From Verrucomicrobiales bacterium (GTDB lineage: Bacteria > Verrucomicrobiota > Verrucomicrobiia > Limisphaerales > UBA9464), in contig JAIYBC010000061.1 of the NCBI GenBank assembly GCA_027488845.1, forward strand, positions 1 to 48,100: 48,100 bases of DNA, written 5' to 3'. This document shows positions 1 through 48,100 of the stretch, piece after piece (positions within the stretch are counted from its first letter, which is position 1; each line of letters starts with the position of its first letter). Both the position numbers and the translations under genes were made by a program. The notes below the pieces were generated by a model. It was not told the origin of the DNA. It searched no databases and saw only the letters and a program-made list of their open reading frames with translations.

Positions 1-118
1 AGTTACGTTGATTGCGAGCGACTTACGCCGAAATCGTTGAACAATGTAAACAGTTTGGTGACTGCCGCTTCATTGCAGCAAAACACCCCAATCGGTTGGG
101 GTCGGTTCTTTGCGTGAG
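1..118. repeat. Copy 1 of a 118-bp inverted repeat (touches window edge)
   Basis: The sequence is the reverse complement of 10986-11103 with a single mismatch. Similarity stops after base 118; the outer end may continue beyond the window. It contains a perfect 7-bp hairpin (ACCCCAA, loop TCGG, TTGGGGT at 85-102). Read on the minus strand, that hairpin is followed by GTTTTG, so it may also end transcription from rnhA. No convincing coding frame lies inside. Confidence 0.9.
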
Positions 119-139
119 GCTCCTTCCGCCTCCGTGGGC

Positions 140-643
140 TCAGGGACGGTGCCGGCGGGACTTCACCTTCGCGATCTCGGCGCTGGCGCGGCGGTCGCAG
201 CGCTCGTTGAGCTCGTTGCCGGCGTGGCCCTTCACCCAGCGCCATTCCACGGTGTGACGGGCCACCAGTTCGTCGAGACGCCGCCACAGGTCCTCGTTCT
301 TGACCGGTTCCCCCTCCGCGGTCCGCCAGCCCTTGCGCTTCCAGCCGTGGATCCACTCCGTGATCCCCTTGCGCAGGTACTGGGAATCGGTGTGCAGCTC
401 CACCTGGCAGGACTGGTTCAGCGCCGAAAGCGCGCCGATCGCCGCGGAGAGTTCCATGCGGTTGTTCGTCGTGTCGGGATCGCCGCCGCCGACCTCCAGC
501 TCCTGGCGTCCGTAACGCAGCACCGCCGCCCATCCGCCGGGTCCCGGATTGCCGTGGCAGCCGCCGTCGGTGTGGACGACCACCCGTTTCGGCGCGGCGG
601 GACGTGCGGGGCTTGCGGGTTCGTTGGACGACATGGCGGGCAT
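140..643 (-). CDS. rnhA: Ribonuclease HI
   Basis: Cytoplasmic ribonuclease that cuts the RNA strand of RNA-DNA hybrids, clearing R-loops and primer RNA. The 167-residue product is close to the usual length of about 155. It carries the whole type 1 active site: D26 in [15 protein letters not shown]64 in MELSAA, D86 in HTDSQY, H140 in KGHAGN and D150 in ERCD. A long glycine/proline-rich stretch follows the first aspartate, as usual for the family. Two starts are possible (643 or 634); neither has a clear ribosome binding site, and the first is given. The gene is divergent from the fumarase-like gene at 801 and runs out into repeat copy 1, whose hairpin may be its terminator. Confidence 0.93.
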
Positions 644-800
644 CGCGACCGGACGAGCATGGCGGGATCCGGGTTCCGTTTCGAGCGTGCGGTGCCATCG
701 GGGCCCGATTCCGAACCTTGCCCCTCCGCCGGTTGTCGCGCCTAATCTCCCCGGCGTTCCCCGCCGCACCGGAGGGGAGTTCCCCACGACAGGTCCAGGC

Positions 801-1376
801 ATGATCCAGCTCACCGCACCGTTCTCCGAAGAGAAGATCCGCGCGCTCAAGGTCGGCGACGAAGTCCTCATCACCGGCCTCGTCTTCACCGGCCGCGACG
901 CCGTCCACAAGCATCTCCACGAAGGCGGCGACCTGCCGCCCGGCGTGGATCTCAAGGACGGCATCATCTACCACTGCGGGCCGGTGGTGATGAAGGAGCC
1001 GGACGGATCCTGGAAGGTGACCGCCGCCGGTCCCACCACCTCGATCCGCGAGGAACCCTACCAGGCGGACATCATCGGCCGCTTCGGCGTCCGTGGAGTC
1101 ATCGGCAAGGGCGGCATGGGCGACAAGACGCTGGCCGCCTGCCGCGAACACGGCTGCGTGTACCTGCACGCCATCGGCGGCGCGGCACAGGTGCTGGCCG
1201 AGTGCGTGCGCAAGGTCCGGGGCGTCTCGTTCCTCGAGCAGTTCGGTTCCCCCGAGGCGGTCTGGGAGCTGGAGGTCGAGGGGTTTCCCGCGGTCGTGAC
1301 CATGGATTCCCACGGACGCTCGCTCCACCGCGAGGTGTTCGCCGCCAGCCAGTCCGCGTTGCAGGAGCGGCTCTGA
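801..1376 (+). CDS. Fumarase / tartrate dehydratase beta-type subunit
   Basis: Resembles the C-terminal (beta) part of class I iron-sulfur hydro-lyases such as fumarase A and L(+)-tartrate dehydratase TtdB, which reversibly add water to a dicarboxylate. The 191 residues cover the whole beta domain. Recognisable blocks are IIYHCGPVV, the substrate-loop segment [27 protein letters not shown] and [17 protein letters not shown]. The iron-sulfur alpha subunit is not in this window, so the partner must be encoded elsewhere and the exact substrate cannot be told. ATG at 801 was chosen because the homology begins there. It lies 38 bases before rsgA and probably heads the rsgA-FO synthase transcript. 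The residues after GPTTS (IREEPY) differ from the R-M-D usually seen there. Confidence 0.82.
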
Positions 1377-1414
1377 GCCCGCACGGCCCGGAATCCCCGA
1401 CACCGAACCGCGGC

Positions 1415-2494
1415 ATGGATCTGGGCGAACTGGGCTGGAACACGGATTGGGAATCCGCGTTCGCCCCCCACCGCGCCGCGGGCCTCGACCCCGCACGCGT
1501 GGTGCACGAGGACAAGCTGGCCTACGTGGTCGTCGGCCCCTGGGGCGACCGGCCGGCCGCCATCACCGGCCGGCTCCGCCACCGCTTCCGGCTCGACTCC
1601 GACCTGCCCAAGGTCGGCGACTGGGTCGCCGTCGCCCCGGTCCCGGGCGAGAACAAGGGCCTCATCCAGGAGGTCCTCCCACGCCGGACGCGCCTCCTGC
1701 GCAAGGTCACCGGACGCGTCAACGAGGCCCAGGTGCTGGTGACCAACGTGGACGTGGTGTTCGTGGTCCAGGCCATGGACGACACCTTCAACCCGCGGCG
1801 CATCGAGCGCTTCCTGGTCATGGTCCACGAGGGCGGCGCCCGGCCGGTCGTGGTGCTCAACAAGCTCGACCTCTGCGCCCGTCCCGATTCCCTCGTCCGC
1901 ACCGTCCGCGGACTCGCCGGCGACGCCCTCGTGCTGCCGGTCTGCGCCAAGACGGGGAAGGGCACCGGGCTCCTCCGCGAACAGCTCGGCCCCGGGATCA
2001 CGGCGGTCTTCGTCGGCACCTCCGGCGTCGGCAAGTCGAGCCTCCTGAACCGCCTCATGGGCGAGAAGGTCGAGCCCACCATCGAGGTCCGCGAATGGGA
2101 CCGGAAGGGACGTCACACGACCGCCTGGCGCGAGATCCACCCGCTGCCCGACGGCGGCCTGATCATCGACACGCCGGGCATGCGCGAGCTGCAGCTGTGG
2201 ACGGCCGAGGACGGCCTGGACGACGCCTTCCCGGAGATCGCCGCGCTCGGGCTCGGATGCCGGTTCCGCGACTGCACCCATGCCGCGGAACCCGACTGCG
2301 CGGTCCGCGCGTCGCTGGAGGCCGGGAAGCTCCCGAAGGGCCGCTACGAGAGCTTCCAGAAGCTGCGAAAGGAACTCGTGGTGGTGACTTCCGCACGGCG
2401 TGAGGCCGAGCGGAAGGGCGGGGGCGGACGTCGGCCGATCCCGCGGTTCGACGATCCTTCGGCCGACGGCGGCGACGACGAGGGCAACGGATGA
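1415..2494 (+). CDS. rsgA: Ribosome small-subunit-dependent GTPase A
   Basis: Late assembly factor of the 30S ribosome with ribosome-stimulated GTPase activity. The 359-residue product shows the circularly permuted GTPase order typical of RsgA/YjeQ: an N-terminal OB-fold region, G4 motif NKLD (149-152), then G1 GTSGVGKS (201-208) and G3 DTPG (252-255). A C-terminal zinc knuckle follows with C282, C287, H289 and C295. The tail is rich in R, G and D. ATG at 1415 gives the expected N-terminus. Its stop overlaps the next start (ATGA at 2491-2494), so it is probably translationally coupled to the FO synthase, an association with no obvious functional reason. Confidence 0.95.
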   Translation: MDLGELGWNTDWESAFAPHRAAGLDPARVVHEDKLAYVVVGPWGDRPAAITGRLRHRFRLDSDLPKVGDWVAVAPVPGENKGLIQEVLPRRTRLLRKVTGRVNEAQVLVTNVDVVFVVQAMDDTFNPRRIERFLVMVHEGGARPVVVLNKLDLCARPDSLVRTVRGLAGDALVLPVCAKTGKGTGLLREQLGPGITAVFVGTSGVGKSSLLNRLMGEKVEPTIEVREWDRKGRHTTAWREIHPLPDGGLIIDTPGMRELQLWTAEDGLDDAFPEIAALGLGCRFRDCTHAAEPDCAVRASLEAGKLPKGRYESFQKLRKELVVVTSARREAERKGGGGRRPIPRFDDPSADGGDDEGNG

Positions 2495-4704
2495 ACCCCG
2501 ACTCCGGGCTGGCCGTGTCCCGTGGGGTTGCGGGGGCGGACGTCGGCGGTAGGCTCGCCGGCCTGAATCCAGCCCGGACCATCACCTTCTCGCCGTCGCA
2601 CACCCTGCCGTTGACCCACGACTGTCCGTGGGACTGCACCTACTGCGGCTACCGTTCCGACCGCGACGGCCTGATCTCCGAGGCGGATTTCAACCGCGGT
2701 TTGGACATCGCCGCCCGCGCCGGCGCGACCGAGATCCTGTTCCTCTCCGGCGAGGTTCCCGACTCCTTGCCGCACCTGCGTCGCGAATTGCAGGAACGCG
2801 GCTTCCCCGACTTCATCGCGTTCGTCCGCTGGGCCTGCGAGCGCGCCCTCGAGGCGGGGTTCCTTCCGCACAGCAACATCGGCGCGATGTCCGACGCGGA
2901 TTTCGAACGGTTGGCTCCCGTGAACGCCTCGATGGGCCTGATGCTCGAGAACGTGGACGACGCCTTCAACCGCACCGTCGCGCCACGGAAGTCCGCCTCG
3001 GGCCGGCTCCGCACGCTCGAGGCCGCCGGCCGCGCCCGCGTTCCCTACACCAGCGGGATCCTCATCGGACTCGGCGAGTCCCGGGAATCCCGGCTGCGTT
3101 CCCTCGACGCCTTGGCCGAGGTCCACGCGAGGCATGGCCATCTGCAGGAGATCATCCTACAGAACTACATCCCCAACGCCGGTTCACGGCTGCCCGCGCG
3201 GCCGGCTCCGACCTTGGAGGAGTACCACGGGCTGATTTCCCATTGGCGTCGGGTCGCGCCGGACGTCCCCATCCAGATCCCGCCCAACATCAATCCCCAC
3301 TGGCGGGAACTGCTGCCCTGGGTCGACGACCTCGGAGGCATCAGCGCGGACGGCGACCTCGTCAACCCGCTCAACCCGTGGGAGCCGCCGGAACGCTACG
3401 CGAGGGCCTGCCGCGAGGCCGGCGCACGTTTGGTGCACCGTTGGCCGGTGTACGACCGCTTCCTCGCCCGCGGCTGGGTTTCCGAAGAGGTGCGCGCCGT
3501 GCTGGGGCGGCGTGAGACTTCGGCGTTGCCGTCCGGTCCGCAGGCCGAAGGAGGAAACCCGGATGCCATCGGCACCGTCCGGTCGAAGGCCCCGTCCACG
3601 TGGAAGGATCCGTTGACCAAGGCCGTCGCCGGCGGGTCTCTGACCCCTTCGGAGGCATTGCGGCTCGCCATGGCCGACGGCGCGGCTTCCGCCGAACTGG
3701 CCGCCGCGGCCGACGAGTTGAACCGCCGTCTCAACGGCGACGTGGTCACCTACGTGGTGAACCGCAACGCCAACTTCACCAACGTCTGCACGACGAACTG
3801 CTCCTTCTGCGGCTTCTACCGGCCCAAGGGACATGAGGAGGCCTACACCCGCAGCGTGGGCGCGGTGGTGGAGCGGGTGATGAAGACCCCGTGGGTCACC
3901 GAGGTGTGCCTCCAGGGCGGGATCCATCCCGACCTCGGCTTCGACTACTACCTCGAACTCCTCCGCGCCCTGAGGTCGGCGATGCCCGGCGTCCACCTCC
4001 ACGCCTACTCGCCGATGGAGATCCGCTCGCTGGAGCTCAAGACCGGGCGGAGCGCGACGGCTCTCCTGGAGGAACTCATGGCCGCGGGACTGGGTTCGAT
4101 GCCGGGGACCGCGGCGGAGATCCTCGACGACTCCGTGCGCGGACGGTTGTCACCGGAGAAGGTGGGCGTCTCGGACTGGATCCGGATCGTTTCGGCCGCG
4201 CACCGGCTCGGATTGCGTTCGACTGCGACGGTGATGTTCGGCCACGGCGAAGGGTGGGATGCCTTGCTGCGGCATCTGGAGCTGTTGCGCGACCTGCATC
4301 GCCGGACCGGAGGATTCACCGAATTCATCCCCTTGGCCTTCGTGCCGCATCGGAACCGGCTGGGCCGGGAGCTCTCCCGTTCCACCCCGGGCGGCGCCGA
4401 GGAGGTGGCTCGGGCCAGTGCCGAACGGGTCCGGAGGCTGTATCCGCTGGCCCGCCTGTTCTTCGGCGCGGAACTGCGCCATCTGCAGACGAGTTGGGTG
4501 AAGCTCGGCACCGAGGAAGCGGCGGCGATGTTGAAGGCCGGGTGCGACGACTTCGGCGGGACGCTCTACGAGGAAAGCATCACCCGCGAAAGCGGGGGTG
4601 AACACGGCGAAAGCCGGACACCCGAGGAACTCGAATCCGCCATCCGATCCGTCGGAAGGACGCCGCGCCGTCGGACAACGTTGTATGGAATGCGGGAGGG
4701 GTGA
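2491..4704 (+). CDS. fbiC: FO synthase, CofG-CofH fusion (F420 precursor)
   Basis: A fusion of two radical-SAM enzymes that join tyrosine to 5-amino-6-ribitylaminouracil and close the ring to give FO, the 5-deazaflavin core of coenzyme F420 and a photolyase antenna. The N-terminal CofG half has C45, C49, C52 (C-x3-C-x2-C) and the late block IPPNINPHW...DDLGGIS...NPLNPW. The C-terminal CofH half has NANFTN followed by C433, C437, C440, then GGIHPDLGFDYY, HAYSPMEI, SMPGTAAEIL and FTEFIPLAFVP. At 737 residues it is somewhat shorter than actinobacterial FbiC. It overlaps rsgA by four bases. None of the other F420 genes (cofC, cofD, cofE) is in the window. Menaquinone-pathway MqnE/MqnC are relatives, but the two-domain fusion with these motifs favours FO synthase. 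Confidence 0.88.
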   Translation: MNPDSGLAVSRGVAGADVGGRLAGLNPARTITFSPSHTLPLTHDCPWDCTYCGYRSDRDGLISEADFNRGLDIAARAGATEILFLSGEVPDSLPHLRRELQERGFPDFIAFVRWACERALEAGFLPHSNIGAMSDADFERLAPVNASMGLMLENVDDAFNRTVAPRKSASGRLRTLEAAGRARVPYTSGILIGLGESRESRLRSLDALAEVHARHGHLQEIILQNYIPNAGSRLPARPAPTLEEYHGLISHWRRVAPDVPIQIPPNINPHWRELLPWVDDLGGISADGDLVNPLNPWEPPERYARACREAGARLVHRWPVYDRFLARGWVSEEVRAVLGRRETSALPSGPQAEGGNPDAIGTVRSKAPSTWKDPLTKAVAGGSLTPSEALRLAMADGAASAELAAAADELNRRLNGDVVTYVVNRNANFTNVCTTNCSFCGFYRPKGHEEAYTRSVGAVVERVMKTPWVTEVCLQGGIHPDLGFDYYLELLRALRSAMPGVHLHAYSPMEIRSLELKTGRSATALLEELMAAGLGSMPGTAAEILDDSVRGRLSPEKVGVSDWIRIVSAAHRLGLRSTATVMFGHGEGWDALLRHLELLRDLHRRTGGFTEFIPLAFVPHRNRLGRELSRSTPGGAEEVARASAERVRRLYPLARLFFGAELRHLQTSWVKLGTEEAAAMLKAGCDDFGGTLYEESITRESGGEHGESRTPEELESAIRSVGRTPRRRTTLYGMREG

Positions 4705-4977
4705 GGTTGGATCTGTTGTTTGTTCGTCAGTTGTCAGTTGAAGGATGAGCCAACGAGCCACGGAGGACATGGAGACAGACCTGCCAGGTCGGTTTGGGCG
4801 ATGAAGGTTGAGCATCGCGGCCGCGTTCACCAGAAGGCGGATCCCATCCGCCATTTCTCCACTGGAATTCACTGAGGTCTTTCTCCCGACCTGGAGGGCA
4901 GTCGTTTGCCATGTCGCTGAAGGCGGTCCTGGGGACAGAACCGTGGGCAACGAAGGCCTTTCGGGGAGGGATCGTGT

Positions 4978-5003
4978 GAGACTCCTCACGTCGTCTCCTA
5001 CGG
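4978..5003 (+). repeat. Dispersed palindromic element, half copy
   Basis: Starts GAGACTCCTCACGTCG and ends TCTCCTACGG. It matches the inverted right arm of the full palindrome at 31507-31563 with only a few differences. It lies between convergent genes. Confidence 0.7.
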
Positions 5004-5051
5004 GTGCGGGTTGGGGAAAAGGGCTTGGATCAGTGGAATCCGTGTCTCCCC

Positions 5052-5075
5052 AAAAAAGCGCGAGAGGACTCGCGC
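5052..5075 (-). terminator. Rho-independent terminator of glgA
   Basis: On the minus strand GCGCGAG, loop TCCT and CTCGCGC form a 7-bp GC-rich stem followed immediately by TTTTTT. It lies 45 bases after the glgA stop. Confidence 0.88.
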
Positions 5076-5119
5076 ACTCCACGACGCTCGCGCGCATCAG
5101 GACGTCCGCCGCCGGCTCA

Positions 5120-6574
5120 TCACCCATGCGCGACTTCGTTGTAGAGCGCGAGGTACTCGGCGGTCTGGCGTTCCCAGGAGAAGTCGGCGGTCATGCCGTT
5201 GCGCCGCAGGTGGGCGACCCAGGCTGGCTCGGCCCACACGGCCAAGGCCTTGCGGATCGCCTGCTCCAAGGCCGGGGCTTCGTAGGCGTGGAACTTGATC
5301 CCGGTCGCGTGGTCCGCGTCTTCGCGGGGATCCAGCACCGAGTCCTGGAGTCCGCCGGTGGCCCGGACCACGGGGATCGCCCCGTAACGCAGGGAATAGA
5401 GCTGGTTCAACCCACAGGGTTCGAAGCGGGACGGCATCAGGTAGAAGTCCGCGCCGGCTTCGAGTCGGTGGGCCAAGGCGGGGTCGAATCCGATGCGGGC
5501 CGCGACCTGTCTTGGGAAGCGTTCCACCAGTCCCCGATAGCCGGCTTCGAGCACGCGGTCGCCGCTGCCCAACAGGGCGAACTGAAGCTGCGCGCCGTCG
5601 CGGAGGAGCTTTTCCAAGGCGGCCAGGATCAGTTCGGAACCCTTCTGTTCGGTCAGCCGGGTGATGTTGGTGAAGAGCGGGAGGTCGTCGCGCACCGGGA
5701 GGCCCATCTCCTGTTGGAGCGCCGCCTTGCAACGGGCCTTGCCCGCGAGGTCGTCCGCCGAGAAGGCCGCCGGAAGGAAGGAGTTCGCGGTGGTGTTCCA
5801 CTCGGCGTAGTCCACGCCGTTGAGGATCCCGGTGAGGTCGTTGTAGCGCTTGCGCAGCAGGCCCTCGAGTCCGCAGCCGTACTCGGGCGTCAGGATCTCG
5901 CGCGCGTAGGTCGGACTGACGGTGGTGATGGCGTTGGACTGGGTGAGGGCGGCCTTGAGGAAATTGAGGTGGCCGTGGTGGCGGGCGCTCTCCAGGTGGA
6001 ACCATTCCGCCGGCAGGCCGGTGAGGGCCCAGTCCGTCTCCGGGAACCAGCCCTGATAGGCCAGGTTGTGGATGGTGAACAGGCTGCGGGGTGCGTTCGG
6101 CCACAGGCCGGAAACCCGGGCATGCTGGAGGTACAACGGCAGCAGGCCGGTCTGCCAATCGTGTCCATGGACGATCCGGGGCGGATCGGGCAGGTGTCTT
6201 GCGAGCAGCAGCGCGGCCCGGGTGAAGAACAGGAACCGCGCGGCGTTGTCGGCGTAGTCCTTGCCGCCCTCGTTGTAGAGACCGGCCCGGCCGAAGAAGG
6301 CGTCCTGCCGGACGAACCAGAGACTCAGCCGCGGCGACACCTCCAACCGGAGGAACTCGCCATCCACGATCTCGCCAGCCAAGGGGATCCCGAACTTCCA
6401 ACCGGTGGCCTGGATCGCGGGAAACTTCTCCGCGACGCCCCGGTACAACGGCGTGACGATGGTGACGCGCGTCCCGGCGCCGGCGAGCGCACCGCCGAGG
6501 GCGGCGACCATGTCGGCCAGGCCTCCGGTCTTGGAGAACGGGTGCAGCTCACTGGTGGCGAGCAGGACGTGCAT
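5120..6574 (-). CDS. glgA: Glycogen synthase (ADP-glucose type)
   Basis: GT5-family glucosyltransferase that lengthens alpha-1,4-glucan using ADP-glucose. The 484 residues match the family length. The N-terminal KTGGL loop (K15-L19) that binds the nucleotide sugar is intact in SELHPFSKTGGLADM. Other family blocks are HGHDWQTGLLP, FTIHNLAYQG, ILNGVDYAEW, and the C-terminal catalytic region PSRFEPCGLNQLYSLRYGAIPVVRATGGLQDSV (a conserved glutamate and the RATGGL loop). ATG at 6574 starts MHVLLATSEL, the normal beginning. No other glycogen gene is adjacent. It is divergent from hflX and ends at a strong terminator shared with a convergent repeat-rich spacer. Confidence 0.95.
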   Translation of the reverse strand: MHVLLATSELHPFSKTGGLADMVAALGGALAGAGTRVTIVTPLYRGVAEKFPAIQATGWKFGIPLAGEIVDGEFLRLEVSPRLSLWFVRQDAFFGRAGLYNEGGKDYADNAARFLFFTRAALLLARHLPDPPRIVHGHDWQTGLLPLYLQHARVSGLWPNAPRSLFTIHNLAYQGWFPETDWALTGLPAEWFHLESARHHGHLNFLKAALTQSNAITTVSPTYAREILTPEYGCGLEGLLRKRYNDLTGILNGVDYAEWNTTANSFLPAAFSADDLAGKARCKAALQQEMGLPVRDDLPLFTNITRLTEQKGSELILAALEKLLRDGAQLQFALLGSGDRVLEAGYRGLVERFPRQVAARIGFDPALAHRLEAGADFYLMPSRFEPCGLNQLYSLRYGAIPVVRATGGLQDSVLDPREDADHATGIKFHAYEAPALEQAIRKALAVWAEPAWVAHLRRNGMTADFSWERQTAEYLALYNEVAHG

Positions 6575-6729
6575 CCGACGAGGGTCCGACGACCGGACGA
6601 CCCGGAACAAGACCGAAGTCCCCGGAAACGGAGGGTGTGTTGCCCGTGGCACCCTTGGTTGTGAACGCCTCTCCGGATGGCCTCCTTCCGGCTGGTGGGC
6701 CCTGTTGCGGGAGTCCGCCCAAGTCGGGT

Positions 6730-6758
6730 TTGTCCACCTTGCGGCTCCCTGCTAGTGT
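6730..6758 (+). promoter_or_regulatory. Probable sigma-70-type promoter of hflX
   Basis: TTGTCC (6730-6735), a 17-base spacer and TAGTGT (6753-6758) lie 30 bases before the hflX start. The aldolase promoter at 37680 has the same TAGTGT box and spacer length. Confidence 0.5.
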
Positions 6759-6788
6759 TGCCGGCCTCATCACCGTCGATTTCGCCGT

Positions 6789-8075
6789 TTGAAAGCCCTC
6801 ATCGAAACCGCCGACCGCAAGACGGAACGCGCCTTCCTCATCGGAGTGGAACTCAAGTCCCGGTCGGCCTGGGACGTCTCGGATTCCCTCGACGAGTTGT
6901 CCGAATTGGCCACCACCGCCGGCGCCGCCGTCGTGGGCCGCGGGATGCAGAAGCTGGAGGCGCCGCACCCGGGCACCTACATCGGGGCGGGCAAGGCGGA
7001 GGAACTCGCGCGGGAGGCCAAGGAACTCGGCGCCGACACCCTGTTGTTCGACGACGAGTTGTCCGGCGCCCAGGCCCGCAACCTCGAGGAGATCTTCGGA
7101 TGCAAGGTCATCGACCGCACCGCCCTGATCCTCGACATCTTCGCCCAGCGCGCGCGGACCCGTGAGGGCAAGCTCCAGGTCGAGCTGGCGCAGCTGCAGT
7201 ACCTGATGCCGCGCCTGACGCGCTACTGGACGCATCTTTCCCGCCAGCGCGGTTCGACCGGTTCCATCGGTGGCGAGGGCGAGTCCCAGCTCGAGGCGGA
7301 TCGCCGCAAGACGCAGGAGCGCATCGACAAGATCCGCGAGGAACTGGTCGTCGTCCGAAAGCAGCGAACGACCCAACGCGCCGGCCGCCAGCGCCACCAA
7401 TGGCCCCTGGCATCGATCGTCGGCTACACGAACGCGGGCAAGTCGACGCTGTTGAACGCGGTCACCGGCGCCGAGGTGCTGGCGGCGGACATGCTCTTCG
7501 CGACGCTGGATCCGACCACGCGCCGGCTGCGCCTTCCGTCGAACCAGAACGTCCTCCTGAGCGACACCGTGGGCTTCATCCGGAAGCTGCCGCACGGCCT
7601 GGTGGAGGCGTTCAAGGCCACGTTGGAGGAGGTGGTCGAGGCGGACCTGCTGATCCATGTCGTCGACGCCAGCCATCCGCACTGCGCCCAGCAGATCGAG
7701 GCGGTGAACGGCGTGCTTTCCGAGATCGGCGCCCAGGAGAAGCCGACGCTCATGGTCTTCAACAAGATCGACAAGCCGGGCACCGAGGAACTGGCCTCGT
7801 TGATGTGCCAGCAGTTCCCCAAGGCGGTGGCGGTCTCGTCGCGGAAGAAGCTGGGCTTCGAGGCGTTGTTCGCCGAGTTGGGCGCCATGCTGAAGCCGAT
7901 CCGCGATTTCGTGGAGGTCCGCATCCCGCACGAGTCCCAGAAGTCGATCAGCCGCCTGCACGCCCTCGGCCAGATCGTGGAACAGGACTACTCGGGTCCC
8001 GAGGCGCGATTCCGCGTCCGGATCCCTCCCTACGCCCGGCACGAGTTCGAGCAGTACATCGTGGCGGAGGTTTGA
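6789..8075 (+). CDS. hflX: GTPase HflX
   Basis: Ribosome-associated GTPase that splits stalled or stressed 70S ribosomes. The 428-residue product has the HflX-specific N-terminal domain (PGTYIGAGKAEEL, VIDRTALILDIFAQRARTREGKLQVELAQL), the glycine-rich linker RGSTGSIGGEGESQLE, and a GTPase domain with G1 GYTNAGKS (212-219), G3 DTVGFI and G4 NKID. The start appears to be TTG at 6789. No in-frame ATG or GTG precedes it near the homology, and no clear ribosome binding site is visible. It is convergent with the propeller gene at 8180, across a heptamer-rich spacer. Confidence 0.94.
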   Translation: MKALIETADRKTERAFLIGVELKSRSAWDVSDSLDELSELATTAGAAVVGRGMQKLEAPHPGTYIGAGKAEELAREAKELGADTLLFDDELSGAQARNLEEIFGCKVIDRTALILDIFAQRARTREGKLQVELAQLQYLMPRLTRYWTHLSRQRGSTGSIGGEGESQLEADRRKTQERIDKIREELVVVRKQRTTQRAGRQRHQWPLASIVGYTNAGKSTLLNAVTGAEVLAADMLFATLDPTTRRLRLPSNQNVLLSDTVGFIRKLPHGLVEAFKATLEEVVEADLLIHVVDASHPHCAQQIEAVNGVLSEIGAQEKPTLMVFNKIDKPGTEELASLMCQQFPKAVAVSSRKKLGFEALFAELGAMLKPIRDFVEVRIPHESQKSISRLHALGQIVEQDYSGPEARFRVRIPPYARHEFEQYIVAEV

Positions 8076-8080
8076 CCGGA

Positions 8081-8122
8081 GCCGGGAGCGCGAAGCAGGG
8101 AGCGCAGAGCAGGGAGCCGGGA
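8081..8122 (+). repeat. Heptamer array, word GCNNRRA (6 units)
   Basis: Six consecutive 7-mers (GCCGGGA, GCGCGAA, GCAGGGA, GCGCAGA, GCAGGGA, GCCGGGA) begin 6 bases after the hflX stop. The same words recur at 42629-42656. The word GGAATCCGTGT follows at 8157-8167. Confidence 0.85.
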
Positions 8123-8179
8123 GCGCTTTCAGTTTTCAGCAGCGGGGAGATCCATGGGAATCCGTGTGCTCAACCGGGG

Positions 8180-10114
8180 TCACCAGGTTCGGAAGGTGAG
8201 CACGGTGATCTCCCGGGGGCGGTGGATGAGGATCCGGTTGCCGATGGCCTCGATGCGCTGGGGGCTTCCCTTGCGGTGCCAGGTCCATTCGGTGGAGCCC
8301 TTGGCGGGATCCAGCCGGCTCAGGTGCAGCATCGAGCGGGCGGTGCCCTGGTTCATCGCCGCGGAGAGTTCGTCGAGCGCGCTGGTCCCGGCCCGCCAAC
8401 CGAACACGTAGGGGCCGCTCACGCTGGCGTGGTCGGCCACCCACTCGGCCTGCCACCGGACGGCTCCGGTCGCGGGATCCACCGACAGCAGCAGCGGCCG
8501 GACGTTCTTGCCGTCGTGGATGTCGTCGAGGTTCGCATCCTCGGGGCCGGCCGAGGTGGTGGCCACGTAGAGGGCGCCCGGCGCGGCGACGACCTCGCTG
8601 GCGCCGACGGTGGGCAATCGCCAGGCGGCTTCCCCGTTCCGGGGGCTGAGCGCGTGGACCGTCGTCCGGTCGAGCACGTAGATGCGTCCACCGGTCTCGA
8701 ACGCGGGTGGGGCACCGGAACCCGTGCCAAACGTGTCGAGGTGGCGTTGGGCGATGGAGCTTCCGAGGGCCGCCTGCCAGAGACGGTTCCCGCTGCGGTC
8801 GAAGGCGGTCACCTGTTTGCCGGCGAAGAGCAGGTCGACCGAGGCCAACGGCACATACAAGGGACGTCCTGACACGGTTCCCTTCCATGCGGCGCCACCG
8901 AACGGACGGGTCAGGGTGACCTCGTACCGGCTGAGGTCCTCCACGCCGCCGCCGGAGTTCCGTCGCAGGAAGTCCCCGGCGACCTCCCCGCTGTCCGCGG
9001 CCCGCAGGTTCTCCTTCTCCAAGGCCGTCCGCCCGGAATCTCCCTCGCCGGCCTTCCCGGTCGGCACGAGTGCCTGCTCCAGGAGACGCGCCTGCAGGAC
9101 GGTGTTTCCGACCGTCGCGATCACGAGCGGATCCGCCTTGGGGGAATCGTCGCCTTCGATCAACGGGCGGACGGGAATCCGCGGCGGCGTGAAGCGGTAG
9201 GTCTCCGCCTTGGCGGAGGCGAAGTCCACGCGGGTCAGGAACTGCGGTCCCAACGGGAACGGACGGGTCACCAGCAGCCAGCCGTTCGGGTCGACGGATT
9301 CCTCGAGGACGACGTCCGGAAGCGGGATCGAGGCACCGCGTTTGCCCGAGGCGAGGTCGAACTGGATCACGTTGGTCCCAAGCCGGATCCAGGCGGATTT
9401 GCCGGCGGTGTGCAGCGGGATCGCCTCGCCCTCGTAGTCGGTGTAGTCGGGGTTCTCGACCTCGTCGCTGTCCGGCACGCGGCGTCGTTCGTCGCGCTTC
9501 CGTCGTTCCGGCGCCTGGATCGCCACACCCCAGAACTCGGCGTCGGCGGCGAGACTCTTCACGGCCAGGCGTGTCGGAGTGAGGACGAGCAGGCGGTCTG
9601 CGTCGAGGAACCGGGCCGCCAGGAACGGCGCGGAGGAGGGGGCCTCCATCTGGACGAGGGCGCGCGGCTTCGAGCCCACCGTCGCGAACCAGATCCAGTA
9701 TCCCAACGCCGCCGTGACCGCGATGCCGGCGAGACGGAACCCGTGGCGGGCGAGGAAGCCGGGCGGCTTCGGTTCGACGCGCTCCCTCGCCGCGGCGGTC
9801 CGGGTTGATGCGGACGTTTCCGCCGGACGGGTGGAGAACGTCTCAACGGCCACTGCGTTGGCTGGGGCGGACACCGTCGGCGCGGGAACCGCTGCCGGGG
9901 ACTCGGGATGGCGTGCGATGCGCATCGACGGCTTCGGCGGCGGCGACGGCTGCGGGGAGACGGAGGCCGCTTGGGCGGCGATCTCGCGGTTGGCGGTCGC
10001 GGTCAGGTCGAGGCCGCACTCCGGGCAGGCCAACGCCATCGGCATCCGGCCGTCCTCGGGTTCCACGTCGAAGCCGATGCGGGTTCCGCAGGTGCAGTTG
10101 AACTTGAGGGTCAT
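8180..10114 (-). CDS. Membrane-anchored PQQ-like beta-propeller protein with N-terminal zinc ribbon
   Basis: Function unknown. The 644-residue product begins with a four-cysteine ribbon (CTCG near residue 8 and CPEC near residue 30). A proline/serine-rich linker and a single transmembrane segment (around FRLAGIAVTAALGYWIWFA) follow, then a long domain with repeated strand patterns and PQQ-enzyme-like blades such as RLWQAALGS, GRIYVLDRTTVHALSPRNGEAAW and LLSVDPATGAVRWQAEW. Such propellers commonly act as scaffolds or outer-surface binding modules. Zinc-ribbon-plus-membrane-helix proteins are frequent in Planctomycetes and Verrucomicrobia. The ATG at 10114 directly abuts a heptamer array, so no normal ribosome binding site is present. 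The prepilin gene lies upstream on the same strand. Confidence 0.78.
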   Translation of the reverse strand: MTLKFNCTCGTRIGFDVEPEDGRMPMALACPECGLDLTATANREIAAQAASVSPQPSPPPKPSMRIARHPESPAAVPAPTVSAPANAVAVETFSTRPAETSASTRTAAARERVEPKPPGFLARHGFRLAGIAVTAALGYWIWFATVGSKPRALVQMEAPSSAPFLAARFLDADRLLVLTPTRLAVKSLAADAEFWGVAIQAPERRKRDERRRVPDSDEVENPDYTDYEGEAIPLHTAGKSAWIRLGTNVIQFDLASGKRGASIPLPDVVLEESVDPNGWLLVTRPFPLGPQFLTRVDFASAKAETYRFTPPRIPVRPLIEGDDSPKADPLVIATVGNTVLQARLLEQALVPTGKAGEGDSGRTALEKENLRAADSGEVAGDFLRRNSGGGVEDLSRYEVTLTRPFGGAAWKGTVSGRPLYVPLASVDLLFAGKQVTAFDRSGNRLWQAALGSSIAQRHLDTFGTGSGAPPAFETGGRIYVLDRTTVHALSPRNGEAAWRLPTVGASEVVAAPGALYVATTSAGPEDANLDDIHDGKNVRPLLLSVDPATGAVRWQAEWVADHASVSGPYVFGWRAGTSALDELSAAMNQGTARSMLHLSRLDPAKGSTEWTWHRKGSPQRIEAIGNRILIHRPREITVLTFRTW

Positions 10115-10151
10115 GGGGAGCGGGGGAGCAGGGGAGCAGGGAGCGGAGAGC
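10115..10151 (-). repeat. 7/8-mer array (GGGGAGC words) at the start codon
   Basis: Five units of 7 or 8 bases (GGGGAGC, GGGGGAGC, AGGGGAGC, AGGGAGC, GGAGAGC on the plus strand) begin at the base next to the ATG of the propeller gene. On the mRNA this is a pyrimidine-rich leader. Confidence 0.8.
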
Positions 10152-10195
10152 CGGGGCCGAGAGGTGGCGATTTAGGGGAATTCGCGGCGGCTTGC

Positions 10196-10230
10196 TGGGA
10201 ATCGGGAATCGGGAATCGAGAATCACGAAT
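10196..10230 (+). repeat. Heptamer array, word CGGGAAT (5 units)
   Basis: TGGGAAT, CGGGAAT, CGGGAAT, CGAGAAT, CACGAAT, then CCC. The reverse complement of this word family occurs at 40651-40685. Confidence 0.88.
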
Positions 10231-10295
10231 CCCATGCGGCTTTGCGTTTTCGCGTGAGGTCGTTTCCTTGGGATATCGCCTTGTTCGTCGGGATT

Positions 10296-10916
10296 TCAGG
10301 GGACCGGATTCAGCACGACGGCTCCGGGCGGGACCTGGATCTCGAAGGCGGCCTTCGCGGGAGAGAACGTGGCGTGTCCGTCGACGAAGGTGACGATCCC
10401 ACCGAAGGCTCCGTGGTTGCTGCCGGGGCCTTGGTCCGTCTCCGAGAACAGGGCGGCGCCGACCGCCTTGGGGCGGGTGTCGACCTGGGCGTCCGAGAGC
10501 AGCCACTGCCCGGGACCGGCCGTGGACGTGATGCCGGCGGCGTAGGCGTAGTGGTTGCGGAACGTCCGCGAGGTGGCGGAGCCGCCGGTGAACGGATCGC
10601 GCGTGCGGCCGGGGCAGCGGAAGACGTCCACGCGCGAGGAGTAGCGGGGCACGAGCGCCTGGAAGACGGCGTCGGAATCGGCGGCGTCCTTGGCGGTGGG
10701 GAAGGGGCCTCCGAGTTCGTTGGCGGCGACGGTGAGGGCGAGGTGGACGAGCCGTTGGTTCTCGCGGCACTGCTGCTGTCGTTCCTTCTGGCGGTCCTTG
10801 CCGCCGATGCCGAACGACAGCGCGAAGAGGATCAGCAGGATCGCCAACGTGCACATCAGTTCGATCAACGTGAAACCGTGGCACCCCTGGCCTCGGCAGG
10901 TTGAACGCGTGGGCAT
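10296..10916 (-). CDS. Prepilin-type (type II pseudopilin-like) protein
   Basis: A 206-residue secreted or inner-membrane protein with a class III (prepilin) signal: a short basic leader, then G-FTLIELM with the glutamate at position 5 of the mature part, and a hydrophobic helix (CTLAILLILFALSFGIG). The C-terminal region has an H-x10-DGH pattern (NHGAFGGIVTFVDGHATF) like the H-X9-DG domain of prepilin-processing-associated proteins, which are numerous in Planctomycetes and Verrucomicrobia. Its specific role is unknown; it may be a minor pseudopilin or surface protein. ATG at 10916 was preferred over an upstream one at 10994, which lies inside the 118-bp repeat. It precedes the propeller gene on the same strand. 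Confidence 0.8.
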   Translation of the reverse strand: MPTRSTCRGQGCHGFTLIELMCTLAILLILFALSFGIGGKDRQKERQQQCRENQRLVHLALTVAANELGGPFPTAKDAADSDAVFQALVPRYSSRVDVFRCPGRTRDPFTGGSATSRTFRNHYAYAAGITSTAGPGQWLLSDAQVDTRPKAVGAALFSETDQGPGSNHGAFGGIVTFVDGHATFSPAKAAFEIQVPPGAVVLNPVP

Positions 10917-10985
10917 GGCGTGGATGGACGCCGACCCGGCCGCCGCCGTCAACGGCGTCCGGATCTTGATGGGAACGGAGGGTGA

Positions 10986-11103
10986 CTCACGCAAAGAACC
11001 GACCCCAACCGATTGGGGTGTTTTGCTGCAATGAAGCGGCAGTCACCAAACTGTTTACATTGTTCAACGAGTTCGGCGTAAGTCGCTCGCAATCAACGTA
11101 ACT
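10986..11103. repeat. Copy 2 of the 118-bp inverted repeat
   Basis: Reverse complement of 1-118 with one mismatch (GAGTT here against the complement of AAATC in copy 1). The 7-bp hairpin ACCCCAA/TTGGGGT (11002-11019), followed by GTTTT, reads towards vapBC. A second possible stem TGCTGC/GCGGCA follows. It lies between the divergent prepilin and vapB genes. Confidence 0.92.
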
Positions 11104-11172
11104 GTCTTCACTTCATTGGTAGACGCAAAGGCGCGGTCGAATGGCGGCGGTCGGCGGGCGTCGGTTTCGGAT

Positions 11173-11190
11173 AGACTAGTCTCAGACTAG
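11173..11190. promoter_or_regulatory. Palindromic operator candidate of vapBC
   Basis: Two overlapping palindromes: AGACTAGTCT (11173-11182) and CTAGTCT-C-AGACTAG (11176-11190). They lie 16 bases before the antitoxin start. Type II antitoxins usually repress their own operon at such sites. Confidence 0.65.
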
Positions 11191-11205
11191 ATCTAATTTG
11201 GGTTC

Positions 11206-11457
11206 ATGAACGCCCTGTCCGTTTCGGTGCCGCTCACCGAGGCCAAGAGCAAGTTGTCGGAGTTGGTGGACCGGGTCAGCCGGGGTGAGGAGTTCGTCAT
11301 CACGCGGCATGACAGGGAGATCGCACGGCTTGTGTCCGTGAAGCGGTCGCCCCTTTCCGATGTCGGGGATGCCGTCGTCCAGATGCGGGCCGGCCGGGCC
11401 GTTCGGAAGGCCACCGCGGAAGAGCTCCGCGCGTGGAAGTCGGAGGGCCGCCGGTGA
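11206..11457 (+). CDS. Type II antitoxin, Phd/YefM family
   Basis: An 83-residue antitoxin that should bind and neutralise the PIN-domain toxin encoded next to it and repress the operon. It begins with the typical Phd/YefM DNA-binding segment (VPLTEAKSKLSELVDRVSRGEEFVITRHDREIARLVS) and ends with a charged tail expected to wrap the toxin (ATAEELRAWKSEGRR-like). The stop overlaps the toxin start (GTGA, 11454-11457), giving tight translational coupling. The palindrome just upstream is the likely operator. Confidence 0.88.
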   Translation: MNALSVSVPLTEAKSKLSELVDRVSRGEEFVITRHDREIARLVSVKRSPLSDVGDAVVQMRAGRAVRKATAEELRAWKSEGRR

Positions 11458-11882
11458 GCGCCCCGTTCGTCCTCGACTGCTCGGTGACCATGGCCTGGTT
11501 CTTCGCGGACGAGGCGACTCCGGCCGTCGACGCGTTGCTCGACCGACTGAGCGGCGGGGGACGGGCCCTGGTTCCGCGTCATTGGTTTCTCGAGGTGGGC
11601 AACACGCTCCTCATGGGGGAGAGGCGGAAGCGCTGTTCCGAGGCTGAGGCGGCGAACTTCCTCGGGATCCTGCGGGCTTTGGCCATCGACGTGGACCCGG
11701 AGGCCGAATCCCAGGCCGCGTCGGCAGCCCATGGTCTCGCCCGCAGCCATAGGTTGACCCTGTATGACGCCGCCTACCTGGAACTCGCCATGCGGGCCAG
11801 CTTGCCGCTCGCGACGCTCGACACGGAACTCCGGACCGCGGCGAAGAAGGCCGGTGTGAAGTGCCTGCCGGAACGGATCTGA
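11454..11882 (+). CDS. vapC: PIN-domain ribonuclease toxin, VapC family
   Basis: A 142-residue PIN-domain protein, the usual VapC length, presumably an RNase inhibited by the upstream antitoxin. The acidic active-site residues are visible: D in FVLDCSVTMAWFF, E in HWFLEVGNTLL, D in LTLYDAAYLELA and D in LATLDTEL. The GTG at 11454 is chosen because GGAGG lies 7 bases before it and it overlaps the antitoxin stop. The cellular RNA target cannot be inferred. Confidence 0.9.
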   Translation: MSAPFVLDCSVTMAWFFADEATPAVDALLDRLSGGGRALVPRHWFLEVGNTLLMGERRKRCSEAEAANFLGILRALAIDVDPEAESQAASAAHGLARSHRLTLYDAAYLELAMRASLPLATLDTELRTAAKKAGVKCLPERI

Positions 11883-12036
11883 TTCCCGGCACGTTCCTTT
11901 CCGGTTGGGCGGTGACAGGGATTTCCATGGATCCCTTGGCTTCCCAATCCGCCCTCGCCGTTTGCCGGGTTCCAGATTTTCGACAAATCCGGCTTGCCAT
12001 GGAGGACGGGAGATCGTTTCAATCCGCCTCCCGCGT

Positions 12037-12112
12037 GGCTGGGTAGCTCAGTTGGTAGAGCATGCGACTGAAAATCGCAGTGTCGCCGGTTCGATTCCGG
12101 CCCCAGCCACCA
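12037..12112 (+). tRNA. tRNA-Phe (GAA)
   Basis: A 76-base cloverleaf: acceptor GGCTGGG/CCCAGCC, D-loop GCTCAGTTGGTAGAGC, anticodon stem around CTGAAAA giving anticodon GAA, T stem GCCGG/CCGGC with loop TTCGATT, discriminator A, and an encoded CCA. Confidence 0.97.
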
Positions 12113-12270
12113 CGGTTTCTTCCCTTCTCCTTCCTTCCGCGGTTTTCGCATCCCGGGAGTTCTGCTGGCCCTGCTCTTCACCGTGTCATTTACCAGGGGT
12201 GGTTTGTCTTCCGCGAGACGATGGGAATGGAGAGTGGGATCAACCGCAGCCTGGCGGCCGCGGCTACGGA

Positions 12271-12714
12271 TCACGGATCGGACGGCGGGTAACCGAAGCG
12301 CAGGGCCTCGCCGAACAACGGACGGGTACGTGGATCGGAGTAGGGTCCGCGGACGGGTCGCCCTGGGCCGTCCGCCCGCTCAGGCCACGTGAACAGCACG
12401 GCTTCGAAGTCCGCGATCCTGCCGTCGTCGGACACCTTCAGGCCTTCGGTCAGCAATCGGGATCGGTGATGTCGCAGGCCCTCCGCGGTGGGCTGTCGGA
12501 TCTTCCCGCCGGTTCCGACCACGCGGTGCCAGGGGATCACCGCGGATTCCTCCGGCGTCAGTCGGGCCATGACGAAGGCCACGTGGCGTGGCGTGACCTG
12601 GAGGTGGTTTCCGATGGCGCCGTAGGTCGTCACGCGGCCCTTGGGAACGGCCATGGCCGCGGCCTTCACCTCCGCCGTGATCCGTGCAAAGGCGAGGGAA
12701 GGGGACTTGGCCAT
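12271..12714 (-). CDS. Alkyltransferase-like protein (ATL; Trp in place of catalytic Cys)
   Basis: A 147-residue homologue of the DNA-binding domain of O6-alkylguanine-DNA methyltransferase. The methyl-acceptor motif PCHRV is replaced by IPWHRVVG, so it cannot remove alkyl groups. ATL proteins bind O6-alkylguanine and hand the lesion to nucleotide excision repair. Other conserved parts are VPKGRVTTYGAIG (helix and tyrosine of the base-flipping site) and ARLTPEESAVIPWHRV. The C-terminal extension is rich in proline and arginine. It lies 25 bases downstream of ftsK on the same strand. Confidence 0.85.
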   Translation of the reverse strand: MAKSPSLAFARITAEVKAAAMAVPKGRVTTYGAIGNHLQVTPRHVAFVMARLTPEESAVIPWHRVVGTGGKIRQPTAEGLRHHRSRLLTEGLKVSDDGRIADFEAVLFTWPERADGPGRPVRGPYSDPRTRPLFGEALRFGYPPSDP

Positions 12715-12739
12715 GGTGCCTTCTCCGTCCCGACGGGCC

Positions 12740-15553
12740 TCACGCCAAACCCTGGCCGCGGCCGTCGTAGCCGCTGCCGTCGAGGTCGAGCAGGATGTCG
12801 CGGGGTTCCGCGCCCTTGCTGGGGCCGACGATCCCGCGGTCCTCGAGTTCGTCCATCATGCGCGAGGCGCGTCCGTAGCCGAGCTTCAGGCGGCGCTGGA
12901 GGAGCGACACGCTGGCCTTCTTCTCGGAGCGGATCACGTCGATGCACTTCTGGATCAGGTCCTCGTCCTCGCTGCTGGTCTGGTCGTCGGGATCCAGCGA
13001 CATCGACCCCATGCTGCTCGGCGCCTTCTGGAGCGCCTGGTGGATCTCCACCTCGTAGCTGGGCTTGCCCTGTTGGGCGATGTGGCCGACGACGCCCTCG
13101 ATCTCCTGGTCGGTGATGAGCGCGCCCTGGGCGCGGATGAGCCGGCCGGAACCGGGGGGCAGGTAGAGCATGTCGCCCTTGCCCAGCAGCTTGTCGGCGC
13201 CCATCTGGTCGAGAATGGTCCGCGAATCGACCTTGGCGGCGACCTGGAAGGCGATGCGCGCCGGGATGTTGGCCTTGATGACGCCGGTGATGACGTCCAC
13301 GGATGGACGCTGGGTGGCGACGATGCAGTGGATGCCGGCGGCGCGGGCCATCTGGGTGATGCGGGCGATGGCCATCTCGACGTCGGCGGGCGCGACGAGC
13401 ATGAGGTCCGCGAGCTCGTCGATGATGACGACGATGTAGGAGAGCTTCTCGGGGATGATGATGTCCTCGTCGCGGGGAACGACGATCTGTTCGTCGACCT
13501 CGACCGCGAAGCCGTCGGCGCCGGGTTCCACCTTCTCCTTGCGGGCGGTGAGGGGCAGTTCGGGTTCCTTCTGCGGCAGGGGCTTGTCCTTGGGGCGTTC
13601 GTTGAAGGCCTTGATGTTTCGGACGCCGACGCGGGCGAAGATCTGGTAGCGCTTCTCCATCTCGTTCACCACCCAGCGAAGGGCGAGGATGACCTTCTTG
13701 GGGTCGGTGACGACGGGGACGACGAGGTGGGGCAGGGAGTTGTAGGTCTGCAGCTCGACCACCTTGGGGTCGATCATGACGAAGCGGAGCTGGTCCGGGG
13801 TGAACTTGAACAGCAGGGACGCGATGATGGTGTTGATGCAGACCGACTTCCCGGAGCCGGTGGAACCGGCGATGAGCACGTGGGGCATCTCCGCCAGGTC
13901 GGCGATGATGGGGTGGCCGTAGACGTCCTTGCCGAGCGCGAGCGGGATGCGGGCCTTGGAATTCTGCCATTCGGGCGATTCCAGGAGGTCGCGCATGATG
14001 ACCTTGGTCTTCACCGCGTTGGGGACCTCGACGCCGACGGAGGACTTGCCGGGGACCGGGGCGAGGATGTTGAGGCGTTCGGCCTTGAGGGCGGCGGCGA
14101 TGTTGTTGGTGAGGCCGGCGATCTTCTCGAGCTTCACGCCGGGGGCCGGATGCAGCTCGTAGCGGGTGATGGTGGGGCCCTTGGTGATGTCGCCGGGGGC
14201 GACCTCGATGCCGAACTGGGCCAGCGTCTGCACCATGAGGCGCGCGTTGGCCATGAGCTCCTCCTTGGTCTCGGTGGGCTTCACCGTGAGGTCGGGCTGG
14301 TTGAGCAGCACGAGGCCGGGAAGCTGGTAGTCGCCGATCATCGGCGTGCTGGCGACGGTGATGGGCTTGTTGCGGCGCGGCTGCATCGCCACGCGGGGAC
14401 GCGGCAGCGGCAGCTCGTCGGCGGGCGTCTCCGCGGGAAGCGCGGCGTCCTCCGGAGGCGCATCGGCGTCGGATTCGCCGGCGGTGTTCCAGGGAGGTGC
14501 GTCGTCGTCGGGGTCGGAGGGGCCGCCCTCGGGCGCGCCGGGAGCGGCGAGTTCGGGGTTCCGGCCGAGGATGGCCTCGGTCGGGGACTTCGGCTTCCGG
14601 GACTTCGGTTCGGCGGGAACGTTGGCGGCGACCGGGGTGGCGATCTCGTCGGCCTTGATCACGTCGCCGGTCTTCATGACCTGCGGTTCGCGCTGCTGGG
14701 GCACGCTGAGGTCGCGGATGGTGGGTTCCGGGAAGGGCTTGAGGTCGGCGCCGACGGCGGCGGGGACGGGCGTCGCCGGGGCTTCGTCCGGTGTGTTGGG
14801 CGCCGCGGATTTCGACTTGGTGGCCTTGGCCGGCTTCGCGGCGGGTTCCGGGGTGGAGGACTCGGCCTCCTCCTGTCGGGCGAGTTCTCGGGCGCGCTTC
14901 TCGAGGGCCTTGGCGCGTTTGGCGAGGGCGGCCTCCTCGGCGGCGAGCACCTCGTCGGGGGACTTGGGTTCCCGGTGGAAGGCGCTGCGGATCCAGCCGA
15001 GCAGCTGGTAGTCGGTGAGGAAGAGCAGGCTCAGGAGGTAGAGGACGACATAGACGAAGCCGGCGCCGACGCGGCCGAGGGCGAACTCGATGCCGCGGTC
15101 GTTGATGAGGTGGCCGAGCATCCCGCCCGGACCGGGGCCGGTGTCGCGACGGGCGTTGAGGCCGGGGATCCACTTCTCGCACATGGCGAGCACGCCGATG
15201 CAGGCCACGAGCAGGCCGAAGGACGCGGCGAAGGAGCGCCAGTTGCGGAGGTAGATGAGCGAGGGGACGAAGCTGGCGACGCCGAATCCGACCATGAGGA
15301 CGGGGACGATCCAGGCGCCGACGCCGACGTAGAGCAGGAACTGGTAGGCGACCCAGGCGCCGACCCGGCCGGCGAGGTTGTGCACCGCGCGGTTGGGCTC
15401 GGTGGTGTTCTGGGCCAGGTCGAGCCGGTCGTAGGAGAACAGGGCCGCGAACAGCACCAGGGCGACCCCGATGAGGATCAATCCCCAGAAGTCCGCCCAC
15501 ACACGAGACCTGCTGCTGTTGACCGTCGAGTCTTTGGCCGCCACGGGAGCCAA
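12740..15553 (-). CDS. ftsK: DNA translocase FtsK/SpoIIIE
   Basis: A septal DNA pump that segregates the chromosome terminus during division. The 937-residue product has an N-terminal domain with about four transmembrane helices (residues 20-180), a long acidic/proline-rich linker, and a motor domain. The motor has Walker A AGSTGSGKS, Walker B VVIIDELADLM and the downstream block IVATQRPSVDVITG...KVDSRTILDQMGADKLLGKGDML. A C-terminal gamma winged helix reads the DNA polarity signal (LLQRRLKLGYGRASRMMDELEDRGIVGP). Length and order match standard FtsK. It is followed by the ATL gene. Confidence 0.96.
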   Translation of the reverse strand: MAPVAAKDSTVNSSRSRVWADFWGLILIGVALVLFAALFSYDRLDLAQNTTEPNRAVHNLAGRVGAWVAYQFLLYVGVGAWIVPVLMVGFGVASFVPSLIYLRNWRSFAASFGLLVACIGVLAMCEKWIPGLNARRDTGPGPGGMLGHLINDRGIEFALGRVGAGFVYVVLYLLSLLFLTDYQLLGWIRSAFHREPKSPDEVLAAEEAALAKRAKALEKRARELARQEEAESSTPEPAAKPAKATKSKSAAPNTPDEAPATPVPAAVGADLKPFPEPTIRDLSVPQQREPQVMKTGDVIKADEIATPVAANVPAEPKSRKPKSPTEAILGRNPELAAPGAPEGGPSDPDDDAPPWNTAGESDADAPPEDAALPAETPADELPLPRPRVAMQPRRNKPITVASTPMIGDYQLPGLVLLNQPDLTVKPTETKEELMANARLMVQTLAQFGIEVAPGDITKGPTITRYELHPAPGVKLEKIAGLTNNIAAALKAERLNILAPVPGKSSVGVEVPNAVKTKVIMRDLLESPEWQNSKARIPLALGKDVYGHPIIADLAEMPHVLIAGSTGSGKSVCINTIIASLLFKFTPDQLRFVMIDPKVVELQTYNSLPHLVVPVVTDPKKVILALRWVVNEMEKRYQIFARVGVRNIKAFNERPKDKPLPQKEPELPLTARKEKVEPGADGFAVEVDEQIVVPRDEDIIIPEKLSYIVVIIDELADLMLVAPADVEMAIARITQMARAAGIHCIVATQRPSVDVITGVIKANIPARIAFQVAAKVDSRTILDQMGADKLLGKGDMLYLPPGSGRLIRAQGALITDQEIEGVVGHIAQQGKPSYEVEIHQALQKAPSSMGSMSLDPDDQTSSEDEDLIQKCIDVIRSEKKASVSLLQRRLKLGYGRASRMMDELEDRGIVGPSKGAEPRDILLDLDGSGYDGRGQGLA

Positions 15554-15655
15554 TCTACGGACCGTGGGAAGAAGCGGGCAAGCGGGTAAGGGCTGGAATT
15601 CGGTCCCGGGATCCCATCGGCGGTGGGAGTCCGCGTCCCGGGAACCCCCTGTGGT

Positions 15656-16483
15656 TCAGGGATTCCGGGCGGATTTGGCCAAGGCGCGGGCCTCGACGAG
15701 GCCGCCGAGGGCGTGGGCGACGCCACCGCGGGCGCCGTGCCAGTCGACGCGTCCGAGGAGCAGCAGGACGAGCAGCTTGAGGGATCGCACGACCACGCCG
15801 CCGAGGGTGGGTTGGTGGGGTTGGATGAGACGGGCGGCGGCGCGGTGGTCGACCCGGCCCTTGCGGTAGAAGGCGCGGGTGGGGCGGCGGCTGATGTAGC
15901 GGACCTGTGCGGCGTGGACCGCGGCGACCGTCTCGCCGGCGCGGAGCGCCTGGATGTACCACAGCAGGTCCTCGCCGCCGCCGATCTGCTCGTCGAAGGG
16001 GCGTCCCACCCAGGCGTCCCTGCGGTAGAGGGCGTTGGGATTGCCGGCGCCGAAACCGAATCCGCGGGCCAGCTCGTCGCCGACGAAGAAGGTGATCCCG
16101 GCCGGAAGCGGCGCGCCGAACTCGCCGACGATCGGTCCGACCGCGGCGGTGACCGTGTCGGGGAAGCGGGCGATGGCCTGCCGGTAGGTGGCGAGGAACC
16201 CCTTGGCGGCGGGGACGGTGTGGGAACTCAGGCTGAGGACCCAAGGCCGGCCCGCGGCGCGGAAACCGACGTTCAGCGAGCGGCCGTAGGTGAACTCCTG
16301 TGCCGCGATGGGAACGATCCGGGCGCCGTGTTTCCGGGCGATCTCGAGGGTTCCATCGGTGGAGCCTGAATCCACGACCACGAGTTCGTCGTTTTCCCCC
16401 AGGTCGAGCGCCCCGAGCACCGCGCCGAGGGTGGCGGCGGAGTCCAGGGTGCGGATGACGAGGCTGAGGGACGGCTTGGACAT
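15656..16483 (-). CDS. Family 2 glycosyltransferase
   Basis: A 275-residue GT-A fold glycosyltransferase, substrate unknown. The N-terminus LSLVIRTLDSAATLGAVL is the nucleotide-binding strand-helix. ELVVVDSGSTDGT holds the first acidic motif, and the metal-binding and base motifs are probably in LSLSSHTVP and GGGEDLLWYIQALRAG (ED-x-W). It resembles enzymes that add sugars to polysaccharide or lipid-linked precursors. ATG at 16483 gives the natural start MSKPSLSL. It is divergent from the conserved gene at 16653. Confidence 0.85.
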   Translation of the reverse strand: MSKPSLSLVIRTLDSAATLGAVLGALDLGENDELVVVDSGSTDGTLEIARKHGARIVPIAAQEFTYGRSLNVGFRAAGRPWVLSLSSHTVPAAKGFLATYRQAIARFPDTVTAAVGPIVGEFGAPLPAGITFFVGDELARGFGFGAGNPNALYRRDAWVGRPFDEQIGGGEDLLWYIQALRAGETVAAVHAAQVRYISRRPTRAFYRKGRVDHRAAARLIQPHQPTLGGVVVRSLKLLVLLLLGRVDWHGARGGVAHALGGLVEARALAKSARNP

Positions 16484-16599
16484 GGTCCTTGGTCGCGGGA
16501 GTGAAGCAGGTCGCGGGAGGCCCGGAAAGCCTGCGGGCCCGGCAAAGGGATTCAAGGGGACCGTGTGGAAGGACGATGGGAATGAGGTGTTGTGCGGTC

Positions 16600-16627
16600 T
16601 TCCCGTCGGGGTTGCGCCCGGCGGGAA
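16600..16627. promoter_or_regulatory. Two-part inverted repeat upstream of the 480-residue protein
   Basis: TTCCCG-T-CGGG-GTTGCG-CCCG-G-CGGGAA forms a stem of 6 plus 4 base pairs interrupted by one mismatch. It ends 25 bases before ATG 16653. It could be an operator or a leader hairpin. Confidence 0.45.
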
Positions 16628-16652
16628 ACCGGCTTTCATACCAGCGCCTGCC

Positions 16653-18095
16653 ATGAGCGACCCTCTCGATACGCATCAGAAAGCCCTCCAGATCAACCTC
16701 GACCCGACCAAGTACGGCGTCTTCGCCGAGATCGGGGCCGGGCAGGAGGTGGCCCGGTGGTTCTTCCGGGTCGGCGGTGCCAGCGGCACCATCGCCAAGA
16801 CCATCTCGGCCTACGACATGACGGTCAGCGACGCCATCTACGGCCAGAGCGACCGGTACGTGAGCCGCAAGCGCCTCGGCGCGATGCTCGACCACGAGTA
16901 TCCGCTGCTGGTGGAGCGCCTGAAGGAGAAGCGCGGCAACACCACGAAGTTCTTCGCGTTCGCCACGACGCTGGCGGCCCGGAGCTTCCAGCGGAAGGAG
17001 GAGACGCACGGCTGGATGGGCATCCGCTTCCAGACCGAGCCCGGTGGCGAACCGAGCGACATCCTGATCCACGTCGTGATGTGGGACCGGGACAACCTGC
17101 AGCAGGCCGAGGCGATCGGCGTGCTCGGGGTGAACCTGATCCACGCGGCGATGTACCTGCACTGGCAGCCGGACGCGATCCTCAACGCCCTGCTCGACAA
17201 CCTGTCGATCGAGCGGATCGAGGTCGACATGATCGAGTTCCGCGGACCGGAGTTCACCCAGGTGGACAACCGCCTGGTCGCACTGCAGCTGGTGGAGAAG
17301 GGCCTGACCAACGCGGCGATGTTCCTCCCCGACGGACGCATCGTCCAACCGGCCGACTCGCTGTACAAGAAGTCGATCCTGGTGGAGCGCGGCTCGTTCC
17401 GTCCGATCACCAAGGTCACCGTGGACATGCTGCGCTACGCCCAGGCCCAGTTCATCCAGGAGCCGAACGTCGATTCCAAGAACCTGGTGGTGCTGATGGA
17501 GATGACCCTCAAGAACCTGAGTGCGGAGGGGAAGATCGACCACCAGGACTTCCTGGACCGCGTGGACATGCTGGCGACGCTGGGCAACCCGGTGCTGATC
17601 TCCAACTACGGCGAGTTCCACCGTCTGGCGGCGTACCTGCATCGGTTCACCAAGTGCCCGATCGGATTCGTGATGGGCATCCCGACGCTGCGCGAGCTCT
17701 TCGAGGAGAAGTACTACAGCGAGCTTTCGGGCGGCATCCTCGAGAGCTTCGGACGCATGTTCAAAAACGACCTGAAGCTCTACGTCTATCCGTTCAAGGA
17801 ACCCGAGAGCTCCGCGGTCATCACCGCCGGCAACCTCCGCGTCGCACCGCACCTGCGGCACCTGTACCTCTACCTGATGGAGAACTTCTACATCCAGGGG
17901 CTGCGGGACGTGAACGAGGCGAACATGAGCATCCTGAGCCGGAACGTGCTGCGCATGCTGCAGGCGAACGAGGCTGGCTGGGAGCAGATGGTCCCCGAAC
18001 GGGTGGGCGCGCTGATCAAGGAGCGCCGTCTCCTCGGCTTTGGCGGTTCCAAATCCCCGCCGGAGGCCGCAACCAAGGGTGCCGACGAGGGCTGA
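16653..18095 (+). CDS. Conserved protein of unknown function, 480 residues
   Basis: A soluble-looking, strongly conserved-type protein without signal peptide or membrane helix. I recognise its opening (DPTKYGVFAEIGAGQEVARWFF, SAYDMTVSDAIYG, YVSRKRL) as a family seen in several phyla that carries unreliable database names (TonB receptor or nicotinate-nucleotide adenylyltransferase). Neither name is supported by motifs here, as no HxGH nucleotidyltransferase signature is seen. Notable segments are RGNTTKFFAFATT, HGWMGIRFQ, FRPITKVTVDMLRYAQAQF, LGNPVLISNYGEFHRL and PFKEPESSAVITAGNL. It stands alone, divergent from the GT2 gene and 70 bases before the haem-binding dehydrogenase. ATG at 16653 is the start at which the conserved family begins. 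Confidence 0.82.
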   Translation: MSDPLDTHQKALQINLDPTKYGVFAEIGAGQEVARWFFRVGGASGTIAKTISAYDMTVSDAIYGQSDRYVSRKRLGAMLDHEYPLLVERLKEKRGNTTKFFAFATTLAARSFQRKEETHGWMGIRFQTEPGGEPSDILIHVVMWDRDNLQQAEAIGVLGVNLIHAAMYLHWQPDAILNALLDNLSIERIEVDMIEFRGPEFTQVDNRLVALQLVEKGLTNAAMFLPDGRIVQPADSLYKKSILVERGSFRPITKVTVDMLRYAQAQFIQEPNVDSKNLVVLMEMTLKNLSAEGKIDHQDFLDRVDMLATLGNPVLISNYGEFHRLAAYLHRFTKCPIGFVMGIPTLRELFEEKYYSELSGGILESFGRMFKNDLKLYVYPFKEPESSAVITAGNLRVAPHLRHLYLYLMENFYIQGLRDVNEANMSILSRNVLRMLQANEAGWEQMVPERVGALIKERRLLGFGGSKSPPEAATKGADEG

Positions 18096-18165
18096 AGGGC
18101 CCGGGCCGGCGCGTCCGACACCCACGACCTTGCGTCGCGTCGTGTCGCGATGGGAGGCTGTGGGC

Positions 18166-21156
18166 ATGTCCCCGTTCCGATGCGCGACGGCTTCCGGATT
18201 GCTGGTGTCGGCCCTCTCCGCGGCGACGCCCGTCGCGGACGCTGGACCCGGATCCCCCTCCGAATCGGCCCGGTCCTTCCAGGTCGCGGAGGGGCTGGTG
18301 TTCGAACAGGTGCTCGCGGAACCCCAGGTCGCCCAACCGGTCTCGCTGACCTTCGACCGGCGCGGCCGGCTTTGGGTGGTGGAGTACCGGCAGTATCCGA
18401 ATCCGGCCGGCTTGCGGATGGTGAGCCACGACCAGTTCTGGAGGGCCGTGTACGACAAGGTCCCGGAACCGCCGCCGAAGGGACCGCGCGGCGCCGACCG
18501 GATCTCGATCCACGAGGACACCGACGGCGACGGCGCCTTCGACCGTCACCGGGTCTTCGTGGACGGACTCAACATCGCCACCAGCGTGGCGTTCGGGGCC
18601 GGCGGCGTGTACGTCCTGAATCCGCCGTACCTGCTCCACTATCCGGATCCGGACGTTGACGACACGCCCGACGGACCGCCGACGGTGCTGCTCTCCGGCT
18701 TCGGACTCGAGGACACCCACAGCGTCGCCAACTCCCTGCGCTGGGGACCGGACGGCTGGCTGTACGGCTGCCAGGGATCGACCGTCACGGCGCACGTGCG
18801 CGTGCATGGGGCGGACGGACGGCCGATGGCCGGCGAGCCGGCCTATTCCCAGGGCCAGGGCATCTGGAGATACCATCCGGGCCGCCGGGTGTACGAGGTG
18901 TTCAGCGAAGGCGGCGGGAACGCCTTCGGCCTGGAGATCGACGTCGAGGGCCGCGTCTTCAGCGGGCACAACGGCGGCAACACGCGCGGCTTCCACTACC
19001 AGCAGGGCGCCTACCTGCAGAAGGGCTTCGACAAGCACGGCCCGCTCTCGAATCCGCACGCCTTCGGCTACTTCCCGCCGATGGCGCACCCGGACGTGGA
19101 CCGTTTCACCCACACCTTCGTGATCGCCGACGGCGCCTCGCTCGGTGCGGCGTTCGCCGGACGGTTGTTCGGCGTGGAACCGCTCCAGGGCCGCGTGGTG
19201 ATGAGCGCGATGGAGTCCGTCGGGTCGACCTTCAAGACGCGGGACATCGGATACGCGGTGACCGGCGGCGATCCGTGGTTCCGGCCGGTGGACATCGAGC
19301 TGGGACCCGACGGCGCGCTGTATGTGGCCGACTGGTATGACGCGAACGTCAACCACTACCGCAACCACGAGGGGAAGATCGACGCCACGAACGGCCGCGT
19401 GTACCGGCTGCGCGCCGCGGGGGCCGGCGGTGTCCCGACACGGATCCCGAGCGCGGACGACCCCGGCTTCTGGCGCGGGGCCTTGTCGGGGACGAACCGT
19501 TGGCTCTCCCGGCAGGCGCTGCGTGAGATCGCCGAAGGCCGGCTGCGGTTCCGCGGCGAGGCGGCGGAAGCCGTCGACCGGAAGGCCGGTCCGGTGGCCG
19601 CGTTGAACGCGCTCTGGGCCACGGAACTCGCGGGCCGGCTGGATGCCGGCGAGGTGATGTCCGCCTTCCGCAGTCCCTTTCCCGCGGTGCGGCTGTGGGC
19701 GGTGCGATTGCTGGTGGACCGTGCCGGTGGGCCGGATGCGGCTTCGTTCCGGAGGATCGTCGAGATGGCCGGAACGGAGACCGATCCGGGAGTCCGCGCC
19801 CAACTCGCCAGCAGCGCCCGTCGCCTGCCGCCGAAGCCCAGCCTGGAGCTGTTGAAGGCGCTGCTCGGCCATGGGCCCGACGCCGAGGACGCCCGCCAGC
19901 CGCTGCTGGTCTGGTGGGCCTTGGAGACGCGCTGCGGCGATGCGCCGACAGCCGTCCTGGAACTGGCTTCGGACGCCGCGTTCTGGCGGTCGGAACTGGT
20001 GCGGCGACATCTGCTCGGGCGCCTGATGCGGCGGTTCGCCGACACCGGGCGTGGGGAGGATCTCCGAGTGGCGGAACAGCTCTTCGGAAACGCGCCCGAC
20101 GACGTGTGCCGCAAGGCCCTGGCCCAGGGATTTGAGGAGGCCTTCCAGGGAAGGACCTTGGCCGGGGTTCCGGACGGACTGCTGGAAGCGGTCTCCCGCG
20201 CAGGCGGGGCTTCACCGGTGTTCGAGCTGCGGAGGGCGAGCCCCGGCGCGGTCGAACGGGCGATGGCCTTCGTGACCGATGCGAAAGCGCCGTCGGCGCG
20301 TCGTGTCCAGGTGCTGGCCGCGCTTGGGGAAGCCCGACGGGAAGGCGTCGCCGCGGCGCTGCTGGAACTCGTCCGCGCCGACGCCTCGACGGAGGTCCGG
20401 CGCGCGGCCCTCGGGGCGTTGCCGGCGCAGGACGGCGCGGAGATCGCCGACGGACTGGTCGCCATGCTCGGGGCCCTTCCGGCGGAACTGAAGGACTCCG
20501 CGTTGGGCGTCCTTGCGAGCCGACCGGCCTGGTCCGCGCGACTGGCGGAAGCCGTGGAGTCGGGCCGCCTTGGACGGGAAGTCGTCGGCGTGGACGCCCT
20601 GCGGCGACTCAAGGCGACCGGTGGTGCGGCGGCCCGTCTCGCGGAGCGGCTCGCGGGTGGGACCGGTTCCGGCGATGTGATTTCCCGTGAGTCGGAGATC
20701 TCCCGCATCGTCGAGGTGGTCGCGAAGGAAGGCGGTTCACCGTATCCGGGCAAGACCCTGTTCCTCCAGCGGTGCGCCGGATGCCACCGGCTCTTCGGGA
20801 AAGGCGGACAAGTCGGCCCGGACCTGACGGCGCAGCCGCGCAACGACCTCGCCAGCCTCGTGCTGAACATCGTCCATCCGTCGGCCGAAGTCCGCGAAGG
20901 CTACGAGGCGCAGCGGGTGGAAACCGCGGACGGCCGCTCCTTCGGCGGCTTCCTTGCCGACCAGGACGCGCAGACGGTCACCCTCCGGACGACCGACGGC
21001 CGGACCGTGGTGCTGGCCCGGAAGGAGATCGAGACGATGGAGCGCGTCTCCGGCTCGTTGATGCCGGAAGGCCTGCTCGAGGGACTCACCGACACGCAGC
21101 TCCGCGACCTCTTCGCCTACCTCCGCAGCACGCAGCCGTTGAATGATGGGAGGTAG
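18166..21156 (+). CDS. Secreted dehydrogenase-type protein with HEAT repeats and C-terminal c-type haem domain
   Basis: A 996-residue exported protein of a family expanded in Planctomycetes and Verrucomicrobia (PVC-type 'membrane-bound dehydrogenase'/haem-binding). It has a signal peptide (first about 26 residues, ending VADA) and a six-bladed propeller-like N-terminal half (DRRGRLWVVEYRQYP, SLRWGPDGWLYG, GNAFGLEIDVEGRVFSGHNGG, ELGPDGALYVADWYD). An alpha-helical HEAT-like middle follows, then a C-terminal cytochrome domain with CAGCH (C870, C873, H874) and the block GGQVGPDLTAQPR...HPSAEVREGYEAQ. The likely role is periplasmic oxidation of a sugar or alcohol with electron transfer through the haem; the substrate is unknown. 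GGGAGG lies 9 bases before ATG 18166. Confidence 0.88.
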   Translation: MSPFRCATASGLLVSALSAATPVADAGPGSPSESARSFQVAEGLVFEQVLAEPQVAQPVSLTFDRRGRLWVVEYRQYPNPAGLRMVSHDQFWRAVYDKVPEPPPKGPRGADRISIHEDTDGDGAFDRHRVFVDGLNIATSVAFGAGGVYVLNPPYLLHYPDPDVDDTPDGPPTVLLSGFGLEDTHSVANSLRWGPDGWLYGCQGSTVTAHVRVHGADGRPMAGEPAYSQGQGIWRYHPGRRVYEVFSEGGGNAFGLEIDVEGRVFSGHNGGNTRGFHYQQGAYLQKGFDKHGPLSNPHAFGYFPPMAHPDVDRFTHTFVIADGASLGAAFAGRLFGVEPLQGRVVMSAMESVGSTFKTRDIGYAVTGGDPWFRPVDIELGPDGALYVADWYDANVNHYRNHEGKIDATNGRVYRLRAAGAGGVPTRIPSADDPGFWRGALSGTNRWLSRQALREIAEGRLRFRGEAAEAVDRKAGPVAALNALWATELAGRLDAGEVMSAFRSPFPAVRLWAVRLLVDRAGGPDAASFRRIVEMAGTETDPGVRAQLASSARRLPPKPSLELLKALLGHGPDAEDARQPLLVWWALETRCGDAPTAVLELASDAAFWRSELVRRHLLGRLMRRFADTGRGEDLRVAEQLFGNAPDDVCRKALAQGFEEAFQGRTLAGVPDGLLEAVSRAGGASPVFELRRASPGAVERAMAFVTDAKAPSARRVQVLAALGEARREGVAAALLELVRADASTEVRRAALGALPAQDGAEIADGLVAMLGALPAELKDSALGVLASRPAWSARLAEAVESGRLGREVVGVDALRRLKATGGAAARLAERLAGGTGSGDVISRESEISRIVEVVAKEGGSPYPGKTLFLQRCAGCHRLFGKGGQVGPDLTAQPRNDLASLVLNIVHPSAEVREGYEAQRVETADGRSFGGFLADQDAQTVTLRTTDGRTVVLARKEIETMERVSGSLMPEGLLEGLTDTQLRDLFAYLRSTQPLNDGR

Positions 21157-21172
21157 GTGGGGGATGGGATGA

Positions 21173-21305
21173 GGGGTTGAAAGGTTGAAGCGTTGAAAGG
21201 TTGAAGCGACGCATGACGCCCGCCTCCCGCCCTTTAACCCTTTAACCCTTTAACCCTTTAACCCTTTAACCCTTTAACCCTTTAACCCTTCAACGCTTCA
21301 ACCCC
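21173..21305. repeat. 8-mer arrays with an inverted arm (GGTTGA and TTTAACCC words)
   Basis: Four 8-mers of the type NNGGTTGA (21173-21204) are followed by seven exact copies of TTTAACCC (21233-21288) and then TTCAACGCTTCAACCCC (21289-21305). That last segment is the inverted complement of the first words, so the region can fold on itself. It lies between convergent genes, and no gene is present. Confidence 0.9.
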
Positions 21306-21314
21306 TTCCCACCC

Positions 21315-24300
21315 TCACTTCGCCTTGTTGGGATAGGGAGGCGGGTTCGGGATCTTCACGGGCTGGGCTTCGAGGGCCTTGCGGATCTCGGCCACGGCGC
21401 GGTCGAGTTGGTCGTCTTCGCCGCGGAACTCGCGGGTCGGGTCGTTGTCCACCTCGATGTCCGGCGTCACTCCGGTGCCTTCCATGATCCACTCCTTCGC
21501 CTCGAGGTCGAAGCGGCTGAACTCGGGACGGTTCAGCGTGCTGCCGTCGATGAGCGGCAGGCTGCCGCGGATGCCGACGACGCCGCCCCAGGAGCGCTGG
21601 CCGATGATGGGGCCGAGGCGGTGCTTCCGGAACCGGTAGCCGACGATGTCGCCGTCGCTGGCGCTGTGCTGGTCGATGAGCAGGGCCTTGGGGCCGAGCA
21701 CCTGGCCGCCCGGGTCGACGTTGACGGAGCCGTTGCGGGCGATGGTCCACATGGCGGGCTCGCGGCGCAGGCGTTCGATGATCATCGGCGAGACGTTGCC
21801 GCCGCCGTTGCCACGGCAGTCGACGACGAGTCCATCCCTGCCGAGTTGGGCGTAGTAGAACTTGGTGAACTCGTTGAGACCCGGGACGCCCATGTCGGGC
21901 ACGTGCACATAGCCGATGCGGCCGCCGGAGGCCTTGGAGACCTTCTCGATGTTGCCCAGCACCCAAGCGAGGTAATGGAGCGGCTGTTCGTTGCCGGTGG
22001 GAACCACGGTCTCCTCATGGGCGCCGTCCTCCTTGGGCTCCGAGTTCAGGCGGAGACGGACCTGCTTGCCGGCGGTGCCGATGAGGGCCGCGTAGAGGTC
22101 GACCATGTCCCGTGTGGTCCGACCGTCGACGCCCACGATGAAGTCGCCGGCCTTGGCCCGGACGCCGATCTCGGTGAGCGGGCTGCGGTAGGCCGGATCC
22201 CAGTTGTGGCCCGGGAGGATCCGTTCGATGCGGTAGTAGCCCGAGGCGTCGCGGCGGATCACCGCACCCAGCAGCCCCTGCGGGACCCGCGCGGGCTGCG
22301 GACGGTCGCCGCCGCCGACGTAGGCGTGGCCGATGTTCAGCTCGCCGATGAGCTCGCCGATCACGTAGGTCAGGTCCGCCCGGTGCCGGACATGCCGGAG
22401 CAGCGGCTCATAGCGTTGGCGCATCGCCTTCCAGTCCACGCCATGCAGGTTCGGGTCGAAGAGGAAGTCGCGCATCTGGCGCCAGCATTCGGCGTAGACC
22501 TGGTTCCATTCCGCGGCGGGGTCCACGGTCACCTTGAGATCGGCGAGCGACAGCTTCCGGTCCGCGGTGTCCAGCTTTCCGGTCGGAAGGTCCACGATCG
22601 CGAAGTCTGAGCCGGACTTCACCAGCATCTTCTTGGCGTCCGCGGAGACACGGAATCCGGCCACCTCGCCGACCTCGGTCTCCTTGTCCTTCTCGAGGTC
22701 GTAGAAGTGGAGCTTCCCCTTGCGCAGGAAGTAGAGGCGGTCGCCGACCGAGGTCAGGGCGCCGTAGGAGGAGGCGGGCGGCGGCAGCACGGCGATGCGC
22801 GAGGCGATGCCTTCGGCGTCCACCTTCACGACGACCTTCTCGGTCTTGTTGGTCCCGGAGGTCTTCCCGGTGGGCGTCGCGTTCGACGCGGCGGTGGTGG
22901 CGGCTGCCGAGGAGGACTTGTCGTCGGCCTTCACCTCGGGCGGCGAACCGGCCGGTGCGGCATCGTCGCGGACCTTCACCTCGTCGGACTTCGGGGCCAA
23001 CGGCGACTTCGTCTCCTGGGCGAGCGTCACGAGGTGGATGCGCTCCATGTCGTTGTAGACGTGGTTCCACTCGGTCTGGCCGTAGGTCGGGCTGAAGGAC
23101 CTTTCCGAGGTGAAGAACAGGTACTTGCCGTCGGCGCTGAACTCGGGCGAGCCGACCGGGAACCAGCCGTCGGTGACCTGGACGACGTTGGTGGTGCCGA
23201 GCTGGCGGAGGTAGATGTTCGGGAATCGGCGGACCTCGGGCTTCGTGTAGGCGATCCACCGGCTGTCGGGCGACCAGGTGAAGTCGCGGATCTCGAACGC
23301 CTCGGCCTCGGCGACCGGAGAGACGGTCTTGGAGGCGACGTCGACGGCCTGGAGGCGGTTGCGGCGGTCGGTCCAGGCGATGGACTTCGAGTCGGGCGAC
23401 CAGGCGATCTCGTACTTGTAGGTGTCGGCGCCGGAGGTGAGCTGGACCGGCGTGCCTGAGCCGTCCTGGGGGCGGATCCAGACCTCGTCCTCGCCGGTGG
23501 CGTCGGAGACGTAGGCGATCCAGCGGCCGTCGGGCGACCAGGTCGCGTTGCGTTCATGGACGCCGGCGGTGCGGGTGAGGTTCCGGGTCGGGCCGTTCTT
23601 CGCCGGGACCGAGAACACCTCGCCCCGCGCGCCGAGGACCACACGTGAACCGTCCGGCGCGACGTCGAAGCCGGTGACGTCCTTCGAAACGTCCTTCACG
23701 CCGCCGCGGGCGACGGCGGCGTCCTCGCGGATCTCGACCGGGATGCGCGTCGTCTTCTCGGAGTCGAAGTCGAAGCGGTGCAGGTGGCCGCCGTTTTCGA
23801 AGACGATCCCGGTGTCTCCGATCGACGGGAACTTCACGGCGAACTCGGTGAAGGTGGTGAGCTGCCGGGTCTGCTTCGTCTTGATGTCGAGGACGAACAG
23901 GTTGGCCTGTCGGTTGGCGTCGCGTTCGGAGACGAAATACACACGGTCGCCGCGCCACATCGGGAAGATGTCCTGGGCGCCGTCGGCGGTGAGGTTGGTG
24001 GTGGTGCCGGACCCGAAGTCGTGGAGCCACAGTTCGTCGGCCTGGCCGCCGCGGTAGCGCTTCCAGGTGCGGAACTCGCGGAACACGCGGTTGTAGACCA
24101 TCTGCTTGCCGTCGGGTGAGAAGCTGCACCAGCCGCCGCGCGGCACCGGTAGCGTCTCGGGGATGCCGCCGGAAAGGCGTGCGAGGGTCAGCTCGCCCTT
24201 GAACGGGTTCCACTGGGTACGCCGGGAGCGGTAGACGACCGTCTCGTCGTCGCGCCACGTCATGACGATGTTGTTCGGCCCCATGCGGTCCGAGACGTCG

Positions 24301-24641
24301 TCGCGTTCGAGGGTCGCCGTGAAGGTGAGGCGTCGGGGCGTGCCGCCCTCGGCGGGCATGACGTAGACCTCGGTGTTGCCGTCGTACTGGCCGGTGAAGG
24401 CGAGGTTCTTCCCGTCGGGCGAGAACCGGGCGAACATCTCGAACCCGTCCGGATCGGTGGTGAGCCGGCGCGCCACGCCGCCGGCAGCGGGCACGGAGTA
24501 GAGGTCGCCGGCGTGGGTGAACACCACGGTGTCCCCATGGATGGCCGGGAACCGAAGGAGCCGGGCTTCCTCGGCGTTCAGGACGGAGGCGGACAGCGTC
24601 GCGACCGCGGCGAGGGCGAGCGGGAGGATCGTCGGACTCAT
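21315..24641 (-). CDS. Tricorn-type protease (beta-propeller, PDZ, S41 peptidase)
   Basis: A 1108-residue tricorn homologue with an N-terminal export signal (LPLALAAVATLSASVLNA), so it is probably periplasmic. Two propeller regions carry repeated WSPDGRWIAY/FSPDGK blades. They are followed by a low-complexity acidic insert (PEVKADDKSSSAAATTAAS), a PDZ-like segment (GVRAKAGDFIVGVDGRTT) and a C-terminal S41-like protease. Catalytic candidates are H in LNIGHAYVGG, S-D in QHSASDGDIVGY and E in WIMEGTGVTPDIEV. Tricorn removes peptides of a few residues downstream of larger proteases. Archaeal tricorn has Ser-His where this protein has Gly-His. ATG at 24641 was chosen because it begins the signal peptide. 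Confidence 0.92.
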   Translation of the reverse strand: MSPTILPLALAAVATLSASVLNAEEARLLRFPAIHGDTVVFTHAGDLYSVPAAGGVARRLTTDPDGFEMFARFSPDGKNLAFTGQYDGNTEVYVMPAEGGTPRRLTFTATLERDDVSDRMGPNNIVMTWRDDETVVYRSRRTQWNPFKGELTLARLSGGIPETLPVPRGGWCSFSPDGKQMVYNRVFREFRTWKRYRGGQADELWLHDFGSGTTTNLTADGAQDIFPMWRGDRVYFVSERDANRQANLFVLDIKTKQTRQLTTFTEFAVKFPSIGDTGIVFENGGHLHRFDFDSEKTTRIPVEIREDAAVARGGVKDVSKDVTGFDVAPDGSRVVLGARGEVFSVPAKNGPTRNLTRTAGVHERNATWSPDGRWIAYVSDATGEDEVWIRPQDGSGTPVQLTSGADTYKYEIAWSPDSKSIAWTDRRNRLQAVDVASKTVSPVAEAEAFEIRDFTWSPDSRWIAYTKPEVRRFPNIYLRQLGTTNVVQVTDGWFPVGSPEFSADGKYLFFTSERSFSPTYGQTEWNHVYNDMERIHLVTLAQETKSPLAPKSDEVKVRDDAAPAGSPPEVKADDKSSSAAATTAASNATPTGKTSGTNKTEKVVVKVDAEGIASRIAVLPPPASSYGALTSVGDRLYFLRKGKLHFYDLEKDKETEVGEVAGFRVSADAKKMLVKSGSDFAIVDLPTGKLDTADRKLSLADLKVTVDPAAEWNQVYAECWRQMRDFLFDPNLHGVDWKAMRQRYEPLLRHVRHRADLTYVIGELIGELNIGHAYVGGGDRPQPARVPQGLLGAVIRRDASGYYRIERILPGHNWDPAYRSPLTEIGVRAKAGDFIVGVDGRTTRDMVDLYAALIGTAGKQVRLRLNSEPKEDGAHEETVVPTGNEQPLHYLAWVLGNIEKVSKASGGRIGYVHVPDMGVPGLNEFTKFYYAQLGRDGLVVDCRGNGGGNVSPMIIERLRREPAMWTIARNGSVNVDPGGQVLGPKALLIDQHSASDGDIVGYRFRKHRLGPIIGQRSWGGVVGIRGSLPLIDGSTLNRPEFSRFDLEAKEWIMEGTGVTPDIEVDNDPTREFRGEDDQLDRAVAEIRKALEAQPVKIPNPPPYPNKAK

Positions 24642-24966
24642 CGGCGACGACGCTATCGCGGGCTTCTCGCAGCGACCAGAACACTTGGTGCCGCTCGGCC
24701 GGCGAAGGTCGTGAAAAAAGTCCACAGACCGCGCTGGCGATCCGAATCGGGCATTCCCGAGGAGACTGTAAGAAGTGACTGGAGGTGTCCCTTGGAAATG
24801 GAGCCGTTTCCGGCTTCGGTCGGCCATCCGACCTTGGGCCCGTCCTCGACACCTGTGGCACCCCGGTTGCTCGCGGCGTTTCAATGCCACTTCACCCCAG
24901 GGATTGCCCCATTGTTACCCGGTTGGGGTGTCGACTTCGCGAATCCCTGTCCGCAGGCGCACAGGC
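24642..24966. other. Divergent intergenic region (tricorn / HDOD)
   Basis: This 325-base region should contain both promoters, but no box of good quality could be recognised. Visible are weak inverted repeats: GGAAA/TTTCC around 24794-24811 and CCCCA/TGGGG around 24908-24928. No credible gene is seen. Confidence 0.5.
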
Positions 24967-25869
24967 ATGAACCCGGTCGCCCCTGCTCCGTTGTCTCCCG
25001 AGGCCATCCGGCTGGCCCTCAAGTCGGTGCCCCCGTTGCCGTCGCTGAACTCCATCCACAAGACGCTCCATGAGTTGTTGGCAGCCGAGGAGAAGTCCAC
25101 GTCGCGGCTGGCGTCGGTCATCGGACGGGATCCGGGCCTGGCCTCGCGTCTCCTTCAGCGGGTGAACTCCCCGGAGTTCGGCCTGCAGCAGAAGGTGAAG
25201 TCGTTGGAGGACGCGGTGATCCACGTGGGTTCCCGCACCCTGCGCGACCTGGTGCTCATGGCCCCGGTGGTCTCGGACATGAAGTCCCTGTCCGGAAGCC
25301 AGTCCTCGTCCTGGCGTGCGCTTTGGCGTCACAGCGTCGGCACGGCGTTGCTCACCCAGGAACTGATCGCCTCGGCGGGCGGCGGCGGCTCCGACCTCGA
25401 CTACATCGCCGGGCTCATGCACGACGTGGGCTGGATCGTGAGCAAGCGGCTCTTCCCCGACCACTTCGCGGAAGTGGAGCGTCGACTGGCCGCGGGGAAG
25501 TCCTCCGTGGTCGAGCTTTTGGAGCGATCCGTACTGGGTGTTCCGCACACGATCCTGGGCGGATGGTACCTGGAACAGCAGCGGCAGGACGATCTCCTGG
25601 TGAAGGCGGCTCTGTTCCACTCGGTGCCGGAGGGCGCGGGCGTCCATGCGAGGACCGTTGCCGCCGTCCAGATCGCGGACCTCTTCATGGCGTCCATCGG
25701 CTGTGGACACCTCGGAGACCCTTTGGGGCCGGATCGGGAGGCGTGGAAGACGGTCGGTGCGTGGAAGGTCCTCTTCCCGCCGGGCAACGAGGGCAACCTG
25801 CGGTTTGCGGTCCGTCGGCTGGAGGTCGGTGCGACCCGGATGCTGATGCTGGTGGATTCGGTGTGTTGA
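24967..25869 (+). CDS. HDOD-domain signalling protein
   Basis: A 300-residue protein made almost entirely of an HDOD domain, a degenerate relative of HD phosphohydrolases used as a scaffold in bacterial signalling. Typical elements are VPPLPSLNSIHKTLHELL, the helical block IGRDPGLASRLLQRVNSPEF, SLEDAVIHVGSRTLRDLVL, LWRHSVGTALLTQELIA and the remnant HD in GLMHDVGWIV. No receiver or GGDEF output domain is attached, so its partner is unknown. ATG at 24967. It ends next to a heptamer array and a dispersed palindrome that separate it from a convergent gene. Confidence 0.88.
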   Translation: MNPVAPAPLSPEAIRLALKSVPPLPSLNSIHKTLHELLAAEEKSTSRLASVIGRDPGLASRLLQRVNSPEFGLQQKVKSLEDAVIHVGSRTLRDLVLMAPVVSDMKSLSGSQSSSWRALWRHSVGTALLTQELIASAGGGGSDLDYIAGLMHDVGWIVSKRLFPDHFAEVERRLAAGKSSVVELLERSVLGVPHTILGGWYLEQQRQDDLLVKAALFHSVPEGAGVHARTVAAVQIADLFMASIGCGHLGDPLGPDREAWKTVGAWKVLFPPGNEGNLRFAVRRLEVGATRMLMLVDSVC

Positions 25870-25873
25870 GATT

Positions 25874-25901
25874 CTGTCAGTTGTCAGTTGTCAGTTGTCA
25901 G
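25874..25901 (+). repeat. Heptamer array, word TTGTCAG (4 units)
   Basis: CTGTCAG then three TTGTCAG. The same word occurs 1.5 to 2 times at 4725-4740. Its last base is the first base of the next palindrome. Confidence 0.88.
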
Positions 25902-25943
25902 ACGCGTGACCTCGTCTCCTGCGGTGCGGGTAGGACTCTCATC
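25901..25943 (+). repeat. Dispersed palindromic element
   Basis: Left arm GACGCGTGACCTCGTCTCCT and a shortened right arm GTAGGACTCTCATC. Same family as 4978, 31507 and 31614. It lies 7 bases from the end of the convergent gene. Confidence 0.75.
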
Positions 25944-25949
25944 ATCCGC

Positions 25950-28439
25950 TCACGGAGTGCCGGCACCGCGGGGAGTCGGTGCGGAAGGGGTGGTGAACGG
26001 CTTCACCCGGGACGGCCAGAGCCTCCAGTCGTTCTGGAAGTCGTCGAGCAGCGCGGTCGGCATGCGGGTCGGGATCTGCGCCTCGAGGTTGGCCTTCGCC
26101 GGAAGACCCATCCGCGCCGCCACCTCAAGCGTGAGGAAGAACTGGCCTGCGTCCTGGGCCGACCTGAGGTCCTCCGGGATCCATCGCGCGCCGTTCCGGG
26201 CGGTGTCTCGGACGTATTCGGCAAGTGGGATGCCGACGAACCACGGCTGACGCAGTCCCATCACGTTCCGGCCGGCATCCCACTCCAACCAGGCGCCGTC
26301 GAGCGTGTTCAGCGGCCCTCCCGGAGGCACCGGTGCCGGTCCCAAGACGGTCATCGCCACGCCTTCCGGTTGACGGAGCAGGGCGTCGCGGCTGCCACCG
26401 GCGTCACGGACCCGTCGGCAGGCCTCGGTGATCGCGGTCCAATCGAGGGACCCCACGGTCCTGCCGCCGACCAGTCCGAGGATCGGTTGGTCGAGATAGA
26501 AGTCGCCGCGGACGAGGAACACCTCGGGGAACTCGGTCCGGAAGGTCCGCAGGATCGCCTCGAACTGGGGCCTCGTGAGCTGGAACATCGGGAGCCACTG
26601 GCAGAAGACGCCGCCCTGGCGCAGCGAACGGCGCACCGCCTGGAAATGTTCGCGGGTGAAGAGGCGGCCTTCACCGGTGCGCCACGGCAGGAACAGGTCG
26701 CCCACGACAACGTCGTACCGGCCGGGGTTCTCCAGCGCGGCGATCCGGGCGTCCTGATGTCGGATGCGGACCCTGGGATGGTGGAACACGTCACGGTGGA
26801 AGCCGGCGAAGTGGCGTCCGGCGAGGCCGATCACCGATTCGCTGAGCTCGAAGGCCTCGATTCCCTCGACGGCGGGATCGAGGGTGGCGCCGGCGGTGGT
26901 GCTTCCGGTGGCGAATCCGAGGATGCCGACGCGCCGTGCGGATCCGTGGAGCAGGATCGGCAGCAGGGCCTGACGTTCCTGGTTCCCCTGCGCGCGGGAG
27001 CCGCCGAGGGTGTAGGTGTTGTTGTAGACGATCCGCCAATCCCCGGGTCCGCCATGCACCGCGGCGACCACGCCTTCACGGGACGTCCGGACCTCCGCCA
27101 CCGAGATGCCGGGCTCCGGGGTGAGCTGCGGAAGCCGTCGTGAGGCGAGTGCGGCGGCGGGAACCGCGGCGAGGCCGGCCATCAACAGGGTCGAGGACAC
27201 GGGCGAACGCAGCAGGGAACGGCCGCGGACCACCATCCAGCCGGCGAGGGCGACGGCGGCGACGGCGCAGCAGGAGGTCCAGATCCCGAGTGCCGGGAGC
27301 AGCCATCCCTGGGCGGTCTCGGCGCCGATCCAGCCGCCGAGGCCGTTCAGCGCGAGCAGCAGCGCCACTTCGCGTCCGGGTTCGCGCCGGCCGGCGGCCT
27401 GGCGCAGCAGCAACGGAAAGACCAGTCCGCCGGCGACGAACACCGGCAGGAGGACCAGCGACGACAGGGCCGCGACGCGGAGGAGGTAGGCGAGTGGCGG
27501 ATGCTCGTAGGCGAAGAAGCGCAGGCCGGGACGTGCGGCGAGGAACACGAACGGTTCCGAGGCGGCGATGAGCGCGGTTGCGAGGAAGGCCCAGGCGACG
27601 AGGCCTCGGGCGCCGTCGGCGGATCCGAAACGGATGCGGCTGGCGGCGGCGCCGGCAAGGGCGAGGCCGGCGATCACGAAGGCGAGCACGAGGGCCCCGG
27701 AGTGCCCGGCGTTGATGGTGACCTGGGCGGTCTGGTGCTGGAGGAGGACCTCGAGCGCGAGCGTGAGGAAGCCGGATCCGAACGCGAGCACACGCGCCGT
27801 CGAAGAGCGGATCGCATGGATGTCCGGCATCCGCGGTCGTGGTGTGCGGGCTTCCTTGGAACGGCTCCGGGAGCGTGAGAACACGAAGGCGGCGCCGGCG
27901 AGCAGGAGGTTGGCGCCGACGCCCACGAGTCCCGAGGCGAAGAGGCCGAGGCGTGGGACAAGGAGGGTGACCGTGGCGAGCACGCCGAAGACGCCGCCGG
28001 CGGTGTTGGCTACGTAGAGGGAGATCCCGCCGGAGGCCGGACCGAGAGCGGTGAGGGCCGCCGGCAGGACCAGACCCATGGCGATGGCCGGCGGCGTGAC
28101 GAAGAGCAGAGCCGCCAGGGTGGGATGCCGTTCGAGTGGGAGGGAATCGCGGAACGAGTCCGCGAGGAACACCGAGCCGAGCACCGGCAAGGCGAGAAGG
28201 CCGACGGCGAGTTCGGCCGCGGCGACGCGCCTCCAGGCGTGACGCGGATTCGCCGGCCGCCAGGCCGCAAAGGCGCCGCCGAGCGAAAGCCCGACGAAGA
28301 ACGCCCCGACGACCCGCGCGAAGGTGTCGCCGCCCGCGCCGAGGACGTCGACGAGTCGGCGGGTCCAGAGCGTCTGGTGCACCAGCGCGACGGCTCCGCC
28401 GAGTGCGACGACGAGATGTGCGGCCCATTTGGGGATCAT
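25950..28439 (-). CDS. Membrane protein with C-terminal spermidine-synthase-like domain
   Basis: An 829-residue protein with many hydrophobic segments in the first two thirds (for example WAAHLVVALGGAVALVH, VGAFFVGLSLGGAFAAW, ALLFVTPPAIAMGLVLPAAL, and a second bundle after residue 230). It ends in a soluble Rossmann domain of the spermidine synthase superfamily: RVGILGFATGSTTAGA, YDVVVGDLFLPW, LFTREHFQAVRRSLRQGGVFCQWLPMFQL. Such fusions are common in Verrucomicrobia and many other phyla, and their substrate is not known. True polyamine synthesis is uncertain, since D-x-x-x-P becomes DLFLPW and the amine-binding residues cannot be confirmed. ATG at 28439 overlaps the stop of the upstream secreted-protein gene (28436-28439), implying one operon. 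Confidence 0.82.
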   Translation of the reverse strand: MIPKWAAHLVVALGGAVALVHQTLWTRRLVDVLGAGGDTFARVVGAFFVGLSLGGAFAAWRPANPRHAWRRVAAAELAVGLLALPVLGSVFLADSFRDSLPLERHPTLAALLFVTPPAIAMGLVLPAALTALGPASGGISLYVANTAGGVFGVLATVTLLVPRLGLFASGLVGVGANLLLAGAAFVFSRSRSRSKEARTPRPRMPDIHAIRSSTARVLAFGSGFLTLALEVLLQHQTAQVTINAGHSGALVLAFVIAGLALAGAAASRIRFGSADGARGLVAWAFLATALIAASEPFVFLAARPGLRFFAYEHPPLAYLLRVAALSSLVLLPVFVAGGLVFPLLLRQAAGRREPGREVALLLALNGLGGWIGAETAQGWLLPALGIWTSCCAVAAVALAGWMVVRGRSLLRSPVSSTLLMAGLAAVPAAALASRRLPQLTPEPGISVAEVRTSREGVVAAVHGGPGDWRIVYNNTYTLGGSRAQGNQERQALLPILLHGSARRVGILGFATGSTTAGATLDPAVEGIEAFELSESVIGLAGRHFAGFHRDVFHHPRVRIRHQDARIAALENPGRYDVVVGDLFLPWRTGEGRLFTREHFQAVRRSLRQGGVFCQWLPMFQLTRPQFEAILRTFRTEFPEVFLVRGDFYLDQPILGLVGGRTVGSLDWTAITEACRRVRDAGGSRDALLRQPEGVAMTVLGPAPVPPGGPLNTLDGAWLEWDAGRNVMGLRQPWFVGIPLAEYVRDTARNGARWIPEDLRSAQDAGQFFLTLEVAARMGLPAKANLEAQIPTRMPTALLDDFQNDWRLWPSRVKPFTTPSAPTPRGAGTP

Positions 28440-29263
28440 TGGATCCTCAGCCGGAAGAAGGCGCGCACGGTGGGGCTCGGGACGGTGACGGCGGCCATTC
28501 GGTTCTGGCCGGTCACCGGCGTGCCGATCGCGGTCCACGAGGGGGATTCCAACGAAGCCGTGTATTCCACCTGGTAGGTCCTGCCGGAAGCGGCGGCGAA
28601 GACGAGGTCGAGGCCCTCCGGTCCATGGACCGCCTTGCTGATGGTGTCGCCGGCCTGGAACAGGAAGCGTGTGACGGCGGATTCCGTGTGCAGCGGCCGG
28701 CCTCCGGGGCCGTTGGAGGCGGCGTCACGGAGCCGGATTCCCACGGTGTAGAGGCCGGGCAGCGTCGCGGAGAAGTAGCGGCCGTGGACATGGCCGTAGG
28801 GATCGGCGCCGGGTTGGCCGGAGTTCTCGCTGAGCGGGAACTCGCGGATGCCGGCCCGTTCGCCCACGGGGACGGAGAAGGTCAGCGCCTCGGCATCCTC
28901 CTCGTCTCCGGGGCTCTCCCAGAACCCGAACTCGCCCCCGGGGGGACCGTCGACCTCGACGATCCGGGCGACGACGCGGGTGCCGGGAAGGGCATGGCCG
29001 GTGGCCGGCCCGCCGTTGAGCGCAGTGGACGGCAAGGCGGTGAAGGTCGGGCTGTTGGCGATGTGGTAGCCGCCGCGGATGCCGTTGGCCACCGCGGGAA
29101 GGCGGACGACGAATCCGGATTCGGCCGCGAACCGGTCGGCATTCATGAAGGTCAGAGCCGAGGCGGCGTCGACGCCGGCGTTGATGTGCGCGTGCTGGCC
29201 GGTGGCGACGAAGGCGCCGAGGAAGGCGATGCCGAAGGCGGAGGAAAGTGGCGTCTTGCTCAT
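28436..29263 (-). CDS. Secreted H-x-H-G-R protein, relative of the PEP-CTERM protein upstream
   Basis: A 275-residue exported protein. After a signal peptide, the mature part appears to start near QHAHINAGVDA. The segments FTALPSTALNGGPATG, GGEFGFWES, GADPYGHVHGRYFSAT, GLYTVGIRLRDAASNGPGGRPLHTES match, block by block, the protein encoded at 29401-30141. Unlike that relative it lacks a PEP-CTERM anchor and instead ends in a short sandwich-like domain. Clustered histidines (HAH at the mature N-terminus, HVHGR in the core) suggest metal binding. I think this is the family of Anabaena All3515, described as Zur-repressed, but that is from memory and untested. Its stop overlaps the next start. Confidence 0.75.
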   Translation of the reverse strand: MSKTPLSSAFGIAFLGAFVATGQHAHINAGVDAASALTFMNADRFAAESGFVVRLPAVANGIRGGYHIANSPTFTALPSTALNGGPATGHALPGTRVVARIVEVDGPPGGEFGFWESPGDEEDAEALTFSVPVGERAGIREFPLSENSGQPGADPYGHVHGRYFSATLPGLYTVGIRLRDAASNGPGGRPLHTESAVTRFLFQAGDTISKAVHGPEGLDLVFAAASGRTYQVEYTASLESPSWTAIGTPVTGQNRMAAVTVPSPTVRAFFRLRIQ

Positions 29264-29318
29264 GTCGAAACGGATGCGGAGGATTTTGGAAGGGGTGAGG
29301 GGCCGCTTGGCCTGGGCT

Positions 29319-29358
29319 GGAAACGGAACGCTTTGCTGACAGGCGGCGTCCCGTTTCC
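29319..29358. other. Stem-loop between the two H-x-H-G-R genes
   Basis: GGAAACGG pairs with CCGTTTCC and, inside it, ACGC with GCGT, interrupted by one mismatch. There is no U-tract on the minus strand, so it may be an mRNA processing or stability hairpin. Confidence 0.45.
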
Positions 29359-29400
29359 CGGGGTCACTCGGACTCCCTCACCCCCAAGGATCACGTCGGA

Positions 29401-30141
29401 TCAGGCCTTGCGGCGGCGCCAGAGCGCGAATCCGACCAGGGTCACACCGGCCATCGCCGCGTACTCCGACGGCTCGGGAACGGCATTGAACTGGACGTAG
29501 TAGGTTTCCGACGGGGTGTGGATCGGGCCGCCACCGGCGCCGTTGAAGGAGGTGTCGACGATCTGGAACCCGACCGTGTAGGTCCCCGTGCCACCGGTCA
29601 CCGTGAAGCGGCGTCCGTGCAGGTGTCCGTAGGGATCCTCGCCCGGGCCTCCGGCGGTGGCGGGGTCGCTCAGGTCCCAGGTGAAGGAGGGCGTGGCGAC
29701 GGAGTAGCCGACCTGGTAGCTCACGCTCCAGCCGGCGCCGCCACCCTGGTCGGCGCCCTCCCAGAACTGGAAGGCGCCACCGGTCGGGCCCTGGACGGAG
29801 ACGATGCCGAGCTCGAGGAAGCTGCCGAGCGCCGCCGCGTTCGGGTTCGCGGGCTCGAACGTGGAGGTGGCCGGGAGCGCCGTGAACGTGATGCCCCCGT
29901 TGAGGTAGCCGGCGTAGCGACCGGTGGACGAGTAGGTCAGCGGCTTCACGTACCCCGAGCCGGCCACGTAGGTGGCGCCGTTCTCGAAGTACAGCTGCGA
30001 ACCTTGTGTGGTCCCCAGCGCGCCAGCCTCGATGTGCTGTGCTTGGACGGCCCTGGCGGCCCCCAGCACGAGGGCCGGGACCAGCAGGGACTTCATGATG
30101 TGTCTCATCTTGGTTTTGGTTGGTTTTTTGCCTGCGTTCAT
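29401..30141 (-). CDS. PEP-CTERM protein with H-x-H-G-R motif (All3515-like)
   Basis: An exported protein of about 246 residues ending in a PEP-CTERM sorting signal (VPEPSEYAAMAGVTLVGFALWRRRKA: VPEP, hydrophobic helix, basic tail), which is cleaved by exosortase. The mature start is near AQHIEAGALGT. The core holds GGAFQFWEGA, GEDPYGHLHGRRFTVT and VGFQIVDTSFNGAGGGPIHTPSE. The GPIHTPSE and HLHGR histidines are shared with its downstream relative and may bind a metal. ATG at 30141 is listed because it overlaps the preceding stop (ATGA at 30138-30141). Starts at 30108 and 30096 give a more usual signal peptide and are equally possible. Confidence 0.8.
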   Translation of the reverse strand: MNAGKKPTKTKMRHIMKSLLVPALVLGAARAVQAQHIEAGALGTTQGSQLYFENGATYVAGSGYVKPLTYSSTGRYAGYLNGGITFTALPATSTFEPANPNAAALGSFLELGIVSVQGPTGGAFQFWEGADQGGGAGWSVSYQVGYSVATPSFTWDLSDPATAGGPGEDPYGHLHGRRFTVTGGTGTYTVGFQIVDTSFNGAGGGPIHTPSETYYVQFNAVPEPSEYAAMAGVTLVGFALWRRRKA

Positions 30142-30824
30142 CGGCCGTCGGGACGCACGAAGCGCGTCGTCGGCGGACCGAGAAGTGGGATCACGCGACG
30201 CCACGGGATTCCTTCCACGTGGGAGTCGGCATGGAGGTAGTTCGCCAGCCCGCGGTGCCGCAGCACGCGGACCTGCCCGGAGAAGGCGTTCGTGCCGAAA
30301 CCGCCCGAGGCGTCGTCGGCGAAATGGAAGTGGTCGGAACCCTCGAAGTCCTCACGCGTCTCCGTCACGTGCAGCGTCTCCGTCGGCGACGGGATGGACA
30401 CCAGCCGCGAGAAGTCGAGGTCGGTCGCGCCATAGGGCCGCGGGGTCAGGAAGTCGTTCACCGCGTAGCCGGTCGGCCGGGCCGAATTGGTGTCCCGGGG
30501 ACACCGGTAGATGTTGGTCAGCCCGTACGGTGCCAGCGTCCCGATCCACGAGGCCCGTTGGTGCGCGCTCAGGGGCAGCGTGCCGTTGTTGTCGTCGACG
30601 TAGAGTGCGACGCCGATGCCGAGTTGGCGCAGTTGCGAGAGGCATGCGGTCGCCGAGGCCTTGGACTTCGCCGTGGCCAGGGCCGGCAGGAGCATCGCGG
30701 CCAGGACCGCGATGATCGCGACGACCACCAGCAACTCGATCAGGGTGAATGCGCGGCGCGGTTCCGCCGCAACGCCAGGGGCGGGCGACAGGGGACGTCT
30801 CGGAATGGGACGACGGTCGGACAT
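30138..30824 (-). CDS. Prepilin-type protein with H-X9-D motif
   Basis: A 228-residue protein with a prepilin leader. Cleavage is expected in RRA-FTLIELLVVVAIIAVLAAMLLPAL (alanine rather than the usual glycine before F). A globular domain follows (CLSQLRQLGIGVALYVDDNNGTLPL) that ends with H-RGLANYLHA-D, an H-X9-D motif with DS instead of DG. This is the type of protein known as 'prepilin-type N-terminal cleavage/methylation domain' protein, very abundant in PVC bacteria; its role in surface structures is unknown. ATG at 30824 precedes a basic, proline-rich leader. Translation may be coupled to the PEP-CTERM gene through the overlapping ATGA. Confidence 0.82.
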   Translation of the reverse strand: MSDRRPIPRRPLSPAPGVAAEPRRAFTLIELLVVVAIIAVLAAMLLPALATAKSKASATACLSQLRQLGIGVALYVDDNNGTLPLSAHQRASWIGTLAPYGLTNIYRCPRDTNSARPTGYAVNDFLTPRPYGATDLDFSRLVSIPSPTETLHVTETREDFEGSDHFHFADDASGGFGTNAFSGQVRVLRHRGLANYLHADSHVEGIPWRRVIPLLGPPTTRFVRPDGR

Positions 30825-31037
30825 GGCGGACAGGGGCGGATCCCGGCCGTGGGCACGCCTCGAGGCGGCTCCATGGGCGGAGGATCGTTGCGCCGCATCG
30901 GGGCGGCGGTCGGAGGGAATCGGGAAACCGGGACCGGCGGGATCCCCGTGGGTCCACGATGCCGGAACGTGGACGGGAGCCGATGGACGGAGGAAGTCCC
31001 GCGGCATCGGCTGGCCGCGGGACCGTTCGGGCGCGGA

Positions 31038-31412
31038 TCAGGCGGCCCGGGGAGGCTCGTGCGCGGGAGGTTCGGAACGCCGTTCGGCGGTGAACTCGGG
31101 TGGCGCCGGCGGTTCCTCGGTGACACCGAGGCCGATCGACACGGGCTTGGAGTCCGAGGCGAGCACGTCGAGCTTCTTGAGGAAGACGCCGCCTTCCGAC
31201 TTCTGCTGGGCGTCGCGACCCTCGCGGCTCAGCCGGCAGAGCGAACAGGGACGGCTGCCGTCGAACGTCGTCCGCACCGCCACCGAAAAGCCGGACTCGG
31301 CGGTCCGCTGGACCAACATGGAAGCCCAGGCGACCGACTGGAGCACGGTCCACTGCCACCCCAGGGAGAACCCGAGGAGCAGGGCGACCAAGATCCGGCC
31401 CGGACGACGCAT
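31038..31412 (-). CDS. Small membrane-anchored CxxC protein
   Basis: A 124-residue product with one N-terminal hydrophobic segment (ILVALLLGFSLGWQWTVLQSVAWASML). Then comes a short exported part with FDGSRPCSLCRLSREG, a lysine pair, KLDVLASDSKPVSIG and a proline-rich tail (EEPPAPPEF, EPPAHEPP). I recall similar short proteins with PC-x-LC after an N-terminal helix in Gram-negative genomes, often near metal-related genes. The CxxC could bind copper or zinc, but this is only an inference. The gene sits upstream of the H-x-H-G-R pair on the same strand. No ribosome binding site is visible, and the start is the only ATG that gives a sensible membrane anchor. Confidence 0.65.
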   Translation of the reverse strand: MRRPGRILVALLLGFSLGWQWTVLQSVAWASMLVQRTAESGFSVAVRTTFDGSRPCSLCRLSREGRDAQQKSEGGVFLKKLDVLASDSKPVSIGLGVTEEPPAPPEFTAERRSEPPAHEPPRAA

Positions 31413-31506
31413 CGCCGTGATGGAACGCCCGTTTCGGGGAAGGGTCAACCCCGAGGGGGCTGCCGTAATGCCGCAGGGGTGGGACATTGTCCTTTGGGAG
31501 GTCGGG

Positions 31507-31563
31507 GACTCGTGACCTCGTCTCCTACGGTGCGCACGGGTAGGAGACGACATGAGGAGTCTC
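31507..31563. repeat. Dispersed palindromic element, complete copy
   Basis: Left arm GACTCGTGACCTCG-TCTCCTACGG and right arm GGTAGGAGACGACATGAGGAGTCTC form a long imperfect palindrome around TGCGCA. The core pairing is GTCTCCTAC with GTAGGAGAC. It lies between the CxxC gene start and the 3' end of the MFS gene. Confidence 0.88.
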
Positions 31564-31613
31564 ATCCTTTCCGGGGGGGCGTTGCGGGTTGGGAGTGGTG
31601 TGAGGGAAAGTGA

Positions 31614-31641
31614 GAGACTCGTGACCTCGTCTCCTACGGGC
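31614..31641 (+). repeat. Dispersed palindromic element, half copy overlapping a stop codon
   Basis: GAGACTCGTGACCTCG followed by TCTCCTACGGGC, the same left arm as 31507. The minus-strand stop codon of the MFS gene (31634-31636) lies inside it. Confidence 0.82.
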
Positions 31642-32926
31642 GTACTTCCTTGTACCGGGGGCCGGAGAAGAACCGCGCGGCGAGGACCATGGCCACGACC
31701 GCGAGGATCAGGGCGGTGAGGGAGGTGGTGCGGAAGAAGCCGAGGAGGTCGCTGGAAGGTCCGCTGCCCAGACGGAAGGTCATCACGCCGACGTAGCCGA
31801 GGTAGCCGCAGGCGTCGACGAGGTACATCAGGAACCCGATGTTGCCCTGGTCGCGGGTCATGGCGATCAGGCGTTCGAAGACCGTGGTGTGGACCGCGAC
31901 ATAGGGCAGGTAGAGTCCGAGGCCCAGGAGCACCATGAACGCGAAGGCGTCCATGGATCCGGCCTGGTGGACGAACAACGTGGCGATGCCGAGGAGCAGG
32001 CCGGCGAGGGAGATCCCCAGCGAGAGGAAGAACGAGCGGCGGTTTCCGCGCACGAATGAGGCGGCCCCGTTGACCGCCAAGACCCCGAGGGCGACCCAGA
32101 GTTCCGACCGGGTGAAGTCCCTGGCCTGGACCGTTGCGCCGAGGGCCCGCCAGAGTTCCGGGGCGAAGTCCGCGCGGAGACTCCTCACGACGGTGACCAG
32201 CAGGTAGGCGAGCGAGATGAGTCCGAGTCCGGGTCCATGCCGCCGGATCCACCGGGCCCGATCCTCGCGGGTCATCGGGGTCCGGACCGAGCGTGCCTGG
32301 GTGTCCGCGGCGTCGGGCGGGGGGATCCTTCGGAGCATCCAGACGAAGCCGAGGAGGGGCGCAAGGAAGAGGAGGCCGGCGGCGGCGGGCATCCAGCGTT
32401 CGGTGACGCCCCGTTCGAGAAGCGCGGTCCCGACGGTCTTCGAGAAGCCGTCGGCCAGGATGAAGCTGGTGCAGAGTCCCGCGACGAGGGCCTCGGTCAT
32501 GCGACGGCCCTCGAGGAATCCGAGGACGAGCCCGAACACCATGCCGAGCGGGAGTCCGTTGAGGAAGAGGCAGGCGACGTTGTAGGGGGCGGGCAGGACG
32601 GCGAAGAGCACGAGGGCGAGTTCCGCGGCGCCCACGAGCGAGAGCAGCGCCATCGCGCGTCGGCCGGGGGGCATCGAGGCGATGACGCGGATGCCGATGA
32701 ACTTCGACACCGTGTATCCGAGCACCTGTGCGGACACGAGCCACACCTTGAAGCCGGCCGGGAAGTCGGCGCCGGTGAAGGCGGCGGCGCTGAACGGCTT
32801 CCGGAAGCCGTACATGCAGGCGTAGGTGCCGAAGGAGGCGACCATGCCCCAGACGGCAATCGCCAATGGGCTCCAGCGCCGCGTCGGCGGGCACGTCTCG
32901 GCCGTCGCCGTCGTCGTCGGATTCAC
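31634..32926 (-). CDS. MFS-type transporter (DUF5690-like), probable phosphonate/organophosphate carrier
   Basis: A 430-residue inner-membrane protein with about 12 hydrophobic segments. The opening (LAIAVWGMVASFGTYACMYGFRKPFSAAAF) is similar to the UhpC/GlpT branch of the major facilitator superfamily and to what I recall as DUF5690 proteins. Its position 32 bases behind a PhnZ-like oxygenase gene, at the end of a four-gene run, suggests that it imports the phosphonate or phosphoester used by that run. The transported compound is not known. Its 3' end overlaps a dispersed repeat. Confidence 0.8.
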   Translation of the reverse strand: MNPTTTATAETCPPTRRWSPLAIAVWGMVASFGTYACMYGFRKPFSAAAFTGADFPAGFKVWLVSAQVLGYTVSKFIGIRVIASMPPGRRAMALLSLVGAAELALVLFAVLPAPYNVACLFLNGLPLGMVFGLVLGFLEGRRMTEALVAGLCTSFILADGFSKTVGTALLERGVTERWMPAAAGLLFLAPLLGFVWMLRRIPPPDAADTQARSVRTPMTREDRARWIRRHGPGLGLISLAYLLVTVVRSLRADFAPELWRALGATVQARDFTRSELWVALGVLAVNGAASFVRGNRRSFFLSLGISLAGLLLGIATLFVHQAGSMDAFAFMVLLGLGLYLPYVAVHTTVFERLIAMTRDQGNIGFLMYLVDACGYLGYVGVMTFRLGSGPSSDLLGFFRTTSLTALILAVVAMVLAARFFSGPRYKEVRP

Positions 32927-32958
32927 CGGAGGCGGAAGTCAGCCGGGGACTTCGCGGG

Positions 32959-33513
32959 TCAGGCGGCCCGGACCAGCGACTCGAGCAGCGGACGGAAGTG
33001 CGCCAGGTCCGGCGTCACCATGTCGGGCACCTTGCCCATGTCGTCGTAGCGTCGGACACGCACGGCGAGGTCGAAGTGGGGGCCGGCCTCGAAGGCGGCG
33101 GCCTCCGCGTCGTCCATGGGACCGCCCTGGAGCGCCAGGCTCTTGCGCGAGGCCTCGGAGAGTCCGTCGAAGTAGGCGGCTTCCTTCCAGCAGAGATAGC
33201 GCTTCGAGGCGGCGTGGAGGCGGATCGGTTCGACAACCTCGGCCGGGAACCAACCCTGTAGGCGGTTGGCGCCGATGCGTTCATGACGGGCGTCGACGCC
33301 CTGGTTGGCGATGTCCTCGCCGAGGTCGTGGAGCAGGTGGCCGTAGTCGTGCAGGAGGCACGCGGCGACCACGAAGGGGTTTTCTCCGGCTTGGGTCGCG
33401 AAGGTCGCGCACTGGAGACCGTGCTGCAGTTCGGTCACGTGCTCGCCGTAGCTGCGGTGCCCCTTCTCGCTGAAAACCCTCTCGATCTCGTCGACGACTT
33501 CGGCCGGATTCAT
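32959..33513 (-). CDS. PhnZ-like HD-domain phosphonate oxygenase
   Basis: A 184-residue member of the HD-domain mixed-valent di-iron oxygenases related to PhnZ and TmpB, which split the C-P bond of alpha-hydroxylated phosphonates to phosphate and a carboxylate. Expected metal ligands are present: H31, H55-D56, H59, H77, H100 and D157. The substrate-loop signatures are also present: YGEHVTELQHGLQCA, LLHDYGHLL, LHAASKRYLC and LALQGGPMDD. Phosphonate-degradation HDIG proteins have this exact layout. It lies between an alcohol dehydrogenase and the MFS gene. The hydroxylase that normally makes the substrate (PhnY/TmpA type) is not in the window. Confidence 0.88.
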   Translation of the reverse strand: MNPAEVVDEIERVFSEKGHRSYGEHVTELQHGLQCATFATQAGENPFVVAACLLHDYGHLLHDLGEDIANQGVDARHERIGANRLQGWFPAEVVEPIRLHAASKRYLCWKEAAYFDGLSEASRKSLALQGGPMDDAEAAAFEAGPHFDLAVRVRRYDDMGKVPDMVTPDLAHFRPLLESLVRAA

Positions 33514-33639
33514 TTGAAGACGTTGCCCCAGCGGCCGGCGTGGGGGGAGTTACAATTGGAAGAAACGCCGACCTTTCGGAGGGGAACCTTGGGCGAAGGA
33601 CACGGATTCCACGGATGGGAAACCGTTCCGCGGTTTGGT

Positions 33640-34689
33640 TCAGGAGCCCGGTGACACCGCCACCCGGGGCCAGGTTCCGGATCGGGCGCAGGCGAACGCC
33701 TCGTCGAGTCGGGAAAGGGGGAACGCCGGGGAGACCAGGGATTCCAAGGGGACCGGTCCGGTGTGGGTGGAGAGGTACTCGACGGCCTGTCGCAGGTGGC
33801 GCGGGCCGTAGTTGTGCGTGCCATGCACGGTCAGGCACTTGCGGACGACGGACTCGCCGGTGATGTCGAGGGCGGTCTCGGGATGGACCATCCCGATCCA
33901 CGAGTAGTGGCCGCCCGGCCGCAGCAGTCGGATTCCTTCGCCGATCACCTCCGCCCGTCCCGCGACCTCTAGGACCGCATCGACGACCGAGGCGGACAGG
34001 CCGCGGAGTTCCTCGGGCGACACCGGTTCGCCGCCGAAGTCCACGACGCGGGCGCGGCGCGACGGATTGGGATCGGAGACGAGCACGCGCTTCCAACCGC
34101 GGGTCCTGAGGATGGAGCAGCCGTAGAGGCCGAGCAGGCCGGCGCCCTGGATGAGTGCGGTGTTCCCGGAGTGGGGCACGGCTTCGGTGGCGGCAAACAG
34201 GGTGGCCAACGCGCAGTTCGCGGGCACGGCCGCGGCGTCGGACACGGAGTCCGGCAGCGGGACCACCGTGGTTCCGGGGCGGAGGAGGATGTGGGTGGCG
34301 AAGCAGCCGTTGAGGTCCGAGACGGCGTCCGCCGGCGCATGGCCGTACTTGAAGAGGTGCTCGCACTTCTGGGGCAGGGCCCAGTCGATGCAGGGACGGC
34401 AGCAGCCACAGCTGTCGGCGAGCGTCCAGGTGATCCTCTGGCCAGGTAGGAACTCCGTCCGGCCGGAGCCGGCGGCGACGATTTTCCCGACGCCTTCGTG
34501 TCCCAGCACGCAGGGAGTCGGGCAGGACCTCCGGCCATCCACGGTGTGGAGGTCGGAGCCGCAGATCGTCGCGAGCGAGACCTCGACGAGGAGTTCGCCG
34601 GGACCGGGCGGGCGGAGGTCGACCGTCGCGAGGCGGAACGGCGATCCCGGTCCGTCGAACAGGGCGAGGGTGGCTTGGGAGGGAATCAT
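33640..34689 (-). CDS. Zinc-dependent alcohol dehydrogenase, phosphonate-catabolism-associated type
   Basis: A 349-residue medium-chain dehydrogenase. The catalytic zinc ligand C43 is in TICGSDLHT with H64-E65 in GHEGVG. The structural zinc cysteines are in SCGCCRPC (94-100) and QKC (109). The NAD-binding glycine motif is GAGLLG. It matches, from memory, the family predicted to be associated with phosphonate breakdown that often neighbours PhnZ-like genes (TIGR03366). Its start overlaps the stop of the PHP hydrolase gene (34686-34689). A 126-base gap with a weak AAACCG/CGGTTT stem and the ACACGGATTCC word separates it from the oxygenase gene. Confidence 0.88.
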   Translation of the reverse strand: MIPSQATLALFDGPGSPFRLATVDLRPPGPGELLVEVSLATICGSDLHTVDGRRSCPTPCVLGHEGVGKIVAAGSGRTEFLPGQRITWTLADSCGCCRPCIDWALPQKCEHLFKYGHAPADAVSDLNGCFATHILLRPGTTVVPLPDSVSDAAAVPANCALATLFAATEAVPHSGNTALIQGAGLLGLYGCSILRTRGWKRVLVSDPNPSRRARVVDFGGEPVSPEELRGLSASVVDAVLEVAGRAEVIGEGIRLLRPGGHYSWIGMVHPETALDITGESVVRKCLTVHGTHNYGPRHLRQAVEYLSTHTGPVPLESLVSPAFPLSRLDEAFACARSGTWPRVAVSPGS

Positions 34690-36023
34690 CGGGCGGGAAC
34701 GAGGTTCCGCCAGCCGACCGGCTGGGTCCAAGCCGTCTGGAACTCGGCCTCGGTCGTCGCCACCGCGACACGGCGCGAGGACGTGACCACCGCGCGGACG
34801 TAGAGTTCGTCGCCGCGCAGGTGATAGGAGGGGTTGCTGCCCTTCGCTAACGCGAGGACCTCGCCGATCTGCGGTCCGGAGCCGGTCCGGTAGTCGAGCG
34901 TGGTGTCGATCTCCTTGCCGTTGGCCCCGATGCGGCGGCGTCCGTCGAGCGAGGCGCCCCGACGGGTGCCGATGAAGCGGGTGACCAGCCGTTCGCCGGG
35001 CCGGGCGTGGATCCGCAGGGACAGGAGGCGTTCCTTCCCGTCGAATCGGACGTCGCGCAGCTCGACGCCGGTGGAGGCGTAGAAGTCTCCCGCCTGCAGG
35101 GCGTGGATCAGGGATTCCGGCGTGAGATGGGACGCGCGGACCATGACCCAGGCGCGGCCGGGCGGAGAACGGCGTTTGGTGCCCTGGAAGTCGTGGGAAT
35201 CGTCGGTGGCGAGCCCGAAGAGCGGCGGCGCCTGGAACGTGACGAGGCGGAGGGTGTTGGCGACGTCCCAGAGCGTTTCGGTCGGCGGATGGTGCGCATC
35301 GCCCGGATCGTTGTCGCCGTCGACGCCGTTCCACACCTCGAAGAAGGGTTCCTCGACCACCTGGGCGAGGTCCTCGGCGGTGACGCCCCACTTGTAGTTG
35401 GGGTGGTTCACGTGGACGAGGACGGGGCTGCCGTTGCGGTCGGCCGAGACCTGGACGGCCCGGAGTGTTCGGGCGAGGACCTCCGGGACGGTGGCGCCGT
35501 CCTGGGTCGGGATCCAATCGTGGAGGTTGACCGCACCGATGTGGATCGCCTTCCGGTTGGCGGCGGTGTGGGTGATCTCCTCGGCCGGCAACATGAGGAA
35601 ACGTCCGGCGACCTCGAGCTGGGCGCGGTACTCGCCGAAGGGCTTGAGCCGTACCTGGGTCTCGGAGTTGGTGGGGTTCCGCCGCGTCTCGACCCAGTCG
35701 GGGCCGAACCGGCGGAGGTAGTCGCGGAACGGGTCGACGGGCCGATGGGAGCCGGCGCGCCACGGTTCACCGCGGGACCGTGCGAGGACGTTGCTGACGT
35801 TCATCCAGCGTTCGCCCTGGCTGAGGACGTTGTGGTCGGAGAGGGCGAGGAAGTTGTAGCCGTGCTCCCGGTACCAGAGGCCGACCATCTCCGGGAAGCC
35901 GTCGCCGTCGGACCAGAGCGTGTGCGTGTGCAGGTTGCCTTTCCACCAGCGCGGCCCGTCGGCGTGCAGGCCGCCGGCCAGCCAGAGGCCTCCGCAGAGG
36001 ATCCAACGCAGGAGGTTCTTCAT
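34686..36023 (-). CDS. Secreted PHP-domain metal hydrolase (CehA/McbA-like)
   Basis: A 445-residue protein with a signal peptide (LLRWILCGGLWLAGGLHA) and a polymerase-and-histidinol-phosphatase fold: GNLHTHTLWSDG (H32, H34, D39), LSDHN (63-65), PAEEITHT (E148/149, H152), HVNHPNY (H204, H207) and TDDSHDF (D274, D275, H277). Enzymes of this type cleave phosphoesters or other esters outside the cytoplasm. As first gene of the phosphonate run, it may release phosphonate or phosphate monoesters before uptake; that role is inferred. It overlaps the dehydrogenase gene by four bases and is divergent from a MarR-type regulator gene. Confidence 0.82.
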   Translation of the reverse strand: MKNLLRWILCGGLWLAGGLHADGPRWWKGNLHTHTLWSDGDGFPEMVGLWYREHGYNFLALSDHNVLSQGERWMNVSNVLARSRGEPWRAGSHRPVDPFRDYLRRFGPDWVETRRNPTNSETQVRLKPFGEYRAQLEVAGRFLMLPAEEITHTAANRKAIHIGAVNLHDWIPTQDGATVPEVLARTLRAVQVSADRNGSPVLVHVNHPNYKWGVTAEDLAQVVEEPFFEVWNGVDGDNDPGDAHHPPTETLWDVANTLRLVTFQAPPLFGLATDDSHDFQGTKRRSPPGRAWVMVRASHLTPESLIHALQAGDFYASTGVELRDVRFDGKERLLSLRIHARPGERLVTRFIGTRRGASLDGRRRIGANGKEIDTTLDYRTGSGPQIGEVLALAKGSNPSYHLRGDELYVRAVVTSSRRVAVATTEAEFQTAWTQPVGWRNLVPAR

Positions 36024-36138
36024 CGCCGGATGGAATCCGGTCCGGCCCGGCATCGGCAAGCCGCGGCCGGTGAAGATCGCGAGACAAGCGGCCTTGCCAA
36101 CCCACCGGGCGTCCGCGACAAACCGGCCCAACGCTCGC

Positions 36139-36639
36139 GTGAGCACCCCAGACATCTCCCGAACCACCGTCCCACTGGATTCGCCGGTCCGCCGCCGCCT
36201 GCCGCCGTTGCTGCGGCGTGCCTGGTACGGGCTGAACCAGGCGTTCCGTCGTCGGATCGCGCACACCGGGGTGACCCCGGACCAGTTCACCGCGTTGCGG
36301 ACCCTGCGCGAGGGCGATCCCGAGGGGATGACGCAGCGCGCGCTGACCGAGGCGATGTCGAGCGATCCGAACACGGTCGCCTCGCTGCTCGAGCGGATGG
36401 AGGAGGCGGGATGGATCGAACGGCGGCCGCACGAGAAGGACCGGCGGGCGTACCGGATCCGGCTGCTGGCCCCGGGTGTCGAACGGTTCCACGAGGTGCG
36501 CGAGCTGGCGGTGGGCCTCCAGTCGGATGTGCTGGCGGTGCTGCCCGAATCGGACCGCGAGCGCTTCCTCCAGCAATTGGAGGAGGTCGCGGCGGCCTGC
36601 CGCCAGGCGGCCGACGACTCGGTACGGCCGCCGCGTTGA
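36139..36639 (+). CDS. MarR-family transcriptional regulator
   Basis: A 166-residue winged-helix repressor. Recognisable parts are LLRRAWYGLNQAFRRRI (first dimerisation helix), the helix-turn-helix GMTQRALTEAMSSDPNTVASLLERMEEAGWIERR and the wing HEKDRRAYRIRLLAPGVERF. It is transcribed away from the phosphonate-type operon across a 115-base gap and is its most likely regulator. The natural start seems to be GTG at 36139. Upstream in-frame ATGs would run into the neighbouring gene. A weak CAAG-CGGC-CTTG palindrome in the gap is the only operator candidate seen. Confidence 0.85.
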   Translation: MSTPDISRTTVPLDSPVRRRLPPLLRRAWYGLNQAFRRRIAHTGVTPDQFTALRTLREGDPEGMTQRALTEAMSSDPNTVASLLERMEEAGWIERRPHEKDRRAYRIRLLAPGVERFHEVRELAVGLQSDVLAVLPESDRERFLQQLEEVAAACRQAADDSVRPPR

Positions 36640-36648
36640 TTTCCCGAC

Positions 36649-37629
36649 ATGACCCCGCCTGAAGACCCGCCGCTCCCACCGCCTGTCGGTCCGGTCGTCG
36701 TCCCGACGTCACCATCGCCGCGGCCGCGTTGGCGGGCCGTGGTCTTCCTGGCGATCGTGGGGTTCTACCCGTTGCTGCTGGGGCTGCTTGGGCATTGGGT
36801 GCAACGGGGGCGGGAATCCTCGGGACCGGCGTTGCCGTCGGATGTCCAGGGGCTCGCGCTCGTGTGCCTGGAAAGCTTCGGCACGTTCGCGGCGCTGTTC
36901 GCCTTGGCCTGGTATTTCGGGCGACTCCGACGGGACCAGATCTTCTGGTGGCCGATGCGTTGGTGGGACTGGCTGTGGGGTGGAATCTGGTCGGTGGTCG
37001 TCCGGTTCGGGGCCGGAGCGGCGTTGCTGGCCGGCGGGATCCTGTTCCTCGCCTTCCGCATGGTCCGCGACGCCGCGACGGGCGCCGCAGGGAAAGGTGG
37101 AACCGATGCGGTGAAGGGGCTCGAACAGGTGCTCCAGGAGAGTCGCCCGCGCGTGGAGGCCCTTGTGGACCTGAGCGCCTTGGCGGATCCGCTCTACCTC
37201 CTGTTCGCCTGCACCGTGCTGAGTTTCATCACCGCCGGTCTGCGTGAGGAGTTGTGGCGGGCCGGTTTCCTTGGGGCGTTCGAAGAACTGCTGCCGGCCG
37301 GATGGCGACGGCGCTTTGGTCCGCGACCGGCGGACACGGTGGTTTCGGGAACGCTTCGGCGCATGGCGCTTCACCTTCCGGGGACCCTGTTCGGGGCGGT
37401 CGTCTTCGGGTTGGGCCATCTGATCCAGGGTCCGGGGGCGGTGTTGTTGACCGGGGTCGTGGGACTGATCCTCGGGTTGGTGATGGTGGCGCACCGCTCC
37501 CTTTGGACGGCGGTCCTGGCCCATGGGTTCTTCGACGCCAGCAGCTTCCTCGCGTTGGGGTTGGTCTACCGTTATCGGGACGTGCTGAAGGCCCTGAACC
37601 CGGAGATCGGAAAACAGTTGGGCATCTAG
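36649..37629 (+). CDS. CPBP-family intramembrane metalloprotease
   Basis: A 326-residue membrane protein with a proline-rich N-terminal tail and about seven hydrophobic segments. The CPBP (Abi/Rce1) active-site motifs are intact: E200-E201-x3-R (REELWRAGFL), F-x3-H with H257 (FGLGHLIQG) and H292-x3-D296 (HGFFDASS). Family members cut prenylated or other membrane proteins, or act in signalling; the substrate here is unknown. It starts 9 bases after the MarR gene and is probably co-transcribed with it. A 7-bp hairpin (GCGGACG/CGTCCGC, 37635-37653) follows the stop but lacks a U-tract. Confidence 0.87.
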   Translation: MTPPEDPPLPPPVGPVVVPTSPSPRPRWRAVVFLAIVGFYPLLLGLLGHWVQRGRESSGPALPSDVQGLALVCLESFGTFAALFALAWYFGRLRRDQIFWWPMRWWDWLWGGIWSVVVRFGAGAALLAGGILFLAFRMVRDAATGAAGKGGTDAVKGLEQVLQESRPRVEALVDLSALADPLYLLFACTVLSFITAGLREELWRAGFLGAFEELLPAGWRRRFGPRPADTVVSGTLRRMALHLPGTLFGAVVFGLGHLIQGPGAVLLTGVVGLILGLVMVAHRSLWTAVLAHGFFDASSFLALGLVYRYRDVLKALNPEIGKQLGI

Positions 37630-37679
37630 GCGCCGCGGACGACCTCCGTCCGCCCCTCCCGTTGTCGTCAAAAAACCAG

Positions 37680-37708
37680 TTCCCAGCGGGTGGAGGCTTT
37701 CCTAGTGT
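37680..37708 (+). promoter_or_regulatory. Probable promoter of the class II aldolase gene
   Basis: TTCCCA (37680-37685), a 17-base spacer and TAGTGT (37703-37708) lie 48 bases before ATG 37757. It uses the same -10 box as the hflX promoter. Confidence 0.45.
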
Positions 37709-37756
37709 TTCGTCTTCGCCGACCCGTCCCGGGAAGGCACAGAAACATCCAGAACT

Positions 37757-38722
37757 ATGCCACTGACCCATACGCGCGACCTGTTCGCGAAGGCCTTGAA
37801 GGGCAAGTACGCCCTCGGTGCCTTCAACGTGAACAACATGGAGCTTCTCCAGGCCATCATCGAGGCCTGCGAAGAGGAGAAGGCTCCGGTGATGCTCCAG
37901 ATCTCCAAGGGCGCCCGGGATTACGCCCACCCGGTCTATCTGAAGAAGCTGATCGAGGCGGCCGTGAGCCTCTCGACCATCCCCATCGCGGTCCACCTGG
38001 ACCACGGCGACAGCTTCGAGCTGTGCAAGCAGTGCATCGACGAGGGGTTCACCTCGGTGATGATCGACGCGTCGCACGATCCCTTCGAGAAGAACGTCGA
38101 GATCTGCCGCAAGGTCGTGGAGTACGCCCACAAGCACAACTGCGTGGTCGAGGGCGAGCTGGGCATGCTGGTCGGCGCGCAGCACGACGACGGCGAGGAG
38201 GGCGGCAGCTATTCCAAGGGCGGTGCCTACACGCATCCCGAGGAGGCCGTCGAGTTCGTCCGCCAGTCCGGCGTCGATTCCCTCGCGGTGGCCATCGGCA
38301 ACAGCCATGGCGCCTACAAGTTCAAGGGTGAGCAGCACCTGGATCTCGAGCGCCTGAAGGCCATCAAGAAGGCCCTGCTCGAGGCCGGCATGGGCGACTA
38401 CCCGCTCGTCCTGCACGGTGCCTCCTCGGTGCCGAAGGACCTGGCCCAGAAGATCAACAAGTTCGGCGGCGACCTCGGTGAGGAGACCGCCGGCGTGTCC
38501 GAGGCCGACATCGAGGTGGCCCGCCGCGTGGGTTGCACCAAGGTCAACATCGACACCGACCTGCGCCTGGCGATGACCGCGGCGATCCGCGAGGTGCTCG
38601 TCACCAAGCCCAAGGAGTTCGATCCCCGCAAGTACCTCGCCCCGGCCCGCAAGGCGGTGAAGGAACTCGTGCGCCACAAGCTGCGGAACGTGCTCTGCTG
38701 CGCCGGCCACGCCTTCGACTGA
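37757..38722 (+). CDS. fba: Class II fructose-bisphosphate aldolase
   Basis: Zinc-dependent enzyme of glycolysis and gluconeogenesis that splits fructose 1,6-bisphosphate into dihydroxyacetone phosphate and glyceraldehyde 3-phosphate. The 321-residue product carries the catalytic D82 and zinc ligand H83 in VHLDHGD, and zinc ligands H184 (GNSHGAYK) and H220 (LHGASSVP). The phosphate loop GGDLGEET and the late block KVNIDTDLRLA are also present. The insert VGAQHDDGEEGGSYSKGGAYT is typical of the family. It is a single-gene unit with its own promoter and a strong terminator. Confidence 0.96.
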   Translation: MPLTHTRDLFAKALKGKYALGAFNVNNMELLQAIIEACEEEKAPVMLQISKGARDYAHPVYLKKLIEAAVSLSTIPIAVHLDHGDSFELCKQCIDEGFTSVMIDASHDPFEKNVEICRKVVEYAHKHNCVVEGELGMLVGAQHDDGEEGGSYSKGGAYTHPEEAVEFVRQSGVDSLAVAIGNSHGAYKFKGEQHLDLERLKAIKKALLEAGMGDYPLVLHGASSVPKDLAQKINKFGGDLGEETAGVSEADIEVARRVGCTKVNIDTDLRLAMTAAIREVLVTKPKEFDPRKYLAPARKAVKELVRHKLRNVLCCAGHAFD

Positions 38723-38750
38723 GCCATTTCGCCCCCGGCAAGGATTTCAG

Positions 38751-38782
38751 ACAGCCGCCCTGTAACGGGCGGCTGTTTTTTT
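38751..38782 (+). terminator. Rho-independent terminator of the aldolase gene
   Basis: ACAGCCGCCC, loop TGTAAC and GGGCGGCTGT form a 10-bp perfect stem followed by a run of T. It lies 28 bases after the stop. Confidence 0.95.
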
Positions 38783-38794
38783 CGTCGCGTCGAT

Positions 38795-38817
38795 TGAACC
38801 CCAGTATGGCGGGTTCA
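38795..38817. promoter_or_regulatory. Inverted repeat upstream of a PEP-CTERM gene
   Basis: TGAACCC and GGGTTCA with a 9-base spacer, 23 bases before ATG 38841. It could be an operator or a leader hairpin. Confidence 0.4.
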
Positions 38818-38840
38818 CGCACTCCATCGAAATCCACACC

Positions 38841-39506
38841 ATGAAACTCGGAACCTCCATAGTCCTGCTCGGACTCGGGCTTGGCGTCGCCAATCCGGCT
38901 TCGGCGATCGTCTTCGACCTCGCCGCGGACTTCGCGGTCGACAACGGCAACCCCAACGGCGTCTGGACCTACGGACAGCTCGACACGTTGTCCTCCCCGT
39001 TCACCCCCTGGGTGATCGGCGGTGTGACGGACGCCCCCTACGCTCCGTCCCTCTTTTGGCACAGCTCGGACCCCGGGGACGGCAATCCGACGGTCTGGCA
39101 CAATCGGACGTCCCAGAGCTTCTTCGGCAGTCCGCCCGGTTCGGTGGCCCTCCATCCCGGATCCCTTGGCCAAGGGGCCACGGTCCGCTGGACGGCTCCC
39201 GCGGGGGATGCGGGAGTCTCCTACGCCATCTCCGCCGTCTTCGGTGCCGGTGACAGCGGCAGCATGGGCCTCGCGGTCCTGTTCAATGGCGCGACGGTAT
39301 GGACCGGTTCCGACTCCGGATCCTTCGCCACGACGCAGGCCTTGAGCGCCGGCGATCGTTTCGACTTCGTGGTCCACAACGGATACGGGTTCGGCACGAC
39401 GCCCCTTGCGGTGACCTTCACCACGGTTCCCGAACCGTCGGCCTACGCCGCCGTTGCCGCCTTGGGCCTCGGGGCGTTGGCCTGCGCGCGTCGTCGCCGC
39501 GGCTGA
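38841..39506 (+). CDS. PEP-CTERM sorting domain protein
   Basis: A 221-residue exported protein of unknown function. It has a signal peptide (MKLGTSIVLLGLGLGVANPASA), a beta-rich middle (FDLAADFAVDNGNPNGVWTYGQ, GATVRWTAPAGDAGVSYAISAVF, VLFNGATVWTGSDSG, DRFDFVVHNGYGFG) and a C-terminal PEP-CTERM signal, VPEPSAYAAVAALGLGALACARRRRG. The middle resembles carbohydrate-binding-like sandwich proteins seen with this signal. It lies between the aldolase terminator and pheA and is unrelated in sequence to the H-x-H-G-R pair. Confidence 0.85.
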   Translation: MKLGTSIVLLGLGLGVANPASAIVFDLAADFAVDNGNPNGVWTYGQLDTLSSPFTPWVIGGVTDAPYAPSLFWHSSDPGDGNPTVWHNRTSQSFFGSPPGSVALHPGSLGQGATVRWTAPAGDAGVSYAISAVFGAGDSGSMGLAVLFNGATVWTGSDSGSFATTQALSAGDRFDFVVHNGYGFGTTPLAVTFTTVPEPSAYAAVAALGLGALACARRRRG

Positions 39507-39583
39507 GCCTCCCGGACGGGGAGCCCACGCCACGGAAAAACCTCCTTCGCCGGGCTCCCCGTTTCCGTCATCCTCGCGGCGCA

Positions 39584-40645
39584 ATGTCCCTGCAGGAACA
39601 CCGCCAGGCCATCGACTCCATCGACGCGGAGATCGTCCGTCTCCTGAACGAGCGCACGAAGCACGTGCTCGAGATCGGGGCCATCAAGACGAAGCAGGGA
39701 CAGGAGATCTACGCGCCGCACCGCGAGCGCAGCGTCTTCCAGCGCGTCACCAAGCTGAACCAGGGCCCCATCACCAACGACGGCCTGCGGGCGATCTACC
39801 GGGAGATCATGTCCAGCGCCCTGTCGCTGGAGCGGAGCCTGACCATCGCCTACCTCGGACCCGAGGCCACCTTCACCCATCAGGCGGCGATCCGACGCTT
39901 CGGTCAGTCCCTTGGCTATTCCGCGCAGAAGACCATCGCCGACGTCTTCCACGAGGTGTCGAAGCAGCGTGCCGACTACGGCGTGGTCCCGGTGGAGAAC
40001 TCCACCGAGGGCGTGGTGACGCACACCCTGGACATGTTCGTGGACAGCGACCTGAAGATCGTGTCGCAGATCGTCCTGAGGATCTCGCACGGGCTGGCCG
40101 CGAAGGGACGTCGCGAGGACATCGTGCGCCTGTACGTGCACCCGCAGACGCTGGCGCAGTGCCGTGGCTGGATCCAGCGGACCCTGCCGCATGCGGAGCT
40201 GATCGAGACCAGTTCCAACGCGCGTTCGGCCGAGTTGGCGGCGAAGGAGAAGGGGGCGGCCGCGATCACCGGCGAGCTGGCCGCGGAACGCTACGGCCTG
40301 CCGCTGATCGAGCGGGACATCCAGGACAACTCGGCGAACGCGACCCGCTTCCTGGTGCTGGGACGCCAATGCGGGCCGAGCACCGGGGCGGACCGGACCA
40401 GCATCCTCTTCAGCATCCGCGACGAAGCCGGGGCGCTGCACCGATGCCTGGCGCCGTTCCGACGGCTGGACATCAACATGACGAAGATCGAGTCCCGGCC
40501 CTCCAAGCGGAAGGCGTGGGAGTACTTCTTCTTCACCGACGTCGACGGCCATGCCGAGGACCCGAAGCTGGCGAAGGCCATCACCCAGCTCGGCCAGCAC
40601 TGCAGCTTCGTCAAGGTGCTGGGATCCTACCCGAATGGGGAATAG
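39584..40645 (+). CDS. pheA: Bifunctional chorismate mutase / prephenate dehydratase
   Basis: Makes phenylpyruvate from chorismate, the committed route to phenylalanine. The 353-residue product has an N-terminal AroQ-type chorismate mutase (residues 1 to about 85: IDSIDAEIVRLLNERTKHVLEIGAIK) and a prephenate dehydratase domain (IAYLGPEATFTHQAA, VVPVENSTEGVV, the TRF motif in NATRFLVLG). A C-terminal ACT regulatory domain contains GALHRCLAPF and the ESRP motif in KIESRPSKRKAWEYFFF, so phenylalanine feedback is likely. ATG at 39584. It ends at a heptamer-rich convergent spacer. Confidence 0.96.
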   Translation: MSLQEHRQAIDSIDAEIVRLLNERTKHVLEIGAIKTKQGQEIYAPHRERSVFQRVTKLNQGPITNDGLRAIYREIMSSALSLERSLTIAYLGPEATFTHQAAIRRFGQSLGYSAQKTIADVFHEVSKQRADYGVVPVENSTEGVVTHTLDMFVDSDLKIVSQIVLRISHGLAAKGRREDIVRLYVHPQTLAQCRGWIQRTLPHAELIETSSNARSAELAAKEKGAAAITGELAAERYGLPLIERDIQDNSANATRFLVLGRQCGPSTGADRTSILFSIRDEAGALHRCLAPFRRLDINMTKIESRPSKRKAWEYFFFTDVDGHAEDPKLAKAITQLGQHCSFVKVLGSYPNGE

Positions 40646-40650
40646 GGGTT

Positions 40651-40685
40651 GGGATTCCTGATTCGGGATTCCAGATTCCCGATTT
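40651..40685 (+). repeat. Heptamer array, word NNGATTC (5 units)
   Basis: GGGATTC, CTGATTC, GGGATTC, CAGATTC, CCGATTT, starting 5 bases after the pheA stop. This word is the inverted complement of the array at 10196-10230. Confidence 0.88.
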
Positions 40686-40690
40686 CACGA

Positions 40691-40802
40691 CGCCTGACGC
40701 CCGACACCTGACGCCTGACGCCTGACGCCTGACGCCCGACGCCCGACGCCCGACGCCCGACGCCCGACGCCCGACGCCTGACGCCTGACGCCCGACGCCC
40801 GA
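40691..40802 (+). repeat. Sixteen-unit heptamer array, word CGCCYGA
   Basis: Sixteen uninterrupted 7-mers, ten of them CGCCCGA or a close variant and the rest CGCCTGA, with one CACCTGA (40705-40711). It fills the space between the convergent pheA and GspE-like genes. Confidence 0.95.
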
Positions 40803-40809
40803 CACCCCT

Positions 40810-42027
40810 TCAGAACCCTTCCATGCCGATGACGCGGAGGACCTCCTCGAGGGTGGTTTCGCCGCGGAGGACGCGTTTCAGTCCGGCCTGCCACAAGGTT
40901 TCCATGCCTTGGCCGACGGCGACCTCCTGGAGACGCCGCGTGGCCATCTTCTGCATGACGGCGTCCCGGATGACCTCGTCGACGAGCAGGGTCTCCATGA
41001 CCGTGGCGCGTCCGCTGAAGCCGGTGTGGCTGCAGGCGGGGCAGCCGGCGCCGCGACGGAAACCGGTCGCTTCCCGGAGTTCCTCGGGGAGGCTGCGGAG
41101 GACGGCGTCCTCGGGCTGATAGGGTTCCGAGCAGACCGGGCAGTTCTTCCGGATGAGGCGCATGCCGAGCACGCCGGCGATGGACGAGGAGAGCAGGAAC
41201 GGCTCGATGCCCATGTTGATGAGGCGTGCGAACACGCCCGCGGTGCTGCCCGAGTGGATGGTGCTGATGACGAGATGCCCGGTGAGGCCGGCCTGCACGG
41301 CGATCTGGGCGGTCTCGGCGTCGCGGATCTCGCCGATCATGATCACCTGTGGGTCCTGCCGCATGAGCGAGCGCAGCGCGATCGGGTAGGTGTATTCCCG
41401 GGCGACGTTGCATTGGGACTGCGCGATGAGGGGCAGGTTGAACTCCACGGGATCCTCGACCGTGGCGACGCTGATGCTGGGGCCGGCGCGTTCGACGATG
41501 TGGTAGAGCGAGGCGTAGATGGCGGTGGTCTTCCCGGAGCCGGTGGGGCCGGTCATGAGGAGCAGTCCCGAGGGGCGCGTGAGGAGCTGGCGCAGCGTGG
41601 CGAGCGTGTCCTCCTCCATGCCCAGCGACTCCAGGTTGAAGGCGCGGTTGGTCGGGTCGAAGATGCGGATGACGGTCTTCTCGCCGCGGACGGTCGGGAA
41701 GGTGGACACGCGTAGGACGACGTTGCCGGCCTCGGGAAAGGTGTTGGCACGGCCTTCCTGGGGCAGCTGGGTCTCGTGGCCGATGAGGTTCGCCATGACC
41801 TTGAGTCGGCCGGTGATCTTGGGAAGCAGGTCGCTGGGCAGGTGGACGAGCTCGTTCAGCACGCCGCTGAGGCGGACCCGGACGGCGATGCTGGATTCCC
41901 ACGGCTCGATGTGGATGTCGCTCGCACCGGCCCGGACGGCATCGATGATCACGCAGTCGACCAGACGGACGACATCGATTTCGGCGTCGGAGGCGCAGGA
42001 CTGGAGGAACCGGACGGTTTCGCTCAT
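40810..42027 (-). CDS. GspE/PilB-type secretion ATPase lacking the usual N-terminal domain
   Basis: A 405-residue hexameric ATPase of the type II secretion/type IV pilus class. It has Walker A GPTGSGKT (160-167), an Asp box ATVEDPVEF, Walker B VIMIGEIRD and a His box TIHSGST. The tetracysteine zinc site is CPVC and, later, CPAC. Typical GspE/PilB proteins have 550 or so residues and a separate N-terminal domain that binds the inner-membrane platform. This one begins almost directly with VRLVDCVIIDAVRAGASDIHIEPW. It could power assembly of the prepilin-like proteins in this window. ATG at 42027; longer frames upstream have no homology. Confidence 0.88.
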   Translation of the reverse strand: MSETVRFLQSCASDAEIDVVRLVDCVIIDAVRAGASDIHIEPWESSIAVRVRLSGVLNELVHLPSDLLPKITGRLKVMANLIGHETQLPQEGRANTFPEAGNVVLRVSTFPTVRGEKTVIRIFDPTNRAFNLESLGMEEDTLATLRQLLTRPSGLLLMTGPTGSGKTTAIYASLYHIVERAGPSISVATVEDPVEFNLPLIAQSQCNVAREYTYPIALRSLMRQDPQVIMIGEIRDAETAQIAVQAGLTGHLVISTIHSGSTAGVFARLINMGIEPFLLSSSIAGVLGMRLIRKNCPVCSEPYQPEDAVLRSLPEELREATGFRRGAGCPACSHTGFSGRATVMETLLVDEVIRDAVMQKMATRRLQEVAVGQGMETLWQAGLKRVLRGETTLEEVLRVIGMEGF

Positions 42028-42233
42028 GGGAAGGGAGGCGGGACGGGTTGAAGGACTTCGTGAGGTAATCGCACCGGCCCGACGGGAGGCGAGCCGTAAG
42101 TTCACAAGAGACAACGATTCGGCGCCGGAATCCTTTGGAATTCGCGTCCGACATTCCTGCGGTCGCGGTGATTCGTGACCCGGGACCGGGGTTTTCCTTC
42201 CCAACACCCGGGTTTGGATGACATCCAAGGGCG

Positions 42234-42515
42234 GTGGAAACGACCTTTGCCGAGAACTGGACCGTGTTCGTCCTGCGCAATCCCGCCGGACGTTGCTTTG
42301 TCGGCCACACCGACAACCTGGTGGCCTTCCTCGGCACCGCCGACGTGGAGGTGGCGAAATGGACGCGTCAGGAAGGGCCGTGGCCGCTGGTGTGGAAGCA
42401 CGAGGGGCTCTCGCAGTCGGCGGCCCGGAAGTACGAGACCAGCCTGAAGAAGGACAAGGACACGCCGCGGTTCTACCAGCGTACCGGTCTCACGCCTCCC
42501 GAACCGGAGGCCTGA
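42234..42515 (+). CDS. Small GIY-YIG-like protein, degenerate
   Basis: A 93-residue protein with the general plan of single-domain GIY-YIG endonucleases. WTVFVLRNPAGRCFVGHTDNL corresponds to the GIY and YIG strands (here FVL and FVG), followed by VAKWTRQEGPWPLVWKHEGLSQSAARKYETSLKK. The tyrosines of both core triplets are lost, so nuclease activity is doubtful. The start is GTG at 42234, the only start that gives the full strand. The stop codon lies inside a heptamer array. It is divergent from the GspE-like gene. Confidence 0.68.
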   Translation: METTFAENWTVFVLRNPAGRCFVGHTDNLVAFLGTADVEVAKWTRQEGPWPLVWKHEGLSQSAARKYETSLKKDKDTPRFYQRTGLTPPEPEA

Positions 42516-42576
42516 GGGAGCAAAGAGCGAAGAGCCGAGAGCAGGGAACGGGAAAGGGGGGACGGACAACGGACAA
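42514..42576 (+). repeat. Heptamer array (9 units) including a stop codon
   Basis: GAGGGAG, CAAAGAG, CGAAGAG, CCGAGAG, CAGGGAA, CGGGAAA, GGGGGGA, CGGACAA, CGGACAA. The first unit contains the last two bases of the GIY-YIG gene's stop codon. The units drift but keep the 7-base register. Confidence 0.75.
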
Positions 42577-42628
42577 CCAACATCTCCCTCCGTGGCCTCG
42601 GTGTCTCGGTGGCCGGTCTTCATCCCGG

Positions 42629-42656
42629 TGCGGAAGCGGGGAGCAGGGAGCGGGGA
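42629..42656 (+). repeat. Heptamer array, word GCNGGGA (4 units)
   Basis: TGCGGAA, GCGGGGA, GCAGGGA, GCGGGGA: the same words as at 8081-8122. Confidence 0.8.
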
Positions 42657-42730
42657 CCGCAGCTTGGCAGCCGCGGCTACAGGCGACGGACAACTGGCAA
42701 TGGGCTGCAGCCGACACCCCTTCTGACAAC

Positions 42731-42762
42731 AAAAAGGACGGACGCCTTTGGGGCGTCCGTCC
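42731..42762 (-). terminator. Rho-independent terminator of ahcY
   Basis: On the minus strand GGACGGACGCC, loop CCAAA and GGCGTCCGTCC form an 11-bp perfect stem followed by TTTTT. Confidence 0.95.
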
Positions 42763-42793
42763 TGGGTGGCGGGCCGGTGGGCGGCCGGGCCGA

Positions 42794-44293
42794 TCAGTAG
42801 CGGTAGTGTTCCGGCTTGTAGGGGCCGTCGGGCGAGACACCGAGGTACTCGGCCTGGGGCTTGGTCAGCTTGGTCAGGACCACGCCGATCTTCTCGAGGT
42901 GCAGACGGGCGACCTCCTCGTCGAGCTTCTTGGGCAGGCGGTAGACGGTCTTCTCGTACTTGTCCTTGTTCTGCCAGAGGTCGATCTGGGCGAGCGTCTG
43001 GTTGGTGAACGAGTTGGACATGACGAACGACGGATGGCCGGTGGCGCAGCCGAGGTTCACCAGGCGGCCCTCGGCCAGCAGGTAGATGCTCTTGTTTCCG
43101 GGCAGGTGGTAGCGGTCGTACTGGGGCTTGATGTTCTCGATCTTCACGCCCTTCGTCGCCTTCAGCTTGTCCACCTGGATCTCGTTGTCGAAGTGGCCGA
43201 TGTTACAGACGATCGCCTGGTCCTTCATCTTGAGGACGTGGTCCACGGTGATGATGTCGCAGTTGCCGGTGGTGGTGACGTAGATGTCGCCGGTGCCGAG
43301 GGTGCTCTCGATGGTGTTGACCTCGAAGCCTTCCATCGCGGCCTGGAGGGCGTTGATGGGGTCGATCTCGGTGACCACGACGCGGGCGCCGTAGGCGCGC
43401 AGCGAGTGGGCGGAGCCCTTGCCGACGTCGCCGTAGCCGCAGACGACGGCGACCTTGCCGGCGATCATGACGTCGGTGGCACGCTTCAGGCCGTCGGCCA
43501 GCGACTCGCGGCAACCGTAGAGGTTGTCGAACTTCGACTTGGTGACGGAGTCGTTCACGTTGATCGCGGGAACGAGCAGCTTGCCCTGTTCGGCGAACTT
43601 GTAGAGGCGGTGGACGCCGGTGGTGGTCTCCTCGGAGACGCCGCGCCAGGCCTTGACGATCTTGGTCCAGATGCCGGGCTTCTCCTTGGCGACGCGCTTG
43701 AGCAGGTTCTTGATGACCTGCTCCTCGTGCGAGCCGCTCTTGGAGTCGACCCACGTGTCACCCTTCTCGAGCTCATAGCCCTTGTGGATGAGCAGGGTGA
43801 CGTCGCCGCCGTCGTCGACGACGAGTTCCGGTCCCTGGTCGCCGGGGAAGAGGACCGCCTTGAGGGTCAGTTCCCAGTATTCCTCGAGCGTCTCGCCCTT
43901 CCAGGCGAACACGGGGGTGCCGGTGGCCGCGATGGCCGAGGCGGCGTGGTCCTGGGTGGAGAAGATGTTGCAAGAGGCCCAGCGCACGGAGGCGCCGAGG
44001 TCGACGAGCGTCTCGATGAGGACCGCGGTCTGGATCGTCATGTGGAGCGATCCGGTGATGCGGACGCCCTTGAGGGGCTTCTGCTTGGCGTACTTCTTAC
44101 GGACCGACATCAGGCCGGGCATTTCATGCTCGGCGACGGCGATCTCCTTGCGACCCCACTCGGCGAGGGCGATGTCGCGGACGATGTAGTCCTTTCCGGA
44201 CGGGGTGTTGGCCGCGAACGCGGCGAGGTTGGGGAGGGCGGCGGCGACGTCGGCGAGGGCGGCGCTGGCAGCTGCTTTCTTAGATTTGGCCAT
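42794..44293 (-). CDS. ahcY: Adenosylhomocysteinase
   Basis: NAD-dependent enzyme that splits S-adenosylhomocysteine into adenosine and homocysteine, relieving product inhibition of methyltransferases. The 499-residue product has the substrate region [16 protein letters not shown], the [13 protein letters not shown] block, the catalytic lysine/aspartate segment [17 protein letters not shown], the NAD motif [17 protein letters not shown] and the normal C-terminus KPEHYRY. It carries the roughly 40-residue insert of many bacterial forms, which explains its length. It lies downstream of metK in the same direction, separated by a four-helix-bundle gene, and ends at a strong terminator. Confidence 0.97.
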
Positions 44294-44300
44294 GGTGCTT

Positions 44301-44331
44301 CAGTTTCAAGTGTTCAGTTTCAAGTGTTCAG
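44301..44331. repeat. Tandem 14-mer (2 x 7) at the 3' end of the four-helix-bundle gene
   Basis: CAGTTTCAAGTGTT occurs twice, then CAG. AGTTTCAAGTGTTCAG is present twice and, inverted, once at 44751-44766. The stop codon of the four-helix-bundle gene (44320-44322) lies inside it. Confidence 0.9.
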
Positions 44332-44697
44332 AACGGACTTCCCTGACCGCGAGGCCAGGGAGCGAATCAATCCCTGCAGCATTGCCGAGATTTCCTTCAG
44401 TTCGGCGATGTAGCGTTCGGATTCGGCTTTGGTGAGGATTTCCAATTTCAGTGCGATGTAGACCTGGGTCCGAAGCTCGGCTGCGGAACCCTTGGCGATG
44501 CGAAGAAACCGGATGAAGTCGGGGCGGCTGTCACGCTCGCAGCCTTCTGAGATGTTCGACGGGATCGAGACAGCGGATCGTTGGATCTGGTCCCGAAGTC
44601 CGAAATTGTTCGAACCGGACACCGCCCGGCAGATCTCCACCGCCAAGCGGCAGGATCTTTTCCAGACCTCCAGTTCCTCGAACGATTGATACCCCAT
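44320..44697 (-). CDS. Four-helix-bundle protein (S23/Avd-like)
   Basis: A 125-residue all-helical protein of the four-helix-bundle family first seen as the ORF inside 23S rRNA intervening sequences and related to the Avd subunit of diversity-generating retroelements. The family signature is clear: FEELEVWKRSCRLAVEICR, GLRDQIQRSAVSIPSNISEGCERDS, FIRFLRIAKGSAAELRTQV. It has no catalytic residues and is thought to bind nucleic acid, but its role is unknown. It is inserted between metK and ahcY. It is preceded by a long hairpin and its last codons are made from the flanking repeat, so it looks like a small cassette. The start at 44697 is preferred, as upstream codons fall in the hairpin. Confidence 0.88.
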   Translation of the reverse strand: MGYQSFEELEVWKRSCRLAVEICRAVSGSNNFGLRDQIQRSAVSIPSNISEGCERDSRPDFIRFLRIAKGSAAELRTQVYIALKLEILTKAESERYIAELKEISAMLQGLIRSLASRSGKSVLNT

Positions 44698-44718
44698 CGT
44701 GCGAAGGGCCTTGGCTCC

Positions 44719-44760
44719 AAGTGTCCAGTGCCAGGGGGCATCCCTGAACACTGAACACTT
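44719..44760 (-). other. Long hairpin upstream of the four-helix-bundle gene
   Basis: On the minus strand AAGTGTTCAGTG pairs with CACTGGACACTT (12 bp, one G-T pair), and inside it CAGGG pairs with CCCTG. It ends 21 bases before ATG 44697. It resembles the subterminal hairpins of small mobile elements. Confidence 0.75.
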
Positions 44761-44771
44761 GAAACTTCAAA
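44744..44771. repeat. Heptamer array, 5' flank of the four-helix-bundle gene
   Basis: CTGAACA, CTGAACA, CTTGAAA, CTTCAAA. Bases 44751-44766 are the inverted complement of the repeat at 44302-44331. It lies 4 bases from the metK stop. Confidence 0.88.
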
Positions 44772-44775
44772 CTCC

Positions 44776-45957
44776 TTACTTAACCGCCTTCTGGAGGGCC
44801 TTGACCTTGTCCGTGGCTTCCCAGGTGAGGTCCTTGTCGTCCTTGCCGAAGTGGCCGTAGTTGGTGGTCTTGGAGTAGATCGGGCGCAGGAGCTTGAGCT
44901 GGCTGACGATGTCGGCCGGCTTGAAGCTGAACACGCTCTCCACGGCCTCGGTGATCGCGCCGTCGGTCAGGCCGCCCTTGGCGGTGCCGAAGGTGTTGAC
45001 GTACACGCTGACGGGCTCGGGGTAGCCGATGGCGTAGGCGAACTGGATCTCGGCGCGGGACGCGAGTCCGGCGGCGACGATGTTCTTGGCCACGTAGCGG
45101 CCCATGTAGGCGGCCGAGCGGTCGACCTTGGACGGGTCCTTGCCGGAGAAGGCGCCGCCGCCGTGGCGGCCGTACCCGCCGTAGCTGTCGACGATGATCT
45201 TGCGGCCGGTCAGACCGGTGTCGCCCTGGGGCCCGCCCACCACGAAGCGGCCGGTCGGGTTGATCAGGAACAGGGTGTCCTTGGTGAGCAGCTCCTTCGG
45301 GAGGACCTTCTTGATGACCTCCTCGACGCAGAACTCCTCGATGGTCGAATGGTCGACATCGGCGGCATGCTGGGTGGAGATGACGACGTTGGAGATGGCG
45401 ACCGGCTTGTCGTTCTCGTACACGACGGAGACCTGCGACTTGGCGTCGGGACGCAGCCAAGGCGCGAGCTTACCGGCCTTGCGGATCTGGGTGAGCTTAC
45501 GTCCGAGGCGATGCGCGAACATGATCGGGGCCGGCATCAGCTCCGGGGTCTCGTCGCTGGCGTAGCCGAACATCAGGCCCTGGTCGCCGGCGCCCTGCTC
45601 GGCCTTCTTCTTGCCCTTGGCCGCCTTGGCGTCGACGCCCTGGGCGATGTCGGGCGACTGCTGCGTGACGTACACGTTCACCATCACCTTGTCGGCGTGG
45701 AAGACGTCGTCGTCGTTCACGTAGCCGATCTCGCGGATCGCCTCACGCGCCAGCTTCACGTAGTCGAGCTTGGCCTTGGTGGTGATCTCACCGCCGACGA
45801 CGGCGATGTTGGACTTCACATAGGTCTCGCACGCGACGCGGCTGTACTTGTCCTGCGCCAGGCAGGCGTCCAATACGGCGTCGGAGATGGTGTCGGCGAC
45901 CTTGTCCGGATGACCCTCGCCGACGGACTCGGACGAGAAGATGAAGCGGTTGCTCAT
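44776..45957 (-). CDS. metK: S-adenosylmethionine synthetase
   Basis: Makes S-adenosylmethionine from ATP and methionine. The 393-residue length is standard. Family motifs are intact: [21 protein letters not shown] (N-terminal ATP/methionine loop), [12 protein letters not shown], the flexible region near [10 protein letters not shown], and the phosphate loop [19 protein letters not shown]. With ahcY downstream it forms the methyl-cycle pair. A lysine-rich insert ([13 protein letters not shown]) is present before GAGDQG. No SAM riboswitch could be recognised upstream; only the short palindrome ACGTA-TT-TACGT is seen. Confidence 0.97.
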
Positions 45958-45993
45958 GAGCGTGGATGCGTGGTGATGATGTCTGCGTTGTGA

Positions 45994-46005
45994 ACGTATT
46001 TACGT
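45994..46005. promoter_or_regulatory. Short palindrome upstream of metK
   Basis: ACGTA-TT-TACGT lies 37 bases before the metK start in an AT-richer stretch. It may be part of an operator or promoter; evidence is weak. Confidence 0.3.
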
Positions 46006-46163
46006 ATCAGGATTTGATGATGCGTGAATTGTGGCGTGGGTCAACGGGCATTTTCCGGCACGGAGCAGCTCGGAAACCACGACCGCGGAACAACCGTGGG
46101 GAATCGGAAGACAACGTTGTCGACTTGAATGGGGGCGGAGGGGAGGGGTTGGTGGAAGGCACG

Positions 46164-46204
46164 AAAATGCCGTGGAACCGGGGTGGCCCACCCAAGTTCC
46201 ACGG
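46164..46204 (-). terminator. Hairpin, possible terminator of the Calx-beta protein gene
   Basis: CCGTGGAAC pairs with GTTCCACGG and, inside it, GGGTGG with CCACCC, giving an almost perfect 35-base palindrome. On the minus strand it is followed by CATTTTCG. It lies 55 bases after the stop. The rest of the 301-base gap to metK (45958-46258) holds no recognisable gene. Confidence 0.6.
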
Positions 46205-46258
46205 CGGTTGCTCGGTGCGAGTTCTGCAGGTCCTTGCCGGAAGTCCTCTCGTCGTGCC

Positions 46259-47590
46259 TCACCAAGGGAAAGTGAAGTCGAGAGGCTCGGGGGGAAGGAT
46301 CCGGTACAACCGCATCGTCGAAGAATCGTAGGAGTCGAAGGCGACGCGTTCGACATCGGCACCCTCGAAGATCCAGGAGGGCTGCCAGGGACCTGCGATC
46401 CCGTTTTCGGAGTATTCAAGCCGTACCTGATATCCGCGAGGTACGACCGTGGACACGGCGACCCCGCGTCGGCCGTCGCCGCTCTCGTACTCCGATATCG
46501 AAAGAGGGGCTCCGACGCCCGGCGTCTCGTCGTCGGCCACGGTCAGCACCGAACTCCCGAAGGCTTCCATCAGGACGGTGCCATCGTTGGGCTCAAGGGC
46601 CAGCCTGACGTCCTGTGTTCCCTGTGCCTCGGTGTCGTTCACGAGGGGGATCCGGACGAAGATCTGTGAATCGCCGGGGTTGAACGTGGCGGTTCGCCGG
46701 GTCTCGCCGCCCAGGACGGCGATCGCGGAGGCGGGGCCTTCCAGACGGTAGGTGACGGTGGCCGCCTGCCGGGTGTTGAGGGTGCGCCAAAGGCGGATCT
46801 GGGCGTAGCCGTTGGTCGAGCCTTCGTTGATCTGAAAGCGGGTCGAGACGAAGCCCACCTGACCGGGGTTCATGTCTTCCAGGAGAGTCACCTCGATGCG
46901 GATCGGTGCATTGGTGCTTCCGTCGATCGACAACTCGAAGACGGCCGTCTCGTTCCCTTCGTTGACTTCGTCGAGGATCGTCGGAACCGGCAGCCAACCC
47001 AGGGATCCCAGGCCACCCATGGCCGGAACGAGCTTGACGGGTTGGCTGAGGTCGAAGTCTTCGCCCGGAGTGGCGGAACCACTGATGAATCGGGCCCTAA
47101 CCACGACATCGTTCGTGCCCGTGTAGGTTCCCAGGATCGTGAAGAAGAGGGGAATGTAGGAGCTTTCGGAGATCTCCAGACGTGGATTGTCCGAGGTCAG
47201 GTACAGGCTTTCGAGGCCGCCGGCAGCGCTCAGGGTGCCGGCGCCCGTTTCGCCGGCACCAGACCCGTTGTCCGTCCGTTCCGTTGGAGCCGCGGAATTC
47301 GTTCCAGGTGGGGCCGACTCGGTTCGGGAGACGAAGGCGTTGGTCGCAGGGCTTTCGGCAACCGTCCCCGTGGTTGGAGTCCGAGGCGCTGCCGGAGACT
47401 CCGGTTGGATGGGCCGAGGCGTGGTGTCGGAGATCTCGTCGGCCACCGGGACCGGCCTCGGAGCGAAGATGATCTGCTGTGCCGAGGACGTCTCCAAGGT
47501 GATGGAAATCGCCGAGGCAAGGCCTGCGACGAATCGCAGGGCGAGTTTGCATTTGAGGAGTGTCGGGTCCTTTCGAACGCAGGCTTTCAT
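46259..47590 (-). CDS. Secreted Calx-beta domain protein
   Basis: A 443-residue exported protein of unknown function. A signal peptide (LRFVAGLASAISITLETSSA) is followed by a proline/serine/threonine-rich linker (residues 40-125). At least two Calx-beta-like beta-sandwich repeats come next: VVVRARFISGSATPGEDFDLSQ...VNEGNETAVFELSID, and TVTYRLEGPASA...FNPGDSQIFVRIPLVNDTEAQGTQDVRLAL with the typical D-x-E ends. Calx-beta modules bind calcium and serve in adhesion or as extracellular spacers. The C-terminal part (EYSENGIAGPWQPSWIFEGADVERVAF) looks like a further sandwich. An AT-rich leader (47600-47650) precedes the gene and probably holds its promoter. Confidence 0.8.
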   Translation of the reverse strand: MKACVRKDPTLLKCKLALRFVAGLASAISITLETSSAQQIIFAPRPVPVADEISDTTPRPIQPESPAAPRTPTTGTVAESPATNAFVSRTESAPPGTNSAAPTERTDNGSGAGETGAGTLSAAGGLESLYLTSDNPRLEISESSYIPLFFTILGTYTGTNDVVVRARFISGSATPGEDFDLSQPVKLVPAMGGLGSLGWLPVPTILDEVNEGNETAVFELSIDGSTNAPIRIEVTLLEDMNPGQVGFVSTRFQINEGSTNGYAQIRLWRTLNTRQAATVTYRLEGPASAIAVLGGETRRTATFNPGDSQIFVRIPLVNDTEAQGTQDVRLALEPNDGTVLMEAFGSSVLTVADDETPGVGAPLSISEYESGDGRRGVAVSTVVPRGYQVRLEYSENGIAGPWQPSWIFEGADVERVAFDSYDSSTMRLYRILPPEPLDFTFPW

Positions 47591-47715
47591 GATGGAGTTG
47601 GTTGTCGGAACTGTGGTTATGTTTAATGAAAAAAAGTAGTAGTACTAATGAATGAATGCCCAAAGAGGCCCCGTGGGCGTGTTCCGGAAAAAATGCCGAA
47701 GCGGGTAGGGGCCGC

Positions 47716-47934
47716 TTAGGCGGTCCGCCGATGCGAGGTGCTGATGGCGCCTCCCGACAGCGCACCGAAGACGGCGAGGAATCCCAAGGATGCCGGCGTC
47801 AGGGCGAAACCGGCCTGGATCCACGGATGCCATTCCGCCTGCACCAGGCCTGCGATCGCCGCTGCGGTCAGGGAGATTGAAAGTCCGATTGCGACGTGCC
47901 GCGCGATGCGTGCCCGACGGATCAGCAGGGCCAT
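47716..47934 (-). CDS. Small hypothetical membrane protein
   Basis: A 72-residue product with two hydrophobic segments (HVAIGLSISLTAAAIAGLV and AGFALTPASLGFLAVFGALSGG) and a basic N-terminus. The frame stays open far upstream with more hydrophobic residues (ACLALSAGSLAM), so the real start may be a non-ATG codon or the gene may be broken. No family is recognised. The ATG at 47934 is the only normal start in view. Confidence 0.45.
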   Translation of the reverse strand: MALLIRRARIARHVAIGLSISLTAAAIAGLVQAEWHPWIQAGFALTPASLGFLAVFGALSGGAISTSHRRTA

Positions 47935-48019
47935 GGCCAGCGAACCGGCCGACAGAGCAAGGCAGGCGGCGATGGATCCATGTGTACGACGACGATTATT
48001 TTTCCCGGTGACGACGATT

Positions 48020-48049
48020 AAAATTCCCCACGTGAAGTGAGGGGATTTT
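48020..48049. terminator. Possible bidirectional terminator
   Basis: AAAATTCCCC and GGGGATTTT form a stem with one bulged T and end in A/T runs on both strands. It lies near the window edge, so the genes it serves are not visible. Confidence 0.5.
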
Positions 48050-48100
48050 CGGTTCGTCCGGCGGACGGACGGCTGGCGAGTGCCTGCGTGTCTGGAGGTC

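Follow-up and report, generated by a model that had tools for sequence, protein, structure and literature searches.

A candidate repeat-armed cassette with a single four-helix-bundle gene between metK and ahcY in a Verrucomicrobiales genome

The window analysed here, a stretch of 48,100 nucleotides, belongs to a Verrucomicrobiales genome (G000) of 5.39 Mb that is 95% complete. Near its end metK (44776-45957) and ahcY (42794-44293) flank a small gene at 44320-44697; all three are minus-strand genes, and their order is metK, small gene, ahcY. The open reading frame at 44320-44751(-) matched the four helix bundle family 23S_rRNA_IVP (PF05635) with an E value of 1.4e-34 and 118.9 bits, against a curated cut-off of 33.8, and the TIGR02436 profile with a score of 121.3 against a cut-off of 24; the four-helix-bundle identity proposed in a first-pass annotation of this DNA is thus borne out. 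The longest reading starts at the GTG at 44751, an alternative to the ATG at 44697 (MGYQSFEELEVW...), which is the start common to most of the aligned relatives. PF05635 was the sole Pfam match of this gene, the only one in the insert, and no nuclease, transposase or reverse transcriptase domain was found in it. The closest solved structures were 2gsc (XCC0516) and 2rld, each with five chains. Proteins like these probably form pentamers. Two other candidate identities were rejected: a riboswitch at metK/ahcY had no Rfam match (tRNA alone was over threshold in the window, and GRIK4_3p_UTR, below its gathering score, was taken as chance), and for a defence gene PADLOC yielded only HEC-06, at an E value of 0.012.

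The gene is bracketed by short repeats. Exact copies of AGTTTCAAGTGTTCAG were found at 44302-44317(+), 44316-44331(+) and 44751-44766(-), in other words two on the ahcY side and one on the metK side, inverted around the gene as the first-pass annotation had described, and with up to three mismatches allowed there were four matches in the window compared to 0.07 expected. The annotation had treated AGTTTCAAGTGTTCAG as a particular 16-mer, and on this point it has to be revised, the repeat instead being a degenerate 7-bp tandem array (AGTTTCA AGTGTTC ... / ACTGAAC ACTTGAA ...). The 3' arm downstream of the gene (44302-44331) is made up of two overlapping copies on the plus strand and has the stop codon (44320-44322) inside it; the 5' arm (44744-44773) is a period-7 array, ACTGAAC ACTGAAC ACTTGAA ACTTCAA ACT, within which the exact inverted copy lies. 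The downstream repeat encodes GTT CTG AAC ACT TGA, so that the last residues (VLNT) and the stop codon are indeed written in repeat sequence. The leader between the metK stop and the gene start (44698-44775, minus strand) is predicted to form a hairpin of heptads that encloses a GC-rich core, with a folding energy of -41 kcal/mol (z -5.2) that was equalled by none of 200 shuffles. A nested hairpin of 12 bp plus 5 bp had been noticed just before the start, and both of its parts are inside this stem, which extends further outward. When the entire insert was folded as one RNA, it closed into one long stem (MFE -192, z -2.9, none of 100 shuffles as good). The whole-insert stem and the leader hairpin are mutually alternative folds.

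Eight matches to PF05635 were found in the G000 genome, seven of them over the cut-off. Five of the other loci (L007-L011) were each bracketed by inverted arrays with letters of their own: GGCGTCA at L007, GGTTGAAG at L008, GTTGTCA at L009, TTAACCTTAATCC at L010 and GATTCCC at L011. Arms were scored by aligning the 250 bp upstream of a gene to the reverse complement of the 250 bp downstream, with a score of at least 14 counted as a pass. L007 scored 21, L008 41 and L010 17, and both L009 and L011 scored 13, under the cut-off; the weak matches L012 and L013 were left out of arm scoring. The earlier suggestion that the repeat is part of the unit is supported, and other four-helix genes of the genome share the armed design. 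The expectation that other copies would carry the same hairpin and repeat held for the design alone, each copy having repeats of its own. A unique mobile repeat AGTTTCAAGTGTTCAG was therefore ruled out, because other loci of the same genome carry other letters.

Arrays without a gene are also present in the window. By eye, the GGGAATC array at 10194-10233 and the GTTGTCA array at 25871-25906 are the same repeats as the arms of L011 and L009, respectively, and an octad array of GGTTGAAN ... inverted AACCCTTT at 21162-21310 is related to the arms of L008. The array at 40689-40809 contains about 17 GACGCCY heptads, is matched by the L007 arms, and adjoins a GGGATTC-type array; several further solo arrays are found in the window. 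In G000, gene-free arrays are more numerous than gene-bearing arrays.

To place these arrays, stretches of 32 genomes from the taxonomic family of the window were searched outside gene loci, with runs of N excluded and a genome called positive if it had a four-helix match over the cut-off. Thirty-one solo period-7 arrays were found in 759 kb from 20 gene-positive genomes, compared to one in 524 kb from 12 negative genomes (Mann-Whitney p 0.013, uncorrected for phylogeny or assembly quality, with seven of the 31 arrays from G000). At the control periods 5, 10 and 11 there were six arrays in the gene-positive sample and eight in the gene-negative sample. The sampled pieces of ten of the 20 positive genomes had no period-7 array, and there were two arrays in 100 kb of G014 and one in 52 kb of G007. 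Queries of whole genomes gave a similar distribution. Locus L008 as a query had 39 matches in G000, 34 in G007, 26 in G012, 27 in G014, and zero to three in each of the 15 other congeners; locus L007 had 42 in G000, 16 in G014, eight in G007, and one or two elsewhere, G012 included. For L009, arm matches among those listed were only in G000, G007, G012 and G014. G002 and G017 each contain one weak family member over the cut-off, and there were no arm matches in them among the matches listed for the L007-L009 queries. In this sample, uncorrected for phylogeny, solo arrays were nearly confined to genomes that carry the gene family.

The armed design is not limited to these relatives. In a public sample of 80 four-helix loci from genomes of many phyla, three of which were dropped for short flanks, inverted arms passed in 51 of the 77 scored loci, compared to 15% of cross-locus pairs, 15 of 77 loci in direct orientation, and two of 137 mechanically called control ORFs from the same loci, one of which looks like a GxxExxY gene by sequence. 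Loci beside metK (14 of 23) and loci elsewhere (37 of 54) both passed at rates reached in none of 5000 permutations each. Within the taxonomic family of the window, 36 of 52 selected loci passed at 14 and 47 at a score of 12, the 52 being a selection from 94 over-cut-off matches that omits eight metK-site copies, matches at contig ends and many weaker ones. On viral contigs 22 of 33 loci passed, several of them near-duplicates, compared to 3.4% of cross pairs, and of eight cyanobacterial plasmid loci, taken from 22 records, six passed by score and the remaining two were armed by eye. About a third of loci were below the arm-score cut-off. The best period of the 160 flanks of the 80 public loci was 7 in 72, 14 in 15, 8 in nine and 15 in seven, compared to a best period of 7 in 11 of 230 control pieces; the spread was wider among the 104 family flanks (7 in 34, 6 in 14, 8 in 11). 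The design thus recurs across phyla, with repeat letters that are specific to the locus and arms that are matched within it.

This matching was clearest at a single site. Arm letters at metK-ahcY differed among 25 genomes (25 of 26 rows, L066 being dropped for an empty right arm), and the left and right arms of the same genome had a mean score of 17.3 compared to 12.0 for arms from different genomes, which was reached in none of 20000 permutations. The two arms of a locus therefore change together, through either selection for pairing or homogenisation at the DNA level. The possibility that arms track the protein rather than metK was not relied on, the association being weak (partial 0.23, p 0.048; 24 rows, L076 omitted).

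Spacers compared at the same site in different genomes were of four kinds: without an insert, with the cassette, with a diverged copy of it, or with the arms left alone. Among 13 metK-ahcY junctions in the genus, the cassette was present in G000 (482 bp) and G014 (485 bp), and the gene was missing from the other 11, including G007 (108 bp), nine congeners (38-42 bp) and G017 (73 bp). These are the empty sites that the first-pass annotation had proposed to look for. Its suggestion of an insertion between metK and ahcY is favoured by the short gene-free spacers of congeners and weakened by the presence of the gene there in other taxa. G000, G007 and G014 cluster together in the tree; seven empty congeners stand next to them, and two further empty genomes, G030 and G017, are close by. 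Family-wide, the gene was found in eight of 35 readable junctions (G000, G014, G023, G024, G040, G042, G045 and G047), the last six belonging to other genera, and a heptad hairpin without the gene was seen by eye in G025 and G026. Gain in the line of G000 and G014 is the preferred explanation; repeated loss in the congeners is possible because other genera hold filled sites.

Three other sites gave a similar picture. Between cysH and cysD a cassette is present in G000 and G014, where its repeat lies in the cysH frame and supplies the stop codon, and the spacer is 41-73 bp in ten congeners. In G007 the site holds, in place of the cassette, a GxxExxY gene (L381) between inverted repeats of its own. 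A third site was read in seven of the eight genomes of genus g3: it was filled in G024 and G026, 21-24 bp long in G023, G028 and G029, and occupied by arms without a gene in G025 (281 bp) and G027 (176 bp), with what appear by eye to be the last codons of a lost gene in G025. The L007 site is filled in G000 (659 bp), has arm stubs in G014 (131 bp), and is 99 bp in G007 and 179 bp in both G002 and G017. No target duplication was evident in the spacers compared by eye, and no movement, junction or circle was seen.

The metK site is not peculiar to G000. In the public set of 80 loci, the gene is next to metK in 24, and 23 of those have ahcY on the other side; since this is so, and since other genera also have the gene there, the site is a recurrent home and not a one-off. 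Genes from metK sites clustered in the four-helix tree (five changes, compared to 23 in shuffles), and four-helix and metK distances were correlated (0.37, p 0.003), so that much of this metK-site group looks inherited. The metK tree supported a family clade (97/95) that the four-helix tree, in which there are long branches, rejected (AU p 0.018). Our reading is that the site has been partly inherited and partly re-entered horizontally.

Genes at fixed sites may also turn over. At metK-ahcY the four-helix genes of G000 and G014 are 82.1% identical, compared to 97.3 and 98.0% for the flanks, with a dS of 0.92 compared to 0.10 for metK. Three more same-site pairs showed the same excess (83.7% for the gene and 98.5/98.1% for the flanks; 77.2 and 92.9/94.3%; 78.3 and 90.1/90.6%); of the eight pairs in all, three had no excess divergence and that of L256/L268 was small. 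These copies may have been exchanged or re-inserted, and a locally raised mutation rate is also possible. dN/dS was 0.03-0.21 in the eight pairs, and the four-helix protein is therefore under selection.

The system most similar to this cassette is the intervening sequence (IVS) of 23S rRNA. In Coxiella it is 428 nt long, its S23p ORF is enclosed by a terminal stem of 28 bp, and RNase III cuts it in vitro (PMC4990558). In the IVSs of Coxiella and Leptospira, as in the window cassette, complementary termini form a stem whose loop holds an ORF of this protein family, and there is no transposase. Unlike them, the window cassette is between metK and ahcY, outside any 23S rRNA gene, and armed cassettes generally occupy the spacers of protein genes, in one orientation or the other, and have heptad arms, several copies per genome, solo arrays and a putative RNase III excision. 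In REPIN/RAYT systems, dispersed inverted pairs of short repeats accompany one protein family, and RAYTs are Y1 (HUH) transposases. Armed cassettes likewise pair short inverted repeats at dispersed loci with one protein family, and their solo arrays may also be restricted to gene-bearing genomes, having been nearly so in a small sample uncorrected for phylogeny; in contrast, the four-helix protein has no Y1 (HUH) domain match and the arms are tandem arrays with letters that vary by locus. Insertion sequences and MITEs have fixed terminal inverted repeats and target-site duplications; here the arms are inverted, the letters differ by locus, and no target duplication was evident where spacers were compared by eye.

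Intergenic 7-bp arrays have been described before. They include GGGAATC in Xanthomonas, a heptamer that also occurs in the window, and GGGGAYT in Nostoc, and inverted heptamer pairs number 70 in one xanthomonad and 75 in another (PMC4692102); in Beggiatoaceae the heptamer TAACTGA forms intergenic arrays (PMC4679880). Neither 'four helix' nor 'S23' occurs in the main texts of PMC4692102 and PMC4679880, and a limited search of titles and the starts of abstracts found no paper tying four-helix genes to heptamer repeats. Two four helix bundle proteins are among the strain-specific genes of PMC8700078 and one is in phage-like regions beside guanylate kinase in PMC5524665; the passages concerned give no tie to flanking repeats.

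The feature is judged, with somewhat better than even confidence, to be a repeat-armed cassette in which one PF05635 gene, flanked by inverted arrays of short units (mostly 7 bp), is lodged in an intergenic spacer. It is best read as a spacer-dwelling relative of the 23S rRNA IVS with repeat arms of its own, and the recurrence of this design in many bacteria suggests that a type of small mobile DNA unit has been overlooked. The four-helix protein would be the partner of the arms and would bind their repeated units in single-stranded form, either DNA or RNA. A transcript across the insert could fold into one stem-loop and be cut out by RNase III, as in the 23S rRNA IVS, and since the complementarity of the arms holds for both strands, whatever transcript crosses the insert could fold it, so that insertion into an operon may be tolerated in either orientation. 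A mobile element without its own transposase had been proposed for this locus: neither a transposase nor a reverse transcriptase was found in the unit, and mobility is inferred from presence and absence at sites and from divergence at fixed sites. As neither a nuclease nor a transposase or reverse transcriptase is encoded in the unit, its spread would presumably depend on the host, by replication or by recombination through the arms, and some or most of the solo arrays may be ORF-less derivatives of cassettes. A wider reading, which we regard as possible but well short of probable, is a two-tier mobile system without a catalytic protein, in which four-helix oligomers recognise single-stranded DNA or RNA arrays with a 7-nt step and, by way of host enzymes, cause both cassettes and solo arrays to be copied, matched and spread.

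Rather doubtful is the rival explanation that the heptad arrays are independent simple repeats, generated by slippage and template switching, and that the genes are passengers arriving by homologous transfer into insert-tolerant spacers. It would account for the excess of gene-free over gene-bearing arrays in G000, and it gains from the GxxExxY (PF13366) genes, of which 30 loci (L363-L392) were sampled, 29 tried and 28 found to have enough flank. Eighteen of these 28 passed the inverted arm score of at least 14, and one is in the cysH-cysD spacer that holds a four-helix cassette in relatives. Sixteen of the 28 also passed in direct orientation, however, compared to 15 of 77 four-helix loci, and their flanks have other units: eight of 56 passed, at periods of 8-10 and none at 7, with longer units such as ACACAGATG seen by eye, whereas four-helix arms are mostly of period 7. 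The GxxExxY loci may be a sister cassette type. The near absence of arrays from sampled genomes without the gene also argues against simple repeats with passengers, as does the finding that, at a shared site, arms paired better within a species than between species (none of 20000 permutations).

It is unlikely that the hairpin and gene are instead an old regulatory module of the metK-ahcY operon that tunes its expression and was lost from congeners. The strong hairpin ahead of the gene and the purifying selection on it would fit such a module, as would the recurrence beside metK in the public and family sets (24 of 80 loci, 23 with ahcY, and eight of 35 junctions, six in other genera). Against it, the gene is missing from 11 of the 13 congeneric junctions and from the near outgroups G030 and G017, the family clade kept by metK is rejected by the four-helix tree, the same design occurs antisense and in unrelated gene pairs, and no Rfam riboswitch was found at the site. 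Very improbable is a role as the Avd protein of a diversity-generating retroelement (DGR), serving a reverse transcriptase elsewhere in the genome. There is a weak match to PHROG 3206, 'Avd protein of DGR' (E 0.0013), a distant four-helix relative, and 21 of 50 family genomes have reverse transcriptases, but PF00078 had no matches in any of the eight g3 genomes, which hold up to eight four-helix genes, or in G000 at 95% completeness, and a retroelement was rejected for G000.

PF05635 genes are widespread and unexplained, and the heptamer repeats reported from bacteria have had no cause assigned to them. If the two are cognate, both would be explained, and rRNA intervening sequences would become part of a general class of elements that live in spacers. 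If the two-tier system is real, it would have left the heptamer repeats of Xanthomonas, Nostoc and Beggiatoaceae as footprints; rRNA intervening sequences would be a special case of where it lands, and GxxExxY cassettes with other repeat lengths a sister system. Arm letters that vary between species and yet match within a locus offer a natural experiment in co-evolution.

Some of the metK-site contigs have unexpected taxonomic labels. Contig CAMASJ010000118.1 (L059), equal in length (12,542) to G014:C118, is labelled Akkermansia muciniphila, and its MetK and AhcY are 98-99% identical to those of the window; the species label is doubtful. L066 and L071 are on contigs labelled Proteobacteria with a MetK 91% identical to that of the window; the AhcY of L066 is only 73% identical, with a four-helix gene between metK and ahcY, which may reflect transfer or mis-binning.

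The cyanobacterial plasmid cassettes were found in both orientations. In sense, they have cas6 and cas4 as neighbours, or parB and an AAA ATPase gene; antisense, they are between two toxin-secretion genes and between two ribonucleotide reductase genes. The cas6-cas4 cassettes (L297 and L298, from Pseudanabaena and Anabaena plasmids) are in a CRISPR operon, with a type I-D Cas1 annotated in L298. In the Nostoc edaphicum plasmid (L295), a GGGAGTA-armed cassette at 1501-1869 is antisense between both ribonucleotide reductase genes.
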